From the NCBI RefSeq assembly GCF_000760295.1, contig NZ_JNBA01000014.1:1-64000 (forward strand): a stretch of 64,000 nt of DNA. Reading direction: 5' to 3'. Source of the stretch: Prochlorococcus sp. MIT 0701 (GTDB lineage: Bacteria; Cyanobacteriota; Cyanobacteriia; PCC-6307; Cyanobiaceae). Below, piece after piece: positions 1-64,000 of this stretch. A model generated the notes under the pieces. It searched no databases. It saw only the letters and a list, made by a program, of their open reading frames with translations, and had not been told where the DNA came from. The stretch's first letter is position 1. Every line of letters starts with the position of its first letter. Position numbers and translations under genes: made by a program.

Positions 1-90
1 TTCACGCGAGGGTCTTTTTTTTGTTGATCAGCCTCCCAATTGGGCTCCAATGAGCCTCCTTGTTGGTCGAGGGCATAATGCAGAAAGCTT

Positions 91-292
91 GATGAGCGGT
101 GATTCGATGGACGAACCGCAGCCGAAAGAGAGTTTGCTCAAGAAGGGTGGACGAATCGGAGCAATCCTTGGTTTCGTCTGGATTGCTCTGAATATTGTTG
201 TGCCATTGGCTTTGTTGCGTGTGCCAGCGGTGCAGCGCTGGCTAGTGGCCTTTGACGACAAGCTCCCTTTTCATATTCCAGGAATTGGCTAG
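91..292 (+). CDS. small single-span membrane protein, unknown function
   Basis: Encodes about 66 aa. A charged N-terminus (MSGDSMDEPQPKES) leads into a basic KKGGR stretch, then one long hydrophobic segment (about residues 24-43) and a short C-terminal tail ending in HIPGIG. I chose the ATG at 91; an upstream ATG at 50 would add an unlikely N-terminus, and the ATG at 106 is also possible. The positive-inside pattern suggests the N-terminus stays in the cytoplasm. I do not recognise a named family, and the downstream neighbour (NUDIX) gives no clear functional hint. Confidence 0.55.
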
Positions 293-497
293 CTGCCTTT
301 TCTTTCCTATTGCTGGGGTGTGCATGATTGGCCCCGTAGTCACGCCCTCTTCAAGGTCAATAGCCTTGGACAACTCATCTGTTTACGGAACAAAACCTGA
401 TGAGCCGAATTTTGAACCTTTTGGCGGGTCTATAAGACGTTAAGTACAAGGGGGCGGCAGGCTGGCGTTATGGGTAACGACTCCTCGAAATGAAGCG

Positions 498-923
498 ATG
501 ACGCACGAGGTCTCTCTTGCTGTGCTGGAAAGGGATGGCCGCTGGCTCCTTCAGCTTCGTGATGACATCGAAGGAATCTTGTTTCCAGGTCATTGGGGAT
601 TATTTGGAGGCCACCTGAATGCAGGGGAAACGCCTTTTCAGGCCGTGAACCGTGAACTTGTCGAGGAAATCAACTGGGCACCTGAGAATCTCCTCGTTCC
701 TTGGTTCAGCAACCACAGCAGCACGCTTGTGGCGCATGTGTTTCGAGGGTCACTGTGTGTTTCCCTTGGCCAATTGCAGTTGCTTGAGGGTCAGGATATG
801 ACCCTGGCGAACTTGGAGGAGCTGGCGAGTGGTGCCATCTGGAGCCCCAGACTTAGGGAGTTCAGACCGATTGCGCCAGGGCTGGATATCGTGCTGCAGC
901 GTCAGCTCTCAGAGACAGACTGA
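498..923 (+). CDS. NUDIX hydrolase
   Basis: Encodes 141 aa, a normal length for a single-domain NUDIX protein. The NUDIX box (G-x5-E-x7-R-E-x2-E-E) is visible at about residues 38-60, as GGHLNAGETPFQAV followed by NRELVEEINW. That helix binds the divalent metal and hydrolyses a nucleoside diphosphate linked to another group. The substrate cannot be read from the sequence. No signal peptide is visible, so the protein is expected to be cytoplasmic. The stop overlaps the start of a decayed reading frame that follows immediately. Confidence 0.9.
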   Translation: MTHEVSLAVLERDGRWLLQLRDDIEGILFPGHWGLFGGHLNAGETPFQAVNRELVEEINWAPENLLVPWFSNHSSTLVAHVFRGSLCVSLGQLQLLEGQDMTLANLEELASGAIWSPRLREFRPIAPGLDIVLQRQLSETD

Positions 924-1173
924 AGCCAGGTTGTGAGGAGCAATGTTTTGAGGTTTTGCGGAATTTCGATGCAGAAGGTCTTGTAGGCCGATCCCTTGCC
1001 AAGAATGCAGGACAGGACTATCTCTTTGTTGGGCTTTGGGGAAATTGAGGGGGGATGGCATCCCCTAATCCAACGATGATGATCACCTTGGTCAAGTGCA
1101 CGACTTCATGGAGGAGCTTTCCCCTCAGTTGGGCAGCTATGAATGTCTTGGCTCTGGTCAGCTAGTTGCTTGA
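911..1173 (+). pseudogene. decayed gene, possibly ABM-like (dimeric alpha/beta barrel)
   Basis: Two short protein-like blocks survive without a start codon. The first (about 920-1048) reads LKPGCEEQCFEVLRNFDAEG and continues to GLWGN before a stop. The second (about 1074-1173) includes GQVHDFMEELSPQLGSYECL. The order, a KPG block followed by an aromatic strand and a closing amphipathic helix, is reminiscent of antibiotic-biosynthesis-monooxygenase-like folds, but this is a weak inference. The frame is interrupted between the blocks, so no full product is possible. Confidence 0.35.
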
Positions 1174-1293
1174 ACCAAGCGGCGATGCAGAGACAAACAC
1201 TGCTCTTCATCAGAGAGGCACAGCCCCTCTCGCTGGTCATCAAGGCTGGAATTCAGATGGCATCCTTAAAGTCATTGTGCTGATACCAATTTC

Positions 1294-1677
1294 ATGACCA
1301 TTCCTGTGCTTCCAGCCGTTGTCACCTTGACTGCCGCGATCGTCTATCAAGGAACCATGTTTGCTGTGGCATTTGCACGAAGCCAGCACAAGGTAAAAGC
1401 TCCAGCAACGAGTGGGCCAGAAGAATTTGAGCGAGTGCTACGTGTTCAGCAAAACACCCTTGAACAGATGATGTTCTTCCTGCCGGTGTTCTGGCTAGCA
1501 GCTCTTTCTAGCAACACGTCTGTTGCCTGCTTGATTGGCTTCATCTGGGTGGGCGCACGCATTGCTTATGGCATTGGCTATTGGAAAGCGGCCAAGTTGA
1601 GAGGGCCAGGCTTTGCCATTAGCCTCCTTGCCAGCGCAGTTCTACTGGTGATGGCAATTGTTGGTCTATTTAACTAA
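1294..1677 (+). CDS. MAPEG family membrane protein
   Basis: Encodes 127 aa with four hydrophobic segments (about residues 5-25, 56-72, 76-93 and 103-125). The family hallmark is the polar motif after the first loop, seen here as RVLRVQQNTLEQMMFFLPVF (about residues 47-66). MAPEG proteins are integral membrane enzymes related to microsomal glutathione S-transferase. Bacterial members are mostly uncharacterised, so glutathione-dependent activity is only a family-based guess. The start is the ATG at 1294. The gene appears to stand alone. Confidence 0.88.
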   Translation: MTIPVLPAVVTLTAAIVYQGTMFAVAFARSQHKVKAPATSGPEEFERVLRVQQNTLEQMMFFLPVFWLAALSSNTSVACLIGFIWVGARIAYGIGYWKAAKLRGPGFAISLLASAVLLVMAIVGLFN

Positions 1678-1939
1678 TAGTTCGCGATCTTATAGGAAGC
1701 TTCCATCGGCAATATTGGCCTCTTCTTCCAGAGGTCAACATTGTGAGTTTCGTTTGCAGAGGCTGCGCACCATTGGCTAATTGATTGGTTAGCAGAAAAT
1801 ATGCCGAGAGATAGTGATGCCTTCCTTTGCCTGGCCAGCTTAAGGTAAAATTCTCATCTTTCCAATTCTGTCTAGAATCTAGGATTTGATTGTTTAATAT
1901 GAATCAATTTCTGTGAATTGGTTTCCAAGTAATGCTTTT

Positions 1940-2716
1940 CTAAGCAGATTCCTCAAGATTCTTCTTCTGCACAGCAATTGATTCGCTAAAACCTGCGGCA
2001 AGAATTCCGGCAGGTATTGCTATGGCGCCAATTCCCATAAGAGAAGTTACTGAAGCGATAATCTTGCCTACCGCACTAATTGGCACTGAATCTCCATGCC
2101 CCACTGAGCTGACTGCATTAATTGACCACCAGAGGCATCTTGGTATTGACCCTAATAGATCAGGCTGAATAGATGACTCTGCAAGATACATCAATGTGCT
2201 GCTAACTAGTAAAAGCAATAATGTATAAACAGTAGATATCTGCAGCTCTTGGCTCTTGGATCTCAGTGCATAGTTAAAATGAAGCATGCTTTGCTTGAAT
2301 CTTTCACTTCGCCCAATCTTTAGAATCGTAAGAAGACGAATGATTCTAAGGATCTTTAGTTCTGTCCTTACGCCTATGAAGGAGGGGACAATTGCAATCA
2401 GATCAACAATGGCCATTGGTGAGAGCATGTAGCGAATAGCGCCTTCTACACCCTCTCCATATTTGCCCTCAAGTGGGGCAGTCCATGCTCGACAAAAATA
2501 TTCAATACAAAATAGACAACCAATGATCCAATCGATTGCATCTATTTGTCCGCCAAACTGAAAATCAATTTGATTTTCAGTGCTTAGAACTGCAAAAAAG
2601 ATTGAAACAGCAATTGTTGCGCCACTTAACTTATTGAATATCGATGTATTGCCTCCTGGGGTCTGGTTGATTACCTGTTCATGCAGTTTGAGGCGGAATC
2701 CCGTGATGGTCCCCAA
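1940..2716 (-). CDS. voltage-gated-type potassium/cation channel with unusual filter
   Basis: Encodes 258 aa with six hydrophobic segments in the order expected for a VIC-superfamily subunit. The S4-like helix is at about residues 119-140 (KILRIIRLLTILKIGR), with basic residues about every third position. The pore helix and filter (residues 196-211) read WWSINAVSSVGHGDSVP. The final inner helix has GIGAIAIPAGILAAGF. Tetramers would form a channel in the plasma or thylakoid membrane. The filter is odd: most potassium channels have T-V-G-Y-G-D, while this has S-V-G-H-G-D, so ion selectivity should not be assumed. No regulatory C-terminal domain is present. Confidence 0.85.
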   Translation of the reverse strand: MGTITGFRLKLHEQVINQTPGGNTSIFNKLSGATIAVSIFFAVLSTENQIDFQFGGQIDAIDWIIGCLFCIEYFCRAWTAPLEGKYGEGVEGAIRYMLSPMAIVDLIAIVPSFIGVRTELKILRIIRLLTILKIGRSERFKQSMLHFNYALRSKSQELQISTVYTLLLLLVSSTLMYLAESSIQPDLLGSIPRCLWWSINAVSSVGHGDSVPISAVGKIIASVTSLMGIGAIAIPAGILAAGFSESIAVQKKNLEESA

Positions 2717-2887
2717 GGCTTCCTCTCTTTTTGTTCAATCCATCCTAGGCATGGGCCGCTTGTGGGAGCCTGAGCTTGGCTGTTCCCCTGACTTTGCCTG
2801 GCAGTGATGAACAGAATATTTTGTTTTCTTGATTTTTCAGCTTCGACCTTGTTCTGAGAGGATGATGCAGATGTCTTGTGGAGAGTC

Positions 2888-3061
2888 ATGTTTGCTCTTG
2901 TTTTTGCGATGGCTCTTGAGCTGAGCCCACTTACGCTTGGAGCAATTGTGGTTGTCGGAGTATTATTCATTGCGATGTTTGCGATCAGCTCGATTTTTGG
3001 CGACTTTCAAGGAATTTTTGATTGGACCAAGGTGAAGGAAGGTGATCAAAAGAAAAAATGA
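2888..3061 (+). CDS. small membrane protein, unknown function
   Basis: Encodes about 57 aa from the ATG at 2888 (50 aa from the ATG at 2909). One long hydrophobic stretch (LGAIVVVGVLFIAMFAISSI) is followed by a short loop (FGDFQGIFDWTK) and a very basic end (KKK). The start is uncertain because a GAGAG run lies only two bases before the first ATG. It lies divergently from the channel gene. No family was recognised. Confidence 0.5.
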   Translation: MFALVFAMALELSPLTLGAIVVVGVLFIAMFAISSIFGDFQGIFDWTKVKEGDQKKK

Positions 3062-4658
3062 GAAATTAATCAATCATGAACAACTCCTTGCTTGCTTTAG
3101 GGAATTGTTCTGTCGACATCTTAATCCCTAAGTGGTAGTAGTTTTGATTGCTAGATTAAGTGGTCTGAGGCTTGATCTCTAAGGGCATTTTCAATCGTGA
3201 TTGTTTATAAAGTTGGTGTGCTGAATACTCAAGAAGCCACTTTGAACTGAAAATACACACCCATCTTTTAAAGGTCTTTAGCTATCCAGCCAGCACCATA
3301 CTGGTCGGAGGCCTAAACAAGGTGACCATTGCTAATCAATGCATCTCCATCGCTCAGCAGTTGTTGGGTTCGTTTTTAACGCTTGAATTGACCCATCAGT
3401 GGCTTTGACTGTATTTGTTTTTTGATTTCTTCTGCAATGGCTGCATTTTCTGAGTGGAAATTGGATTGTATTGCCCACCACAAAGCTATTGTTGAGAAAC
3501 CTTTCAGGGCAACAGCCTGGTCAGCATTTGGGCTAAGTGAACCAAAGGCTGAAATAGCGACTTAAAGGATTTCGGGGTTTTATTAAGAACTGATAGATCA
3601 CACAAGACCGAAGGCGGTAAGTGTCAGATAGGCGCATGATCGCCAATCTGCTCTTGTTTAGATCTGGAGTCCTGCGATACGGGCTATTGCTCGCTGCCCG
3701 GATTGGCTTCAGGGGATCTGATAAACGGACTCCTGTCAAGCATGAGCTGACCAATTAGCCGACAAGACTTGTGAAGCCACCTGTTTACATCAATCGTGAG
3801 TTCTTAACTTGAATGAGTGAGAACAGTCCCCCTGAACCTGTCGCCTGGGGGCGCGCTTTATTCGTTTGGAAAGCCGTTCACCATGATTTTTGCCGGAAGC
3901 AATCGGGCCGAGGTTTGGCAAGGTAGATGGGTCATTGCTGCCTTGATACTTCCTTGTTTTGATAGCACTTCTCAAGAGGTGTGGGCCCATCACAAGAGCT
4001 CGATGTGCAGCAGGTCCTTCTGAGCAAGTGATTAGTTCAGTAGAACCGTTGGTGGGTTTTGGCAGATTTTGCTTGGTAGATCTTGTCAGGATGCAGCAGT
4101 GGATCTTCAGCGGACTAGGGCTTGCCTGAGAAGACATCTTGCTTAAAAGGGTGTCTGTCTCGTAAACAACACTTGCCCTTTGTATTTGGTTGTCAAATTG
4201 GTCTCTCTTGGGATCGAAGCGACCTATTTGTAGCGAACTAAGGTCTTAGCGGAATCAGCAAAGGAATGTCTGAGCGAAATGATCCTGTTGAGCCAGAGTG
4301 AAGTGAGTAATCAGCGGTTCACTGTCTAGCCGTGTTGGCGAGAATTAGGAACCAGGCGCGTCTGGTTTGCTGTTCTGGAGCGATCGAGACCCCAAAGATG
4401 TCCCCTCTCTGAGGCAATCAGGATGGCCTCGTAGAGATCGCTGGTTCTGGCTTTGAATTGGCTTTTCTTCATGTAGGTAAAAGTACCGACAAGAGTGGCC
4501 TTGGATCAATGGAAATACCAGATCCTGATGCCTTACATAGGCTTGGTTTATTGATCAGATCTCCAATTCTCAAGGTGATGCCGCACACCTTGTTGTTGTG
4601 TTGGTGAATTTCTAACGAGAGGTGGCCTGGTAAATTCGTTGATTGGTTGAATTTGCTT
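3062..4658. other. long gap without convincing genes
   Basis: Open frames of 68-115 codons occur here on both strands (for example 3790-4137 minus and 3817-4023 plus). None has a ribosome binding site, a recognisable domain or a biased composition, and they overlap each other in opposite directions. I see no clear terminator or RNA. The end of the gap presumably carries the rpsU promoter. Confidence 0.5.
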
Positions 4659-4835
4659 ATGGCTCAGGTCACGGTAGGGGAGAATGAGGGCGTTGAATCG
4701 GCCCTTCGTCGCTTTAAGCGAGCAGTCTCTAAGGCTGGGATTTTTTCTGATCTCAAGCGCATTCGTCACCACGAGACCCCAGTCGAGAAGTACAAACGCA
4801 AGGCTCAGCAACGTCGTCGTAGTCGCAGGCGTTGA
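4659..4835 (+). CDS. rpsU: 30S ribosomal protein S21
   Basis: Encodes 58 aa beginning [20 protein letters not shown]. The body [20 protein letters not shown] and the strongly basic tail ([13 protein letters not shown]) match bS21, a small-subunit protein near the anti-Shine-Dalgarno region that takes part in initiation. I chose the ATG at 4659; a TTG at 4647 would add four residues with no precedent in the family. It is a single gene on the plus strand, followed 54 bases later by two small overlapping ORFs. Confidence 0.96.
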
Positions 4836-4889
4836 TTCCACTCCAATCGTGCAGTTGATCCCTCCTGGCAGCTCTTGCTTTGATGGCTA

Positions 4890-5069
4890 ATGTTTGCTGC
4901 TTGGGTCCAAGAAGATTCTCCTGGGAATGATTGTTTTGCTAATTTGCGATTAGAGCTTCGACAGCATTTACGCATCCATGGCTTATCTGCGCAGATTGAG
5001 CTGGCCCTCAATCTTCTCGGTTTGATGCTTCAACTGAAGCCATACCTCCTAGCGCCAGTTCCTTGTTAG
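4890..5069 (+). CDS. small hypothetical protein
   Basis: A 59-aa frame starting MFAAWVQEDSPGNDCFANL. It is helical and leucine-rich in the second half (IELALNLLGLMLQLKPYLL), with a cluster of Arg/His before it. The composition looks coding and the gene is co-directional with rpsU. It ends in TAG, whose last base is the first base of a GTG start for the next frame (TAGTG), which suggests translational coupling. No family was recognised. Confidence 0.5.
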   Translation: MFAAWVQEDSPGNDCFANLRLELRQHLRIHGLSAQIELALNLLGLMLQLKPYLLAPVPC

Positions 5070-5263
5070 TGGTGCAAGCGGTGCTCCGAGAAAATGGCGA
5101 ACGTCGTTTTTGCACGACTTGTGTGAACGGTTTTCACTGGCGCTGGAACGGTAAATCCCAGCCGAGTCAAGTTGAGATCAAGTTCTTATTAGCTGTTCTG
5201 TCTCTGGATGCGTTTCGGCCGAGCGGAAGCGAACGAATCTTTGGGCGGCAAGTGGTCACCTAG
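5069..5263 (+). CDS. small hypothetical protein, coupled to the preceding ORF
   Basis: Encodes about 64 aa from a GTG at 5069 that overlaps the stop of the previous ORF. The sequence has a Cys-x2-Cys pair (RRFCTTCVNGFHWRWNGK) in an aromatic, basic context, then a hydrophobic helix (VEIKFLLAVLSLDAF). The pair could bind a metal, but nothing else supports that. The start could also be TTG 5063. Existence rests on composition and the stop-start overlap only. Confidence 0.4.
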   Translation: MVQAVLRENGERRFCTTCVNGFHWRWNGKSQPSQVEIKFLLAVLSLDAFRPSGSERIFGRQVVT

Positions 5264-5456
5264 GCAATCAACCATGGCCACCATCACACCATCAGTAGGG
5301 CGATAAGTTCTTATTGCTTAGTTAGCACACTAAATATGGCATTGGCACTTGAATTAGACCTAAGCAAGTAGCAAGAGTTTCAAGGATATCCCTGACCTCT
5401 ATAGCTACCTGCTGGATGGTTTACGAAGGCTGAGCTCTAGGGCTCAAGTAGTTGTC

Positions 5457-5636
5457 CTAGCTTGAGCGAAGAATGTGATCTATCGCATTTGGATGCTCAT
5501 GGACGAATTTGAGCGTTTCCATGGCAACCTGCCTGGCCTCAAAAGAGTCATTCGCATAGGCACAGAATTCGCACCGATGACTCTGAGCATCGCGATAGCT
5601 GATGGTGTAACCGTGGCGGCTCATTAGCCCAGCCAT
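5457..5636 (-). CDS. small hypothetical protein with Cys pair
   Basis: A 59-aa frame, MAGLMSRHGYTISYRDAQSH, followed by RCEFCAYANDSFEARQVAME and a tail rich in His and Glu ending DHILRSS. Composition, the CxxC pair and a continuous amphipathic helix in the second half look genuinely coding. The second Met (MSRHGY) may be the real start. It stands alone between gaps and no family was recognised. Confidence 0.5.
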   Translation of the reverse strand: MAGLMSRHGYTISYRDAQSHRCEFCAYANDSFEARQVAMETLKFVHEHPNAIDHILRSS

Positions 5637-5639
5637 TCA

Positions 5640-6691
5640 ATTGATCATTTACATCCTTGCTCAGCTGAGTATGGAGTTGCCACTAATTGTTCAAAGAAGT
5701 GAGCGAATGCACAAGAACCAACCTTTTTCAAAGCTCTTCCTGACCACATCAACTTCAGGATCAGTGCCCATTCCTCTGTTGAGCAGTGGGCCCTTTTTTC
5801 ATATCCTTGTGAGGGCTTACTGACAGACTCTGGCAAAGGCACAACGTGATTTGCTGCAGTGGAAGGGTTCTCTGGATGATCCATGAAGAAGGTCTCCTCC
5901 GTAGGTTTGGCAATTGCCGCAAATGTCTCTCTATTCCTTTGGGCTGCGATCAATAGTCCCGTTGGCTAAAGATTTAAATCGCTCCGTCTAGCAGCATCAA
6001 TCGCCTCAACCATCAAAGGAAGTGAAGGCTTTTGTTGAAGCGCATGAAAAAGCCCCGCTATTAGTGCGGGCTTTTCTTATTCGTACCACCCTTAGGGTCG
6101 TGGAGGCTTTTTGTTTTCGTCCTTCTCCGCTGAACATAGGTTCTTGCCGCTTCTGTAGAAATGCAGTGGCTTGGATCAAGTTCAGCAATGAGCCTGATCC
6201 CAGTGCGCTGGCACTGCAGACTGAATCGGTATGTGGCATTGATGTCTCATGCTTAAAAGGCGTTGCGCTGCAAGCTTTGTTCATGGTCAACCTTCGCTGA
6301 TTAAAAACGGTCAACCAAGCGTTGCCAACTGGATTGCTTCAATCACAGCAGCCGTTTCAGCAGCAATTTGATTTGTTTTGGTGCCTTCGCTCATCACACG
6401 ATGCAGCTCTATAAGGAGCTTCTGTTCACTTTGATTATCGGCTTAGGCCTGAGAGCTGATTGAGTGCTTAGTTGAGCTGGCAACAGTGATCATTTGCATC
6501 CCTTCTGAGAATCTTTTGTTTGCAGAACTCCTACATTTATTTGTTGGGTTTCACCAGTTTGAAGAACGCTGATGGCATGGACGCCTTCTTTCCCAATTGC
6601 AACCATGGCAAGCGCTCGATTGGCATCAGTCGAAAGACCAGCACGGCTTAGAACTCATCTTTGATCTGTTTGGCGGCGCGCACAACAACTC
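5640..6691. other. gap with terminator-like hairpin, no convincing gene
   Basis: Frames of 92-102 codons at 5645-5953 (minus), 6006-6314 (minus) and 6022-6300 (plus) overlap on opposite strands and lack family features. A GC-rich hairpin lies near 6048-6077. The rest shows nothing recognisable. Confidence 0.5.
6046..6077. terminator. bidirectional-looking intrinsic terminator
   Basis: AGCCCCGC, a short TATTA loop, then GTGCGGGCT, flanked by A-rich sequence on the left and CTTTTCTT on the right. The arms pair with one mismatch. The A/T flanks would allow termination on either strand, but no confident gene lies just upstream on either side. Confidence 0.55.
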
Positions 6692-7402
6692 CTACGCCTT
6701 AGGAACATTCGGGGTGTAATTTGCTACCCGCTCGGCTTTTGCCTGTTGGATGTAAGGCTTTTGCCAGCTCAGGGGGATCTCTAGTAGGGCTTTTGGACCG
6801 GTGATTGCTTCTGCCAGGAAGATCACCGCCGCAAGACTATTGGCGGTGATGTGCAGCCATCGCCAGCGCAGATCACGCAGGATTTCTTGTCGGGATGCCA
6901 GCGAGAACAGCATCAGACCAACGAGACCAATGCCACCCCAGAAATGCGATTGCCAGAATTCTGCTTTTAGGGGGTTGTCACCGAGGCGGAATACTTCCGG
7001 CTGCATCCCAAGGACGATGACACCTGCCCAGCAGAGTAAGGAGAAGCATGCTCGATAGGTGGGTCTTTTGTCTCGCCAGGTTGTCAGCAAAGCGATGCAA
7101 CTACCAATGAGCACCAGTAGAAGTAATCCAGCACGGATCAGACCTCCCTCAAATTCCATCAGCGGATGTTCAGTGCTGATCATTACGACCAGAGCAAGCA
7201 GCACGATTGCGACCACTCCGGCTGAGAGCCATCGCCCGAGATTGCTGTGCACACTCCCGACATTGGCGGGACTTTCGTTCTGGCGTTTTAGCCGACGACT
7301 GCGGGTCTGAAGTGACAGGTTTAGTACTACCCCCAGTAGGGGGTAGATCAAAACTACGGCGAAAATCGGGTGTAGCAACCAGATCCAGTCAACGGTCTGC
7401 AT
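6692..7402 (-). CDS. DUF4079 family membrane protein
   Basis: Encodes 236 aa. The N-terminal helix carries the family hallmark WLLHPIFAVVLIYPLLGVVL (about residues 8-27). Further hydrophobic segments follow at about 58-75, 87-106, 115-133, 151-165 and 183-200. The conserved block WQSHFWGGIGLVGLML includes a His expected on a transmembrane helix. DUF4079 is a cyanobacterial family that looks like cytochrome b561-type bundles, so haem binding is possible but unproven. The start at 7402 is well placed against the conserved N-terminus. Confidence 0.85.
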   Translation of the reverse strand: MQTVDWIWLLHPIFAVVLIYPLLGVVLNLSLQTRSRRLKRQNESPANVGSVHSNLGRWLSAGVVAIVLLALVVMISTEHPLMEFEGGLIRAGLLLLVLIGSCIALLTTWRDKRPTYRACFSLLCWAGVIVLGMQPEVFRLGDNPLKAEFWQSHFWGGIGLVGLMLFSLASRQEILRDLRWRWLHITANSLAAVIFLAEAITGPKALLEIPLSWQKPYIQQAKAERVANYTPNVPKA

Positions 7403-8218
7403 GGTGAGGGTCTGGCCGGGGAATCAAAAGGGAGACACCATTGGGTTAGCAATGGTGCCAAAAGCCTGCACGCCATCGCTTAGAGCTTATTGAGTTGAAC
7501 TCGATGGAGAATCTCTCCATTTCTGGGTCCCTGATTCCCTCCCTATCGAAGGAGCTTATGGGAATTCAGGTGGCTGATGTTGCTGAGTCATTCTACAAAC
7601 CCCCCTAATTCGTGAGAGTGAATGAATATTTCAGCTCCTTGGCTAGGTGAGTAAGCATTTTTAATTAGCCTAAATCCCTGTGCCGTTGCAACAGTGATTA
7701 ATAGAGCTTGATTGGGATCTAAGAGGATGTAGGTAAAGCAATCAGGAATGTTTCTTAGGCCCCATGCATTTGCTGATACAAGCAGGAGCGATCGTGATAA
7801 TAGGCCAGCAATTGGCAATGGGGTTGGAGTGAAGAACTGCGCCTACGCATATGTCGATACTTTGCTGCCGTTATCAGTCTGCATCAAATTCAATCAGTGG
7901 GAGTGAAGGGGCTTGGAGTGAGGTTTTGAGTCGAGTGGCGAATGAACGAGATAAGTTCTTTCATTCGTTCCGCATGCCGATCGAATTTAATCAGATTTCG
8001 CTTGCTTCGCCTAGGTTTTGGCTTGCCTAGAGGCTAAGAGCAACTTTTTTGCAGTTGTGTCAAAGCAAGAGCTAAGTCGAATGCAATTCAGTCATGTGAA
8101 TCAGGCGGGAACCCTATCGAAGAAGATCAGGTAAAGGCTGAACTGTTGCTACTAATGATTCAGGGCTTGCTGGTCATAGGTGAGGTGAGCTACGACTAGC
8201 TCCTAACTGAGGCGACAG
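7403..8218. other. gap, nothing convincing
   Basis: One 76-codon frame (7588-7818 minus, beginning MPIAGLLSRSLLLVSANAW) has a hydrophobic start but an unconvincing remainder. I see no family, no terminator with good pairing and no RNA gene. Confidence 0.4.
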
Positions 8219-8413
8219 ATGGGTGGCCTTTTTGAGCTGTTGATGGCTTGGCGTTGGCCGCTAGCCGTTATCGTGAGCACAGCCTTTTTAAGCAAGGCTT
8301 TAATCGCGATTACTCGCGCGGGCATTCGTGTTGAGATTTTCACCAGACGTCCTATCAAGGTTTCCACTGGACCATCAGCGATTCAGGCCGAGGTCACCAA
8401 AGTAAGGCTTTAG
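8219..8413 (+). CDS. small membrane protein, unknown function
   Basis: Encodes 64 aa starting MGGLFELLMAWRWPLAVIVS. One hydrophobic helix (about residues 9-30) precedes a basic, Pro-containing C-terminal part (TRRPIKVSTGPSAIQ). The upstream GAGGCGACAG gives a plausible weak ribosome binding site. The positive-inside rule places the C-terminal part in the cytoplasm. No named family is recognised. Confidence 0.5.
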   Translation: MGGLFELLMAWRWPLAVIVSTAFLSKALIAITRAGIRVEIFTRRPIKVSTGPSAIQAEVTKVRL

Positions 8414-9489
8414 TGGCTGTCATCTTTGTGACTCTAGACAGGAGAAGGCTCTGGTAATCTCATTAAAGATTCAAACGATTCAGCAGAGCTAGACTCTTTC
8501 TGATTATGGAAATAACGGGTCAATATCTATTGCCAGAATTACCAATTATCGGTTGTCAAGACTGCCTACAATCTTTATAGGCTGATCGGCAGTATTTGTT
8601 CTCCATTTGATTTTTCTTTGAGCCCTGCTCACTCCGTGCAGCCATGTCTGATCGTAAAGACAGCGGCTTGCGTTAGATTGGGTATATCAAGCTTACTAAA
8701 ACAGAAATCCGGAGAGAACGTGATTGGAGATTGTAAGTCGCTAGAGCTGCAGAACTTGGTTCCTAAAGAAGGCCGCTGACGTAGATCGAAAAAACCTTCT
8801 GCCGTTCCTTCTAGACCAACCTATTGATTCGTGCGTGAGCAAGGAAAGACCCTTGGATGATCCGGGCACCCAAGGGAGTGAGTCGCTGTATCTCCACGCA
8901 TACAGATCATGAATGATCCAGAGAAAAACCGATGTAGGCAATGATCCAAAGACATGTATTCGTGCTTACCACTTGGATGATGATGTTGGAGTGATCGAAC
9001 ATTCACGCGATCAAGTGAGCTTTGATGAACCCTTGGAAGACAAGGGCTATCCGCTTGGCTGATCTCAAAGTCCCGTCTATTGCGTTGAGATTTGGCGAGC
9101 GGATGGCCAATCGTTAAATGGTGAAATTGGAGTGGAAGGCATCACTGGATTACCCAATGAGCAACGTGGTGATCGGCATGAACGAACTGATGCAACCACA
9201 AAAATGCCTTTCTGGGATGGCAATCACAAGGTAGCGGCAGACCTCTACATCAAGGCCCTGACTTGATATGGAGCAGTGGGATCAACAGATGTGCAACTAG
9301 AAAATGCCTTGGGGATGGGCATTTCTGCCCCGGTTATTCAAGCCCAGGGTTGAAAAAAGAGGTCTCAGCCGTTTGTTTCCCGTGGCTGATGAGCATCGCA
9401 GTCAACGGTGTGCCGGTAACGACGAGGCCCAGCTGTTGAGGAGTGCTTTTGATCAAGCCATCTATTCCTCGAGGCAACTTTATTGGTGA
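8414..9489. other. decayed coding region
   Basis: Several protein-like fragments are broken by stops and shifts: about 8911-9061 (plus; CIRAYHLDDDVGVIEHSRDQ), about 9083-9266 (plus; VEIWRADGQSLNGEIGVEGI) and about 9358-9489 (plus; DEAQLLRSAFDQAIYSSRQL). They run in the same direction and may be relics of one or two older genes. I cannot assign a family with confidence. Confidence 0.35.
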
Positions 9490-9570
9490 TTACCGTACAA
9501 ATGTCACTTTGGAGTGGATTTTTAATCCCAACCGGGCCTGGTTCTCCGTACTGTTTTTGTACGGTCTAGG
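9490..9570 (+). promoter_or_regulatory. conserved leader of the MYSLF family, copy 1
   Basis: Contains ACCGTACA, then ACCGGGCCTGGTTCTCCGTA, a version of the leader found before three other family members. A perfect hairpin CCGTAC / GTACGG (9546-9551 and 9559-9564) with a T-rich loop follows. The function (promoter-proximal UTR structure or protein site) cannot be decided from sequence. Confidence 0.6.
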
Positions 9571-9612
9571 CATCTACGTCTACCAAGATGTAGAGATCTA
9601 TCAAAGAACATC

Positions 9613-9891
9613 ATGTACTCCCTTTATGACGAGTTTTTCTCTAGTCCACGCTTCTACAAAACAGGTCCTCGCGTTTATGTGATCAGTGATTCTGAGTACA
9701 AGGCTGCTCAGGATCGCCAGAACGCAGAACGGGTTTCTCATCTTGAGAATGTAAGGGCCGATTTGCTCGATTCAGTTAACAAGGTTGAAGCACAGATTGT
9801 GGAGCTTCAAACATCATTACCGCAGGCCAAGCAAGCCATCAAGGCACCTGTCGCTGAGCCTGCCACAGAAAAGGAGGCCAGCTCGCTCTAG
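9613..9891 (+). CDS. MYSLF-family small protein, copy 1
   Basis: Encodes 92 aa starting MYSLYDEFFSSPRFYKTGPR. The family core is YVISDSEYKAAQDRQNAERV, then a coiled-coil-prone helix with Leu every three to four residues (LLDSVNKVEAQIVELQTSL). Four paralogues in this window (19820, 26505, 30114, 39549) share this plan. It has no signal peptide, membrane span or catalytic motif. The Ala/Glu-rich tail is longer than in the others. The box TGTAGAGATCT lies 24 bases before the ATG. Function is unknown; a helical adaptor or structural role would fit. Confidence 0.75.
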   Translation: MYSLYDEFFSSPRFYKTGPRVYVISDSEYKAAQDRQNAERVSHLENVRADLLDSVNKVEAQIVELQTSLPQAKQAIKAPVAEPATEKEASSL

Positions 9892-9950
9892 GCATGAAAA
9901 GGATTTTGGTGGGGGTAAGGACGAATGACTTACAAGCTCGGTTGCGAGCA

Positions 9951-9984
9951 CTGAAGCCTCTGCCAGTGCGGGGGCTTTCTATTC
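9951..9984 (+). terminator. terminator after MYSLF copy 1
   Basis: AAGCCTCTGCC / AGTGCGGGGGCTTT forms an imperfect GC-rich hairpin followed by a T-rich stretch, about 60 bases after the stop at 9891. A minus-strand origin is less likely, since no gene ends here on that strand. Confidence 0.5.
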
Positions 9985-10235
9985 CCTGCATGTAGCTGCA
10001 ATTCTTGGTAAGAAGATCGATAGACCATTCTCGTAAAAGATCCTCTTTGGCAGCTTAAACTCATCTGCTCGAGTGGATTGGCACTGAAATGATCTATAGA
10101 GAGAAACTCGCAAAAGTCGACTATGGCGAGCATATTTTACAGATATTAGGTCAGTTGAATCTTGTGAGGCCTTGAGGTTATTGACTCGCGGATTGGTTTG
10201 GACGAGGCCAGACTAAACATCGCTTCCCAATCCCC

Positions 10236-10883
10236 TTGGCGGTTCAAGTCCTTCGAAACGAACAACGTTCCAAGCTCGATCAGAACGATGACGTGCTTTT
10301 TTATGCTGAGCCTCGTTTCGTTCATCATCTGGACGAGGCATTTCGGGGGCGTTTGACACAGCTTTATCGAGAGAAGGTTCCGCCTTGCTCCACAGTGCTC
10401 GACTTGATGTCGAGCTGGGTGTCTCACCTGCCTGATGACGTCATCTATGACCGTGTTATTGGTCATGGCCTCAATGAAAAGGAACTAGGGGCAAACAACC
10501 GGCTTGATAGCCATTGGGTTCAGAATTTCAATCTCAACCAGTCTATTCCGCTTAAGGATGAGAGCATTGATACGACTCTCATCATTGCCGGTTGGCAATA
10601 CCTTCAGCAGCCTGAGAAGATGGCTGAGGAGTTACGGAGGGTGACGTGCCCTAAGGGTCAAGTCATCATTGCGTTCTCGAATCGTATGTTTTTCACGAAA
10701 GCTCCGCAGATCTGGAGGGATGGCGATGACCGTGATCATTTCACCTACATTTCCAAGGTGCTGATGGCTCAGGGTTGGCCAAAGCCTGAGATCATCGCAG
10801 AGGAAACTCGTTCAAAAGGTGTGCTGGGTTTGCTAGGCGGCAAAGGCGACCCTTTCTTTGCGGTTATCGCGACAAAGCCTTGA
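10236..10883 (+). CDS. SAM-dependent methyltransferase-like protein
   Basis: Encodes 215 aa. The first strand and loop of a class I methyltransferase are at about residues 53-66 (VLDLMSSWVSHLP), where the usual glycine-rich loop is replaced by SSW. A second acidic region (DESIDTTLIIAGWQYLQQPE, about 108-127) and a UbiE-like block (ELRRVTCPKGQVIIAFSNRM) follow. The degenerate motif I is seen in a recognisable subgroup of bacterial methyltransferase-like proteins, so this need not mean loss of function. The substrate is unknown. It stands alone and is probably cytoplasmic. Confidence 0.8.
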   Translation: MAVQVLRNEQRSKLDQNDDVLFYAEPRFVHHLDEAFRGRLTQLYREKVPPCSTVLDLMSSWVSHLPDDVIYDRVIGHGLNEKELGANNRLDSHWVQNFNLNQSIPLKDESIDTTLIIAGWQYLQQPEKMAEELRRVTCPKGQVIIAFSNRMFFTKAPQIWRDGDDRDHFTYISKVLMAQGWPKPEIIAEETRSKGVLGLLGGKGDPFFAVIATKP

Positions 10884-11228
10884 TTTCAGTAAAGCCAACT
10901 AAGTTAGTGATTTGAGTTGACAACCATGTCGAGACTCTTTGCATGAAGGGTACATTTACACCAGGCTCTATCGAGACATTGCTAATCCATCGCCTCTTCT
11001 CTAGTCTTAATTAGTGGTTGCTTAATTCCTGAGAGTATTGCTTTTCCTAACTGACTATGATTAATACAAAAGATGAAGGTTAAGTCACTCTATTGCTATT
11101 GATGGCTTTAGGACTATTAGGAGGAGCTTAAAATCAAACAGTGACTCTTTCGTGAGAGCTAAAATAGAAAGAGAGTAAAATCAAGGCCTCCTTTGTTTGC
11201 TGAATGATTTGATTGATGTATTGATTTT
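10884..11228. other. AT-rich gap
   Basis: No ORF or hairpin with a clear T tract was found. The end of the gap probably holds the promoter of the small gene at 11229. Confidence 0.4.
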
Positions 11229-11450
11229 ATGATTGACTCCCATACTCTTCAGCAATGCAAAGTCAATAAGCATATTTGTAAGCTTAAAGCTAGAAACCTA
11301 GAACATGCTGTTCATCAGGCAAAACTGATGATTGCAGAGTCTGCTATGGACCCTGAATCACTGGTTTCTTTAAGACGTAAAGTTGCTGAATCCATTCAGG
11401 ACTTAGAAGTATTGTATTTGCTGATGGAGGAGGAGGGCCAAGCAAACTAG
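11229..11450 (+). CDS. small hypothetical protein
   Basis: Encodes 73 aa, almost entirely predicted helix (KLKARNLEHAVHQAKLMIAE) ending in an acidic patch (LLMEEEGQAN). Codon composition looks coding and the frame is isolated. No family or catalytic motif is seen. The ribosome binding site is weak, so the start at 11229 is uncertain. Confidence 0.5.
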   Translation: MIDSHTLQQCKVNKHICKLKARNLEHAVHQAKLMIAESAMDPESLVSLRRKVAESIQDLEVLYLLMEEEGQAN

Positions 11451-11585
11451 TAGTTTATAAGTCAACTGTTTAAAATTTACACTGATTGGTTTTGTCTCGT
11501 AACCGAATGTCTATTGATGCCTCATTGCATGTCGTCTATTCAATGACTTTTATTTGCTATAATTTGAAATGTTTATCTCTTTCAC

Positions 11586-11891
11586 ATGGATAAGTCGACC
11601 AAAAATCAAATTGTTGCATCTTCTGCTGGCTGGGTTGCTGTTGCATTAAATATTTTGCCAGGTATTGGGGCTGGTTACCTCTACCAACGTAGGTGGAGGG
11701 CCTATTGGATTACTTCCGCGATCGTTAGTCTTTGGATTGTTATTGGTGCTGTCTTGGGTCAAGACATTGACCCTGTCAATGATCAAAGAAATCAATTAGT
11801 TGGCCTAATAGGTCTCTTGTTTGTAGCTGGAGCAACGGCTGTAGAAGCTGGTCTGGCGGTAAAACGAGCGCGCAACAATGAATCGACTTGA
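11586..11891 (+). CDS. conserved small membrane protein
   Basis: Encodes 101 aa with three hydrophobic segments (about residues 14-33, 40-57 and 68-86). The loop between the first two reads GAGYLYQRRWRAYW, a basic aromatic turn common in small cyanobacterial membrane proteins of TM2-like style. The C-terminus is basic (KRARNNEST). It is expected in the plasma or thylakoid membrane. Its function is unknown; the start ATG and length look normal for a complete gene. Confidence 0.7.
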   Translation: MDKSTKNQIVASSAGWVAVALNILPGIGAGYLYQRRWRAYWITSAIVSLWIVIGAVLGQDIDPVNDQRNQLVGLIGLLFVAGATAVEAGLAVKRARNNEST

Positions 11892-12166
11892 TCGATATTA
11901 TTAACAAAAAGTCTAGAGCCAGCAGTCCCAGTGCAGTCTGTTGGCAATTAATGTCGGTGGTTGTCCTTATTTGTATGCCTATAGGCCCCCCGTGCTTTAC
12001 TCCAGGAGGCTTTGCCCGTAAGGCAGGATGAACGGAATAAGGGATTGATTAATGGTTTAATATAGGGATTAGTTTAAACTTTCCATACCGTTAATAAGGC
12101 TTAAGCATTTTTGCTTCATTTCATTAAACATGTTTGTTAACATTGGGATGTACGAGAGAATTTAGT

Positions 12167-12253
12167 ATGCACACATACCTTGTCGAGGCATTGATCGTTG
12201 TCTCATCTACACTTTGGGTTGTATTGTTGCTTTGGAGGCCTCAAAAGGAATAG
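12167..12253 (+). CDS. possible 28-aa membrane micropeptide
   Basis: A short frame, MHTYLVEALIVVSSTLWVVL followed by LLWRPQKE. It is one transmembrane helix with a basic C-terminal end, similar in build to small photosynthetic-complex subunits, but I cannot match it to one. GAGAG lies 9 bases upstream. It could be chance in an AT-rich gap. Confidence 0.35.
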   Translation: MHTYLVEALIVVSSTLWVVLLLWRPQKE

Positions 12254-12387
12254 CTGATGGTCTAATTTCAAAGTGTCTTTTGGCCTTTGCTCTTTTCTTT
12301 CAGCAAGCTGGCTTAAGTGAAGCTTCCGTGCCGTATTCCTCTTTAATCATCAAAAGTGATCTTTTCCCTGATTAGTCTTTTATAGAG

Positions 12388-12885
12388 ATGAATCTCTACC
12401 TTGTTGTGCTGGGCGGGAGGACGCGCGGAGGACACGTGGAGATGCACGATGTGCGCTGGGTGGTGGGAGACACGATTGAAGCAACAGTTGCGCAGCTGAA
12501 ATCACAATGGATTGGCAACCCTCGAGGGTTGCACGTGGACAGCTACAAGCTGATTCGCTACGTGGATGGCTATCGGATCACAATGGTTTGCGTCGACAAA
12601 GTTGATACAAGCGAGGCCAATAATCTCTGGTTCATCAACCTGGGAGGTTATAAGGCTGGCGAAATGCTTGAACAGCATCATTTGGAACTTGTGGTGGCGC
12701 CCACAGCCCAGATTGCCAAGGGGGAGGCACGTCGCCGCTGGCTCGATCCGATGGACCAGATACACAAGGATGATCACGCAGCGATCATTCGTCTACAAGG
12801 ATATTCAGTCGTCCTGGAGATCGATCCTAAGGGGCGACATGATGGCATGAAACCCGACTGGAGTGGCTACTGGGTTATCGCTTGA
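12388..12885 (+). CDS. DUF1543 family protein
   Basis: Encodes 165 aa containing the family motif twice. Near the N-terminus it reads YLVVLGGRTRGGHVEMHDVR, followed by VGDTIEATVAQLKSQW and HVDSYKLIRYVDGYRI. The second half repeats the pattern with FINLGGYKAG and an ELVVAPTAQIAKGEARRRW block. DUF1543 proteins are conserved, mostly uncharacterised cytosolic proteins. The double arrangement is normal for the longer members. The start is the ATG at 12388. It has no operon partner. Confidence 0.88.
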   Translation: MNLYLVVLGGRTRGGHVEMHDVRWVVGDTIEATVAQLKSQWIGNPRGLHVDSYKLIRYVDGYRITMVCVDKVDTSEANNLWFINLGGYKAGEMLEQHHLELVVAPTAQIAKGEARRRWLDPMDQIHKDDHAAIIRLQGYSVVLEIDPKGRHDGMKPDWSGYWVIA

Positions 12886-13058
12886 TCACCATATTCTCGA
12901 TGGTCTTTATTCATGGTTCTGCTGGCTCCTTGTAAGAGAAGATTTGGTAAAATTAGATTTTATAGCGAGCTTGATTCGACTATGCTATTAGCTCTCTATG
13001 TCAAGATACTATATTCACGAGCAGTGAGTCTTTCAATGATTGTCTTTTACTTTCCAAG

Positions 13059-13808
13059 CTAGTCAATAGAGAGTATCCCTCTCTGCAACCCTGATATACC
13101 GTCTAATGTTCGCATTGCTTTCCATAGATCATGCGTTTTTACCCATACAGAAGGATAGCGATATCGGGCAACATCTAGGATTAGAACTTTGTCACTAATA
13201 GCGTCATAGGCTGCTAGTGGAGAAAAGTGCCCACCTCCTTTTTGACCAAGAACTCTTCTGTCATAATTAACGATCAAGCGATCACTAGAATCGTCAAGAC
13301 TATTTTTTAGATGTGATCTAAACGCTGAAAGATTCAGGATATCTCCGTGTAAACGCTTTGAAGAAACACCATGATGACTGAGTAGGTTTTGCACTTCTTG
13401 AAGTGTCATTCCTTGACGCCTGACTTTGGCTGGGCTAATTAAACTCTTAGAGGGCTTAAAAGTGAAGATATTGTCTTGGGTCCAGAAGTTGTAGTTTCTG
13501 AAACCATCTACTGGAGGCGCCGGAATTGCTAGGCTGTTTAGAACCATTACGGCACTGGCAACCCCGCAATAGGCAAGGTTTGATTGGGTCAGAAAAGCTT
13601 CCATTAACGAGGCGTAATCTGATACAGACTTGCTTCTTTGCAACAAGACCATTCCTTCTGAGGTAGTTATTGGAACTAGTTTTTCCGCTAGGGCAGGATT
13701 AGACCAAGGGATTACTATCAGAGCAAAACTCACCAAGCCGATTCTGGGAGATGTTATCCAAATGAAATGCTTAGCTTTCTTGTATTGTTGATCAGGATTA
13801 AAGAGCAT
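13059..13808 (-). CDS. exported phytochelatin-synthase-like cysteine peptidase
   Basis: Encodes 249 aa. The N-terminus (about residues 17-42) is a signal peptide or anchor ending near ALAEK. The Pcs fold follows, with the catalytic triad visible as Cys81 (LAYCGVASAV), His194 (GGGHFSPLAAY) and Asp212 (LILDVARYRYPSVW). The spacings Cys-to-His 113 and His-to-Asp 18 equal those I recall for the cyanobacterial enzyme from Nostoc. Short prokaryotic forms cleave Gly from glutathione and gamma-Glu-Cys conjugates but make little phytochelatin. They lack the Cys-rich C-terminal domain of plants, as here. An exported location would imply periplasmic or lumenal thiol turnover. Confidence 0.9.
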   Translation of the reverse strand: MLFNPDQQYKKAKHFIWITSPRIGLVSFALIVIPWSNPALAEKLVPITTSEGMVLLQRSKSVSDYASLMEAFLTQSNLAYCGVASAVMVLNSLAIPAPPVDGFRNYNFWTQDNIFTFKPSKSLISPAKVRRQGMTLQEVQNLLSHHGVSSKRLHGDILNLSAFRSHLKNSLDDSSDRLIVNYDRRVLGQKGGGHFSPLAAYDAISDKVLILDVARYRYPSVWVKTHDLWKAMRTLDGISGLQRGILSID

Positions 13809-13978
13809 GGCTTCACCTATACTAAGCGGAACTCCATCTTATCTAGTTTTAGATTTTTTGAGAGTACAGATGAACCCTTACAGTATGAATACTTTCAATT
13901 TATACACAATATCCAGCGAATCTCAAAACATCTACGCCGTTATTTTCACCTGTTTGGGATATTGATCGCATTTAATAC

Positions 13979-14128
13979 CTACTTCGAGTGTATGATCGGT
14001 TCAGAGCTTAGTTCACTCACCCCAAGGTCAGCAGAAAGCTCTTCAAGTAGCTCAAGAACTTTATCAAGAGCCTCGATCATGGCAGTGTTGTCAGCTACGA
14101 TTTTAACCCTGTTCTCCCAATCCCCCCT
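13979..14128 (-). pseudogene. small coding-like remnant
   Basis: A minus-strand frame reads DWENRVKIVADNTAMIEALD, then KVLELLEELSADLGVSELSS, ending at 13979. The amphipathic helix and clean codon composition look coding, but the only in-frame ATG gives just 33 aa (13979-14080). It is either a very short protein or the tail of a lost gene, located between the Pcs-like and peroxiredoxin genes. Confidence 0.4.
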
Positions 14129-14318
14129 GCAATATAATATGCCCTTCTTACATTATTTCTACCGTCTTATATTTTAACGCTGATGCATGTTTATATTTTC
14201 CGGATCTTAAGCTTATTTCAACTCTGATTGGTGTTCTGGGTCTCATTTTTATTGTAGGTAAAATTCGACGATGTCAGATCTTTGTTCAACCATGCCGCTT
14301 CTGATGATTGCCTCTCAT

Positions 14319-14909
14319 CTATTTCTTCTGTAGCTGCTTAAGTGTGCTGAGCACCTCTTGACTGTGGCGAGATGGACTTACGTTCGCCCAGCGAGCACGA
14401 AGGATGCCATCGGGATCAATCAGAAAGGTGTGACGTTGGCTGAATGGTGAGGTCCATGATCCATACCTTTCGCTTACGACTCCACCCGGGTCAGACAAGA
14501 GTGTGTATCCAAGACCTTCGCTGCTACAAAAACTCACGTGTTCTTCGGTGCCATCAGCGCTGACTCCAACCACAGCAGCAGCTGCAGCTTTAAAGTCTGA
14601 GAGATCTCTCTGGAATCCACGGGCCTCGAGTGTGCAGCCACTCGTGAAGTCGCGAGGGTAAAAGTAAAGAACCAGCCAACTGCCTAGAAAGGCATCACGT
14701 TGTATTTTTTCTGCCAGCGCACCATCTTGAGCAGCGGCCTCTAGCTCAAAGTCTGGGGCTTGAGCGTCTAGAGCAGGAAGCTTTCCATCCATTGCCAAGG
14801 CTTGGCTTGGGCGCGCTAGACATTGGCTGATACTCAACACTGCCGCCCCTTTTATGACTCTCAAGAGTTCAGATCGTTTCACCGGTAGAAAACCAACTGC
14901 ATGAGACAT
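14319..14909 (-). CDS. PrxQ/BCP-type peroxiredoxin with export signal
   Basis: Encodes 196 aa. Residues about 11-39 form a signal peptide with a basic start (KRSELLRVIK) and an ALA-like cleavage area. The thioredoxin-fold domain carries the peroxidatic Cys92 in YPRDFTSGCTLEARGF. PrxQ enzymes usually have a resolving Cys five residues later; here that position is Arg97, so this would work as a one-Cys type or use Cys128. It reduces peroxides, probably in the periplasm or thylakoid lumen. Other conserved parts are APDFEL and the LLSDPGG block before SERYG. Confidence 0.9.
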   Translation of the reverse strand: MSHAVGFLPVKRSELLRVIKGAAVLSISQCLARPSQALAMDGKLPALDAQAPDFELEAAAQDGALAEKIQRDAFLGSWLVLYFYPRDFTSGCTLEARGFQRDLSDFKAAAAAVVGVSADGTEEHVSFCSSEGLGYTLLSDPGGVVSERYGSWTSPFSQRHTFLIDPDGILRARWANVSPSRHSQEVLSTLKQLQKK

Positions 14910-15144
14910 TAGTCAGAACAACTGCATGCCGGAGCCAATGTGGCAAACGAATCATAAGATTGTGATCTCAACCAGTTTAATTTGATTCATGAGACAATCG
15001 CCCTTGATTTTTATTTAGCACCAACAGCTTGCGTTGAATTGAGGTCTAATCCTTAGTCAGACCCCTTAAGACTTGCAACAGTTATTAGTGACTCTCTGAG
15101 CTTACACGTTGATTTAAATTTTCCAGTTCTGACCGGTAGTCTCT

Positions 15145-15543
15145 TCACTCTTCTTCCTCTTTCTTTGCTGCAAGCACCTCTGCTTCAAGAGTGAATGTCA
15201 CACTTTTATCAGTACTGAAACGATCCACAAGAGTTTGAAGTTCTTCTTTGAGCTGTGCCTCAGAAATTGGTTCGATAGATTCTTGAACGATAGCTTCCTT
15301 CCATGTCATATCGATGAGCTTCTCTAGTGCTGCTGCTTTGATACGTGCAATACCGATCTGCTGAATGATCACTTGCTTAGGAATCTTTCCTGGACGGAAC
15401 CCTGGAAGCCTTATCGCGCTACCTAGGCGCGATAAGGCAGCCTCATAACTTGATTTGCAGCGAGCTGCTGGCACCTCTATCTCTATCGAGATGTGGTTGT
15501 CTGGCAACTCACTGACTTTGACTCTCAACCCTGACTTCGTCAT
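15145..15543 (-). CDS. stand-alone trigger-factor N-terminal (ribosome-binding) domain
   Basis: Encodes 132 aa, only the first domain of trigger factor (full-length Tig is over 400 aa). The ribosome-docking signature is present as GFRPGKIPKQVI (about residues 48-59). The opening SELPDNHISIEIEVP and the closing sequence match the TF_N fold. The gene ends with an acidic tail (KKEEEE), and no PPIase or C-terminal domain follows on this strand. It is not obviously a fragment, because start, stop and length are tidy. It could bind L23 at the exit tunnel, modulating nascent-chain access or competing with full-length trigger factor. Confidence 0.88.
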   Translation of the reverse strand: MTKSGLRVKVSELPDNHISIEIEVPAARCKSSYEAALSRLGSAIRLPGFRPGKIPKQVIIQQIGIARIKAAALEKLIDMTWKEAIVQESIEPISEAQLKEELQTLVDRFSTDKSVTFTLEAEVLAAKKEEEE

Positions 15544-15786
15544 TGGTAAGACTCCTTAAGCAGTGACAATGCAATAGCAACAGACCCACTAACCCCTACA
15601 GCACTTGCACCAGGACGACGGAGGCTCATCAAAAGGACGTGTGTTCTCATAACCCTCACACTAGTATTCTTTCGCTGATTTTCCTTAAACGCTGTTCTGT
15701 GCATCCCTAGCTCACTGGAGGTGCTTCTTTGTCAACTTGGATGAATCATTATGAGCAACGCTGAGAATCTATCCATTTGATTGTGG

Positions 15787-16239
15787 CTAATTGGAGACTG
15801 ACTTGATAGACAAGGGAGTGGCCATACCTAAGCCAATGTTAGCCGGCTGCGCTTCACAGTTGAATTCTTGAATTTCACCCAGCGCTGTAAGACGCTGGAA
15901 GGTTGGATGTTGATGATCTTCATAGCTCCACCACCACTTACCATCAGTAAAACTGGTTTCGCCAACGTTGAATGTTCTTGGCAGCATCAGCTTCGAATTC
16001 TCTAGGTTGATCACGACAAAAGCGCCAGCATCAAGCTCTTCATATGCTTTGACTATGCTGTATGCTCCATTCTCATTGTTGTAGATCGTTGTCTCAACAA
16101 GATTCCCATCACATGTAAATGAAGTCAACTCCGGTGCTAATGCACTTGGGACCACTGGTGAGATACTGACTAGAAAACTCATCATGAAGCTAAGAAATGT
16201 CATCATTAACTCTGATCTAACTGAAATCGAAGGAATCAA
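15787..16239 (-). CDS. exported protein, MliC-like (possible lysozyme inhibitor)
   Basis: Encodes 150 aa with an N-terminal signal peptide (about residues 12-35, FLSFMMSFLVSISPVVPSAL). The mature part has two Cys (FTCDGNLVETT and EFNCEAQP) and a beta-rich pattern with LPRTFNVGETSFTDGKWWW. This resembles the lysozyme-inhibitor MliC fold, in which a C-terminal SDGKW-like loop enters the lysozyme active site. The match is moderate and by eye. An alternative is an unrelated secreted beta-sandwich. Confidence 0.55.
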   Translation of the reverse strand: MIPSISVRSELMMTFLSFMMSFLVSISPVVPSALAPELTSFTCDGNLVETTIYNNENGAYSIVKAYEELDAGAFVVINLENSKLMLPRTFNVGETSFTDGKWWWSYEDHQHPTFQRLTALGEIQEFNCEAQPANIGLGMATPLSIKSVSN

Positions 16240-16709
16240 GTGATTGACAGTATGGCAAATACTAGCTCTAAACGTACTGATTCTTAAGTCATCGCAATGA
16301 ATAAGAACTCGTGGAAAGCGTGGCTTTACTTATTGGTTTCACATTCTGTGGGGCTGGCGATATTTTCTCCATCCTTCACCGCTTTCTATAGGTTATTGCA
16401 ACTTGCTAGGGAAAGTCGTTGCCTTGTTCAATGATAGCTGTGAGCTTGATCATAGTTTTCTAGTGGATAGGCTCTCCTCTTGTGAACCAGGCCAGATCAC
16501 TTGCGTGAACATGGGCAGCTCTGCGAAGGAGTGTCTTTGATACCTGGGCAGGGCGCTAATTTCAGAGCCCCATTCTGAAATGGGTTTTCGTGTCGTCGCG
16601 ATGGTCTGCAGGGAACTCCGATCAGGGGAGTGTCACCAACAAGATCAGCAAGCCGTCAATCAACCCTGTTGACAAAGCCTAGACGTAACGCTAGTACAGG
16701 TGTACTTCA
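16240..16709. other. gap with a weak hairpin
   Basis: A short hairpin CCCAT / ATGGG lies near 16568-16586 with a following TTTT, weak as a terminator. Otherwise nothing recognisable. Upstream of the DUF1651 gene there is a GTACAGGTGTAC-like palindrome (near 16692) that might be a regulatory site. Confidence 0.35.
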
Positions 16710-17012
16710 ATGAGTGCCATGCAAAGCTCTCCAGTGCAGCAGGTCAATGGCTGGCTCATCAGCCCTGATGGCCATTTCTGCTATCGCTTCCATCGCGATT
16801 CAAAGAGTTGGATAAGAAATCCCTTTGTTTTTGTTGATCAGTGGAGTGCACAAGTTGATGGAACTCCATCGCAAATGAAACAACGCCTGAGGCTTCCTTT
16901 GGATGAAGCCCTTGAACTATGCGGTCAGATGCTTCTTGATGGATGGCAAAAACTGACGACTCAATTCGGGGAAGACCCAGACCCTCAGCTCACAGAAGAG
17001 ATCGCCGCATGA
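16710..17012 (+). CDS. DUF1651 family protein
   Basis: Encodes 100 aa. The family pattern is visible as NGWLISPDGHFCYRFHRD, then SWIRNPFVFVD and the C-terminal helix RLRLPLDEALELCGQMLLDG followed by a W near the end. DUF1651 is a picocyanobacterial family of small, often multi-copy proteins of unknown function. The stop overlaps the ATG of the next ORF (ATGA), so the two are probably cotranslated. Confidence 0.85.
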   Translation: MSAMQSSPVQQVNGWLISPDGHFCYRFHRDSKSWIRNPFVFVDQWSAQVDGTPSQMKQRLRLPLDEALELCGQMLLDGWQKLTTQFGEDPDPQLTEEIAA

Positions 17013-17176
17013 CCCAGAACGAACTCGCCATGACATTGGCTCGAATACTGCTGCTCAAAGAGGGTGGTGGCAAGTTAGAGAGCTTTGAATCCTTGCTTTG
17101 CTTGCGGAGTTATTTTTCCGAATTGACGCTTGACGAGCTGCATGGAATCGCAATTGAGTATGGGATCGAGACCTAG
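17009..17176 (+). CDS. small hypothetical protein coupled to DUF1651
   Basis: Encodes 55 aa, MTQNELAMTLARILLLKEGG followed by GKLESFESLLCLRSYFSEL and TLDELHGIAIEYGIET. It starts with the ATG that overlaps the TGA of the DUF1651 gene, a strong clue for translational coupling. It is helical with an acidic tail. No family was recognised. Confidence 0.6.
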   Translation: MTQNELAMTLARILLLKEGGGKLESFESLLCLRSYFSELTLDELHGIAIEYGIET

Positions 17177-17547
17177 GGAACCTGGACATGACGAAAGAAA
17201 TGCCCTGGTTTTGACTCGGGTGCTTTGTTGAGCTTAAGAAGCGAATTGATCTTGATGGTTCTTGGCGACGCCGCTTTTAATCCAGCGACAACTAGGCCTT
17301 ATTGAAGGGCTGAGCCGTGGTACCAGCAGTAACGGATCAAGAATGTTCACCTGCCGCGGGGAATGAACCTTGACTGGTCCATCAGATCTCTCGAACCCTT
17401 CTTGGTGGATTCAGTCGGGCATGGTTCTATTTGTCTTGCTCATGATTAAAGGTCTCGATGATTCGCAGAGCAAAAGTGATATGGGTAGCAGCCTTCATTC
17501 ATCCTAATCTGTAGGCACTTTTTTGTTTTAGTTTTTGCTAGGTGGTT

Positions 17548-17835
17548 TCAATTAGATCGTGTTAATGAGGCACTAGTGCTCGCTAGCAGGCGGGTCTCTA
17601 CAAAGACACGGCATTCGCGGCCCAGTTCGTAGACTTGGTGGGTGAGGATTGCCCACTCTTTGAGATGGATCAGCCAACGAGCTTTCACATTTGAACCTTG
17701 CTCAGACCAGGAGACAATTCCACTGGCTCGGTCTGAGTTCCTTTTGCGCTCTACCCCCAGCTCTGTAATCAGTTCATTGCGGGTCCATGCTCTACCCGTG
17801 CTTGGGTTGTTGGGGATTGGTGTGTTTGCGGCCAT
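17548..17835 (-). CDS. hypothetical protein
   Basis: Encodes about 95 aa from the ATG at 17835 (MAANTPIPNNPSTGRAWTRN). The middle has RNELITELGVERKRNSDRAS and then HLKEWAILTHQVYELG. A longer reading to 17940 would add an unlikely Arg/His-rich N-terminus. No family was recognised. The helical, charged composition could suit a small DNA-related protein, but this is a guess. Confidence 0.4.
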   Translation of the reverse strand: MAANTPIPNNPSTGRAWTRNELITELGVERKRNSDRASGIVSWSEQGSNVKARWLIHLKEWAILTHQVYELGRECRVFVETRLLASTSASLTRSN

Positions 17836-18518
17836 GGTGTTTTTATCGGCAACGTGAGCAAGCATAGTACACCTGTATTGTCGACCACGAGGAAGGGCGG
17901 CCCGCCTCTCCTCATGGTGAAAGCTTTGAGACCTTTTCACTTGTCAAACATGAGGCAAGAAGCAAATCGGAATGTCAATCGATGCCAGATCTTTTGTATT
18001 GGCAAGGGTGCTGGCGTTGACCCTCCATGCTTAGGGCTCATCTTCAGAGCATTGCCTTGTTTGTACTCCTTGCTTAGATTTGGCTCGCTGGAGAATGACA
18101 TTGCCTAGGCGACGGAATTCATGCTTTGGCGCATGGTCCAGCGTTCCCAAGGGTGCTAACTCATTCCGGAACCTCAATACCTCAGATACGCGTTATCGTG
18201 ACTATGTAATTACTTCGAATGCTTATTGATGGATGTATTTGCTCTAGGGCCAGCTGTTCAATGGCCGCGAACGTGGGCGAAGCAACAAGTTCTGCTTGAG
18301 GTTCATCACGACAGGCTCGAAGCGACACTCTCCTCCAGGAGATTTGATTGATCAGCTCTGCGTCATTGCGCTCATACCTCTCACGCAACTGTCACTGTTC
18401 ATCACTCCTCTTGATGTTCAGGCTTTGATGTGTGAGCTCGTTCACATTGAATTGAGATCCAGCCCTCTAGCTAAGAGGCTTTTTTGTTGCTATCAAGAGC
18501 CAACAAAAATTTTTCGTC
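17836..18518. other. gap ending in a terminator
   Basis: Overlapping frames here lack support. A hairpin at about 18460-18486 (GCCCTCT / AGAGGC with TTTTTT) is the only clear feature. I see no RNA gene. Confidence 0.4.
18460..18486 (+). terminator. intrinsic terminator
   Basis: GCCCTCT, a short AGCTA loop, AGAGGC, then TTTTTTG. One bulged C interrupts the stem. It may end a transcript running through the preceding gap. Confidence 0.55.
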
Positions 18519-18737
18519 ATGTCAGCAACACTCAAACTCGTTGAAAACTACTTGCCAGTAACACTGACTGAAGTTCAGAAAGTAGCCTTGGCTCGTGCAA
18601 GAGATCCTCAAGCAACAAGCGTTGATGAGTCAGTCAACCTCTTGAAGACGGTGTACTTAAGCGCCGAACCAGAGAACTGGGATGACACCACGGAATCTGA
18701 GTGGAATTGCATCGCCACCTGCATCCGTGCTGCCTAG
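18519..18737 (+). CDS. small hypothetical protein
   Basis: Encodes 72 aa: MSATLKLVENYLPVTLTEVQ, followed by KVALARARDPQATSV and a Cys-containing end (WNCIATCIRAA). It looks helical with an amphipathic first half. The start follows a strong T-rich hairpin by 30 bases, so the promoter must lie very close. Its stop overlaps the end of a convergent 35-aa gene. No family was recognised. Confidence 0.5.
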   Translation: MSATLKLVENYLPVTLTEVQKVALARARDPQATSVDESVNLLKTVYLSAEPENWDDTTESEWNCIATCIRAA

Positions 18738-18841
18738 GCAGGCTGATCTGCAAGCCTGTACAGAGCGAGGCAAAACAGCGCGATGAAAACGCCAAGTGTG
18801 ATCGTGTAGAAATCCACCTGATTAAGCTCTGGCTCTGGCAT
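18734..18841 (-). CDS. 35-aa single-span membrane peptide
   Basis: A short frame, MPEPELNQVDFYTITLGVFI followed by ALFCLALYRLADQPA. It has an acidic N-terminus, one transmembrane helix and a basic residue at the cytoplasmic end. The ATG lies inside the end of the upstream ORF (overlap of 20 bases), a typical tight operon arrangement. It resembles tiny photosynthetic accessory subunits in build, but not in any specific motif. Confidence 0.5.
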   Translation of the reverse strand: MPEPELNQVDFYTITLGVFIALFCLALYRLADQPA

Positions 18842-19052
18842 AGATGGGTTGAAGTGTCCCGCCGCTTTGATCATCATCATCTTCGTTATCGAAGAACGAG
18901 AGGCCTAATAAAAGTGCGCTTACTGGCAGTAAAGGGAATAGCGCAGCCAGTTGACCACTACTTAGTACTGGCTGTACTGCATCCCAAGCGGACCAAACAA
19001 TCCAGAGTGATGTGAAGAGGATGAAGGAGAGGGTGAGCTTTGATTGAGGCAT
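18822..19052 (-). CDS. small two-span membrane protein
   Basis: Encodes 76 aa from the ATG at 19052 (MPQSKLTLSFILFTSLWIVW). A second hydrophobic segment (AALFPLLPVSALLLGLSFF) is followed by an acidic run (DNEDDDDQ). It is upstream of and overlaps the 35-aa peptide gene. No named family is recognised; the acidic run may bind cations. Confidence 0.5.
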   Translation of the reverse strand: MPQSKLTLSFILFTSLWIVWSAWDAVQPVLSSGQLAALFPLLPVSALLLGLSFFDNEDDDDQSGGTLQPIYARARA

Positions 19053-19693
19053 TGAATGTGCCTGCCAACAGATTTTCCATGACAATGGCAAAAAATCAGC
19101 GCCAATGTGGGTCCTTAGAACCCTGCGTTGGTACGGATAGCCGAGGCTTTATCGCTACTTATCGAAGCCCAAAGCAGCGATTATCTAAGTGGCTTCAAGT
19201 GGTCTTGCTGCCATCAGTAGCGCACCGGAGTTCAAACCACTAGCTTGATCAGCCAGGCCATCCTCACTTGCTTCTTTCACCAAGCAGAAAGTCTCGTTCC
19301 CCAACTGGATGTTCATTTCTTTTCCGTGCTGTTAGTGATCTAATGGCTCATCGAAATAGGCTTCATTGATGGCTCCCTCCTCCACTATCTCGATCAATTC
19401 AGGCTTCTTCTGTAATCCTTGAGGGCGGCAGCTTTGCGTTGGGTCAAAGTCATGTCTTTAGCTGCCTCTCACTAGCAGTCTTCTCAGAAGCAGCTCTCTG
19501 TTCGCTGCTGTTTTGAGTTCGATCACAGTGACTTTTCTGCCTATGGCGGGCGACTTGCTTTTGTTGGAGACATCTTCATAGCCAACGTCAACAAACTCAA
19601 TGACCAGAGATGTTGAGAGCTAAATCTCGTTTTATCCAGGTTGTTGTGGTAATCGCATGAGGAGCTTCTGCAGAACCCCATCGAATGAATTCG
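19053..19693. other. gap, decayed
   Basis: No frame longer than about 67 codons is convincing. There are scattered coding-looking bits, but no continuous family match. A GTAGCGCA-type string near 19217 resembles one near 31592; see rejected items. Confidence 0.35.
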
Positions 19694-19775
19694 TGAAAAC
19701 CGTATCGGAGCCGTCTAGGAGGCAACTTCGAACACTAACCGGCCCTGGTTCTTACTACCTTTTTTGTTCGGTCGT
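19694..19775 (+). promoter_or_regulatory. conserved leader of the MYSLF family, copy 2
   Basis: Shares GTGAAAACCGTATCGGAGCC, then ACCGGCCCTGGTTCTTACTA and TTTTTTGTTCGGTCG with the leaders at 29983 and 39419. ACCG and CGGT ends can pair around the T-rich middle. It precedes the ATG of the gene by about 45 bases. Confidence 0.65.
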
Positions 19776-19819
19776 ATTCATTGGAGGTCGCAGACTGTAG
19801 AGGTCTCGCACAGGACGCC

Positions 19820-20074
19820 ATGTATTCACTCTTTGATGATTTCTTTACCGCTCCCTTTGGCTATGCAGTGCCACGAGATCGCGTTGTTGTGATCCCGCAA
19901 TCTGAGTACGAGAAGCTGCAAGAGCGTCAGAACGCTGAGCGCGTTGTTCGCCTGGAGGCTCGCAAAGCAGACTATCTCGGAGTTGTTGAACAGCTCGAGA
20001 AGCAGATTGCTGAATTGCAGCCTTCTCTGCCAGCAGCAGAGAAGGAAAAAGAGTTGGCGGCAGCTCAAACCTGA
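19820..20074 (+). CDS. MYSLF-family small protein, copy 2
   Basis: Encodes 84 aa starting MYSLFDDFFTAPFGYAVPRD. The core is RVVVIPQSEYEKLQERQNAE, followed by a Leu-spaced helix (LGVVEQLEKQIAELQPSL) and an Ala/Glu tail. It matches copies 4 and 5 closely, apart from VPRDR/IPRDR variation and the YEKLQ stretch. The ATG at 19820 is chosen because it aligns with all family starts. An in-frame upstream extension, conserved as CRGL, suggests that either a longer form or a coding leader is possible. It is followed by a strong terminator. Confidence 0.78.
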   Translation: MYSLFDDFFTAPFGYAVPRDRVVVIPQSEYEKLQERQNAERVVRLEARKADYLGVVEQLEKQIAELQPSLPAAEKEKELAAAQT

Positions 20075-20117
20075 CCGCTAGCACCTGGTGATGGGAACAC
20101 CTGGTGATGTGGGATAC

Positions 20118-20152
20118 AAAGGGCCCCCTGCTGCAAGCGAGGGGCTTTTTTC
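20118..20152 (+). terminator. terminator after MYSLF copy 2
   Basis: AAGGGCCCCCT, a short loop, AGGGGCTTTTTTC. The stem is GC-rich and ends in a T tract. The stretch before it has a doubled CACCTGGTGATG, also seen in weaker form near other family members. Confidence 0.7.
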
Positions 20153-20329
20153 TGCCCGATTGAAACTCGCGATTGAATGCATCAGCAGCGTTCTCTTTTT
20201 TTGAGGCTGTTGTCTTGCTTGCAGGAAGCCATGCTGAACTGGGTGCGAGCCCGCTACAGGTAGTGCTAGAAAGTCAATATAAATGTATTTAAACCTAAAT
20301 ATAGTGTGAAGACCATCATCTTCGTCCTT

Positions 20330-20425
20330 GACAACCACTAGTCTCTTCTCGTGGCCGGGTGATGGGGATCAGTCGGTTTTTGCATAAATCCGCCCCCTCG
20401 TTAGCTGGGGGCTCTTTTATTGCCT
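20330..20425 (+). ncRNA. candidate small RNA, copy A
   Basis: About 95 bases that align with 41664-41765. The identical core is GGCCGGGTGATGGGGATCAG (about 20353-20372), followed by CGGTTTTTGC and a terminator GCCCCCTCGTTAGCTGGGGG then CTCTTTTATT. No coding frame is shared between the copies. Two independent copies with a conserved core and intrinsic terminator are what an sRNA family would show. The function is unknown. Confidence 0.5.
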
Positions 20426-20492
20426 CTATAAAAACCCGCGCAGGCGCGATGTGCAAGAGGGGCTGGCCGCAACACTGCCAACAGTTCTGACT

Positions 20493-20933
20493 TCACTCAG
20501 CTTTGACAGGCTGTTTGAGCGGCACTCCTTCTACTCCTGCCCAGGCAACAAACACAACGGCATCTTCATTGCCAATGTTTTCACAGGCGTGTTGGGTGTC
20601 TCCGGTAGAGGCAACAAAGGCTTCACCTCGTCTGAACTCCCTTTCCTTCCCGGACTCTGTGAGTGTGCACTTGATCCAACCTTTCTCGATATACACGACA
20701 CCAGGTTGAGGGTGTGTATGGACTGGGGTTTTGGCGCCAGGCGGAAAAACAGCTCTTATGAATGTCATCTCAGCTTTGCCTTGCGGATAGCTGAACCCCT
20801 CCCCATCCCATGACTCTGTTGAAGAGACCAGGACATCAGATGTGATGGGTGCAGTGGCCTGATCCTTCGTTTTGCTGCAACTGACGGCCAATAAACCAGT
20901 GAGGCAGATTGCCGAGAAGAGGAGTGCTCGCAT
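20493..20933 (-). CDS. cupin-domain lipoprotein
   Basis: Encodes 146 aa from the ATG at 20933. The signal peptide (MRALLFSAICLTGLLAVSC) ends in a lipobox-like AVSC, so the mature protein would be membrane-anchored outside the cytoplasm. The cupin core shows HTHPQPGVVYIEKG (two metal-binding His and a Glu region) and later GEAFVASTGDTQHACENIG, the second cupin motif with its His. A longer start at 21092 would run through a terminator. The ligand is unknown. Confidence 0.75.
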   Translation of the reverse strand: MRALLFSAICLTGLLAVSCSKTKDQATAPITSDVLVSSTESWDGEGFSYPQGKAEMTFIRAVFPPGAKTPVHTHPQPGVVYIEKGWIKCTLTESGKEREFRRGEAFVASTGDTQHACENIGNEDAVVFVAWAGVEGVPLKQPVKAE

Positions 20934-20937
20934 AGGA

Positions 20938-20976
20938 AATAAAAAAGCGGCTTCCATGAGGAAAGACCGCTGATGT
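20938..20976 (-). terminator. terminator/attenuator between DUF4278-like gene and cupin lipoprotein
   Basis: On the minus strand, AGCGG then a 16-base loop, CCGCT and TTTTTTATT. It follows the DUF4278-like gene (stop at 21010) by about 30 bases. The cupin start codon lies about 5 bases past its T tract, which leaves no room for a normal ribosome binding site unless transcription reads through. Confidence 0.65.
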
Positions 20977-21009
20977 GATGTGAAGTGATTTTTAGAAGAC
21001 TTAAGTGAT

Positions 21010-21183
21010 TTATATGGTGTAGTCAACCCTTTGATCGGTGCGGTTGTGGGCACCGAGCTTCGCGGGGGATTGATGAGCCGAGGTGTAGTCAATTCCTCGA
21101 TAGCTTTTCGCCATCAGAAACTGGGAATGAGACAGGGCAGATTGCTTTTGAGCTTTGCGCTGAATCATGGAGAGGATGTTCAT
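21010..21183 (-). CDS. DUF4278-like small protein
   Basis: Encodes 57 aa starting MNILSMIQRKAQKQSALSHS. The C-terminal half has the YRG-x-x-Y motif (KSYRGIDYTSAHQSPAKLG) used to recognise DUF4278. Known members include PirA, which binds PII signal protein in Synechocystis. The match here is to the motif only. It is preceded by two strong hairpins and followed by a terminator, so regulation by RNA structure is plausible. The ATG at 21183 is the only start that fits. Confidence 0.6.
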   Translation of the reverse strand: MNILSMIQRKAQKQSALSHSQFLMAKSYRGIDYTSAHQSPAKLGAHNRTDQRVDYTI

Positions 21184-21200
21184 AGAACGCTCCTGCAGTG

Positions 21201-21252
21201 CTTAAGCCCCCGTTGCCTGGCTTAAGTCTGACTGCGCCCCGCAACGGGGCCA
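21201..21252 (-). promoter_or_regulatory. structured leader of the DUF4278-like gene
   Basis: Two hairpins lie upstream of the start at 21183. One is an 8-base perfect stem, CTTAAGCC / GGCTTAAG (21201-21208 and 21219-21226). The other is GCCCCG / CGGGGC (about 21235-21251). The GGAAGUAGG core of the cyanobacterial glutamine riboswitch is not visible. The AT-containing palindrome CTTAAG could also be a protein site. Confidence 0.45.
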
Positions 21253-21637
21253 ACGGTTGCAAAGACTATACAGACGTTTGCTTGGCATCTCAGGCTAGAG
21301 GGATCTGGTTTTCCGACCGTCCACAATGGGCAGCAAGACTTTTTTGATGTCGTTTGCATCTTATTGTTTTCTCTTTTTTCAATTGAGAAGTAATGGACCT
21401 TTGAGCTGATCGGGCTTTTTACTGGTTCAAATTAATTGGCAGTGCTTTAGAGGCCACTACCCGCAAATAACAGAAGAACATGCTTTCTTGCGCTTTTTCG
21501 GGAGAGTCTTTCTGATCACTTGGGGACTAAGAGCGATCATTTTGGCTCGACTGGTACGCAATAGTTAATCTGTTAATTCTACGCTTATTGGCAGACAAAA
21601 ACATCAGCTTAGCTAAATAAGCTTTAGAGATTTAATC
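21252..21637. other. gap
   Basis: No ORF or RNA is recognised. The left end presumably carries the promoter for the DUF4278-like transcript. Confidence 0.35.
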
Positions 21638-22795
21638 TTATCTTTCGCAGATCTCCGGGGCTTGAAACTTATCGGCAAGACCAGGGGCAAGATCAAAGTA
21701 ATTTTGGCCCAATGCAACTTGACGAAATGCCTTGTTACTGATATCAGCAAAAATGCTTCCAGTAACATTTGCTTCCTCTTGGTAGACATCGATTGTTTTA
21801 TTACTTGAAGCTACGAAATCTGTGCCGGCGAGGAATCGTGTAGGGTAATTGCTGATAAACTTTGCATACATTGATCTTTTGTTTGGTGTATTGAAGTAAT
21901 TATCAGCAATCACTCTCCATGAGAGATCTAGATATAGATTTGGATGTTTATTGAGGTAACGTGACATTAGTTTTATATGCTCAGAAGCTGAGTAAGTTGT
22001 CAATTCCTTTGACAGCCCCATGTGCATCCAGATGATTTTATTGTTTGGATACAACTCAAGGACTTTGTCCATTAGATAAATAAATTTTTCGGGATCTGCG
22101 TTGTTGCCCAAGTCAGAGTGAAGGGCTAATGGGATTCTTCGATCTCTAAGAATCTCCATAAACGGCTTCCATTCAGCAATTGAGTTTGTTGTAGCTGGCT
22201 CGTGGGCATTCCCGAGTAATGCTTGCTTCATCACATTAACCTCTCCCATCCACGTGAACAGGCCCGGAAACTCCTGATCAAGCAGCATAATATTGTCAAC
22301 AATGTTTGATGGGTTTGCAAGGTCTGGGAATGTCATTGACAGCCCTATATGAACCTCTCTCTGTGGGAATTCATGGAGGTTTGCAGCATTTTCAAAATCA
22401 TTCTTTATTGTTGGCGAGGCTTTTGTTCCTAGACAGTTGAGATAGTAGGAGCAGCTACTAGTATGCGGCAGTGTCTGCCCAATTCCATAAAGAAGAGCAA
22501 ATGGTACTTTGGCTTCCTTTAGGTAGGTCATAAGTTCTGTGTAACGAAGGCTTCTTCCTCCAAATGGCTGCGAATGAAGGTGTAGATCTGTTACTGAATT
22601 GCTTGAATTGTATTTGCGATCATAGCAAGATTTGTTTTTGTTTGATTTCTGGAAATTAGTTAATGAACGCTGCTTGTTTAATTCTTCTGATCTTTCAAAT
22701 GCCATATTCCTCTTATGAATAACTAATCCTGTTAGCCCAAGAGCTATTATGATTGTAGGCAAAAGAAGATGTTTTTGTGATAGAATCTTTTTCAT
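21638..22795 (-). CDS. membrane-anchored amidohydrolase-2-like metal hydrolase
   Basis: Encodes 385 aa. The N-terminal helix (about residues 9-26, HLLLPTIIIALGLTGLVI) is an anchor, so the enzyme would face the periplasm. The TIM-barrel metal ligands are seen as TDLHLHSQPFGG (His72 and His74), ALHSDLG, WMHMG and the closing AGTDFVA. This is the amidohydrolase-2 type, which includes decarboxylases and lactonases. The substrate is unknown. The codons are AT-rich relative to the downstream GH57 gene. Confidence 0.75.
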   Translation of the reverse strand: MKKILSQKHLLLPTIIIALGLTGLVIHKRNMAFERSEELNKQRSLTNFQKSNKNKSCYDRKYNSSNSVTDLHLHSQPFGGRSLRYTELMTYLKEAKVPFALLYGIGQTLPHTSSCSYYLNCLGTKASPTIKNDFENAANLHEFPQREVHIGLSMTFPDLANPSNIVDNIMLLDQEFPGLFTWMGEVNVMKQALLGNAHEPATTNSIAEWKPFMEILRDRRIPLALHSDLGNNADPEKFIYLMDKVLELYPNNKIIWMHMGLSKELTTYSASEHIKLMSRYLNKHPNLYLDLSWRVIADNYFNTPNKRSMYAKFISNYPTRFLAGTDFVASSNKTIDVYQEEANVTGSIFADISNKAFRQVALGQNYFDLAPGLADKFQAPEICER

Positions 22796-23122
22796 GGCTG
22801 TATTTTAAAAGAAAGCTATTTATTTATTTATTTTATAGTAGGCCTGGCAGATTTTTGCGGCATCGCAGGTATCTGTTTAATATTTTCAGAGCCAATGATT
22901 TTGGCCTGGTCAGACCAGCCCAATGATCGTTAGATATGTATTGGTTTCATCCAAATCAAGTCTGCTGGACGCAGCACCTCATGTTTCTTTGAACACCACG
23001 AGGATCGACTTATCAATAACACCTCTAGGAATGCGCATTTGTGATGCGCAAGGGCGTGATGCTCAAGTGATGATATCGATCATTCATCGTTGCGATTGCT
23101 TTGCTATTGATTGAAATGGTGT
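22796..23122. other. gap
   Basis: No convincing ORF. The right end abuts a repeat that also occurs at 25513. Confidence 0.35.
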
Positions 23123-23148
23123 GGCTTTTGCTTTGGCCTGCTGGTCAG
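23123..23148 (+). repeat. direct repeat flanking GH57/integrase, left copy
   Basis: 26 bases starting GGCTTTTGCTTTGGCC. The same stretch with two substitutions occurs at 25513-25538, just outside the integrase end. The position resembles att-type direct repeats but is not proven. Confidence 0.5.
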
Positions 23149-23156
23149 ACGAACAA

Positions 23157-24629
23157 CTATCTCAGGGCTTGGTTTGCTGAGTTGATCATGGCTTCCCCGC
23201 GCCGGTGGATCTCATTGGCGTAGTTGGTCCAGGTGCCTTGGCCCCAATAGCGGAAGCAGCTGGTTTCTAGCAGAAGCAAGTAGAGCAGAGCTTCTTGATA
23301 GTGCAGGGTTTGTGTGATTGCTGGATCCTTTGCCACCAAGGGATCAAACAGCTGGTGGAACTTGGCGCTGAGGCTGTTGATCGGTTCTAGAACATTTTCA
23401 TAGCCCTTGATCCAGCTGAGGTTGTTGGTCCAGGACGCGCCGTCCATTGAGAAGGAGGGATCTGTTTCTTTGAGGCCGCTGATGGTCGCTTCGATTGATT
23501 CCGGGTTGATGGGGCTGTCAGTGTTATGCCACAGCTTGTGTTGTTGAATGGCCTGAATCTTCGGGTGACCAGAGGCTTCGACACCGGCGGCCTCCAGTAA
23601 CTCCAAATATTCTGTGCCGTTGAGCGCCACTGTGCTTACAGCATCAACCTGTGAGGCAATGGTTTGATGGGCTTGGATAAAGGCGGCTGGAAACTCATTC
23701 ATCATTACGCCTCCATTTTCTCCGTCGGCAATTTGAGAGACCAATGATGGAATCGATTTGCCTGCCAGTGATTGTCTTTCTAGGCCTAATGCTTCGTGAT
23801 AGGGCTGCATCTGTCCTACCAATTTGGTGTCTGAGCCCTGGGTTTTGATCAAGGCCACAATGCTGACTGTTTCCCCTCTGGAGTTGCGAGCTACAAGTTG
23901 ATTTGGACCGTATTTTTGTGCGTGGCGAAGGCATGAGCCATCGAGGTTCTCAACGCTGTTTTCTTGAACAAGTAGCCAACGGTATCCGCAATCTCTTAGG
24001 GCTTTCACCAATTCATAGAGGGTGTCTGGATGGTTGGGAAGGTGCATTTCCGGTGGCGAGAAACCCCTCACCCGTTGCAATGCTTGCTGCCCAAACATGG
24101 CAGCGAATTGGTGTTGCCAGGCCAGGATTTGTAGCTTTAGATCTGGGATAGGAGTGGAAGGTGCAACGGCATGGCTCCAAAAGGTGCCGAGCCATTCCAC
24201 ATGGGGTTGAAGAGTGGGATCGCATGCGAGACGTTTGAGCGCCTCGAGAATGTCGAGGCGGCCCATTTGCTCAACACCCCAGAGCAAGTTGCCTGAGTAA
24301 TCCAGCATGATTCGAGGGTTGCATCCTTCTTGAATCAGTTGGGGAATGATGTCTGCGAGGCGCTTGTAGCAATGGGCAAAGGGTTCGGCATTGTGGTTAT
24401 CGCCTTCTTCGCTGTGCTCCAGCATGTATTGCAGATGCGAGATCAGTTCTCCATTTGACCCTGCTGGAATTGTTGGCTGATGCATGTGGAGAGCACAGGC
24501 AAAGGCTGACTGAAACTGATCCAGGTTGAGATTGCTGTTTGGCAACACAACAGGATTAGCTTGCTGAACCAGGGCAAGAATTTCGGCTTCATAGCCAGCG
24601 ATTGGAGGCAAGTTTTGGTTGAGCATCAA
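23157..24629 (-). CDS. glycoside hydrolase family 57 protein
   Basis: Encodes 490 aa. GH57 motifs in order: HMHQP (48-52), WLGTFWSHAV, GFSPPEMHLP (nucleophile Glu194) and ADGENGGVMMNEF (Asp302/Glu304). GH57 enzymes act on alpha-glucans such as glycogen by branching or disproportionation. The typical cyanobacterial context is glycogen metabolism in the cytoplasm. The start is odd: the frame is open further upstream to a TAG at 24750-24752 with no ATG or GTG, so the TTG at 24629 is the best visible start. This same TAG is the stop of the neighbouring integrase fragment. Confidence 0.85.
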   Translation of the reverse strand: MMLNQNLPPIAGYEAEILALVQQANPVVLPNSNLNLDQFQSAFACALHMHQPTIPAGSNGELISHLQYMLEHSEEGDNHNAEPFAHCYKRLADIIPQLIQEGCNPRIMLDYSGNLLWGVEQMGRLDILEALKRLACDPTLQPHVEWLGTFWSHAVAPSTPIPDLKLQILAWQHQFAAMFGQQALQRVRGFSPPEMHLPNHPDTLYELVKALRDCGYRWLLVQENSVENLDGSCLRHAQKYGPNQLVARNSRGETVSIVALIKTQGSDTKLVGQMQPYHEALGLERQSLAGKSIPSLVSQIADGENGGVMMNEFPAAFIQAHQTIASQVDAVSTVALNGTEYLELLEAAGVEASGHPKIQAIQQHKLWHNTDSPINPESIEATISGLKETDPSFSMDGASWTNNLSWIKGYENVLEPINSLSAKFHQLFDPLVAKDPAITQTLHYQEALLYLLLLETSCFRYWGQGTWTNYANEIHRRGEAMINSANQALR

Positions 24630-24749
24630 CTTTTGGTTGCGGTAGTACTGGCTGTGTAGAGCCTCAAGCAGCAGCTGCCCAAGACGAGGTCTTGAAGGTG
24701 GACTGGCGGGTTGCCAGTCAGGTGGAACGTCGCGCAGTGGATTGGTCCC

Positions 24750-25433
24750 CTACACCTTGTTGACGTTGTTCTGAGTGAGATCGGCACTTTTTTCGCCGAT
24801 GAACGTCTTGAGATCTTCCGGTGGTAGCCAACGTCTGTTGGCTCCATGTTTAAACGCGAAGCGAAGGAATTCTGCTGCGTACTGAATTCGCAGTCTTCTG
24901 CTTGTTGAGCCGGGCTCTCCTCCATGACGTTCAACAAGTGCTTTCAAGAGCGTGTATCCGGAGGTGGGTTCAGGTTGGCTTGTGAGAATGAGCACTGTGC
25001 GGGCAATTGGTGTGCGGTAGTTACGGTTCCAAACCCTGGCTCCGTTTTTGCTGTTACTTGTTTTATGTGATTTGAATTTTCTCAGTAGTCGTTCCCATTC
25101 GAATGCGCTATCAGATCCGGACTCGTTTCTTTGTTTCACCAACTCATAGGCGTCAGTCAATCCTTTGCCCTGCTCTTTCATCAAATCAGAGATCTCGGTT
25201 GAAATTCTCAAGATCCAATCAGCGCTTGTTGCGATCCATGGAACGAAATCGGGATCGCTCTTGGCTTTTGGACCGAGGATGATGCTTGCGCGGCTGCCAT
25301 CGTCGAAGCGCACAGTCAGCTGAACCCTCTGGAGAAGCCCGTCACCGACGCCGCGAACCATCCAGCCAGCGCCACATTCTCGTCGGATCCCGTTGCGTAG
25401 GGCTGTGATCCATTTCGTTGACTTATCGGCCAT
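24750..25433 (-). pseudogene. truncated tyrosine recombinase (integrase), catalytic part missing
   Basis: From the ATG at 25433, about 227 aa begin MADKSTKWITALRNGIRREC. This matches the N-terminal SAM-like and arm domains of a marine-cyanobacterial integrase group I recall. Linker residues such as RWLPPEDLKTFIGEKSADLT are present, but the R-H-x-x-R-Y catalytic core is absent. The frame stops (TAG) and then runs in the same frame into the GH57 gene. This is best read as a deletion fusing the integrase with the GH57 5' end. A long-lost mobile element is implied. Confidence 0.7.
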
Positions 25434-25512
25434 TGAGATGTTGTTGCAACACAAGCTGTTGGATTGTTCTTGTCAATTCAACAGCGTTGCTGCTGCTTCC
25501 TCAAGCTGCTGG

Positions 25513-25538
25513 GGCTTTTGCTTTGGTCTGCTGATCAG
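25513..25538 (+). repeat. direct repeat flanking GH57/integrase, right copy
   Basis: 26 bases starting GGCTTTTGCTTTGGTC, differing at two positions from 23123-23148. It lies just upstream of the integrase start. Confidence 0.5.
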
Positions 25539-25634
25539 GCTCATCACTAGCAAAGACATTCAAAGCTCTGCTGGCGATTGCTGCAGAGCACTTCAGTTGA
25601 AAGTAGAAAGGGACAACACGTACTGATGAAATAG

Positions 25635-25730
25635 ATGAGTGGCAAGGCTCTTTTTCTGGCAATCGCCCTGCTCCTCGCTGGCATCGCTCTATGTGAACCC
25701 CTGATCGTCAGATTCCTCCAACCAGGTTGA
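25635..25730 (+). CDS. 31-aa membrane micropeptide, tandem copy 1
   Basis: MSGKALFLAIALLLAGIALC followed by EPLIVRFLQPG. It is one hydrophobic helix with a short polar N-terminus and an L-Q-P end. It pairs with 26113 (same length and the same LQP ending) and 25769. The stretch TTGAAAGTAGAAAGGGA lies upstream of this copy and a close version upstream of copy 3. The conserved plan strongly suggests translation, although the size is small. Confidence 0.6.
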   Translation: MSGKALFLAIALLLAGIALCEPLIVRFLQPG

Positions 25731-25768
25731 GTTTTGATCAGTCCTTCACTCTTTCAAGTGCTGCATTG

Positions 25769-25903
25769 ATGAACGGCAAACTTCTTGTGCTGGCAATCGT
25801 CCTAACCCTTGTGGGTATAGCTGTTTATGAATTTGTACTGGTTGGTGGGGTTAGCTTGGAAGGAATTGCCAGGTTTGCCAATGGGGATCTTGGCCCGACT
25901 TGA
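25769..25903 (+). CDS. 44-aa membrane micropeptide, tandem copy 2
   Basis: MNGKLLVLAIVLTLVGIAVY, then EFVLVGGVSLEGIARFANGD and LGPT. The first 20 residues match copy 3 closely (MNGK...IAVYE). The longer, extra C-terminal part is unique. It has one transmembrane helix. The function is unknown. Confidence 0.55.
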   Translation: MNGKLLVLAIVLTLVGIAVYEFVLVGGVSLEGIARFANGDLGPT

Positions 25904-26112
25904 GCGAGCATGATTTCTAAACGGTGCAATCCCTTGGCTTGCAGTTCTTTTCCCCATTTTTAATTGGTGGAGACCGAAAGCCTTGCCCAGTTGTTGGCTT
26001 GAGATGGCCAGGCCAACATGCTCACCGCAACAGTGGCAGGTCCTTGCAAGACTGGACTCGCACAGCACTTGAGCAGAAAGTAGAAAGGGAAGTTCCTGTC
26101 TCCACGACATCG

Positions 26113-26208
26113 ATGAACGGCAAAGTACTGGTGAGCGGAATCGTCCTGATCTTGTTGGCGATAGCTGTGTATGAATCCCTTCTCTTTAGAACTCTCCAAC
26201 CTGCTTGA
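26113..26208 (+). CDS. 31-aa membrane micropeptide, tandem copy 3
   Basis: MNGKVLVSGIVLILLAIAVY followed by ESLLFRTLQPA. It has the same start, length and LQP end as copy 1. The upstream AGCAGAAAGTAGAAAGGGA aligns with copy 1, consistent with a duplicated promoter or UTR. The three are about 40 and 210 bases apart. Confidence 0.6.
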   Translation: MNGKVLVSGIVLILLAIAVYESLLFRTLQPA

Positions 26209-26423
26209 GTTGGGATGAGGTTCGACTGAGAAGATTCCTTGCCTATTTGATCGGCTCTCATGGCAAGAGGTGGACATAAGCAGCGACGCGCACAATTTGA
26301 GCGGAAGTAGTTCTAGAACCGCATTGCCGCATACCAGTGGAACAACACCCGTAGTTAAACCAGACACAATTCAAGGTGCTCTGGGTGACGTAGGCAGACA
26401 CCATGTATCTGCCTATGGAGTTT

Positions 26424-26492
26424 TATTCGCGGAAACCGTACCCATTGCCTCCTCGATGGACCTTTAAATGCAGGCCGGTTAGGAACGACTTT
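26424..26492 (+). promoter_or_regulatory. diverged leader of the MYSLF family, copy 3
   Basis: Retains ATTCGCGGAAACCGTACCC and GGCCGGTTAGG but has lost the later GGTTCGGTCG part. It is the most diverged copy, as is its gene. Confidence 0.45.
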
Positions 26493-26504
26493 CCCCTCCC
26501 TCCA

Positions 26505-26792
26505 ATGACCTCCTTAGACAACCGCATCGCTGACTATCAGGACAAAGGCGAGGTTCTCGACACCTATTTCGCTTCCGCTAGCGCCTCTGTAAAACCCAAG
26601 TTCTATGCAATGAGCGATGGTGAGTACAAGGCACACCATGACGCTCAGAAGGCTGCACGCGTTGCAGACCTCGAGCAGACCAAGGCTGCATACCTCAGCT
26701 CCCTTGAACGTCTTGAAATTCAGATCGCACGGTTGACTCTTGAGGGAGCCCTGTCAGACCAGGCTAAGGAGCTAGCCCGTACTGCGAGCTAA
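26505..26792 (+). CDS. MYSLF-family small protein, diverged copy 3
   Basis: Encodes 95 aa from the ATG at 26505 (MTSLDNRIADYQDKGEVLDT). The family core is kept as FYAMSDGEYKAHHDAQKAAR, then VADLEQTKAAYLSSLERLEI. The MYSLF start is lost but the core and the Leu-spaced helix remain. This suggests the helix and the DxEYKA segment are the constrained part. A longer reading from 26403 is less likely. Confidence 0.65.
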   Translation: MTSLDNRIADYQDKGEVLDTYFASASASVKPKFYAMSDGEYKAHHDAQKAARVADLEQTKAAYLSSLERLEIQIARLTLEGALSDQAKELARTAS

Positions 26793-26813
26793 CCCCACCT
26801 CACACGAGAACGC

Positions 26814-26856
26814 CAAGACCCTTGCTGTGAATGCAAAGCAACCAGGGGTCTTTTTT
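26814..26856 (+). terminator. terminator after MYSLF copy 3
   Basis: AAGACCC, a long inner loop containing a smaller TTGCTGTG/GCAAAGCAA pairing, GGGTCTTTTTTAT. The T tract is clear. Confidence 0.65.
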
Positions 26857-27068
26857 ATGCTCTGGCAAACCTACTGGTATGACTTGATGTTGCCCAACAA
26901 CTAAGGCATTTGGACATTCGCTGACAGGCGACATCGCTCTTGGCTTTTTGCTCAATTGATCGTTGGGGCACCACATGTTGCTATTGAGCTGATCACCAAC
27001 GATCATCCTGGCCCTATTGGCGATTGGCTGAGTTGTTGCTATCAACTGAAAGTCTTGCTGTAACTGAC

Positions 27069-27212
27069 ATGGGTATCAGCTTTTGGGGTAGTTGCTATGA
27101 ACTGACCCCCACTTTGGTCTCGACCCTTGTAATTCTCACCGGCATCAGCTCTGTTCTTGCCTTTTTCGGACTTCGCGGTCTTGCAGTCGCCAAACCCCAT
27201 AGAGCCCTGTGA
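27069..27212 (+). CDS. small membrane protein, unknown function
   Basis: Encodes 47 aa starting MGISFWGSCYELTPTLVSTL. One hydrophobic helix (about residues 15-35) ends with a basic tail (KPHRAL). A strong terminator follows within 20 bases, which supports a real short transcript. No family is recognised. Confidence 0.5.
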   Translation: MGISFWGSCYELTPTLVSTLVILTGISSVLAFFGLRGLAVAKPHRAL

Positions 27213-27227
27213 GAACCACAAGGTTTG

Positions 27228-27256
27228 CCCCTGGCCCTACGGGGCCTTTTTTTATT
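27228..27256 (+). terminator. intrinsic terminator
   Basis: GCCCC, TGGCCCTAC, GGGGC, then CTTTTTTT. It is a strong simple stem-loop with a T run directly after the 47-aa gene. Confidence 0.75.
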
Positions 27257-27641
27257 GTCTTGCCTTCTTGCGCATCACATCAACGCGAAGGTGATCTCTT
27301 TGATGGCCTTGGCATGCACGAGCCAATCGATGGCGATGGTCGAAGGGGGTCTCAATCCAAGTTGTTCCTGATCAGCATGCTTGCACTGGCTTGGGGCATG
27401 CCTAAGGCCAGAGGAATCTCTCTCTCTCTCTTCTGTACCCGGTTCTTAACGGGTTCTTTGCGCTGAATTCAAGTTGCCCTGCTTGCTAGTCATCGCGACG
27501 GTTTTTTATGCAGTGGTCAGATCGTCATGGTGGCTGGGTGCTTTGCCTTGGTCATCGATGAGCAGTTCATCGTCAATATTGTTGGTGCCATGGGCAAATC
27601 GATTGTTTTGGCTACAACTGAGAGAGACATACTCCCAACTG

Positions 27642-28049
27642 ATGCGCAGATTCCTGGTCGCGGCTGTGTTTTTGTTCACCACTCTTGCGCCAGCTGCGTT
27701 AGCGGAAAAGCCATCGGTACTTCTGAATACGCTTCCACAGGAGGTCAGAGGGAAATTGGCCTCTCTATTTACTGCAAATGCGATTGGTCAAACTGGACTC
27801 AATGGTCAGCTCAATGGCACACCTGCAACACTCTTTCCGATTGTTAAAAGCGCTCTGACGAAGGCTGGTTATAGCGAACAACCAATCCGAACCACGATTG
27901 GTCCGTGGGGGTTTTCCGCGACCTGGGCACCACCCTCTGGCGTTTCAGTTGATGGAACAGCAAGCCAAAAAACAGCAGTTCTGGTGACGCAAGCTACTGC
28001 CCTAGGGCCTGAAAGGGTGAACCTAAATGTTCGCTTCGAGGGTCTCTGA
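27642..28049 (+). CDS. exported protein, unknown function
   Basis: Encodes 135 aa from the ATG at 27642, chosen because a clean signal peptide begins there (MRRFLVAAVFLFTTLAPAAL, cleavage near ALAEK). The mature part has one hydrophobic turn (NGTPATLFPIVKSALTKAGY) and a compact, possibly beta C-terminal half (TIGPWGFSATWAPPSGV). It is expected in the periplasm or outside. No named family was recognised. Confidence 0.65.
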   Translation: MRRFLVAAVFLFTTLAPAALAEKPSVLLNTLPQEVRGKLASLFTANAIGQTGLNGQLNGTPATLFPIVKSALTKAGYSEQPIRTTIGPWGFSATWAPPSGVSVDGTASQKTAVLVTQATALGPERVNLNVRFEGL

Positions 28050-28645
28050 AGCGTTGACCTGCTGGTGAATTCAGGCAGTCCATCTTGCTAACCAGCTTGT
28101 CTTTATAAAGTTGATATGGCCTAGTCACTGCAACTTGATGCCAGTGTTCTGGGATCTGATTGAGGCGAACAGTCCAATGCCAATGGAGTCGTTGTTTCCC
28201 TTGAGAAACCCTTCTCTTTATTCTTCTAAGACTTGAATGAATGACTACCCATTTGAGCATCTTGCTATCCCAGTGGCACCCAGGATCACCTTTGGCGACC
28301 AATCATCGACGGGGTTGATCAGTCGATTGAATAGGTGGAAGGAGTAGAAGGTGATTTGGCGATCGTCAACTCTGAGTTTCAATCTTCGATCATGTTGAAC
28401 GATGAGTGCGGCATGCATGACCAGATTTGTGCTGAAGCGATCGCCAAAGGGGCTACAGCGATCAGTTAGTTCTTTTACAACCAATCGCTAGATCAGAGGA
28501 AAGCATTCAGGGAAATGGATACCTGTTTGAAGGCGTTGGAAGAGACACCTCTTGATATGGATAAAAAAAGCTGCTAACTCCAAAGCTTTCGTTCAACAAG
28601 ACGCAGGGATCTAGTAGAACATTGGTACTGATTGATATTGATTCA
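28050..28645. other. gap with a possible broken ORF
   Basis: A short plus-strand frame (about 28351-28470; AIVNSEFQSSIMLNDECGMH) looks coding but has no clear start. Opposite-strand frames of 79 and 102 codons overlap it without support. Confidence 0.35.
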
Positions 28646-28828
28646 ATGATGGACCGTCGCCACTGGTCTCTACTGGCAGTGGCTGCATTACTGATTGGCA
28701 TTCTGTCTCTTCTTTTTGTTGAGATCGATTTGGGCATGGAAGAAGCCATCCCACAAAACCCAGAGGAACAGCCAATACCTGACCTGCCAGAGAAGTATGG
28801 CGAAGGCAAGATCTTGATGGGTGACTGA
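28646..28828 (+). CDS. small membrane-anchored protein
   Basis: Encodes 60 aa starting MMDRRHWSLLAVAALLIGIL. The first helix anchors an acidic, Pro-rich tail (EEAIPQNPEEQPIPDLPEKY). The tail would face outside the cytoplasm or into the lumen. The next ORF starts two bases after its stop. Confidence 0.55.
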   Translation: MMDRRHWSLLAVAALLIGILSLLFVEIDLGMEEAIPQNPEEQPIPDLPEKYGEGKILMGD

Positions 28829-28830
28829 CA

Positions 28831-28971
28831 ATGATGAGAGAGATGAGGGTTGGCCGGGTCTACTTGTTGGCTGACCTCAAGGGCTACCGCTTTCTGCAAT
28901 TCATGGATTCGCTGGCCTTAGCGATCTCGATCGCTATATCGAGTCATCAAAGGCCGCTCTATGAAGGGTGA
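28831..28971 (+). CDS. small hypothetical protein, coupled
   Basis: Encodes 46 aa, MMREMRVGRVYLLADLKGYR followed by FLQFMDSLALAISIAISSHQ. It begins two bases after the previous stop, as expected for translational coupling. It is hydrophobic in the second half. Low certainty. Confidence 0.4.
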   Translation: MMREMRVGRVYLLADLKGYRFLQFMDSLALAISIAISSHQRPLYEG

Positions 28972-29101
28972 GCTTGCCTTACTAAAAAACAAGACGATCA
29001 ATCGATCAATCACCACGTGGATGACCCGCGGGAGCGATGGAAGCAGCGCAAGAAAGATCGGGCGTAGGAATACAAATACCCCTCCTCAGGGTTAAGGCGT
29101 C

Positions 29102-29353
29102 TTAGTCCTCCGTTCGTGAAGCGCTATCAGCGAAGGTTTTTTCTAATCGCTCTTTGATTGCGTCGTTTGGTGCGATCTTGCGCCGCGAGCTGCCCTTCTG
29201 TTGAGAACTGAAGTTAAAGAGCCCTCCTCCTTTTCCCCCTTCGCTGGCCCCACCACGGCCTTTTCTGATCGTCATCCCTAACAACCACCAAAACCCAAGG
29301 CCAAATAAGACAAGCAAAGAGAGAAGAAGTGCTAAAGCAGCGTTCGTCTCCAT
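29102..29353 (-). CDS. single-span family (MET/MNAGY), member A
   Basis: Encodes 83 aa starting METNAALALLLSLLVLFGLG. After one helix (about residues 5-26) it has a Gly/Arg segment (GMTIRKGRGGASEGGKGGG), then LFNFSSQQ and a conserved C-terminal helix (DAIKERLEKTFADSASRTED). The same plan occurs at 29475, 32329 and 44444. The GRGGA stretch and the TFADSAS end are the shared signatures. The function is unknown; a membrane-linked adaptor is a guess. Confidence 0.7.
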   Translation of the reverse strand: METNAALALLLSLLVLFGLGFWWLLGMTIRKGRGGASEGGKGGGLFNFSSQQKGSSRRKIAPNDAIKERLEKTFADSASRTED

Positions 29354-29474
29354 AGCAGGCCAAGGGGGTATTAAAACTTAGACCACATGTTGTACACCGG
29401 CAGCCTTGCACACATCTGATCTGTGCAAATTGAAAGACCGGTGGAGTATGCACCACCTAGGTATTAGAAGGCCT

Positions 29475-29699
29475 TTAAGGGCTTTTAGAGAAGGTTTCCT
29501 CTAACTGCTTTTTGATTTTGTAGCTCTGGATGCTGTCCTTTGGCTTGACCTCTTGTTGAGACCTGAAGTCAAAAAGCCCTGTTTTCCCCCATCCATTGGC
29601 CCCACCACGGCCATTTTTCATCGTCATTCCTACCCACCAAATCTGAAGGCCAAGGAAGACAAGCAAACAGAGCCCAAGAGCTATATAGCCAGCGTTCAT
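29475..29699 (-). CDS. single-span family, member B
   Basis: Encodes 74 aa starting MNAGYIALGLCLLVFLGLQI. It continues WWVGMTMKNGRGGANGWGKT, LFDFRSQQ and a C-terminal helix (KIKKQLEETFSKSP). It is a tandem neighbour of member A (about 120 bases apart), so probably a local duplication. The first half matches member C especially well (MNAGYI-LGLC-LVF). Confidence 0.7.
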   Translation of the reverse strand: MNAGYIALGLCLLVFLGLQIWWVGMTMKNGRGGANGWGKTGLFDFRSQQEVKPKDSIQSYKIKKQLEETFSKSP

Positions 29700-29754
29700 C
29701 TCAACTCAGAGCGTGTTGCATAAGAAAAGCTTTGCACACATCTGATGGGCTTAC

Positions 29755-29923
29755 ATGACCAGATACAGCAAGAACAAAAAAAGTTGTGCCCAACGTAAGA
29801 CGAAGTGGATCGAGGCTCGTCTTGCTGAATATCAGAAAAACGTCGAGGCCAGCGAGCCAAGCGAGGGCAGGCCTTCGTTATCGACAAGATCACAGGTGAA
29901 AAACACCACGGACAAAATCTCGC
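29755..29923 (+). pseudogene. frameshifted copy of the basic 71-aa protein
   Basis: The open part reads MTRYSKNKKSCAQRKTKWIE, then ARLAEYQKNVEASEPSEG, matching the intact copy at 39189. Near 29868 one G is missing from a G-run (GAGCGAGGGGCAGG in the intact copy, GCGAGGGCAGG here), which shifts the frame. Restoring it yields GQAFVIDKITGEKHHG, as in the intact gene. This is a dead copy preceding leader and MYSLF copy 4. Confidence 0.75.
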
Positions 29924-29982
29924 CTAAGTCATCGTGTTCAGGTCTTCGCCTGAGCAGGCGATGGATTGGTAGATATATTTTG

Positions 29983-30070
29983 ATTCGCGAAAACCGTACA
30001 CGAGCCGTTTATGGGGTGATGTCTATCGCCGACCGGCCCTGGTTCTTACGACCTTTTTGGTTCGGTCGGA
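29983..30070 (+). promoter_or_regulatory. conserved leader of the MYSLF family, copy 4
   Basis: Has ATTCGCGAAAACCGTACACG, then CCGACCG (30029-30035), GGCCCTGGTTCTTACGACCT and CGGTCGG (30063-30069). CCGACCG and CGGTCGG form a perfect 7-base stem. The same order occurs at 39419. It lies directly before the gene start (about 44 bases). Confidence 0.65.
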
Positions 30071-30113
30071 AATTCTGATGGCGTCATGCTGTAGAGGTCT
30101 TGAACTGAACGAC

Positions 30114-30368
30114 ATGTATTCACTATTCGACGAAGTCTTCAATGCTCCCTTTGGCTACACCATTCCTCGTGATCGCGTTGTTGTGATCCCTGATTCTGAG
30201 TACAAGGCTGCTCAGGAGCGTCAAAACGCACAACGCGTTGCTCGTCTTGAAGCACGCAGATCAGAGCATCTCTCAGTTGTTGATCAGCTCGAGAAACAGA
30301 TTGCCGAATTGCTGCCTTCTCAGCAAGAAGCAGTGCCAGACAAAGGGTTAGCAGCAGCTGAAACCTGA
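30114..30368 (+). CDS. MYSLF-family small protein, copy 4
   Basis: Encodes 84 aa starting MYSLFDEVFNAPFGYTIPRD. The core is RVVVIPDSEYKAAQERQNAQ, then LSVVDQLEKQIAELLPSQ and an Ala/Glu tail. It is almost identical to copy 5 at 39549, including silent positions, so a recent duplication is likely. TGTAGAGGTCTTGAACTGAA lies before the ATG. No membrane span is present. The function is unknown. Confidence 0.8.
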   Translation: MYSLFDEVFNAPFGYTIPRDRVVVIPDSEYKAAQERQNAQRVARLEARRSEHLSVVDQLEKQIAELLPSQQEAVPDKGLAAAET

Positions 30369-30395
30369 CCGCTAGCACCTAAGGGTGTGGGAGAC

Positions 30396-30428
30396 AAAAG
30401 ACCTCCTGGTTCCTCGGGGGTCTTTTCC
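30396..30428 (+). terminator. terminator after MYSLF copy 4
   Basis: AAAAGACCTCC, TGGTTCCTC loop, GGGGGTCTTTTCC. Strong pairing with a T run. Confidence 0.75.
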
Positions 30429-30830
30429 CTCTAACGGAAATTTTGAAGTGCAGCGTGATGGTGTACACCTTCACAAGATCATCACCATGGCTTCAAGTGG
30501 TGCGTTGCTAAGCAACCAGGGAAAAGTCAGCTTGGATCAATTCGGAATGAATCAGCAGGTCTTTCTGACCAATGGCTCAGTAAACGAGGTGAAATTAGTA
30601 AGTCTTCAGATTGTTCTCTTCTCCCTAGCGGATTTATCGATGATCTTAAGGAGCTTGCTTTGATGGTTGGTGATCATCCAGCTGTTGATTGCTGCTTGCA
30701 TGCTTCGGTATGTTTGCCCGTTAGGGGCACTGATAGGCGGGGCAATTCATCTCTCTCTTCCTGTTTCTTCTTGACTTCTTTTATCTTTGATCGGAGTTGT
30801 ATTTTTAACGGAACGGAACCATCCATTTGA
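30429..30830. other. gap
   Basis: A 58-codon frame starting at 30487 (MASSGALLSNQGKVSLDQFG) has a hydrophobic end but weak support. No terminator or RNA seen. Confidence 0.35.
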
Positions 30831-31052
30831 ATGCCTAATCAACAGAGGCTGCGAGCCCGCTTGCTGGAGTTCCTGAAGTTCCGAGTTTTGGCTGCTCAGG
30901 ACGAGTTCTTTACTCCCTGGCAGAGCAAGGCTGGAATCGATTGCGTCAAGCTACGTGCTTGGCTCTCTGATGTTTGGCCAGAAGCCATGGCTCTCGATGA
31001 CGACCAGTTGAAGCAGGTGCTTGTTCAGGCCCGTTGGCTCTATGTGAACTGA
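30831..31052 (+). CDS. small hypothetical protein
   Basis: Encodes 73 aa: MPNQQRLRARLLEFLKFRVL, then AAQDEFFTPWQSKAGIDCVK and a helix ending QVLVQARWLYVN. It is strongly helical and well-formed, with an upstream A-rich, ribosome-site-poor start. It overlaps nothing and no family was recognised. Confidence 0.5.
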   Translation: MPNQQRLRARLLEFLKFRVLAAQDEFFTPWQSKAGIDCVKLRAWLSDVWPEAMALDDDQLKQVLVQARWLYVN

Positions 31053-31114
31053 CAGTCCAAGAAAATCAAGGCTCCGTCCTGCCTGGTGGTAGAACCAAAG
31101 AAATACTTTCGTCA

Positions 31115-31474
31115 ATGTCTGCTCAAGCTCTGATGCTCTTCTTGCTGATCGGAGCTCTGGCTGCTCCTTCTAGAGCTGAGAAACCGTACGTCAACATTGA
31201 CTGTCAGAAAAATACCTCGACCTATACCCAGCAGTGGTGCGCCGGAGAAAGATGGGGCGACTCAAGCAAAGAGTTGAGTCAATATCTGGAGGATGAGGAG
31301 AGGAAGGAATGGGAAGAGGCGACAAGAACCGTCTGCATCAAGGTTTGGGCTCCCTATATAGATGGCACTGGCTGGAAGCAGGGCGACGTTGATTGCGCAA
31401 ATCGCTTGAACCAGTCCCTCCTTAAGGAGTTCAAGGCTTTTGATAACCCTGAAGATTCCATTTGGGGCAACTGA
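31115..31474 (+). CDS. exported DUF1311/LprI-like protein
   Basis: Encodes 119 aa from the ATG at 31115, where a signal peptide begins (MSAQALMLFLLIGALAAPSR). Mature sequence: DCQKNTSTYTQQWCAGERW, DSSKELSQYLEDEERKEWEE, later VCIKVWAPYIDGTGWKQG and a Cys-containing end (DCANRLNQSLLKEF). The four Cys and helical spacing resemble the LprI/DUF1311 fold, whose members include lysozyme inhibitors. The match is by eye. It would act outside the cytoplasm. Confidence 0.6.
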   Translation: MSAQALMLFLLIGALAAPSRAEKPYVNIDCQKNTSTYTQQWCAGERWGDSSKELSQYLEDEERKEWEEATRTVCIKVWAPYIDGTGWKQGDVDCANRLNQSLLKEFKAFDNPEDSIWGN

Positions 31475-31942
31475 ACTGATGGCTGTCACTTGCTGACTCT
31501 CCAAAGTCCACATATGCAGCCGCTCAGGATGAACCAGCACAGCCTCACCTGACGCCTCATCTTGCTTTGCTAAAAAAACTTGGGATCTTCAGTAGCGCAG
31601 TGACGGTTCGAATCACAAAAGCAGGAGCAAATAAGCCCTGCCATTAATCCAAGCCCCACCAACTGGTTCTAGAAACTGAGATGCGTCTTACGGGTGAAAT
31701 TTTTGCTGGTTATCGAAGAGCCGCATCATGGAGTGATCCATGCCTGCACGATAAGAGAGATGCTCCCGCTAAACATGCACCAGGCGCAGGTGGTCCAGAA
31801 GTGGCTCATATCCATGAATACCCAAAGGAAATGAGCCCTAGGTTCATAACTAGATAGCTGTTCACTTTTCTTTTGAAAAATACTTCTCTTTCTCAGGGGC
31901 ATCACTGCTTGATTGAGCAGATCGAGGCCTATCGTCTCTGCC

Positions 31943-31972
31943 ATAAAAAAAAGCCCCCTGATAGCTACAGAG
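31943..31972 (-). terminator. intrinsic terminator, minus strand
   Basis: GCCCTCT, a 10-base loop, AGGGGGC, then TTTTTTTT on the minus strand. This is suitable for ending the deleted cassette relic transcribed from 32292 downward. Confidence 0.7.
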
Positions 31973-32047
31973 GGCACCTCATGCGTTCTTTCCCACATTG
32001 GCTAAGTCACAAGGCGTTTGCACGCACCAAGGAAACAAGTTTAGGTA

Positions 32048-32077
32048 TCAAATGCCCCCTCGCATAGCAACAGGGGG
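32048..32077. terminator. second GC-rich hairpin, weaker
   Basis: GCCCCCT, CGCATAGCAAC, AGGGGGG. No strong T tract is present on either side, so its role is uncertain. It lies on the same transcript path as the minus-strand terminator. Confidence 0.45.
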
Positions 32078-32169
32078 GAAGTAGGCGTTCTCTTTTATCC
32101 GATATCCCTATTCCCTGTATGTTTTATCCCACCTAAGCAGCGCCAGGCTGATTCCACATCATTAGGGCT

Positions 32170-32292
32170 AGCGGTCAGCAATCTGCTTCTCGAGCAGTTG
32201 CCAACAACTGCGAGATGGTCGAGTACACGAGCTTCGATCTACTTCTTTTCTCGTTTAGTACGCGTTCGCCTGTTCTTGCTATACGTGCCCAT
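32170..32292 (-). pseudogene. deleted remnant of the 71-aa/MYSLF cassette
   Basis: On the minus strand, the start of the basic 71-aa gene (ATG at 32292; MGTYSKNRRTRTKREKK, then TAG where the intact copy has Trp, then IEAR) runs directly into the end of a MYSLF gene. That end shows CTCGAGAAGCAGATTGCTGA, followed by the usual GACCGCTAGC flank. About the middle of the cassette has been deleted. Confidence 0.7.
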
Positions 32293-32328
32293 ATCGCGAC
32301 CATGCCAGTTGTATGCAAGGCTTCTTGT

Positions 32329-32583
32329 ATGGAGATGAACGCTGGCTACATAGGGCTTGGGCTCTGTTTTCTTGTTTTCGCTGGACTTCAGTTCTGGTGG
32401 CTAGGTATGACGATGGGACTATTCAGTAAAAGAAGGGACTTACAAATCGAGTTCAAGCCTCCACGGGAAGCCGGCACAAACTTCAAGCCGCAAAGGGATC
32501 TTAGTCCAATCAGTCGGGACGACGAATTCAAAAGGCGCTTGGAGCAGACCTTTGCTGAAAGTCCTTCACAAAGGGAGGACTGA
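32329..32583 (+). CDS. single-span family, member C
   Basis: Encodes 84 aa starting MEMNAGYIGLGLCFLVFAGL. It continues QFWWLGMTMGLFSKRRDLQI and then a longer basic linker, with a C-terminal helix DEFKRRLEQTFAESPSQRED like members A and D. The TFA(E/D)S end and WWLGMTM are the family marks. The start at 32329 matches the MET/MEM starts of A and D. Confidence 0.7.
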   Translation: MEMNAGYIGLGLCFLVFAGLQFWWLGMTMGLFSKRRDLQIEFKPPREAGTNFKPQRDLSPISRDDEFKRRLEQTFAESPSQRED

Positions 32584-32757
32584 TAACAACCATTGCCACT
32601 ATCCCTTAAAGCACTGGGAAGTATTTAGTTATTCAATATAAATAAACCTGATTGATGCCAAAGTATTGTTGGAAGACTAGTAAATAATGATTCCTTTGCG
32701 CAGCCTAGACATCGATCAAGCCTCTCAGTGCTCTAAATTCTCAAAGATCTATGCAGC

Positions 32758-33123
32758 TTAAGTATGACTGTATTGCTTGAGTGTCTGAAGATCTATAGCT
32801 GCCAAAACCTCAATATTAGTTGCTTCTAATCGAATATTTGGGGCCATGCCATCATCATAGGCTTGTTTCCAACGAGATGCACATACACACCAATGATCAC
32901 CTGGTTCCAACCCTGAGAAGCCATACTGAGGCATTGGCGTTGATAGATCGTTCCCTTGAGCTTTGCTATAGGTCAGAAATTTCTCGCTGATCACGCAGCA
33001 AACCGTATGCTGACCAAGGTCATGTCCATCAGTTCTACATTTTCCGTCTCGATACCAACCCGTGTTTGGATCACAACTACAAATCTCGAGAGGTTCGCCT
33101 AAAACATTTCGATCCATTTGCAA
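32758..33123 (-). CDS. DUF2237 family protein
   Basis: Encodes 121 aa with clear family blocks: NVLGEPLEICSCDPNTGWYR, DLGQHTVCCVISEKFLTYSK and QGNDLSTPMPQYGFSGLEPG followed by DHWCVCASRWKQA. It has the full family length, with many Cys and the usual order. DUF2237 is a conserved, mostly uncharacterised cytoplasmic family. The start is ATG 33123; ATG at 33117 (MDRNV) is the likelier true start. Confidence 0.9.
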   Translation of the reverse strand: MQMDRNVLGEPLEICSCDPNTGWYRDGKCRTDGHDLGQHTVCCVISEKFLTYSKAQGNDLSTPMPQYGFSGLEPGDHWCVCASRWKQAYDDGMAPNIRLEATNIEVLAAIDLQTLKQYSHT

Positions 33124-33243
33124 ATGACTGATTAGCTAAATCCTATAGGTTTAAAGCTACAAGGCAATAGCCTCTGAGCCTTAGCATCTGCTTTAGATAA
33201 ATATAGGTAGTATTCTGCCTGCCTTAGGTAAGACGAATTCTAT

Positions 33244-33900
33244 TTACCGCTGATGAATCCAACTGTCAACCACGCTAAAACTTGGTCGTTCTGGATCACT
33301 AAAATCTAATCGGTACTTTTTAACCTCATAGCCCCATCCATTCCCAGAATGATAGTCGTATTCAATAATTGATGAACCTGCTTGTCTTTGGATATTATGG
33401 ATAAACAAGCTCCTACCAGGGGTTTCTATGGGTGAGTTTTCTCTAAAATTATTCTTCGAAAGGCATAGCATCCTACTCCCATCACTATATCTTGTTGCGA
33501 AGATCAAGTACTTATTCCCATGAGTGTTGAATCTACTTGCATAATCTATTTGCCAATTTCCAGGATCAAAAGAATCGCTTACCAGCTCACAATTATCTCC
33601 AAATGCTCTTTTGGCTTTATGGATTCGTGAAGAGGATTGGCATGATTTTTCAATATCATTCCTAACATTTGTTTGCCGAGTACCTGTAAGCTCCTCTAGT
33701 CTTTCAATTGTAATCCAATCTTTGTCGTTGACTCCACGACTAATTATTTTGCTTTTCCAGAGTCCTTCTCTGCAATTATAGCTATAAGTTGTGCCTTTAA
33801 TGACTTTATCCTTTGCATCTGCAGAGATTGTTGATGTGCCAAGCAAAATGCTCGCTAATGCACATTTAAGAATGAAAGCTGAGATCGGCATTTTTCGCAT
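33244..33900 (-). CDS. exported protein, AT-rich codons
   Basis: Encodes 218 aa with a signal peptide (about residues 5-28, FILKCALASILLGTSTISAD). Mature domain: one Cys-rich half (YNCREGLWKSK and later SCQSSSRIHK) and a C-terminal part with WGYEVKKYRLDFSDPERPSF. No family is recognised. Codon use is more AT-rich than in its neighbours, which suggests a different history. It is presumably periplasmic or secreted. Confidence 0.6.
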   Translation of the reverse strand: MRKMPISAFILKCALASILLGTSTISADAKDKVIKGTTYSYNCREGLWKSKIISRGVNDKDWITIERLEELTGTRQTNVRNDIEKSCQSSSRIHKAKRAFGDNCELVSDSFDPGNWQIDYASRFNTHGNKYLIFATRYSDGSRMLCLSKNNFRENSPIETPGRSLFIHNIQRQAGSSIIEYDYHSGNGWGYEVKKYRLDFSDPERPSFSVVDSWIHQR

Positions 33901-34562
33901 ATAGAGTGTTGAAGATGATTTGTATATTTTATCATAATCAGAAGACTCTACTCTTGAATATTATATTTTAGCCGTTGTAGACTTGGAGTCTGAGAATAGT
34001 TAATAGATTTAGCTTGTATGCCCGTCTAGAAAAGATACCAGTAGACTTGAGAGCCAGTGATTAATTTAGGCTGCTGGTAAAGTGATTAGTACACAGAGCC
34101 GATCCATAGAGTTGGCTACATGCTAAACAGTAATATGATCAGAACTTCACTGCCTTTTATTACAGCTGCATCTAATCGCCATCACAGCCAAGGCGCTCCT
34201 AAATGCCACTGGGGCAGTCGCAAGTGCTAGCAGAAACACTTATGGCGCTTGGCGGATCCATGCAGCGTTGCTAAAAGATTTAAAAATGCTGGTTGGCATT
34301 CACTGGATAAATACTGGAACAACTGCAGTAGTACTTGGAGATCCTTTCACTCCTATCAGCTTGAGCCAACCATCAACGACCTCTTATCCCTACTGAGGCC
34401 GGATCCCTGCTTGCTTAGAATTGAGATAACAATCTGAGGATGTAGAATCCATCAATCCAAGAAGCTGCTAAGCATTGGCTGATTTGTTGTAGGTGTGAAT
34501 GTAGAGTTGCCAGAAGCTCATATCCATTTCAGACCAATAGAGCTTTGCGGAAAGGAGATGTT
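33901..34562. other. gap holding a diverged repeat
   Basis: Near 34200-34310 (minus) a stretch with ATLHGSAKRHKCFC-like and AWRIHAALLK-like readings resembles the area at 42950-43080. This is a decayed repeat copy. The rest is unassigned. Confidence 0.4.
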
Positions 34563-34835
34563 TTGCTAGTGGTCAGCATAGTAAAAAAAATCATGCTCCC
34601 GCTTGTGGTACTTGCCATCAACGTGTCTGGGTGCGGAAATCAAATGACAGAAGATGAATTAGCTCGCTTTTACTGCGAGCAGTGGCGAAAAGGAGAGATG
34701 ACTTCGGAGTTTGCCTACAACGTCCTAGTACATGGGATTGTCTTTAATCGGGGTGCTTATGGGAAAGGCTTTGCTGACCCAAAGGAGTATGAAAAGCAGC
34801 TCAACAAAAGATGCTCAGATGTAGGTTTCCAATAA
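34563..34835 (+). CDS. small lipoprotein, unknown function
   Basis: Encodes about 90 aa from a TTG at 34563, preceded by GGAG at a normal spacing. The signal region (MLPLVVLAINVSGC) ends in lipobox-like VSGC, so it is likely anchored to the membrane. The mature part has an acidic start (NQMTEDELARFYCEQWRKGE) and a Cys near the end (NKRCSDVGFQ). An ATG at 34593 would also give an intact lipobox. No family is known to me. Confidence 0.55.
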   Translation: MLVVSIVKKIMLPLVVLAINVSGCGNQMTEDELARFYCEQWRKGEMTSEFAYNVLVHGIVFNRGAYGKGFADPKEYEKQLNKRCSDVGFQ

Positions 34836-35073
34836 TGCAACGCCAGTAAAAATATAGTCATCGTTTCGATACCGGTGAGTCGCAAAACATTAATCCCAAG
34901 ATCTCTATGGATTAATTTCGGGGGGATGGACGGTCTTGCAATGTGGTTGAGCAGTTCTAAAGACATTTTCGTTACACCAACTGCAGAAGGCCACTACTAC
35001 CCCTTTGATTGCGAATAAGATTTGTTCCACCAGTCGGCTGGGAAATCACCTAAGACGGTGGAGATTGTGATTC

Positions 35074-35427
35074 TTGATGTTTCCTGTGTTTTGGCTATTC
35101 GCTAGCCACGCCAAGGACGAATCAGATGATGATGACTGTCTAGCTGGTGAGCTGAATGAAATTCTCCATTTAACCCTCCGATCATTTGATCCATTTAATG
35201 GTCAGTTGCTCAAGCAGCTTGCAGGCAGAGCATTAGCGTTCAAGTGCGTTAGCAAGTTGATTGTGTGGTTTTTTGACGAGCGAAAGCAGCTCACCGGATG
35301 GACTTTTAAACAACGCGCTTTGAAACCACCTGCGGATCTCCTTCCCTTAGATGAGAACCCTGAACATAGGCGTCGTATCTATTGTGAGTGTTCAGTGAGA
35401 TCAGCTTCAGGAGCGGGCTTGAGCTAA
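35074..35427 (+). CDS. hypothetical protein
   Basis: Encodes up to 117 aa (from TTG 35074). It begins MMFPVFWLFASHAKDESDDD and has an acidic loop followed by helices (LNEILHLTLRSFDPFNGQLL). The start is unclear and no family is recognised. It could be a pseudogene or a chance frame. Confidence 0.3.
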   Translation: MMFPVFWLFASHAKDESDDDDCLAGELNEILHLTLRSFDPFNGQLLKQLAGRALAFKCVSKLIVWFFDERKQLTGWTFKQRALKPPADLLPLDENPEHRRRIYCECSVRSASGAGLS

Positions 35428-35618
35428 GGCGGGACATCGATGACCAGGCCAGGTCTTAAACCTAGATAGGGTCTCGTGACTTGTGAGATAGGGCACCGGC
35501 ATCTTCACCAGCAATGCCATAGACCCCTTCTCTTTCTTGTCTTACGGTTCTTCGTTCTATCACCAGTTGCTTTAATCGGGCTAAATTGAGTTGGCTGAGA
35601 TCAAATGGAGGTTTAGGC

Positions 35619-35750
35619 GTGACTGTTCACGAAAGAGACGTCGATGATGATTCCTATGACGAAGTTGATGAGTACCTCAGCAGCCAAGAATCTGATGATG
35701 AAGAACGTGCTTACTTTTCAGTTGAAGACTCAAAGCCGCCTCACTACTGA
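35619..35750 (+). CDS. 43-aa acidic protein
   Basis: MTVHERDVDDDSYDEVDEYL followed by SSQESDDEERAYFSVEDSKP. The start is GTG at 35619 with GGAGG seven bases before it, a strong ribosome site. Very acidic and Ser-rich, it is probably disordered. The function is unknown, but the start signal argues it is real. Confidence 0.55.
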   Translation: MTVHERDVDDDSYDEVDEYLSSQESDDEERAYFSVEDSKPPHY

Positions 35751-35890
35751 GAAACTTGTCTTTTAAAAGACCGATTATAATTTTAAATCTTAATTGCAGA
35801 TTGCAACCTTTAATCAATGTCAGTAGATAACCAAAGATTTTTTGAGCCAAGGCATGTGCCGCTTGTAGACAAGGCACTGTCTATCCGCAG

Positions 35891-35962
35891 ATGATCATTG
35901 GCTGCCATGACAACCTCAACCGTGCCCTTCTGAAGGAACTAAAAGGACTGGGAGAGAACTGA
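35891..35962 (+). CDS. 23-aa leader-like ORF
   Basis: MIIGCHDNLNRALLKELKGL then GEN. Its TGA overlaps the next ATG as TGATG, consistent with coupling. It is too short to judge by composition alone. Confidence 0.35.
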   Translation: MIIGCHDNLNRALLKELKGLGEN

Positions 35963-36132
35963 TGGGGCACTTGCACTGGAGTTATCTCGAAGTTGGTTTG
36001 TTGGTTGTTTTCTACTGGGGTTTGATGATTTGGTGGATCAGGAGAGCTAAGAGAAAACAAGACTTTGCCAGACCGTTGACTGAGAAGGAGTTCTACAAGT
36101 TCTTGGAGCGGATATGGGCAAGGCACTTTTAG
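35962..36132 (+). CDS. single-span 56-aa protein, left of thermonuclease relic
   Basis: MGHLHWSYLEVGLLVVFYWG, LMIWWIRRAKRKQDFARPLT, then EKEFYKFLERIWARHF. A short helix spans the membrane and the tail has the FLERIW motif. The paralogue at 36794 keeps the LERIW motif and overall build. The ribosome site is GGGAGAG before the ATG. It overlaps the next reading frame by 19 bases. Confidence 0.6.
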   Translation: MGHLHWSYLEVGLLVVFYWGLMIWWIRRAKRKQDFARPLTEKEFYKFLERIWARHF

Positions 36133-36719
36133 TTCTTCTTTTTGCTGTTACGGAAGTCCCATGCAATGCAGCAGAAGTGCTTTCGATAGGTGATGGCGAC
36201 ACTCTCACCGTCACAGAAGGCAGTCGAAGAGAAATCCAAGTGCGCCTTACCCGCATAGACGCTCCAGAGACCTCACAGCCCCCGTACGGCATTACAAACA
36301 GCACGACAAACATTGAGGAGTCTTCTGCCGGTTGGTTCTGATGTGACCCTCCGCGCTAAGGCAACTGACCGCTATGGAAGAACCGTGGCAGAGGTCTACA
36401 GCAACGGCAGCAACATCTACCAATCGCTGGTGGAGTCAGGAAATGCGTTTGTTTTTTGGTAGTACATCAAAGGGTGTGATCACAGACCTACTCACGTCTA
36501 GAGATCACTGTCAGACAAGGAGGAATGGGAATGTGGTCTGTTTTTGTTGGGATTCAACGACCTTGACCTTGGGACTACAGGCAAAGCAACAGCAATGGGA
36601 AGCGTTATCGCTGCAAGGACATCAGTTCATAGCGTGTAGTACAGGAACTGCTCAGACAAGGTCACTCCCATCTGGATAAGAGATAAAGACGGGGAAGCAT
36701 ATGAGTCGATCAGCTAGGC
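36114..36719 (+). pseudogene. thermonuclease (SNase) with Excalibur-like tail, broken by frameshifts
   Basis: The opening MGKALLVLLFAVTEVPCNAA is a signal peptide. VLSIGDGDTLTVTE, then VRLTRIDAPETSQPPYG, are SNase motifs with the Arg and Asp expected. The frame then shifts. In another frame the sequence continues VGSDVTLRAKATDRYGRTVA, with NIYQSLVESGNAFV. A late KRYRCKDISS and LRQGHSHLDK match an Excalibur-like calcium-binding tail, ending in KDGEAYE-like remnants. It is dead by at least two shifts and stops. Living members are exported nucleases that cut DNA and RNA with calcium. Confidence 0.8.
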
Positions 36720-36793
36720 AGATTGCAACTTGATGAAGGTTTCGTGCCGATAGGGGCCTGATAGAGCATTGTCTGATCGGAGGTGCTTTAGCG

Positions 36794-36967
36794 ATGCAAC
36801 ATCCCATTTGGGTGATCCTTGCTTGGGCAGTTGCTTGTTTTGCTGTTGGTATGAAATTAAGAAGACTCTCCCATCTACTCTTCCAGAAAACATTGAATAG
36901 ATCATTCGCAACAGAAGACTTCAGAGCATCGTTAGAGCGTATCTGGGAGAAGGAAATAGTGCGATGA
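36794..36967 (+). CDS. single-span 57-aa protein, right of thermonuclease relic
   Basis: MQHPIWVILAWAVACFAVGM, then KLRRLSHLLFQKTLNRSFAT and EDFRASLERIWEKEIVR. It is paralogous in build to 35962-36132 (one helix, then SLERIW / FLERIW). GGAGG lies about 11 bases upstream. It ends with an ATGA overlap to a 16-codon frame. Confidence 0.6.
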   Translation: MQHPIWVILAWAVACFAVGMKLRRLSHLLFQKTLNRSFATEDFRASLERIWEKEIVR

Positions 36968-37022
36968 AACTATCGTTCGAGAACTCTTGCATGATTTCGA
37001 TTAAAAAGGTATGAACCCATAG

Positions 37023-37208
37023 TTAATTTCCACTGGCGTATCTAACTATGGAAATAACGGCAATGATGATTACACCATAGGTCCAGATTGCTCCACTTCT
37101 ATTCGTTAGCCTCTCTAGCCACACAGGAAATCCTGAGGCATCATTTATCAGTAGATAGGCTAGACCCAAGACAACCATGGGAATGCCTAGCGCTAGCAAT
37201 AAATCCAT
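37023..37208 (-). CDS. small two-span membrane protein
   Basis: Encodes 61 aa: MDLLLALGIPMVVLGLAYLL, then INDASGFPVWLERLTNRSGA and IWTYGVIIIAVISIVRYASG. It has two helices joined by a short loop, and a basic Arg near the end. The gene is alone and the function is unknown. Confidence 0.55.
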   Translation of the reverse strand: MDLLLALGIPMVVLGLAYLLINDASGFPVWLERLTNRSGAIWTYGVIIIAVISIVRYASGN

Positions 37209-37734
37209 GCCTTTACCTCATTGATCTTTATTGTATCCTCTATATCGTGAAAGCAAGTATTTTTTCAAGACAAAGAAAAAGGCTGTAGTTTCTTTGGAGC
37301 CGATTTAGTCTTCTTGCCTGATAGTACTCTCCCGCCAATCTGGCAGAAAATCACAAAAAGACCATAAGAGAGTGGGCCACCAGCTCACTCAGCAATGGCA
37401 AGGAATTCAGCCTAAAGATCAAAATCTTCCGATCGGATCAGCTTCTGCCATCCTGAAATCAAAGACTTATAAGACCTCAGTGACCAAGCCCAGATGAAGA
37501 ATGCAATATCAATCCACAAGATTTTAATGACTACATCGGGCTAGTTTTCGATCCCTTCAGCAATCAAAGTAAGGGTAGTGATGATGTTGCCCATTAGTGG
37601 CTAATGGAAGCTAGTGAATACAGGCAATCAGGCTGGGGATCGCCATTTGGGGGAGGCCAGCGGGCTCAAGATCCCCCAGATAGGTGATGTGAAAACCCTG
37701 TCCTAACAGCGATTGTGCAGGGGTAGAGAAAACC
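37209..37734. other. gap
   Basis: No frame or RNA stands out. The right end carries a run GGTAGAGAAAACC before the next start. Confidence 0.35.
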
Positions 37735-37944
37735 ATGGCTACCATGAAAAACTTTTTCAGCGAACTTCCAAGCATTGCTGCTGGTGCTATCGCTAGTTCT
37801 CTTTTGGCAGCAGGTTTGTTTTTTGTTGCTGATGCCTTGATGCCGAAGAAGGCTTCTTCTCAGATTCGTTGCAGCCACGACACGAACCTGTCATTTCAAC
37901 CTGCAGGGAACCTCAGGTTATTTATAGGGGAAGTCATGAAGTGA
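37735..37944 (+). CDS. small exported or anchored protein
   Basis: Encodes 69 aa: MATMKNFFSELPSIAAGAIA, then SSLLAAGLFFVADALMPKKA and QIRCSHDTNLSFQPAGN. The helix at about 12-35 could be a signal or anchor. The string ACGAACCT occurs twice nearby and ends two repeat-like stretches. No family is recognised. Confidence 0.45.
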   Translation: MATMKNFFSELPSIAAGAIASSLLAAGLFFVADALMPKKASSQIRCSHDTNLSFQPAGNLRLFIGEVMK

Positions 37945-38083
37945 GTCTGGGAATTTCAACCTGGAGTGGACAGAATATCACCGCCCGCTACACGCATGAC
38001 ACGAACCTTGGTACTACGACCTGCCTGCTGATTCCATCACCTTGCCTTGCGGGGCCTTTGTCATATACACACGCATGACAGTC

Positions 38084-38326
38084 ATGAATGAACCAATCCA
38101 CGATAAATCAGTCCCCGTTTTCTTTGACCAAAGCGGATTTAACCCAAAAGTCCCTAAAGCATTCTTCAACGTTTTAGGGATCACATTCTTTGTGATCCCA
38201 AGTCTATGGCTTATTACGACGTTAGCCATCAACCACCACACAGAAAATGTCAATGATCAAGAGAGAGAAGCCGTGATGGAGTTAATCCAAGAGCACATTC
38301 GCAACCACAACGAAAAGGCACGCTAA
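38084..38326 (+). CDS. small membrane protein, unknown function
   Basis: Encodes 80 aa starting MNEPIHDKSVPVFFDQSGFN. One helix (about 26-46; FFNVLGITFFVIPSLWLITT) is followed by a charged coil-like end (EREAVMELIQEHIRNHNEKA). ATG at 38075 would add MTV. A terminator follows immediately, so it ends a transcript. Confidence 0.55.
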   Translation: MNEPIHDKSVPVFFDQSGFNPKVPKAFFNVLGITFFVIPSLWLITTLAINHHTENVNDQEREAVMELIQEHIRNHNEKAR

Positions 38327-38338
38327 GGGCCTTTTTTA
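38314..38338 (+). terminator. intrinsic terminator
   Basis: AAAAGGC, ACGCTAAGG, GCCTTTTTTA at the end of the preceding CDS. The stem starts within the last codons of the gene. Confidence 0.65.
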
Positions 38339-38375
38339 TTGTCCACAAACGAAGAGCGGCTGTGCCTTCAAGTGC

Positions 38376-38681
38376 CTAACGATCAACCAGATAACCACTG
38401 CTGATCAACTCATCAAAGACTGTTGCGCCTCTTGCCTTCTTCCCAGCTGATACAGGAGTGACCTGATCAAGTACAGCGGCAAAGCAAGTGATCCAGAAAC
38501 TACCTTTGCAGACACCAGCTGATTGGCAAATGTGATCAGGAGCGACTTCAATACAACCCTGTGTCCGAGAAACTTTGATACTTGCGATTTGAGAGTCCAG
38601 CTCTAGATCCAATAGCTGTGCCTCTCTTACAGTTATTGCTGTACCTGCGGCATGGCATTCGAGCAGCATTTGATAGTTCAT
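38376..38681 (-). CDS. hypothetical protein
   Basis: Encodes 101 aa: MNYQMLLECHAAGTAITVRE, then AQLLDLELDSQIASIKVSRT and several Cys (GCIEVAPDHICQSAGVCKGS). The Cys spacing might bind metal or form disulfides, but no family is recognised. Confidence 0.45.
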   Translation of the reverse strand: MNYQMLLECHAAGTAITVREAQLLDLELDSQIASIKVSRTQGCIEVAPDHICQSAGVCKGSFWITCFAAVLDQVTPVSAGKKARGATVFDELISSGYLVDR

Positions 38682-38887
38682 TTATCGGTCAGCTCCTCGT
38701 AGACGCTACATTCACATTTCTAGTTGAGAGTCGTTTCAAGGGTCACCAGTGAACCCATAGGCATTTCTTGTAGGTTCGGACACCTCGAAGATTCGAGAGA
38801 GCTTTGGGATAGAGAGGGCTGGAGGGCCACGTCTGCCCATTGGTAAGGGGTCGTGTCAACCTCCTGCACCAGGCCAGTGGTAGCAAG

Positions 38888-39151
38888 TCAAGCCCTTGGC
38901 TTCTGCTCGAGAAGACCTTGCAAGATTTCCTTTTGCCTAGCAGCAGCGCGGATATACCCCCTTTGTACCTCTGCTTCAGCCAACTCCTTCTTTAGAGGAA
39001 CCTCTACCTCAGCAAATTCCTTCTTTAGACGAGCCAATATCTCAGCGATTTCGTTTTTTAGACGAGCCTCTGCCTCCGCCAATTCGTTCTTGATACGAGC
39101 AATCCGAAGATCTATTTCCTGCTCGCTTTCCTTGCTGCTGTTGCTGCTCAT
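38888..39151 (-). CDS. coiled-coil protein with 11-residue repeats
   Basis: Encodes 87 aa starting MSSNSSKESEQEIDLRIAR. Residues 20-63 are four tandem 11-residue units: IKNELAEAEAR, LKNEIAEILAR, LKKEFAEVEVP, LKKELAEAEVQ (38963-39094). The 11-residue period with hydrophobic and charged faces gives a right-handed coiled coil or a lipid-binding amphipathic helix (apolipoprotein or LEA style). It lies just before the intact basic 71-aa gene, on the opposite strand. Confidence 0.7.
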   Translation of the reverse strand: MSSNSSKESEQEIDLRIARIKNELAEAEARLKNEIAEILARLKKEFAEVEVPLKKELAEAEVQRGYIRAAARQKEILQGLLEQKPRA

Positions 39152-39188
39152 CTAGATACCAGAAGGTTTGTCCAGCTGATGTTCTCAC

Positions 39189-39404
39189 ATGGCGAGGCAT
39201 GGCAAGAACAGACGAAAGCGTGCTCAACGAGAAAAGAAGTGGATCGAGGCTCGTCTTGCTGAAGATCAAGATAACGGCGAGCTAAGCGAGCCAAGCGAGG
39301 GGCAGGTCTTCGTTATTAACAAAATCACAGGAGAGAAGCGTTTGGGTTCGATCCTGGCGCAAGCAAAGAAGCTCTTGGGTTCCCTCGAGGATGCGATGGA
39401 TTGA
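39189..39404 (+). CDS. basic 71-aa protein (intact copy)
   Basis: MARHGKNRRKRAQREKKWIE, then ARLAEDQDNGELSEPSEGQV, FVINKITGEKRLGSILAQAK and KLLGSLEDAMD. The N-terminal half is very basic and could bind nucleic acid; the C-terminal half is helical. It is the only intact member of three; relics lie at 29755 and 32170. It sits directly upstream of the leader and MYSLF copy 5. The function is unknown. Confidence 0.65.
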   Translation: MARHGKNRRKRAQREKKWIEARLAEDQDNGELSEPSEGQVFVINKITGEKRLGSILAQAKKLLGSLEDAMD

Positions 39405-39418
39405 TCGATGGATTTGTA

Positions 39419-39504
39419 TTCGCGAAAACCGTACACGAGCCGTTTAGGAGGAGATGTCTAACGCCAACCGGCCATGGTTCTCACTACCTATTTGGTTCGG
39501 TCGC
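39419..39504 (+). promoter_or_regulatory. conserved leader of the MYSLF family, copy 5
   Basis: Shares TATTCGCGAAAACCGTACAC, the following GAGCCGTTTAGGAGG, and AACCGGCCATGGTTCTCACT with copies 2 and 4. TTTGGTTCGGTCG closes it. AGGAGG within it resembles a ribosome site but lies far from the ATG. Confidence 0.65.
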
Positions 39505-39548
39505 ACAATCCATCTGCATCAAACTGTAGGGGTCTTGAACTGAACGAC

Positions 39549-39803
39549 ATGTATTCACTATTCGACGAAGTCTTCAATGCTCCCTTTGGCTACACCATTC
39601 CTCGTGATCGCGTTGTTGTGATCCCTGATTCTGAGTATAAGGCTGCTCAAGAGCGTCAAAACGCACAGCTCGTTGCTCGTCTTGAAGCACGCAGAGCAGA
39701 GCATCTCTCAGTTGTTGATCAGCTCGGGAAACAGATTGCCGAATTGCAGCCTGCCCTATCAGAAGCAGAGCCAGATAAAGAGTTGGCGGCTAGTAAAGAG
39801 TGA
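39549..39803 (+). CDS. MYSLF-family small protein, copy 5
   Basis: Encodes 84 aa starting MYSLFDEVFNAPFGYTIPRD. The core RVVVIPDSEYKAAQERQNAQ is identical to copy 4, with one LVARLE difference following and a LGKQIAELQ end. The TGTAGGGGTCT box lies before it. As in copy 2, the in-frame upstream extension ends NCRGLELND. The tail is acidic and Ala-rich. Confidence 0.8.
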   Translation: MYSLFDEVFNAPFGYTIPRDRVVVIPDSEYKAAQERQNAQLVARLEARRAEHLSVVDQLGKQIAELQPALSEAEPDKELAASKE

Positions 39804-40179
39804 CCGCTGGAGCTGGGACGTGGCGAATGCAGCTGGCCTGTCTCCAAGGCAAACAGCGGGGAAATGGTAACCCCGCTGCAACCTCACGCGGAACAACGGC
39901 CCTATCTCTGTTCAGGAGTTTTTGTTTCGAGTCGAGGGAGCTCTTGCCGGAGAGCAAGTGGCCTTTTTGTTGGATACCTCGCCTTGTTGTCTTTGTACCT
40001 TTCAGCTTCTTAGCTATGAGTCAATTTAAGGAGGAGCGAGTTCCAAGCTCAGTGCTTCCAAGCGATCAAACTCTTGGGGACATTGTATTGAGCACCTCAG
40101 TTTGTTCCCTTAGTAGCTGCTGGCCAATGAAGACCTGGTCAAAGTGAGAGGGAGCGATCTGCGTAAAGGACAGCTCACT

Positions 40180-40212
40180 AGTCCCCCGTCTCATCTGGGG
40201 GACTTTTTAATG
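40180..40212 (+). terminator. terminator after MYSLF copy 5 region
   Basis: AGTCCCCC, GTCTCATCT, GGGGGACTTTTTA. It is strong, and about 380 bases after the gene, so another transcript might also use it. Confidence 0.7.
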
Positions 40213-40330
40213 GCACCCGAAGTGCATCTCCAGCTCCTGTTCAGTACGAAGAAGCTGAAAAAGGTATAGATCCAGTTAAGGAAGAAGAGGCAGGGGGCTA
40301 ACTAAATATCGGCTGGTCTTAAGGGATTTT

Positions 40331-41428
40331 TTATTTAACTGGCACAAGTTCTGGGAGCTGCCAACTGCCATCAAAGTAAGCCTTCTGAGGCTGATACATT
40401 CTCAGTACAAAACTCCAGCCTTGATAGATCCCCAGGTGATTACTCTGAGATGGGTCGCCACCAAAGTGGATCACATACGCACCATCAGCATTTGGTTCTG
40501 CAAAGGCACTGTTGATGTTGTAGGCATCACCTTGAACGAATCCGTCTTTGTCGTAAACGGTGATTGACCAAAAGCCATCGACAGGAACATCCTTCAGCGT
40601 GAGAACATTAGGTCCTTCAAATTTCGGGGTATAGAAGGGGTAAACAGCCTGATCTCTGGGTAGTCCACCCCAGCCCATTGCGGGGCCAGCTCGATGTTGG
40701 TCTGCTGTGAGCTCGCCTTCCTTTCCAAAAACATCTTCGGACTTATATCCTTCACGATCGATAACCCCCTGAACTTTCTTACGCATGGCAAGAATCTGAG
40801 CCATGTCCCAGTTGTTTGTGGGTTTATAAGATCCGCGCTTGGTCTGGTAGACACCCAATTGATCCTGAAGAGCGGAGGCTTTTGCTATGTCGGCAGGATC
40901 TCGCATGTTCACGCCAGTCCTGAAAGCCACAAACGCATATTGCGTACCCACGTTGTCTTTGGTCAGTGTGAATGCTCCTGGCGAGGTGATTGTTATCGGT
41001 ATGTAGTGCTCTTCAGAAATCACAAGTGCACTTTGGTAACGCCCTTTCGTTCCTGGCATTGAGATTGTGGCAGGTCTTGAGAGGTCGAGAACTAATGCGG
41101 AGTAGAGCGTGTCAAAGTTCGGGCGAAGGATCGTTCGGTCGTTGGGATCCATGGCTCCCTTCATGTGCCAGAACACACCGACCCCATCAGAACAAGTCTG
41201 CTTGGCAATCTTTTTCACGTAGTCAGCAAAGATGACCTGAGTTTCTGCAAGCGCATAATTGTCTTCATTCACCTTGGTTACGGCTTTGGTAGGCCAGTGA
41301 ATGGCAGCAAGCGGTGACTGAGCACATTCCGTTTCTGCGGCCTTTATTGCTGTGCTGTCTATCGATGTGCCAAAAAGCAGGCTTGATGCGAAGAAACTGC
41401 CAAACAGTGCGTGGCGAAATTTGAACAT
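40331..41428 (-). CDS. exported DUF1254/DUF1214 protein
   Basis: Encodes 365 aa with a signal peptide (about residues 8-31). The DUF1254 block comes first: LRPNFDTLYSALVLDLSRPA, then YIPITITSPGAFTLTKDNVG. The C-terminal DUF1214 block has YPFYTPKFEGPNVLTLKDVP, GFWSITVYDKDGFV and FGGDPSQSNHLGIYQGWSFV. Two-domain proteins of this kind are secreted and of unknown function. Length and order are normal. Confidence 0.88.
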   Translation of the reverse strand: MFKFRHALFGSFFASSLLFGTSIDSTAIKAAETECAQSPLAAIHWPTKAVTKVNEDNYALAETQVIFADYVKKIAKQTCSDGVGVFWHMKGAMDPNDRTILRPNFDTLYSALVLDLSRPATISMPGTKGRYQSALVISEEHYIPITITSPGAFTLTKDNVGTQYAFVAFRTGVNMRDPADIAKASALQDQLGVYQTKRGSYKPTNNWDMAQILAMRKKVQGVIDREGYKSEDVFGKEGELTADQHRAGPAMGWGGLPRDQAVYPFYTPKFEGPNVLTLKDVPVDGFWSITVYDKDGFVQGDAYNINSAFAEPNADGAYVIHFGGDPSQSNHLGIYQGWSFVLRMYQPQKAYFDGSWQLPELVPVK

Positions 41429-41663
41429 CGATAAAAAGGATCAGTGCTTCACGCTAAAGCCAAGGCCAAACAATAAAAAAGACCCTTCGCGGTTGAGCGT
41501 CAGGGCCTGGGTGATGGGGAAAGTACTTATTAGGACGGCGCCGTATCAAATGCAACCCCCGAAATTCTTAAGTGAGTGCTTAGCGCTACTTATGGCGTTA
41601 ACAAGTCTAAAGTTAGGTGAAGCTATCAATATATAGCGTATTACAGCTCCCTAACAACTCCCA
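41429..41663. other. gap
   Basis: An ORF on the plus strand (41352-41636) is unsupported. GGGCCTGGGTGATGGGGA near 41502-41519 is a partial match to the small-RNA core. Confidence 0.35.
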
Positions 41664-41765
41664 TCAGTGACTACCTTTTGCGTAGGGCCGGGTGATGGGG
41701 ATCAGCTGGTCTTTTGTGAGTGGGCTATGCCTCCTGACCTCACACAGGGGGCTTTTTATTGATCA
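41664..41765 (+). ncRNA. candidate small RNA, copy B
   Basis: Aligns with 20330-20425. The identical core is GGCCGGGTGATGGGGATCAG (about 41687-41706), then TGGTCTTTTGTG and a terminator made of GCCTCC, a loop, GGGGGC and TTTTTATT. No shared reading frame is found. A different stem spacing shows independent drift with conserved ends. Confidence 0.5.
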
Positions 41766-41804
41766 CATAAAAAACTCCAGTCAAGATGTAGCGCAAGGGG
41801 TTGA

Positions 41805-41942
41805 TCAATCCAATCGCTCTGCGTAGTCCCTTAGAACCTCTGCAATTTTGTGTGGTGGGATTTCTTGCTGATATTCCCTGCAGAGATCGAAGAGCTTGTC
41901 GGTGAAGTCCTTCATAGGGCTTGCTTTCTTGGTTTCAGTCAT
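41805..41942 (-). CDS. 45-aa helical protein
   Basis: MTETKKASPMKDFTDKLFDL, CREYQQEIPPHKIAEVLRDY, AERLD. Compact, charged and helical, with clear coding composition. It overlaps the end of the next ORF upstream by four bases (ATG at 41942). No family is known to me. Confidence 0.6.
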   Translation of the reverse strand: MTETKKASPMKDFTDKLFDLCREYQQEIPPHKIAEVLRDYAERLD

Positions 41943-42187
41943 TGAGCAGTCTCCACATCAGGAATGCTGGCATGCGGTAAAAAAAAAAGAGCCCCCCCTA
42001 GGCCCTGGTTTGTTTTTTCTTCTTTTTCTAAGCAGTGGCTAGTAACGTCCTCCTCCAGTGGAGATACCCTTTTAGAGTTTGTGGGCTTCTTCAGTTGCTT
42101 GTGCAGCTCTCGAAGCGCGAATATGGGAAGCATAGAATTAATAGCCATGACAACTAGAGCAGGTGTGCCCATGCCCTGAAACGCCAT
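41939..42187 (-). CDS. small membrane protein ending near a poly-A run
   Basis: Encodes 82 aa from the ATG at 42187 (MAFQGMGTPALVVMAINSML). One helix is followed by a charged, Ser-rich tail. Near its end the plus strand has a run of ten or more A (about 41979-41990), so frame slippage or a terminator signal may lie in the coding end. The start is uncertain. Confidence 0.4.
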   Translation of the reverse strand: MAFQGMGTPALVVMAINSMLPIFALRELHKQLKKPTNSKRVSPLEEDVTSHCLEKEEKTNQGLGGALFFLPHASIPDVETAQ

Positions 42188-42420
42188 ACACTTATGTGTT
42201 AGCGCCCTTGTTATCGTTATCCTGTCGGCATGGCTAAGAACGCTTGCAGTGCAATCTTGATCGTTCGGCAGAAGCCAGTTCATGCGGCGTCAATAACTCA
42301 GGCCGGTTGGTGGGTATGGCATCACGGTTCAAAGGCAATACAAAGCCCTACCTAGATGGACTGGGATTAGACCTTTGAATGCTTTCTGAGTTAATAGTTA
42401 TGGTCCTATTCCTTTCGTGA

Positions 42421-42567
42421 TTCCTATCCACTGTGCTACCTCGGCAGAAGATTGAAATTGATGCTGTTGCTGATGTGATGGGTCACAGACTTGAGTTCGA
42501 AGCACACTCTTATCGCTGGATAAGTAGTGCTCCAAAGGCAGCAGCCTTTTCTGGAGTAATAAATTAA
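42421..42567 (+). pseudogene. C-terminal relic of a tyrosine recombinase
   Basis: A plus-strand frame reads LPRQKIEIDAVADVMGHRLE, then FEAHSYRWISSAPKAAAFSG ending VIN. MGH and the SYRW motif match the late catalytic His and the nucleophile Tyr of the marine-cyanobacterial integrase family. The N-terminal relic at 24750-25433 ends before this core. No start codon, and a TGA lies just upstream. This is a fragment. Confidence 0.65.
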
Positions 42568-42664
42568 TTAGGTTAAACTAACCCCCAAAAGCACATCGTT
42601 CTACTAAAGACTTCTTCATGCCAAACCTTATATTCAAATCTTCAAGCGACAGTTGACCCACTCA

Positions 42665-42960
42665 TTAGCAAACTGCATGTTGTATTATTTGTAAATTTAA
42701 GCCAATATCATTCCAGGAGAGCGCTTGAAGAGACAATGTTTTGCAATTTGCTTCTTTAGCAAACTCAATTAATCTATCGAAGAGAAGACTGCCTAGCCCT
42801 TGACTCCTGTATTGCTTTTTAATTGTAAAATTATCTATCGCCAACCTTCTTCCCATTCGCATCAATACCACCATGACTCTCGTCACGCCACATCAATAAA
42901 TGCGCTCCAGAGCTCATCCCTAGCTCATTTAATTGTTCTGCTGAGACTCCATAGCCAAAG
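42665..42960 (-). pseudogene. GNAT acetyltransferase, frameshifted
   Basis: The C-terminal part (ORF ending 42665) has LAIDNFTIKKQYRSQGLGSL, the acetyl-CoA binding Q/R-x-x-G-x-G/A motif of GNAT (here RSQGLG). The upstream part in another frame reads AEQLNELGMSSGAHLLMWRD. Joined, they give a normal GNAT order, but a frameshift near 42835 separates them. It is probably inactive. Confidence 0.6.
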
Positions 42961-43080
42961 CACTTATGGCTGTCATATTCCAGACTTGTACTGTGATGGC
43001 GATAGCGCTGGCAGAAACGCTCATACCACCTGGCGCATCCATCGAGCGTTGCCGAGAGCTTTAAAAAGGCTGGCTGCTAT
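42950..43080 (-). repeat. diverged repeat matching 34200-34310
   Basis: On the minus strand, LSATLDGCARWYERFCQRYR is readable here. At 34200-34310 the same order of bases survives with stops. DNA identity is high around GGCGNATCCATNNAGCGTTG. It is probably a repeated, decayed small gene. Confidence 0.4.
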
Positions 43081-43099
43081 TCACTGATGCCATCTGCCT

Positions 43100-43390
43100 T
43101 CAGCCTCCTGTAGCGGTTTGCTTCCCGTAGATCAACTTAAGGGTAAGGATTGTCACGTTGAGGATGAAGGTAATGATGTTTGCAATAAGAACAGGAAGAG
43201 CATTTGTTTCTATTGCATAGATAATCCAAAATAAGAGACCAGTGATAAACATCAAGAGCATCACTATCGATACATCATCAGCCTTCTTAGTTTTCCATAT
43301 CTTTATGGCCTGAGGTAAGAATGCAACGGTCGTTAATGCAGCAGCTATAAAGCCGAAGGTGTTAGGAGTTATTAGTTTATCAATGCCCAT
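43100..43390 (-). CDS. SemiSWEET-type sugar transporter subunit
   Basis: Encodes 96 aa with three hydrophobic helices (about residues 9-27, 43-63 and 67-87). The first helix ends in FLPQAIKIWKTKKADDVS, the PQ-loop signature. SemiSWEETs are half-size SWEETs that dimerise to move sugars down a gradient. The substrate is not readable. It is complete, with start ATG 43390. Confidence 0.88.
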   Translation of the reverse strand: MGIDKLITPNTFGFIAAALTTVAFLPQAIKIWKTKKADDVSIVMLLMFITGLLFWIIYAIETNALPVLIANIITFILNVTILTLKLIYGKQTATGG

Positions 43391-43539
43391 TTGTAACTAT
43401 AAGAATTAGCTTCTAGAGAATAATTCTCTCAGTGTAATTGCACAGCAGCTTTGCCTCTATAGAGAGGCACACCCCAGTGGCTTGTGGGAGTGCCTTGGCA
43501 AGACGCTCCTTGCTGAGGCGCTCCTCTGCAAAAAATCCC

Positions 43540-44151
43540 TTATCGGCTGTGCTCAACCCAAAACGCCAACAGCTGTTCATATGACGGAGCGAGTGGTGCT
43601 TTGTTTTCGATAAGGAATTGGATGATGGTTGCCTTCCTTGCGTATTTGCTTCGTCCAGGGAGAGCCATGCGTGACGCAATGGCTCTAAGCTCTGTGGCCT
43701 TCAGTTTTTCGAACTGCTCCTCCTTTGCTGGAGGTAACGACCTAAAGGCTTGAGGGGAAAGGCCTTGGCCTCCACCTCATTCTTCAGAGCCTGAAGCGTG
43801 CGGGCCTGGGAGTCGATGTGCTCCCCGATGTCACGAGCCAGCTTCTTGTCGAGGTTGTTGACCTCCTCAATGGCTGCAAGTAACCCATCAGCGATTGATA
43901 TCGACCACCTCCTTGGTGGCTTCACGCTTAGTAAGCCGTGCCTCCTTCGCCTGATCCATTGCAAGGCGGAAGGTCTGGATGAATGCCCGCACAGCCTCAA
44001 CCAAGGTAGATCCAGAGAACACACCCCAAGAACCGTTCTCCTCAAAAGCCTCCTCTAGAGCTTCCCCTGCGTTCTCGAGCTCCTTAAGCACCTGGCCATA
44101 ACCATGGAGGAACTTGTTTGGCTCAGCATTCTGGCGCAGGTTGAGATCCAT
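43540..44151 (-). pseudogene. broken gene with SAP-like C-terminal block
   Basis: Starts MDLNLRQNAEPNKFLHGYGQ (ATG 44151) and continues helical to VVDI. Near 43890 the frame shifts. The middle then reads ADGLLAAIEEVNNLDKKLAR, and a second shift near 43745 leads into FRSLPPAKEEQFEKLKATEL, RAIASRMALPGRSKYARKAT and IIQFLIENKAPLAPSYEQLL, ending at 43540. The last block has the length and charge pattern of a SAP-like nucleic-acid-binding helix pair. Two shifts mean it is dead. Confidence 0.6.
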
Positions 44152-44443
44152 TCCGAAGTAAGCCGAACAGGCGATCAAGAATTGGCTTTAGCTCCACGGC
44201 AAGCTCCCCCAGGATTAATTTCAGTCATCTGATCAGGGCTTCCAGGCCTGATCTGTTGGCAGGAATGGCTTGAAATGCCATTCTCTGACCATTTAGCCCC
44301 CCTTTAGGGAAGAGCAAATGGAAAGCTGCAACTAGCAATCAATAGCTGAATGATTACTGACTACAAGATCATCTTCTTCCCACCTCTGGCCATGCGAGCT
44401 CATCAGAGGTGTGCAAGGCTGCAGGGATGGACATGTGATCTAG

Positions 44444-44722
44444 ATGGAGACGCACACTGCTCTACTCACGTTGATTTCAATGGCGGTGTTGGTTGGCCTT
44501 GGTGTTGGCTATTTGGCAAAAACTGCGATGTTCAAGAACGGACCAATTGAGAGAGGTCCACTCGGGCAAATGAAGGCAGGAGGGCTGTTTGACTTTGGGG
44601 CTGGGGAAAAGGTCAGCTCTCAACGAAAGCCTCCCTATCAAGCGAAGATCAGCCAGGACGAGACAATCAAAGCGCGATTAGAGAAGACCTTTGCTGATAG
44701 CGCATCAGGAAAGGACGACTGA
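44444..44722 (+). CDS. single-span family, member D
   Basis: Encodes 92 aa: METHTALLTLISMAVLVGLG, VGYLAKTAMFKNGPIERGPL, then AGGLFDFGAGEKVSSQRKPP and a C-terminal helix ETIKARLEKTFADSASGKDD. LFDF, the basic stretch and TFADSAS match members A-C. It is the most isolated and the longest linker form. Confidence 0.7.
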   Translation: METHTALLTLISMAVLVGLGVGYLAKTAMFKNGPIERGPLGQMKAGGLFDFGAGEKVSSQRKPPYQAKISQDETIKARLEKTFADSASGKDD

Positions 44723-44752
44723 GAATGACTGCAGCGCTAGGGAGTAACAAGC

Positions 44753-44875
44753 ATGGCAACGAAGTCATCGTTCTCGCATGATCCAATTGGTTGTGTAGCA
44801 AAGACATCGAAGCAAAGACAAGACAAAACCATTCTTGATTTGTACTTCAACAAGGCTTGGTTATTACTGGCTTAA
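44753..44875 (+). CDS. small hypothetical protein
   Basis: MATKSSFSHDPIGCVAKTSK, then QRQDKTILDLYFNKAWLLLA. GGAG lies about 10 bases upstream of the ATG. The frame of the next ORF (44892) overlaps in character and the two may be one frameshifted gene. Confidence 0.35.
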   Translation: MATKSSFSHDPIGCVAKTSKQRQDKTILDLYFNKAWLLLA

Positions 44876-44891
44876 TGGAGACCGCTCTTGG

Positions 44892-45032
44892 ATGTATGGG
44901 TTGAATGCTGCTGATGAGAGCCGTCTTATGAATACAGGCGATGTTGATGCTCATATCCAGGTCGCTAACTCCGTTAAATTCAAGCGTGATATTTGCTTGC
45001 AGCAGATTGCCGCTGGTCTAGAAATAGTCTGA
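44892..45032 (+). CDS. small hypothetical protein
   Basis: MYGLNAADESRLMNTGDVDA, then HIQVANSVKFKRDICLQQIA, ending AGLEIV. Composition looks coding but the start lacks a good ribosome site. It may be the shifted continuation of 44753. Confidence 0.35.
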   Translation: MYGLNAADESRLMNTGDVDAHIQVANSVKFKRDICLQQIAAGLEIV

Positions 45033-45116
45033 GATACTTGTAACTTCAATGCCTATGCACTGGTTCCTATCGGTGATGTCGAAAATGTCTCAATACTGAA
45101 ATAGCCCTGGAGAAAT

Positions 45117-45857
45117 TCACATCACTTGATTGAGAAAACGGCGGCTGCGTTCTTCGCGAGCATTCTCGAAAAACTCATCTGGTGATGAGGTCTCCACAAC
45201 CTTGCCCTCGTCCATAAACAACACCCGATCTGCCACCTCACGGGCGAAGTCAATCTCATGGGTGACAACCACCATGGTCATCCCATTATTGGCCAGCGAT
45301 CGCATCGCATCAAGAACCTCCTTGACCCGTTCCGGATCGAGAGCGCTTGTAGGTTCATCAAAAAGCATGATTTCAGGTTGTAGTGCGAGTGCACGTGCAA
45401 TGGCTACTCGTTGTTGCTGCCCTCCACTCAGCTGGCCAGGGTATTTACCTGCCTGCTCGGCAATTCCCATCTGAGTTAATAAATCGATAGCGCGTGCCTC
45501 CGCCTCCTTTCGAGGCCGACGCTGCACACGAATCGGTGCAAGGGTGATGTTGTCGAGGATGGATAGATGCGGGAAGAGATTGAATTGTTGAAACACCATG
45601 CCCACACGTTTACGGATACGTCGTATCTGACGTTCATCGTGATCTGCGTTTAAGGGGATACCAAGCACTTCAAGTCGCCCCTCATCAAGAGATTCGAGTC
45701 CATTGAAGGTTCGAATCAAGGTGCTTTTGCCAGAACCCGAAGGACCCATCACTACTAAAACTTCTCCGCTTTCAACGTGCAACGACACCTCATCAAGAGC
45801 TCGCTGATGATCACCAAAGCACTTAACAAGGCCCGTGGCATGAATGGCTGGAATCAT
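45117..45857 (-). CDS. polar amino-acid ABC transporter ATP-binding protein
   Basis: Encodes 246 aa. Walker A is GPSGSGKST, the Q-loop region VFQQFNLFPHL, the signature LSGGQQQRVAIARAL, Walker B IMLFDEPTSALD and the switch His in VVVTHEIDFA. It has highest similarity in type to GlnQ/AapP/BgtA proteins. The start overlaps the stop of the permease at 45854 (ATGA). It hydrolyses ATP to power amino-acid uptake with the two permeases and the binding protein nearby. Confidence 0.92.
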   Translation of the reverse strand: MIPAIHATGLVKCFGDHQRALDEVSLHVESGEVLVVMGPSGSGKSTLIRTFNGLESLDEGRLEVLGIPLNADHDERQIRRIRKRVGMVFQQFNLFPHLSILDNITLAPIRVQRRPRKEAEARAIDLLTQMGIAEQAGKYPGQLSGGQQQRVAIARALALQPEIMLFDEPTSALDPERVKEVLDAMRSLANNGMTMVVVTHEIDFAREVADRVLFMDEGKVVETSSPDEFFENAREERSRRFLNQVM

Positions 45858-46882
45858 TGCTTTGAAGTAGCAGACCTTGTGGGGCTGAGTTGATGTTCAA
45901 GATGACGGGCAAGTAAGGCCATAGCAGTGCAAACCAACCAGTAAACCCCAGCTAGCCACACATAAACCTCCAGATACCGACCAATGAAATCAGGGTTGGC
46001 CAAGAGGCTGCGGCTGATCCCAAGGAGTTCCACCAAACCCAAGATGGCCATCAGGCTGGTGTTCTGAAGTAATCCAACTGCTTGGTTGGTCAGGGCCGGT
46101 AGAGCTGTACGAAGTGCCTGCGGCAACACCACAAGTTGAATCATTTGCTTCGGGCTTAGTCCCAGCACAGCAGCAGCTTCACGCTGGGTTCGTGGGATTG
46201 CCTGCAATCCACCTCGCACGTCTTCCGCGATGTATGCAGCAGCAAATAATGCGAAGGCCAATACAGCGCGCAAGACTCGATTCACCTCTAGATGCATGGG
46301 AAGGAAAAGGGGAATCAAAAGTTGACCAAAAAACAACACTGCAATTAGAGGAACAGCCCGCATCACGTCGATATAGATACTGCAACTTCGTTGGATCACG
46401 GCCAGCCTGGTTTGACGTCCGAGTGCCAAAAGGATGCCCAGCGGCAGAGCAAGAGCACCACTGCAGGCGGTGAGCAGCAGGGTGAGGGTTAGGCCACCCC
46501 AGGCATGAGAAGGGACCGGCAGTAAACCGAGGCCACCGGCAAGAAGAACGACACCACAGGGCACCATTGCAATCCATACCAATGGCAAGGCCTTACGAAT
46601 CCAACCCCGACGTGGCCCCAACAGCGTTAGCAAGGTGAGCCCTATCAGCAGTGCAATCCAAAGAAATGGGCGCCAACGTTGATGAGGTGGATAACTGCCA
46701 AAGGCATACAGCGGAAGGTTTTGGCTAACGACTTGCCAATCCGCATCAACAAAAAGCCAATGCAAGGTTGTGGTCGCAACCCAACCAAGCAGGGCAAGCA
46801 GCAAAACAGTCATCAAGCCATCCAGAGGGGTGGCCAATAGGTGCCGTTTGAGACGTTTAAAAGGGCTTGGCCCAAACTGCAT
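45854..46882 (-). CDS. amino-acid ABC permease (AapM/NatH-like)
   Basis: Encodes 342 aa with about eight hydrophobic segments. The EAA-loop is present as REAAAVLGLSPKQMIQLVVL followed by PQALRTALP (about residues 230-260). It is the longer type of the paired permeases (AapM-like, with a long N-terminal extension and membrane-spanning parts before the core). It forms the channel with the partner at 48068. Operon order on the minus strand is binding protein, short permease, HdeD-like gene, long permease, ATPase. Confidence 0.88.
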   Translation of the reverse strand: MQFGPSPFKRLKRHLLATPLDGLMTVLLLALLGWVATTTLHWLFVDADWQVVSQNLPLYAFGSYPPHQRWRPFLWIALLIGLTLLTLLGPRRGWIRKALPLVWIAMVPCGVVLLAGGLGLLPVPSHAWGGLTLTLLLTACSGALALPLGILLALGRQTRLAVIQRSCSIYIDVMRAVPLIAVLFFGQLLIPLFLPMHLEVNRVLRAVLAFALFAAAYIAEDVRGGLQAIPRTQREAAAVLGLSPKQMIQLVVLPQALRTALPALTNQAVGLLQNTSLMAILGLVELLGISRSLLANPDFIGRYLEVYVWLAGVYWLVCTAMALLARHLEHQLSPTRSATSKQ

Positions 46883-47113
46883 CAGGATTTAGCAGGTGTA
46901 CTCGGGGGAACTAGAAACACAATTCGGACATCTTCGCTTGGGATAGAAACGGTCCAGGGACATGCTCAAACGCATAGGCCATCGATGCAGACAATGAACG
47001 TAAGCCCCTTGGGACATCCTGTTGAACCAGAGGTTCTGTTGCCCTAGTTGAGCCAAACATGGGCAGAAGCACAAGCCATTGCTATTGCTTAGAGGTCCTT
47101 CAAGATTTAGCCA

Positions 47114-47350
47114 ATGGAGAGAGCTGAACTCGCTGAAATCTTCGCCAAGGCAACGGTGCTGAATTTCGCACTCTTGACCTTCTGGCTGATTGCTTTCATA
47201 CGTCACCGTGAATGGGGCTATCGCTGGCATTCACGCTGGTTCATCGATCTCAGCAAGAGAAGCTTTGACCGCCTCCACTACGGCGGAATGATGCTTTACG
47301 AAATCATGATCATCCTCTTCTGCTTGACACCTGCTTTGGTACTTAGATGA
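47114..47350 (+). CDS. small DUF6868-like membrane protein
   Basis: Encodes 78 aa: MERAELAEIFAKATVLNFAL, then LTFWLIAFIRHREWGYRWHS and the end FDRLHYGGMMLYEIMIILFC. Two helices flank a basic aromatic loop. The pattern of a histidine-tyrosine-containing second helix is as in DUF6868. It lies on the opposite strand within the transporter cluster. Confidence 0.65.
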   Translation: MERAELAEIFAKATVLNFALLTFWLIAFIRHREWGYRWHSRWFIDLSKRSFDRLHYGGMMLYEIMIILFCLTPALVLR

Positions 47351-47528
47351 GGTTAATGATCCTTTTGGCTTCTGCATTGCCTCGGAGTGCATTGACTACA
47401 GCTAAGTAGTAGTAGTGCAAACATTGAAGGATTCAATGCATCCCTATGGGAATGTTGAGATCTCACCTTGTTAATCGAGACTGGTCTCATTGGCGACATT
47501 TGATAATCTCGCCAATGAGATCCAATTG

Positions 47529-48047
47529 CTAAGTGGTCTCAGCAGGCTTAGGGCCCCTCAGCAGGTTGATTGCAGATAGGAACAATGCTGCCCCGAATAA
47601 TGTTCCTAGAGCCCAAATGCTGTCTGAAGGCCATTCAATAACAAGCAATAGACCGAAGATTGCAGTGATCACTCCATCGAAGACCACCAATCCACCTAAA
47701 GGGCTTGGAGATGCAGCACCTCCAGCCAATTCCATCAAGCCTTCTATTAGAAGCAAGACGCCTGCAAACAAGGTAAGGCTGATTTCACTATCAACCGGGT
47801 CAATCAAAATCCAAAGAGCAGCTGCGATATAGAGCACGCCACTGAAGCCTCGAAACACTTTGCCCTGCAAGCCCGCTTCACCGCCAAGACGCAATAATTG
47901 GCCAATGCCTGCGGCACAGGCAGCCCCCCCGAGGGCAATGGTTAGCAGGGTGGCTGAGGCAAAAGGCAAAAGGATGGCAATGGCAGCTGCAATAAACAAG
48001 AGCACTGCTGCGATGCGCCGTTGAAGTAAAGAGTTCATGAAAAACAA
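47529..48047 (-). CDS. HdeD-family (DUF308) membrane protein
   Basis: Encodes 172 aa with six hydrophobic segments, typical for DUF308. The repeated element LLIEGLMELAGG, and LFGAALFLSAINLLRG near the end, match the family. HdeD is linked to acid resistance in E. coli; cyanobacterial roles are unproven. It sits between two transporter genes that would otherwise be adjacent. Confidence 0.8.
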   Translation of the reverse strand: MFFMNSLLQRRIAAVLLFIAAAIAILLPFASATLLTIALGGAACAAGIGQLLRLGGEAGLQGKVFRGFSGVLYIAAALWILIDPVDSEISLTLFAGVLLLIEGLMELAGGAASPSPLGGLVVFDGVITAIFGLLLVIEWPSDSIWALGTLFGAALFLSAINLLRGPKPAETT

Positions 48048-48067
48048 AAACCTAATTGAGCTTAAGG

Positions 48068-48961
48068 CTATTGCTGGGATCTGATCACAACTCGATTGAG
48101 AACTTCCATCCCTCCAGTGATCAGAAGGTTAAGCAGCAAAAAACTGATCAACAACAGTAAGAATCCTTCAATCGCTCTGCCGGTCTGTGTGATTGTCGTA
48201 TCACTTACCGCATAGACATCGGCATAACCTACGGCGATTGCCAATGTGCTGTTTTTGGCCAAGTTGAGATATTGGCTTGTCAGGCCAGGCAGGATGGCTG
48301 GTAAAGCTTGAGGTAACACCACCCGACGTAACCCAAAACCTTCTGGCAAACCAAGACTGCGAAACGCTTCCCATTGACCACGCGGAACAGAATTCAATCC
48401 ACCGCGGACAATTTCAGCAATCGATGCTGCCGTGAAGACGCTTAGGCCCACTAATAAAGCCGAAAATTCAACGCTCAGATGTAGACCAAGCAATTCGATC
48501 CCTTGGTTCGAGACACGGATCAAGGTTCCCAATGGCGCCAAGGGGGTCCCGGAAAGGCTTAAGAAAGCAACGAAATACCAAAACAACAGCTGAAGCAACA
48601 GAGGGATCTGCCGGATCAAGGCCACATATCCGCTCGACAGTGCTCGTAAGAGCAGATTGCGGCTACTTCTGGCAGCGCCTGCAAGCACTCCAATCACCGT
48701 GGCCAGAACAAGGCCGCAAAGGATGACCTTGAGGCTGTTTAACCAGCCCATGCAAAGAGCCCAGGCATAACTATCCGAAGGCCTATAAGACAGCGGATGT
48801 TCAGCGAGAGCAAAGCCTGCAGGTCGTCCTAACCAAAGAAAGCTGAGCCCCATGTCCGTGCGGATCAGATTCACAGCGAGATTGTTGATCAACACGCCAA
48901 GAATGGTCAGCAGAGCGAGAGCAACGCCAACTTGCAAGCAAAAGTGCTGCGAGCGCTTCAT
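48068..48961 (-). CDS. amino-acid ABC permease (AapQ/NatG-like)
   Basis: Encodes 297 aa with several membrane segments. The EAA-like loop WEAFRSLGLPEGFGLRRVVL followed by PQALPAILPG (about residues 196-226) is present. It pairs with the permease at 45854 for general or polar amino-acid uptake. The start lies six bases from the end of the binding-protein gene, so they are cotranscribed. Confidence 0.88.
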   Translation of the reverse strand: MKRSQHFCLQVGVALALLTILGVLINNLAVNLIRTDMGLSFLWLGRPAGFALAEHPLSYRPSDSYAWALCMGWLNSLKVILCGLVLATVIGVLAGAARSSRNLLLRALSSGYVALIRQIPLLLQLLFWYFVAFLSLSGTPLAPLGTLIRVSNQGIELLGLHLSVEFSALLVGLSVFTAASIAEIVRGGLNSVPRGQWEAFRSLGLPEGFGLRRVVLPQALPAILPGLTSQYLNLAKNSTLAIAVGYADVYAVSDTTITQTGRAIEGFLLLLISFLLLNLLITGGMEVLNRVVIRSQQ

Positions 48962-48967
48962 GGGGGG

Positions 48968-50017
48968 TTAGTTAAAAGGTGGCGCGATCAGTAAGCCACC
49001 TTGCCGATAGGAGCGATTCAGGCCTCTAGGAATTGGCACAGAACTGTTTGGACCGAGGTGGCGGTTGTAGATCTCTCCATAATTGCCTGTGGCTCGGATC
49101 ACCTTGACAACGAAGTCATCTGCCAGACCAAGCTTTTGACCAAGGCCAGCATCAACGCCAAGAAAGCGTCGCAGCGACGACATCTGCGGGTTTGACTTGG
49201 CTTGTTCAAGCTTGCTGTCGACATTCTCTTGAGTAATACCAAATTCCTCAGCGGCAAAAAGAGCAAAGACCACCCATCGGATGGCATCACCAAGCCGTTG
49301 GTCTCCACCCACTGAGGCAGGGGCAAGCGGTTCCTTGCTCAGCACAACATCAAGAATGATGTGCTGCTCAGGATCAGGAAACCCAGATCGGGCCGCCGCT
49401 AGCTGAGAACGATCGGAAGTCATCGCTAGGCATCGACCCTGAAGGTAACCGGCGACAACCTGATTGAGATCTTGATACTTGATCGGCGTATAAGAGAGTT
49501 TTCGTTCCTGAAATGCATCGTTGAGGTTCTGTTCCGTCGTGGTGCCTGAACCGACGCAGATGTTGCTGGCCTTCAAACCCTGAAGGCCCTTAATTCCGGT
49601 ACTTCGCTTGACCATCAACCCCTGGCCATCGTGAAACACCACAGGTGCAAAGGTGAGACCGTTACCTCCTGCTGCATCCCGACTGAGAGTAAATGTGGTA
49701 TTGCGCGAAAGTAGGTCAATTTCGCCTGTTTTTAGAGCAGTGAAGCGTTCGGGTGCTGTAAGAGGTCGATATTGCACTTTCGTGGCATCGCCAACAAATG
49801 CAGCGGCCATAGCGCGGCAAATATCAACATCTAGACCTTCATAGCGACCATTGCCAAGTAGAAAACTAAAGCCTGGGATCTTGCCGCTGACGCCACAATG
49901 CAATTGGCCGCGCTTGCTGATCAATTCCAGTCGAGAACCACCACCTTGATCAATCGAGGCACATCCTGTAGCAAGCAAAGACAGACTGACTAGAGCTGTG
50001 GTTAAACGCCTCATCAT
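48968..50017 (-). CDS. amino-acid ABC substrate-binding lipoprotein (AapJ/NatF-like)
   Basis: Encodes 349 aa. The signal peptide (MMRRLTTALVSLSLLATGC) ends in the lipobox ATGC, so it is probably anchored outside the inner membrane. The periplasmic-binding fold starts with LHCGVSGKIPGFSF, GLDVDICRAMAAA and FTALKTGEIDLLSRNTTFTL. The substrate is an amino acid, most likely general or acidic, by analogy with the Anabaena NatF. It leads the operon. Confidence 0.9.
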   Translation of the reverse strand: MMRRLTTALVSLSLLATGCASIDQGGGSRLELISKRGQLHCGVSGKIPGFSFLLGNGRYEGLDVDICRAMAAAFVGDATKVQYRPLTAPERFTALKTGEIDLLSRNTTFTLSRDAAGGNGLTFAPVVFHDGQGLMVKRSTGIKGLQGLKASNICVGSGTTTEQNLNDAFQERKLSYTPIKYQDLNQVVAGYLQGRCLAMTSDRSQLAAARSGFPDPEQHIILDVVLSKEPLAPASVGGDQRLGDAIRWVVFALFAAEEFGITQENVDSKLEQAKSNPQMSSLRRFLGVDAGLGQKLGLADDFVVKVIRATGNYGEIYNRHLGPNSSVPIPRGLNRSYRQGGLLIAPPFN

Positions 50018-51146
50018 GCTCTAAGTATGCAAATCATTGCCATTCTCTCAGATCTTTGGGAAGGTTTGAGAATAATCGATTGACCCCTCACGCAATGCAG
50101 CAACTAAACGATTCCTTAGTTGAGAACGGAACTGGAGAATAGAATTACTCTTCTTAACTTCCGAAGACTAAATCTTGTATGAAGTAGATGTCTTCAAATA
50201 TATTGTGTAGACTATGGTCAAAAGGAATTCATTCCCCATCTAGACTATAAACAAGAATGGGATTTGATTAGATGAAATAGGCTTTAGGGTGATCAAGCAA
50301 AAGTCAAGTGAGTGATCAATTCAGCATTAATTAATTCCATCAGCAGGGTGAGGTTTTCAGTCGTAGGGCCGGCCAGTAGCATCGAAATTCAATATTAGAT
50401 TTCTAGTATTATTGATTAATCATTAGCCGGGAATCTGCTTGGCTTGAAGTGGATATTCCTGGAACACATTGACTAAGGGCCTAAGGGCTAATATCTTCGC
50501 AGTTTAATCAGTAATCTTATTTATAGAGATTTATAGGTTAACTAGATGAATGAAATACTGCGTTCAAGAGATCGTTCTAACTCTTCGCCGGCGTACGATC
50601 TTTAACCTGCTTATATGGCAATAATGATTCTTATTGCTCTGATATTGACCTGCCTAGACTTTCAATGATGGGCCCCTACGGTAAAGGCAAGGACAAGAAA
50701 TCTGTAAGGGGGAATTTGTCTAAATACGAGTTCTATTTAGATAAGGCTTATGCCTTTTTATGGATGTTATTCTAAAGAGATGAACGAGAGCATTATCGGT
50801 TTTATTGGATGCTAGAGAGCTGAATTAACAGTTTAATAGTGGTCTTATTGTCAAGATAACTTTTAAGTACTTAGCCGACATAATTGAGACTAGAGAGAAG
50901 AAGAGATCAAATCCTAATGATTTTCATTTGACAACCAATTCCGGAAAGGAAAAACACATGGCTCAAAGAAAGTTTGACGAACTCCCCATGCCTTCTGCCC
51001 TACAATCTAATGATAATCAATAGTTATTTAAAGCGACTAGCCTCGTTAAATGAAAAGCTAGGATTCATGCTGATCGCTTAATGTGCTTATATAAATTTCT
51101 CTAGGCAATACCGATTGGGTCGCAACAGAAAGCATAGAGGCAAAGC
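50018..51146. other. AT-rich 1.1-kb gap upstream of the amino-acid transporter
   Basis: No full gene. Tiny frames include 50665-50775 (36 aa, MMGPYGKGKDKKSVRGNLSK) and 50958-51023 (21 aa, MAQRKFDELPMPSALQSNDN) with a GGAAAGGA-like ribosome site. Promoters for the transporter operon are expected in the left part but cannot be pinned. Confidence 0.4.
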
Positions 51147-51545
51147 TCAGACACGACTATAACCACATCTTGTCTCGAAGATTTTTAGGGGTAATCCAGT
51201 TGCTGTCATTGCAGCTCGACACTCAGCGCCAATGGTGCCGTAGACCTCAACACTAAAACCATTACCAAGCTCTGCATGCTTAGCGAGATAGTTACCAACG
51301 ATGGGGTTCGATAGATGAGCTAAAAAGGCTGCATCATTTGCATAGACTTCAGACCAAACAAACGCGAGGGGATCCTCTGGATCCTGATCAAAGGTGTGAT
51401 GCAACATCCCAGGTTCAGAATCCTTGACCCCTGCATCTGTCGTAGCTGCCAATGAAAGATAATCATCAACACAGCCTGGCTTTACATGGATGCGAGCCAG
51501 CAGAAGAAATGGCGTAGAAGCATCGAATTTGGCCATGAAAAGCAT
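51147..51545 (-). CDS. antibiotic-biosynthesis-monooxygenase (ABM) domain protein
   Basis: Encodes 132 aa with the dimeric alpha/beta barrel pattern: FLLLARIHVKPGCVDDYLSL, PGMLHHTFDQDPEDPLAFVW, SEVYANDAAFLAHLSNPIVG. These small enzymes oxidise quinols or antibiotics with oxygen, often without cofactor. No cofactor motif is seen. It stands alone, and the substrate is unknown. Confidence 0.85.
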   Translation of the reverse strand: MLFMAKFDASTPFLLLARIHVKPGCVDDYLSLAATTDAGVKDSEPGMLHHTFDQDPEDPLAFVWSEVYANDAAFLAHLSNPIVGNYLAKHAELGNGFSVEVYGTIGAECRAAMTATGLPLKIFETRCGYSRV

Positions 51546-51872
51546 TAGGGAGCCAAGGTGTTATAGCAGTCTGGAGTAGGGGCATGAGAGAATTGAAAAA
51601 TGAGTCACACAATCATCTGCTCAATAGTAGATCAGACAAATGAGATTATAATGTTGCCGATAGTCGGATGACGACACACAGGATCTGGCTGAACTATTTT
51701 CAGGAAGTTATTTCAATATCAAAATATCATCATGCCTGAGGAATTAATGATTTGGATATATCTAAAGCTCTCAGCCAACGTAAGATTTAAAATCATTAGC
51801 TCTGCAACAAGCAAATCTAACTACAAGACAGTATAGAAAGTCTTTGCAATAACCCCAACAAATACAAACATT
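51546..51872. other. gap
   Basis: About 330 bases. No ORF or hairpin worth naming. Confidence 0.35.
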
Positions 51873-53486
51873 CTAGATATGAGCAGGCTCCTGATTGCCA
51901 CCTATTCGTTCAAAAAGGTCAAGACTCTCCTTGTTAAGCCCCACTACTTCGACCTCCGATCCTCCAAGGCGAAGCTTGCGGATCACTTGGTCCAAAGCAG
52001 CAACTCCGCTTTGGTCCCAGATGTGTGCTCGCGACATATCGACCGTCACCTTGGCAGGGTGCTCGTGAATATCAAAGCCCTGCAAGAAATAAACCTTGCT
52101 CACGAAGAACAATTGTCCACTCACCTCATAGCGAAGCTCATCAGGGGTGACTTGAATAACACTGACACGGATCACTTTGGCAACTTTACGGCTGAAGAGT
52201 ACGCCTGCCAGTGCAACACCGGCTAAAACTCCAAGCGCCAAATTATGTGGTGTGGTGAGCATGGTGACTGCAAAAGTCATCAGCATCACAGCTGTATCAC
52301 TGCGAGGAATCTTTTTGAGCTGTCGGAGTCCGCGGATATCAGCAGTACTGACAGCAATAGCAATCATCACAGCCACTAACGCTGCCATAGGGATTTGTTC
52401 TAGCCAGAATCGACCCCACAAGATCATCATCAATAAACTGACCCCAGAAAACAATGTTGAAAGCCTGCTACGCCCACCATTCTCTGTATTCATTACAGAT
52501 TGGCCCACAAGTGCACAACCCGCCATGCCTCCAAAAAGTGAGGAGACAACGTTAGCGATTCCCTGACCACGAGCCTCAACATTTTTGTTGGAGGTGGTAT
52601 CAGTTAGATCATCGACGATGTCTTGTGTGAGGAAAGTCTCTATCAATCCAACCAAAGAAATCGCTAGAGCTGTGGGTAAAACCAACCCAAATGTTTGAAG
52701 GTTGAATGGCACCTTGCCATCTGCTAACGATCCAAATGGAAGTGTGAAACTAGGAAGACCTTCGGGGAGCTGTCCTAAATCCTTGACAGTCGGAATATCG
52801 AGATTGAAGTTGAAGCTAATGATCGTTAAGACAATGATGGCCACCAGCTGAGAAGGCAATAAGCGAGTCAGTCGTGGTAAGCCATAAATAATCACCAAGC
52901 CAAGGATGACCAACCCCCAAACCAAAGGGATCTGGCCACCAGTAGGCAGAATCTGTGTGGCATGGTCGGTAGCCACAGCTTCCCCATAATGCAGATTCAG
53001 GCCTAACTGAGGGAATTGTGCTTGAAGAATCAACAAAGCAAGTGCATTAACAAATCCACTAAGAACCCCTTGAGGAACAAAACGCATTTGATACGCAAGT
53101 CTCAAATAACCCCAAAGGATTTGCAAGAGCCCAGTCAATAGGCCTGCTGCCATCAAATAGGAAAGGCCTAGGCCTTCACCAACGGCATTGCCAGTCGCTA
53201 CTAGCCCAGTCATCAAAAGTGCTGTCGAGCCAGTCGCTGAGGTGATCATCCCCATACGTCCGCCGACTACAGCGATGGTTACTGACAGGCAAAACGCTCC
53301 AAACAGGCCCACTTGTGGATCAACACCAGCGATGCCTGAAAAGGCAATCGCCTCTGGGATCATTGCGAATGCCACGACAAGACCAGAGAGAAGTTCTCTT
53401 GGTGGACTGCCGAACCACTGCTTGATCATTGATGGGGCTGACCGGGTACTCATTGCAAGGCGTACTTTGATCGCAGATTTAAGCAT
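51873..53486 (-). CDS. SulP-family anion transporter with STAS domain
   Basis: Encodes 537 aa, normal for the family. The N-terminal membrane part starts with [20 protein letters not shown] and [20 protein letters not shown]. About 10-12 hydrophobic segments reach residue 430, then a STAS domain (about 450-530) with [20 protein letters not shown]. SulP includes sodium-dependent bicarbonate carriers such as BicA and sulfate carriers. Which applies here cannot be told. The better start may be the Met at 53453 ([14 protein letters not shown]). Confidence 0.88.
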
Positions 53487-54305
53487 GCAGATGCCATTTC
53501 AAGACTCTCACTGTCTTTTTATGAATTAAAATTGGCGTGAAGGTGCATCTGCCTCTCTGCGTTGATCACGAGGCTGAAAATCCTTTGATGGGCGATACGC
53601 TTGGTCTATTAAGATGTAAATATTTCTGTGCCTAGATATTTACAATTGCCTGATACTATCAACTTAAATAAAGCTAATATCTGAATCAGTAGATTAAGCT
53701 GCTGTCTATCCTCTCAGAGAAAAAATCCTAGATGAATGAATGAGCTTACTGCCTTAGTCTCATGAAAATTTCTGTTATCGTAGAATCAGCATTGAGCCAA
53801 AGCAAGCGAATGATTGTCTTTAAACCTTTCATGAGAATAGCTCCTTGAAACATAAATGAGGTAAAGAATTTTTGACTAATCATGTTGGATGCTTTGCTTT
53901 CTTTAAGAAGAACCAAGCAAGACAGAGCTTCAAGATCCACTGAACGATATTGGTGCTTGCATCAATTTATTTAAGATTAGTATTGATCAGATAGGCATGG
54001 AAATCTCCATTGTCATCAATACTCACATCACCAAAGAAGAGGTCATTTTGAGCCACTTAGGGATCTGGCCAATGCCTTGGCTCTACCGAAAATCCTTTAA
54101 AGGATGAATTCCCCATGTTGACGAATTTAGAATTGTTGTTTGACAAATGCATGTAATCGATTCTATCTTCTTGTTTAAAGTCTGCAGCATTGATTGTGTC
54201 GGCCTTAGACATATGTTTGTAAGATCAGTCTCAGGATCTGAACGCAAGTTTCGTGCCAATACTTGAGTAGTCTTTAAGGCAATTCATTATTAGACTAAGC
54301 CCTCC
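53487..54305. other. gap
   Basis: About 800 bases. A 64-codon frame at 53746-53940 (minus) is unsupported. No terminator with convincing pairing. Confidence 0.4.
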
Positions 54306-55490
54306 TCAAAGCGGAGGCAAAATGCCGTTTGGGTCATAACGAGCCTTCAGTTCTTGCAGGCGTGGCAACCAATCACCAAATGCCGCTTTCAGCTCGCGCT
54401 GATGCCATGGCAGATGCGGATGCATCTGAGCCAGATGAACACCGTCGCAATAAGGCTCAAGCGTTGCCCATACCTTCTCTAGCCAGTTGAGACTTAGCGC
54501 TCTGATATGGCTATCTCCAGCCGGCCAGGCTGCCGTGATCCATGGTTTCCAGATCGCCTTACGGTGAATCAAGGAACTGGCATCCTGACTCTGTCGACTG
54601 GCGACTCCACCTAGTTGTTGAATGGCCAAGTAACACCTTGGATCTGGGCGTTCTGCAATCAGTTCAGCAAGGGCCGTGATCACTCCCTGACAGGCAGACC
54701 TCCAGGCAGGGCCAAGCAGTGCAACGACTTCAGAGTGGCAACGGCCAATCGGTGCGTTCGAAACAGCAGGCAATGCAAATGGTGGCAATTCATGTATGCC
54801 AGCAACGTCGTCAATTTCAACAACGTTTGTGCAGAGAATCGTTTTTTGCAGCTGATTCAATGTCGCAACAGCGGCAGTATCGTCCGCAAGGAGCACTCCG
54901 TAGGCGTGGATTTCATCCCCCCAGATCCACTGCAGGCTTACCGAATCAGGCCAGCTTTCAGCCTGATGGATAAGCTCCAAAAACTGTTCAAACGTCAAAC
55001 TTGATTGCCAGATACGCAGCGGTTGCATCGGATGTGTCTGAAGCTTCAGGTCTGTGATCACAGCCAGAAAAGGAGCTGCTCCGCAGAGGCCACGCCAAGC
55101 CAATTGATCTTCAGTGCAGCAAGCAGCTTCCGGCTTGGACCGAACAAAGCTTTCTCCATCGCCCCATATACCTTTGATCTCAAGGATCTGATCAATTGCT
55201 AATCCTTGACTGCGACTCAAAGGGCTGATGCCTCCAGTGAGGATGTAACCGAGGCCTGGCAGACCTGAAAGCCCTGTGGGAAAACTTCGTCCGTACTTTG
55301 CGAGTTCCCTGAGAAGACTCTCCATTGTTTGACCAGCACCAATCTCCACGTGCTGGGTGCTGGGATCGAAATGGATCTGGCGACAGCTTTGGCGCAGATC
55401 CAGGGTCCAGTGCCCTTCAGCTGCGCATCGACTGGTTGTGCCCCCGCTGCAAACCATTAAGGGTTTGCGTTGGAGCTGTAGCGAGCGCAT
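54306..55490 (-). CDS. FAD-linked oxidase (FAD_binding_4), start uncertain
   Basis: Encodes 394 aa from the ATG at 55490. The FAD-binding PCMH domain is clear: KPLMVCSGGTTSRCAAEGHW, HVEIGAGQTMESLLRELAKY, SFPTGLSGLPGLGYILTGGI. The C-terminus with ARYDPNGILPP matches the family. Oddly, the frame stays open upstream to a stop near 55600. It encodes NALAEDACIAGVFNPRAEEI, which looks like the normal start of this domain. No ATG, GTG or TTG begins it. Either an ATT start or a lost start codon is suggested. The substrate is unknown. Confidence 0.78.
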   Translation of the reverse strand: MRSLQLQRKPLMVCSGGTTSRCAAEGHWTLDLRQSCRQIHFDPSTQHVEIGAGQTMESLLRELAKYGRSFPTGLSGLPGLGYILTGGISPLSRSQGLAIDQILEIKGIWGDGESFVRSKPEAACCTEDQLAWRGLCGAAPFLAVITDLKLQTHPMQPLRIWQSSLTFEQFLELIHQAESWPDSVSLQWIWGDEIHAYGVLLADDTAAVATLNQLQKTILCTNVVEIDDVAGIHELPPFALPAVSNAPIGRCHSEVVALLGPAWRSACQGVITALAELIAERPDPRCYLAIQQLGGVASRQSQDASSLIHRKAIWKPWITAAWPAGDSHIRALSLNWLEKVWATLEPYCDGVHLAQMHPHLPWHQRELKAAFGDWLPRLQELKARYDPNGILPPL

Positions 55491-55745
55491 CAGCGCAGCA
55501 ATCTCTTCCGCTCTGGGATTGAAGACTCCTGCGATGCAAGCATCCTCTGCAAGTGCGTTTGGAACATGGAGGCGACGATGAATGGCGGCCTCTTAACCCT
55601 CATCGATCAGCGTAACCATCTCAGGCTTGAGGAGAAAGCCCTTGTTCGTAAGGCTTCAGTCAATATCTCCTTGAAGACATCGAACTTGGCGTTGGTTCTC
55701 TTGCTTCACGACAACAGATAGGGTCTTTCTAGGTCGCTCCTCACT

Positions 55746-56831
55746 GTGAATCCTGCATCCTTAGATCATCCAGATGGTCATCTCGGCATCCTGATCTGTG
55801 GGCATGGCAGTCGTAATCGATTAGCCGTTGAAGAGTTTGCCCAATTAGTCAAGGCGCTCAAGCCAAAATTCCCAGCAGTTCCCGTTGAATACGGCTATCT
55901 GGAATTTGCCCGTCCCGTGCTCAGAGAAGGCCTTGATCGGCTACTTGAACAAGGTGTGAAGAGGGTACTTGCAGTCCCGGCGATGTTGTTTGCCGCAGGC
56001 CATGCCAAAAATGACATCCCCTCCGTACTCAACAACTACGCAGCTGAAAGGGGGGTAATCATTGATTACGGACGCGAACTCGGCATTAACGACTTAATGA
56101 TCGGTGCGGCCGGCGCCCGCTTGAAAGAGGCGCTTGAAACTGCTGCTGACGTCCCACTCTGCGAAACGCTCCTGGTGGTCGTAGGTCGTGGGTCCTCAGA
56201 TCCAGATGCCAATTCAAATGTGGCCAAAATCACCAGGTTGCTGGTGGAAGGCTTCGGATTCGGCTGGGGTGAAACCGTGTATTCCGGCGTCACCTTTCCC
56301 CTTGTGGAGCCTGGCTTGCGTCAACTAGTACGTCTGGGGTTCCGCCGCATCATCGTGTTTCCTTACTTCCTGTTCTCAGGGGTGTTGGTGAGTCGTATTC
56401 GCCAGCACACACAGCGGGTTGCAGACGATCATCCCAATATTGAGTTTCTTGCGGCCAACTACCTCGGAGACCACCCCCTTGTCATCGAGACCTTCCGGGA
56501 TCGGATTGACGAGGTCTTGCGTGGCGGCGATACCGCAATGAACTGTTCGCTATGTAAATACAGGTCCGAGCTTCTCGGCTTTGAAAACGAAGTTGGTCTT
56601 GCGCAGGAAAGCCATCACCATCACGTCGAAGGTCTTACGGAGAGCTGCACCCTGTGCAAAAAGGAGTGCACCGGTGCCTGTCAGCCCGACGGCATACCAG
56701 TGTCCCTAAAGGAAAAGGCTCATGACCATGACCATGACCATGACCATGACCATGGTCACTACCCCTATCCCCATGCTGAGCATCCATTCGGTCCAGTCAG
56801 CCTGAGAAAATCAAGCGAAACTGAAACCTAA
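55746..56831 (+). CDS. cbiX: sirohydrochlorin cobaltochelatase, long CbiX-type
   Basis: Encodes 361 aa, starting with GTG. Two chelatase halves are present: ICGHGSRNRLAVEEFAQLVK (His20) and AMLFAAGHAKND (His86), then a degenerate second copy from about residue 141. Near the end MNCSLCKY (Cys267 and Cys270) and SCTLCKKECTGAC give an iron-sulfur-like Cys set, as in CbiX and SirB. The tail has HDHDHDHDHDHGH. The enzyme puts cobalt into sirohydrochlorin for vitamin B12. The His run may store or buffer metal. Confidence 0.9.
   Translation: MNPASLDHPDGHLGILICGHGSRNRLAVEEFAQLVKALKPKFPAVPVEYGYLEFARPVLREGLDRLLEQGVKRVLAVPAMLFAAGHAKNDIPSVLNNYAAERGVIIDYGRELGINDLMIGAAGARLKEALETAADVPLCETLLVVVGRGSSDPDANSNVAKITRLLVEGFGFGWGETVYSGVTFPLVEPGLRQLVRLGFRRIIVFPYFLFSGVLVSRIRQHTQRVADDHPNIEFLAANYLGDHPLVIETFRDRIDEVLRGGDTAMNCSLCKYRSELLGFENEVGLAQESHHHHVEGLTESCTLCKKECTGACQPDGIPVSLKEKAHDHDHDHDHDHGHYPYPHAEHPFGPVSLRKSSETET
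56720..56758 (+). repeat. 6-base tandem repeat in cbiX
   Basis: CATGAC repeated about five times, encoding the His-Asp tail. Such short repeats can gain or lose units by slippage, changing the His count without shifting the frame (6 is a multiple of 3). Confidence 0.8.
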
Positions 56832-57223
56832 AATTATTTAGATCCAACCCAAGGCTCGTCAGCCGTCTTCTCACTTGCGATAGACGCGACTCGACTTAGA
56901 TAAGCAAGGCTGATCAGTCGCCAGGGGGGGCTCTTCTCCGACTGCTTTCCACAGCTCAGCGAGGGTTTTCCACGACCTATCGGGCAACATTCTTGATGGG
57001 GAGGCACCTCTGTGGTTTATGCGCTTTTCAATGGTTTTGCGTTACATCAGCAAGGCTTTGACTGCGTTCGGATCCCTGCTCAGTCCTATGAACTAGGAAC
57101 GCCTGTGATCACATGAGTCTTGCTTGCCCATGGGACAGCTTGCTAATTGCTTGCAACGATTGACGCTTCGCCCAAAAGTGTGGCTTGCTGGTGTCAAGAA
57201 AAAAACCTCGCTGAAGGCGTGCT
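56832..57223. other. gap
   Basis: About 390 bases between cbiX and the DUF2811 gene. No gene found. There is a GGGGGG run near 56923 without a good partner for a terminator. Confidence 0.35.
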
Positions 57224-57490
57224 ATGGATCGAAACCACCTCGAGCGCTGCGTTGAAATCAATGATGCTTTCCAATCAGCTGAGGCCACTTCCTCCTATGT
57301 GAGCCTTGAAGCAGAAATTCCAGAAGTGCTCTATCGAGGCATGAAGGAATTCATCGGTTCGCATCCCAACTGGGACCAATACCGCGTGATGAGTTCAGCA
57401 ATCGCTCATTTCCTATTTCAAAACGGCTGCGGGGATCGAGCTGTCACCGAGCGTTATCTCAATGACCTTTTCAGCCACTCCGAGGTTTAA
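57224..57490 (+). CDS. DUF2811 family protein
   Basis: Encodes 88 aa. The core matches the family: VSLEAEIPEVLYRGMKEFIG, SHPNWDQYRVMSSAIAHFLF, GCGDRAVTERYLNDLFSHS. DUF2811 is a small cyanobacterial family of unknown function. The last 20 bases overlap tail-to-tail with the GMC gene. Confidence 0.88.
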   Translation: MDRNHLERCVEINDAFQSAEATSSYVSLEAEIPEVLYRGMKEFIGSHPNWDQYRVMSSAIAHFLFQNGCGDRAVTERYLNDLFSHSEV

Positions 57491-59126
57491 GGGCTTGCAG
57501 ACAAGCCCTTCTTGTAAGCGCCATCATTGTGAGAGTGGGGCTCTGCCAGGCTGATGTTGGCCAACACGCTCCATCCACAACAAGCACATTTGGACATCGC
57601 CAAAGACGGTTCCAACGATCCACCACACTGCAATCTTCACTTTCTCCCATAGCAGCACCGCCAACTTCATGGATGTAATACCCAGGTGGTGGAGACGTTT
57701 CACTTAGAGCTAGCGCACCATCGAGAAGGGGTTCGAGAAACATCAAGTTCATCAGCTCCTTGAGCGGCAACATTGTTCCTCCAGCTGACTGGATCGCCGC
57801 CTTGATCGTGCCTTGCATGTGATCAACCATGGCTTGCTCGTTCTGCCCCCATCGACAATCGATATGTGGTACCGGAACACCCCAGCGATCCAAAGTGCTT
57901 AATAGCGACACTTTGTTGTGATGTGCAGGCAACACTTCACCATGCCCAATCAGGAAACCTGTAGCTGTGTTTGGTTTACGTTTCAACCAACCTGGAGGTT
58001 CAAAGCGATCAATCCCTCCCCAGATTCCATAACCCCGCAAAAACTTCAACTGATCTTTGGGTTCCAAGCAAGCACCGAAAGGAAGAAAAAAACTGCCAGC
58101 CCCAGAAAGCACGTTCGCAGTTGAGTCAGCCTCAGACACCTGCTTCATTTGGCCACGTGGCAGAGCAAAGAAGCGACAGGTGGAGACGTGGTCCATCAAA
58201 TAGCAACCGAGGTTGCCCGAGGGGTCAGTAAACCCCGCGCTGTGATGCTTGACTTCGGAACTCAACAGGAGACGAAGACTCTGAATTGTGGATGCACAAA
58301 GCACCACAAGCTCACTATTGAGCTCTTGTCGGCTGCCGTTGTGCTGATTAATCACCAGCACCCCTCGGGCTGCTCCATGATCTGGATGCATTAGCAACCG
58401 CTCAGCCTTGTGGTTGCTCAGTATCTCTACCTTGCCTGTAGCAAGTGCCATCTGTAAGGTGCTGCCTGGACTGCTTGAACGAGGCCAAGGTCCATCAACT
58501 GAAGGCTGATGAGGTCCGAACCCTCGTGAGTGAATGACTGGATACCCAAGTTCCGCATCAACACCACTAGCGAACTGCTTTTCGCTAGTGGTGAATGGTA
58601 AGTGGGGGATGTAGTTGCCATCCGGTAACTGTTCCAACCCATCCACATGACCATGGACCTTCAAGCGCTTTTCTAGGGCGGAATAATGAGGAGCTAACTC
58701 GCTGTAGTGCAGTGGCCATTCAGGCCCATAACCATCTCTACGCGAAGCCTTGAAGTCCTGATCTGAAAGACGAAGAGTGATTCCACCCCAAGTGAGGCTG
58801 CGCCCCCCCACCTGACGGCCCTGTGTCCAGATGAAGGGGTGTTGAGAAGGAAATGTATAGGGATTCTCCTTTTCATTCGCGTAGAGCAACGGGTTCGCTT
58901 TCCAGTAGCCAGGATGTTGAGCCTGATACCGATGCTTGCCGCTACATAAACCTTCCAAACGTCTAAGGGTGTTTCCAGGTTCTGAGCCCAGGGCTTTTTG
59001 AGCAGACAAATCTGGCCCAGCTTCTACCACGAGCACACGTACTCCAGCTTCTGCAAGGGTTAGAGCAGCAACCCCTCCAGTAGCACCAGAGCCGATCACG
59101 ATCACCTCATAAGGGTGCTGAATCAC
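57471..59126 (-). CDS. GMC-type oxidoreductase
   Basis: Encodes 551 aa. The N-terminal FAD-binding motif is GSGATGGVAALTLAEAGVRV. A second stretch, GRQVGGRSLTWGGITLRLS, and the C-terminal GGAAMGESEDCSVVD with WPTSAWQSPTLTMMAL match the glucose-methanol-choline family. These enzymes oxidise alcohols or sugars with FAD; the electron acceptor is unknown here. No signal peptide is visible. Length is normal for the family. Confidence 0.9.
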   Translation of the reverse strand: MIQHPYEVIVIGSGATGGVAALTLAEAGVRVLVVEAGPDLSAQKALGSEPGNTLRRLEGLCSGKHRYQAQHPGYWKANPLLYANEKENPYTFPSQHPFIWTQGRQVGGRSLTWGGITLRLSDQDFKASRRDGYGPEWPLHYSELAPHYSALEKRLKVHGHVDGLEQLPDGNYIPHLPFTTSEKQFASGVDAELGYPVIHSRGFGPHQPSVDGPWPRSSSPGSTLQMALATGKVEILSNHKAERLLMHPDHGAARGVLVINQHNGSRQELNSELVVLCASTIQSLRLLLSSEVKHHSAGFTDPSGNLGCYLMDHVSTCRFFALPRGQMKQVSEADSTANVLSGAGSFFLPFGACLEPKDQLKFLRGYGIWGGIDRFEPPGWLKRKPNTATGFLIGHGEVLPAHHNKVSLLSTLDRWGVPVPHIDCRWGQNEQAMVDHMQGTIKAAIQSAGGTMLPLKELMNLMFLEPLLDGALALSETSPPPGYYIHEVGGAAMGESEDCSVVDRWNRLWRCPNVLVVDGACWPTSAWQSPTLTMMALTRRACLQALKPRSG

Positions 59127-59257
59127 GCTTGCATAGACAACATCAAGACAGTTTCGCCCCTTACGTCCATAGAGACCATCCTGATCTCACAGCCCTGCGA
59201 GTTGACATGATGCCCTGGAGAATGGATGTTCTGCTGCAATAGGGGTATGAAAGTCTC

Positions 59258-59599
59258 GTGCTCGCCTTAAAACTTGCGACGGCAAGTATTCTGAATGGGA
59301 ATATATACGTTGCCAATCTCTTGAGTCCGATTGTAGGTAGCCACTCAACTGAACCAGGTGTTCCCCCACAAGAATCTCAGGACCGCTGGTTCAAGTCAGA
59401 TTTACTTCGACGGGAGGTGAACCTCTCCGAGTTGTACGAACTATCTCAAAGTGAAGTTGATCTACTAATGGCCGAAACCGCAACGATTCGCAGCGACCCA
59501 GACTCGAGTCGAAACAATCGTGGCAAGTTTGTTGTAGCAGGTTACTTTCTGGAGCTGGCCAAAATCATCAGCGACCGTCGAGCTAATCAATCATCTTGA
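59258..59599 (+). CDS. hypothetical protein
   Basis: Encodes up to 113 aa. The conserved-looking part is LSELYELSQSEVDLLMAETA, with FVVAGYFLELAKIISDRRA after a Ser/Asn-rich loop. An N-terminal hydrophobic stretch precedes it; the start could be further in. No named family was recognised. Confidence 0.5.
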   Translation: MLALKLATASILNGNIYVANLLSPIVGSHSTEPGVPPQESQDRWFKSDLLRREVNLSELYELSQSEVDLLMAETATIRSDPDSSRNNRGKFVVAGYFLELAKIISDRRANQSS

Positions 59600-59689
59600 T
59601 TCGAGCGGCTATGACCTAGGCAAATTTAGATCCTGAAGGAGATTGAGAAAGTATTCCCCAACCCTTATCAATCAATAGGCACATTCGCA

Positions 59690-59965
59690 TTAACGACGCA
59701 GCACTCCTCTTCCACCGCCAAGGAAACCAATGTCAAACAGAATGCCCATTGCAAGAATCAACAATCCACTAAAGCTGCTGATCCCACCATCCAGTGCGAT
59801 TGCCCAACAATAAGCAAGGGTCGTCGTTGGAAGTAAAAATAGCCCTAACAATGGCCAGATCCAAACGCCAGCAAATGGGCTCATGATAAATGGTTGATAA
59901 AAGAACCAAAGTGCAATCAGCACAATTCTTGGGGCTACAAGGCCAAGCAAGCCGATTAAACACAT
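59690..59965 (-). CDS. small three-span membrane protein
   Basis: Encodes 91 aa: MCLIGLLGLVAPRIVLIALW, then FFYQPFIMSPFAGVWIWPLL and ISSFSGLLILAMGILFDIGF ending in a Gly/Arg tail. Three helices with conserved PRIVLI and WPLLGLFLLPTTTLAY. It is a conserved cyanobacterial membrane protein type with no proven role. Confidence 0.7.
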   Translation of the reverse strand: MCLIGLLGLVAPRIVLIALWFFYQPFIMSPFAGVWIWPLLGLFLLPTTTLAYCWAIALDGGISSFSGLLILAMGILFDIGFLGGGRGVLRR

Positions 59966-60500
59966 GGCTCATTCACCACTCTTCTTTCAATAGATAGCAA
60001 TTCCTGCTTCGCCTGGTTGAGATGCCTGACGGAATCCTCACCAGAGTAAAAAATCAAATGCACCAAAGAGGTTAAAGCCAAGCCTTGCCCATATGCAGCA
60101 AACGGCCGCTTCCTCTCCTGCCAGAATTTTCAAGAACTCAAGACTGCCAATCACATACAGCCCTGCAATGGCCAGGTCTAGGGGAGGTCAGACTGCATAG
60201 TTCTAGGGACGAGCCCAGCGGTCGATAGAGGAGAAGACGCCCTGATGTTAAAGAGAATTTATTCAGCCTGAAAAGGCGAGTCAATCAACTCTTGATGGTT
60301 AGACCGGACCAGGGAGTTCAAAAAAACCAAAGATTTGAGCCAGTTGATTGAGATGTGCTGAGGCGAGATCAGCAAACACAACAGTATTTCTTCCTAGAGA
60401 GCATGAGAAACATGAAGCCGTTATGGCAATTCCCTCCATGAACCATGGAGGGCCATTTCAGGCTGAGCCCAGTTGAATGCTCGCCTTATCAAAAGAGGGT
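59966..60500. other. gap with a perfect palindrome
   Basis: No gene. CCCTCCATG-AAC-CATGGAGGG at 60432-60452 is a perfect 9-base hairpin between two minus-strand genes. It lacks a T run, so it is not a standard intrinsic terminator. Confidence 0.5.
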
Positions 60501-60707
60501 TCAGCCTTCTTTTTTGACGAAGACTTGCGTGGCAAGCAGGAACAGTCCTCCAGCGATAAGCAGTGCTATCTCGGGACGGATTGAGGGCCCGACTGCTGAG
60601 GCAAAGAGCACTGCAGGCATAACCACGTCCATAACGGCCATTTCAAAATCGCTGCCACTTTTAGCACTGAACAACCCCGCCCGTCCATCAACGTAATCAA
60701 AGGCCAT
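60501..60707 (-). CDS. small two-span membrane protein
   Basis: Encodes 68 aa from the ATG at about 60707 (MAFDYVDGRAGLFSAKSGSD). Two helices: VVMPAVLFASAVG and LLIAGGLFLLATQVFV, ending in KKEG. A longer start at 60725 is possible. No family was recognised. Confidence 0.5.
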   Translation of the reverse strand: MAFDYVDGRAGLFSAKSGSDFEMAVMDVVMPAVLFASAVGPSIRPEIALLIAGGLFLLATQVFVKKEG

Positions 60708-60873
60708 GACAGCCAATGAACTCAAGCTAAGCCTGCTGAAACAGCTGCAAAGACAAGCAGAAGGAGTTCCGAGAAGGCAAAGCTAAAGAAAAGCTGAGTA
60801 AAGGTTGGGTAAGAATTGAGCTTCAGCAGTGCTTCTCAGGCTTATATGTATCACCCGATACTGGGAGCTAAGC

Positions 60874-61056
60874 GTGAGCACCCAAAACTCCAGAACAGCA
60901 AAACCCGACAAAAGCCCTCCCCAACGCAAAACCACCTTCAAGTGGAACAGCAACGGAGAGTTGTCTGCGGTGGATATGGCACGAGTGCTCGAGCGACTGA
61001 CCAACCCAGCGCTAACCCAATGCGATCTTGCCTGCGAACTTGATCAAAATACCTAA
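60874..61056 (+). CDS. small basic protein
   Basis: Encodes 60 aa from GTG 60874, with GGGAG about six bases before it: MSTQNSRTAKPDKSPPQRKT, then TFKWNSNGELSAVDMARVLE and RLTNPALTQCDLACELDQNT. The opening is basic and Pro-rich, the rest helical with two Cys. It may bind nucleic acid or a protein partner. No family is known to me. Confidence 0.5.
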   Translation: MSTQNSRTAKPDKSPPQRKTTFKWNSNGELSAVDMARVLERLTNPALTQCDLACELDQNT

Positions 61057-61172
61057 ATCAACTTGATACTGATTCAGGCTTCATGTGCTGCCTGATCGCA
61101 ATCAGGCAATAGCTCGTGCCATTCAGGCAAGCTAAGCAGCTGTGGCACCATCATCAAGACAGATAGATCGCC

Positions 61173-61625
61173 ATGGCAATCCTCAAGACCTTCATGATCA
61201 GGCTGAAGCGAACAGCGACTCTAATAGCCTTATTAACACTTGTTTTGACAACATTCTCACCTACAACAGTCTTCGCTTCTGAGGTTGTTGATGTAGAAGA
61301 ACCTACGCCATTGGAGCTCAAAGTCGCAAAAGGCTATTCAGGCAAATTTTGCAATGGAATTGCAATGGGGCTTACGCAACAAAGTGCTCTTAAAATTGCG
61401 ATCGCTGAAAATCGCAAACCCTCATTCAACCCCTCGTTATGGACTGCTGTCATCTCTAACGACAAGCAGCTGGAAAGTATAGACGAAAACAAAATCGCAT
61501 CCCTTGTTGCATCAATGGTTGTCAACGATTGTGGAGATCCTCTTGGGCTTAATAGCCAAACTGATGTGGATGAATTTGCATCCTACTTCGTATCTACGCG
61601 AGAAGATTCACTGAGTAATCAATGA
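61173..61625 (+). CDS. exported protein, cyanobacterial type
   Basis: Encodes 150 aa with a signal peptide (about residues 15-36, ATLIALLTLVLTTFSPTTVF, cleavage near FASEV). The mature part: LELKVAKGYSGKFCNGIAMG, then LTQQSALKIAIAENRKPSFN and a Cys near the end (VNDCGDPLG). It is a common small exported protein in picocyanobacteria, function unknown. Confidence 0.75.
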   Translation: MAILKTFMIRLKRTATLIALLTLVLTTFSPTTVFASEVVDVEEPTPLELKVAKGYSGKFCNGIAMGLTQQSALKIAIAENRKPSFNPSLWTAVISNDKQLESIDENKIASLVASMVVNDCGDPLGLNSQTDVDEFASYFVSTREDSLSNQ

Positions 61626-61873
61626 GTTCTTATCATCATTGAAATATCCATGACAATGCAGAAGATCTTCCCGTTAACAGATCCCTAGAAGATTGCATTG
61701 GGACACGTAAGGGTGCAGGGTAAATGTATTTAAAGGAGCCTGTCAGGGTTTAGTTAGGTCTACTGGTTGTCTTAGAGCTAAAGGGCTCAATGGTGTTGAG
61801 GTCCTCAATCGAAGCGACCAGCATCAACAAAATGCAGGAAAGCTCCATAGGCTTGAGCAATCGCGATCTAGAC

Positions 61874-62674
61874 ATGGAAACCCCCTTTCGTAACGTCACT
61901 CCCAATACCCCCGGAGGCGCGGCATCACTTCTGATCGCTCTCTTGTTTGCCAGCCTTATCTTGATCACACAGGCCCTGTTCGTTGTTCCAGCAGGTCAAG
62001 TTGGAGTTGTGACAACGTTGGGCAAAGTCACTGGTGGATCTCGTCTGCCCGGGCTAAATCTCAAGATTCCGTTCATCCAAGCAGTAGCACCCTTTGATGT
62101 CCGCACGCAGGTGAGGCCAGAGAAATTCGCCTCCCTAACCAAGGACCTTCAAGTCATTGAGGCTACCGCCACGGTGAAATATGCAGTACGGCCGAATGAA
62201 GCCGGACGTGTTTTTAGCACAATCGCCAGCAATGACCGCGAAATCTATCCACGCATCATTCAACCCTCTCTGCTCAAGGCACTTAAATCAGTGTTCTCTC
62301 AATATGAACTGGTTACTATCGCCAGCAAGTGGAGCGACATCTCAGAGCTGGTGGAACGGGCTGTCGCTGATGAACTCGATAAGTTTGACTATGTAGAAGT
62401 TCGTGGCCTTGATCTCACTGGCCTTGTCATCGCTGAAGAGTACAGGGCAGCTATCGAACAAAAGCAGATTGCAGAACAACAACTCCTCAGAGCGCAAACC
62501 GAAGTTAAAATTGCTGAGCAGGAAGCACAGCGATACGAAACCCTCAACCGCACCCTCGACGACCAGGTGCTTTTCAAACTGTTCCTAGACAAATGGGACG
62601 GCAGCACTAAGGTTGTACCCGCTTTGCCAGGATCAAAAGGAGGCGGGACGCCTGTGATCGTAGGGGGACGTTAA
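61874..62674 (+). CDS. prohibitin-type SPFH-domain protein
   Basis: Encodes 266 aa from the ATG at 61874 (METPFRNVTPNTPGGAASLL). One N-terminal helix (about 15-40) anchors it, followed by the SPFH fold: ALFVVPAGQVGVVTTLGKVT, GSRLPGLNLKIPFIQAVAPF, VRPEKFASLTKDLQVIEATA. A late coiled-coil (AEQQLLRAQTEVKIAEQEAQ) allows ring assembly. Prohibitins form rings that scaffold membrane proteases. ATGs at 61790 and 61832 would add up to 28 residues. Confidence 0.88.
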   Translation: METPFRNVTPNTPGGAASLLIALLFASLILITQALFVVPAGQVGVVTTLGKVTGGSRLPGLNLKIPFIQAVAPFDVRTQVRPEKFASLTKDLQVIEATATVKYAVRPNEAGRVFSTIASNDREIYPRIIQPSLLKALKSVFSQYELVTIASKWSDISELVERAVADELDKFDYVEVRGLDLTGLVIAEEYRAAIEQKQIAEQQLLRAQTEVKIAEQEAQRYETLNRTLDDQVLFKLFLDKWDGSTKVVPALPGSKGGGTPVIVGGR

Positions 62675-62761
62675 TCATTAATCAGATCAGCCTTATTCTC
62701 AACTGTGGTAAGAACTGAAGACAAAAAATCATCACCAGCCAAAAGCTAGCTGACAAAAAAG

Positions 62762-62792
62762 AAAAGGCCTTGCGAAATAGCTAGGTCTTTAT
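62762..62792 (+). terminator. probable terminator after SPFH gene
   Basis: AAAAGGCCTT, a 9-base loop, AGGTCTTTATT. The stem has a wobble/mismatch, but the T run is present. Confidence 0.55.
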
Positions 62793-63200
62793 TGATTGTG
62801 CTCGAGCGCAGTCCCATACTCACTATCGCCGTCAAATCGATTGTGACAACTAGCTCGGTAATCAAAAGGAAAGCTATTATAGATTCATCGGAAAGAAGTC
62901 ATTAACACTATGAATAATTAGGATTTGGCAGCAAATTACGCAGAAGAGCATGAGTCAGATAGCTGCCAGTAAAGGCTCGTTAAGTAAAAATATGTCAAGT
63001 CATAAATCTATGAATAGAAGATCAGTTGCGAAGCCTTGCGTCTGCTGGGATTTAGCTTTTAAAAGCGAATTAAGCCTATTGAGGCAATGCTGAAAAGCAA
63101 GACTAGACTCTATAGTAAACACATAAGTATAGAGGCCTCAAGTGCCAAGAAGACATTTCTGTGGCGATAAATCTAAACGCTGAGATTTTTAAGCACTACG

Positions 63201-63238
63201 CATTGATCAACTGATCATTGATCAACTGATCATTGATC
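63201..63238 (+). repeat. 15-base tandem repeat
   Basis: CATTGATCAACTGAT twice in full and once in part (CATTGATC). Each unit carries the TGATCA palindrome, giving several overlapping inverted repeats. It lies about 100 bases before the start of the symporter gene. Confidence 0.75.
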
Positions 63239-63338
63239 TTGAGTGACAGGTTCTCAACTCTGTGCTTGCCTTTAATGGCTAACCGTGAGAAATCGTTTTA
63301 CTGACGTGAAACGCCCTCCGAGACATGGAGTTGCCGAG

Positions 63339-64000
63339 ATGGTTCCCGGACTGCGATGGCTTCTTTGGCCACTGAGCCGCTTTCTGCGTCAGAGCCTATC
63401 GATGCAGATCCTTGAAGGTTTGCTGGCAGGGGTCATTGCCGGGCTGATGCTTCCCGTCGCCATGGTGAGCCTGCTTGCACCAATAGGGGAAGGCTTCCTT
63501 CGGCTGTTCCAGATGCCAGTTGTGCCGTTTTTGAGCATTTCGCTCGTGGCTGGAGTGGGACGCCTTGAACTTGCTCAAGCAAGTCGGCTGCTCGGCCGAG
63601 CGGCAATTGTGCTGATGGGGTTTTGGGTGGTCGTGCTCGGGGCAGTGCTTTTGATTCCCCTTGGCTTTCCAGATTGGCGGGAAGCATCGTTCTTCCGGCC
63701 AAGCCTCTTAGAAGCTGCTCAGCCGATGAACCTCATCGAACTGTTTATTCCAGTCAATCCATTCGCAGCATTTGCAGACACACAAATTCCAGCAGTAGTG
63801 CTGTTTTCTATTGCGCTCGGCATCGCTCTGATTTCAGTTCCAAAAAGGCAGGGCCTGATCGAGGTGTTGGACCGGGTTCAATCAGGGCTTTTGAAGATCT
63901 CTGCATACATCGCAAGGTATACACCACTTGGAGTATTTGCGATCCTCGCAAGCACGACGTCTCAAGTTTCACCATCAGAGATCCCTCGACTCGCCATCTA
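63339..64000 (+). CDS. dicarboxylate/amino-acid:cation symporter, cut by the window end
   Basis: Starts at ATG 63339 (MVPGLRWLLWPLSRFLRQSL) and stays open to the end, so the C-terminal part is missing. Hydrophobic segments with GLLAGVIAGLMLPVAMVSLL, FQMPVVPFLSISLVAGVGRL, then NPFAAFADTQIPAVVLFSIA and YTPLGVFAILASTTS match the DAACS (GltP-like) family. These carry glutamate, aspartate or C4-dicarboxylates with protons or sodium. The binding core (after the window end) is needed to be specific. Confidence 0.82.
   Translation, partial: MVPGLRWLLWPLSRFLRQSLSMQILEGLLAGVIAGLMLPVAMVSLLAPIGEGFLRLFQMPVVPFLSISLVAGVGRLELAQASRLLGRAAIVLMGFWVVVLGAVLLIPLGFPDWREASFFRPSLLEAAQPMNLIELFIPVNPFAAFADTQIPAVVLFSIALGIALISVPKRQGLIEVLDRVQSGLLKISAYIARYTPLGVFAILASTTSQVSPSEIPRLAI

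Follow-up and report, generated by a model that had tools for sequence, protein, structure and literature searches.

Three small genes for predicted single-span membrane peptides in Prochlorococcus sp. MIT 0701 and their family in marine picocyanobacteria

Three related open reading frames lie close together in the window, the whole 64,000-nucleotide stretch of DNA analyzed here (Table 1). An initial annotation had predicted three related peptides of 31–44 amino acids (aa) at this site, and they were found at the positions that it gave. The common start, the LQP terminus that copies 1 and 3 share and a [VL][YC]E motif at the midpoint likewise agreed with its description. A 69-nt core is present three times across the copies, with 68–77% DNA identity, and a genome-wide search (G000, 2.59 Mb, 99.98% complete) detected these three copies only, with no fourth. 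The near-tandem layout that had been proposed applies to copies 1 and 2, which are 38 nt apart, but copy 3 sits another 209 nt on and has its own upstream element. The repeat noticed upstream of copies 1 and 3 is present (87% identity), although it extends over 31 nt and not 14 nt as first described; it is probably a promoter or 5'UTR element. Because copy 3 is both distant and preceded by its own element, two transcription units are likely, one with copies 1 and 2 and one with copy 3.

Table 1. Positions in the window of the three peptide genes and of the elements upstream of copies 1 and 3.
Feature	Start	End	Strand	Length	Description
Element 5' of copy 1	25583	25613	+	31 nt	Direct repeat; GCAGAGCACTTCAGTTGAAAGTAGAAAGGGA
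Copy 1 ORF	25635	25730	+	31 aa	Predicted single-span membrane peptide; MSGKALFLAIALLLAGIALCEPLIVRFLQPG
Copy 2 ORF	25769	25903	+	44 aa	Read from its own ATG; N-terminal helix as in copies 1 and 3 plus a conserved 19-aa C-terminal tail
Element 5' of copy 3	26060	26090	+	31 nt	Direct repeat; GCACAGCACTTGAGCAGAAAGTAGAAAGGGA
Copy 3 ORF	26113	26208	+	31 aa	Nearest of the three copies to the family consensus; MNGKVLVSGIVLILLAIAVYESLLFRTLQPA

Coding was assessed against G003, a complete genome of the same genus (2,410,873 bp) that we take to be Prochlorococcus MIT9313 and that carries all three copies in the same order as the window. The lineage of these two genomes is presumably low-light Prochlorococcus LLIV, the clade we associate with MIT9313. 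Between the two genomes, the three copies differed by 25 synonymous and 4 nonsynonymous changes (Sd and Nd, respectively; pS 0.295, pN 0.017, pN/pS 0.058; Fisher p = 2.4e-12), and most differences fell at third positions. The counts were 7 synonymous and 1 nonsynonymous for copy 1, 12 and 3 for copy 2, in which the 19-aa tail was identical in protein, and 6 and 0 for copy 3. A preference for synonymous sites had been named beforehand as the test on which the coding claim should stand or fall; run here on orthologues, it upheld that claim. Synonymous change was also favored when the three copies were compared with one another (pS 0.48–0.59, pN 0.21–0.33), and within five Synechococcus groups pN/pS was 0.13–0.19. 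Copies 1–3 are thus coding and under purifying selection.

The open frame 5' of copy 3 provided an internal control, with 6.5 synonymous and 18.5 nonsynonymous changes (pN/pS of about 1). Selection therefore acts on the MNGK-starting peptide and not on a longer frame, and since the extension of copy 3 is neutral, this copy starts at the ATG at 26113. The in-frame stretch 5' of the ATG of copy 2 was also unconserved. A longer protein made from upstream starts was rejected on the basis of the copy 3 extension and of in-frame stops found just 5' of some Synechococcus copies (L061, L063).

In each of the three copies, hydropathy analysis revealed a 19-residue hydrophobic core with a score of 2.4–2.6. 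By this measure the peptides are predicted to span the membrane, which supports the membrane nature ascribed to them in the initial annotation.

A weak match in the Synechococcus-like genome G008, MNGKLLVAGIVGFFLLFFVMESWLMRGLPH, was used as the seed for a profile, and the resulting profile found homologues across a family of proteins of 30–33 aa with the pattern M-[NDS]-G-[KR]...(helix)...E21..[RQ]26-G-L. Copy 1 matched the family with E-values of 7.4e-19 (A1) and 4.8e-11 (A3). A broader profile gave clear matches (E ≤ 1.1e-7) in 73 of 400 picocyanobacterial genomes, and these were separated by a gap from the next matches, at E 0.005 or worse. Among 57 distinct sequences, M1 was invariant, G3 and K/R4 were each present in all 57, E21 in 53 and R/Q26 in 55. 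In genus g57, precisely one copy was present in 24 of 24 near-complete genomes; in g5, 17 of 19 near-complete genomes had one to three copies, and the other two yielded no convincing copy even at a looser threshold. Further members occurred in genera g25, g10 and g68. We take the genera that hold the family (g57, g5 and so on) to be marine Synechococcus, including strains that we recognize as WH7803 and RCC307. In most marine Synechococcus, the family is therefore represented by a single copy, and it is conserved. The tandem triplet was found in the Prochlorococcus lineage of the window genome and G003. No clear member was detected in the rest of Prochlorococcus (including MED4 and SS120) or in the other cyanobacterial families searched, and three incomplete genomes of the same genus (74–85%) gave no match. 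A scan of a separate genome-contig collection, from which close relatives may be missing, confirmed no relatives.

Searches of Pfam, NCBIfam and PHROGs returned no credible match; the best were sub-threshold, for example PHROGs matches to copy 2 at E 0.02–0.05. The family profile had 0 matches in PDB at E ≤ 10, Rfam had no match in the region of the locus, and no clear family member was seen in phages, viral contigs or plasmids. The open-access literature, as distinct from RefSeq annotation and most subscription papers, contained no description of the family. Provisionally, we regard the family as real and apparently undescribed, although its general kind is already known. The ocean's main photosynthesizers include marine Synechococcus and Prochlorococcus. 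A gene carried by almost every genome of two marine Synechococcus genera, yet missing from the libraries checked, points to an overlooked basic membrane function. Its absence from most Prochlorococcus marks something that this lineage may have given up, and the triplet represents the opposite course in one Prochlorococcus lineage.

The neighbors of the family genes varied between clades, and none was constant. About 18 g57 loci shared one common neighborhood, which included a gene that we read from its sequence as DUF924-like. A second common neighborhood was shared by about ten g5 loci, mostly beside purK; the remaining g5 copies were at varied places, and in some Synechococcus genomes two or three copies were scattered over different contexts. 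In G008, one copy lay behind sdhB and another in a purK-type neighborhood. This distribution suggests two ancestral loci followed by differential loss. The clearest operon-like arrangement present in more than one genome was in an RCC307-like lineage (L088, L128; G028), the only one in which a TM2-domain gene was seen as neighbor, where the start of the peptide gene overlaps the TM2 gene's stop codon (ATGA). In two other genomes (G287 and G203), the peptide gene lay approximately 1–2 kb from a relative of the gene at 23157–24629 of the window.

Taken as a whole, our best explanation, which we hold to be probable but well short of certain, is that copies 1–3 are paralogues of an unnamed family of single-span membrane proteins of about 31 aa in marine picocyanobacteria, which would serve a membrane complex either as a small accessory subunit or as its regulator. 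Each peptide would insert as one helix. The invariant G3 and K/R4 would lie at a cytoplasmic N-terminus, which is placed inside because of K/R4; the opposite edge of the membrane would hold E21 and R/Q26. The helix may pack against a larger protein or complex in the membrane and stabilize or tune that partner, in the manner of the 29–46-aa subunits of photosystems, cytochrome b6f and NDH-1 or of small regulators of membrane enzymes. The triplet, probably expressed as its two units (copies 1 and 2, copy 3), may serve dosage or differential regulation.

Small photosynthetic and NDH-1 subunits have a single hydrophobic helix. The family resembles PetN, PetL, PsaM, PsbM, PsbT, NdhP, NdhQ and others, which are 29–46 aa long and encoded by small genes (PMC5126843), in consisting of small single-helix proteins from small genes. 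Unlike the known small subunits of the photosystems, b6f and NDH-1, it has no PDB, Pfam or NCBIfam match and is restricted to some picocyanobacteria. KdpF, CydX, MgrB and AcrZ are also single-span helices, of 30–50 aa, and share this feature with the family peptides, which differ in having no Pfam or NCBIfam match and no known target nearby. Yfr6, like the family, is a short conserved peptide of marine picocyanobacteria, and its antisense partner made it a toxin candidate (Axmann 2005 PMC1242208; Steglich 2008 PMC2518516). We located Yfr6 in MED4 and SS120 by its published coordinates; the peptide read there (MTLIYRGQKY...) is hydrophilic with YRG repeats and unrelated in sequence, and identity with the Yfr6/Yfr14 toxin candidate was rejected.

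Chance open reading frames made alike by DNA duplication alone would agree with the small size of the peptides and with nothing else, and this reading is refuted by the 25 synonymous versus 4 nonsynonymous changes and by homologues in 73 genomes. Leader peptides (uORFs) governing downstream genes would suit such short frames, and a 95-aa gene does follow copy 3, at 26505; however, the amino-acid sequence is kept while the downstream gene varies and is often convergent, and three copies are stacked at the window locus, so that we disfavor this explanation as highly improbable. The initial annotation had offered two guesses, small subunits of a membrane complex or toxins of type I toxin-antitoxin systems, i.e., hydrophobic membrane-damaging peptides silenced by antisense RNA. 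Type I toxins such as Ldr, Ibs, TisB and Fst are hydrophobic, about 20–35 aa long and sometimes arranged in tandem. The window peptides are similar in being short, hydrophobic and single-span (31–44 aa, core 2.4–2.6) and duplicated in tandem, and it would also fit that some Synechococcus genomes have two or three copies scattered over different contexts. Unlike these toxins, the family is near-universal (24/24 g57 and 17/19 g5 genomes), mostly single-copy and strongly conserved, and does not have the patchy, mobile-DNA-linked distribution that is usual for type I toxins, though not strictly defining. In addition, G3, K/R4, E21 and R/Q26 are conserved, phages, viral contigs and plasmids contained no member, and the region had no Rfam match. 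We consider the toxin reading improbable. The family is retained almost universally and is under purifying selection, its polar residues are conserved, and no member was found on mobile DNA; an accessory role in a membrane complex, as a small subunit or a regulator, fits better, and the subunit proposal was the better of the two guesses, even though no constant neighbor marks a partner.

Within the accessory-protein reading, base rates favor subunits of photosynthetic complexes for cyanobacterial proteins of ≤50 aa, because 19 of those annotated in Synechocystis are photosynthetic proteins, with a function known for only five of the rest (PMC5126843). The family was not found in most Prochlorococcus or in the other cyanobacteria searched and therefore is no universal subunit. 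Against our best explanation stand the lack of a constant gene neighbor that would point to a partner and the lack of a PDB match although PDB includes the subunits of cyanobacterial complexes with solved structures; short queries have little power in this search. We propose tentatively, as less likely than not, that the peptides are an undescribed, lineage-specific subunit of a complex of photosynthesis or respiration in marine Synechococcus; it was not found in most Prochlorococcus and is tripled in tandem, with distinct variants, in one low-light Prochlorococcus lineage. The regulator half of our best explanation can be stated apart, as a small regulator of one transporter, ATPase or protease (as MgrB, KdpF and AcrZ) rather than a structural subunit. 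Solitary genes at most loci, the varying neighbors, a patchy distribution that suits a niche function and the ATGA overlap with the TM2-domain gene, which suggests translational coupling, all agree with such a regulator, but no known target gene lies nearby and the TM2 neighbor was observed in the RCC307-like lineage only; we regard it as rather unlikely. A more specific identity, a succinate dehydrogenase anchor, was considered for G008, where the peptide gene follows sdhB by a few nucleotides and has a good ribosome-binding site. It was rejected, as the adjacency to sdhAB is found in G008 only, and the peptide is present in 24/24 g57 genomes, yet no g57 genome was among the SdhB matches.

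The DNA around the triplet is plastic. In G003, approximately 12 kb of extra DNA (G003:C1 1067308–1079534, L109) lies between the equivalents of window positions 25553 and 25579, just 5' of copy 1; a 469-bp direct repeat there extends up to the start codon of copy 1. We read its proteins as ArsR-, GAPDH-, porin-, PhoB- and PstS-like, and a PhoR-like frame is apparently broken there. At G003:C1 ~1071080–1071127 (L032), a fourth upstream element (1071114) is followed by a start codon, after which the frame enters unrelated sequence and is lost; an hli-like frame lies nearby on the opposite strand. Downstream of the triplet, the 95-aa gene (26505–26792 of the window) encodes a hydrophilic protein with a pN/pS of about 0.2 against G003 and no Pfam match. 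In several g57 genomes (L055, L074, L093), an inverted repeat, ACCACCATGATGGTGGT or a weaker form of it, is located approximately 20–50 nt 5' of the peptide start and is a possible regulator site.
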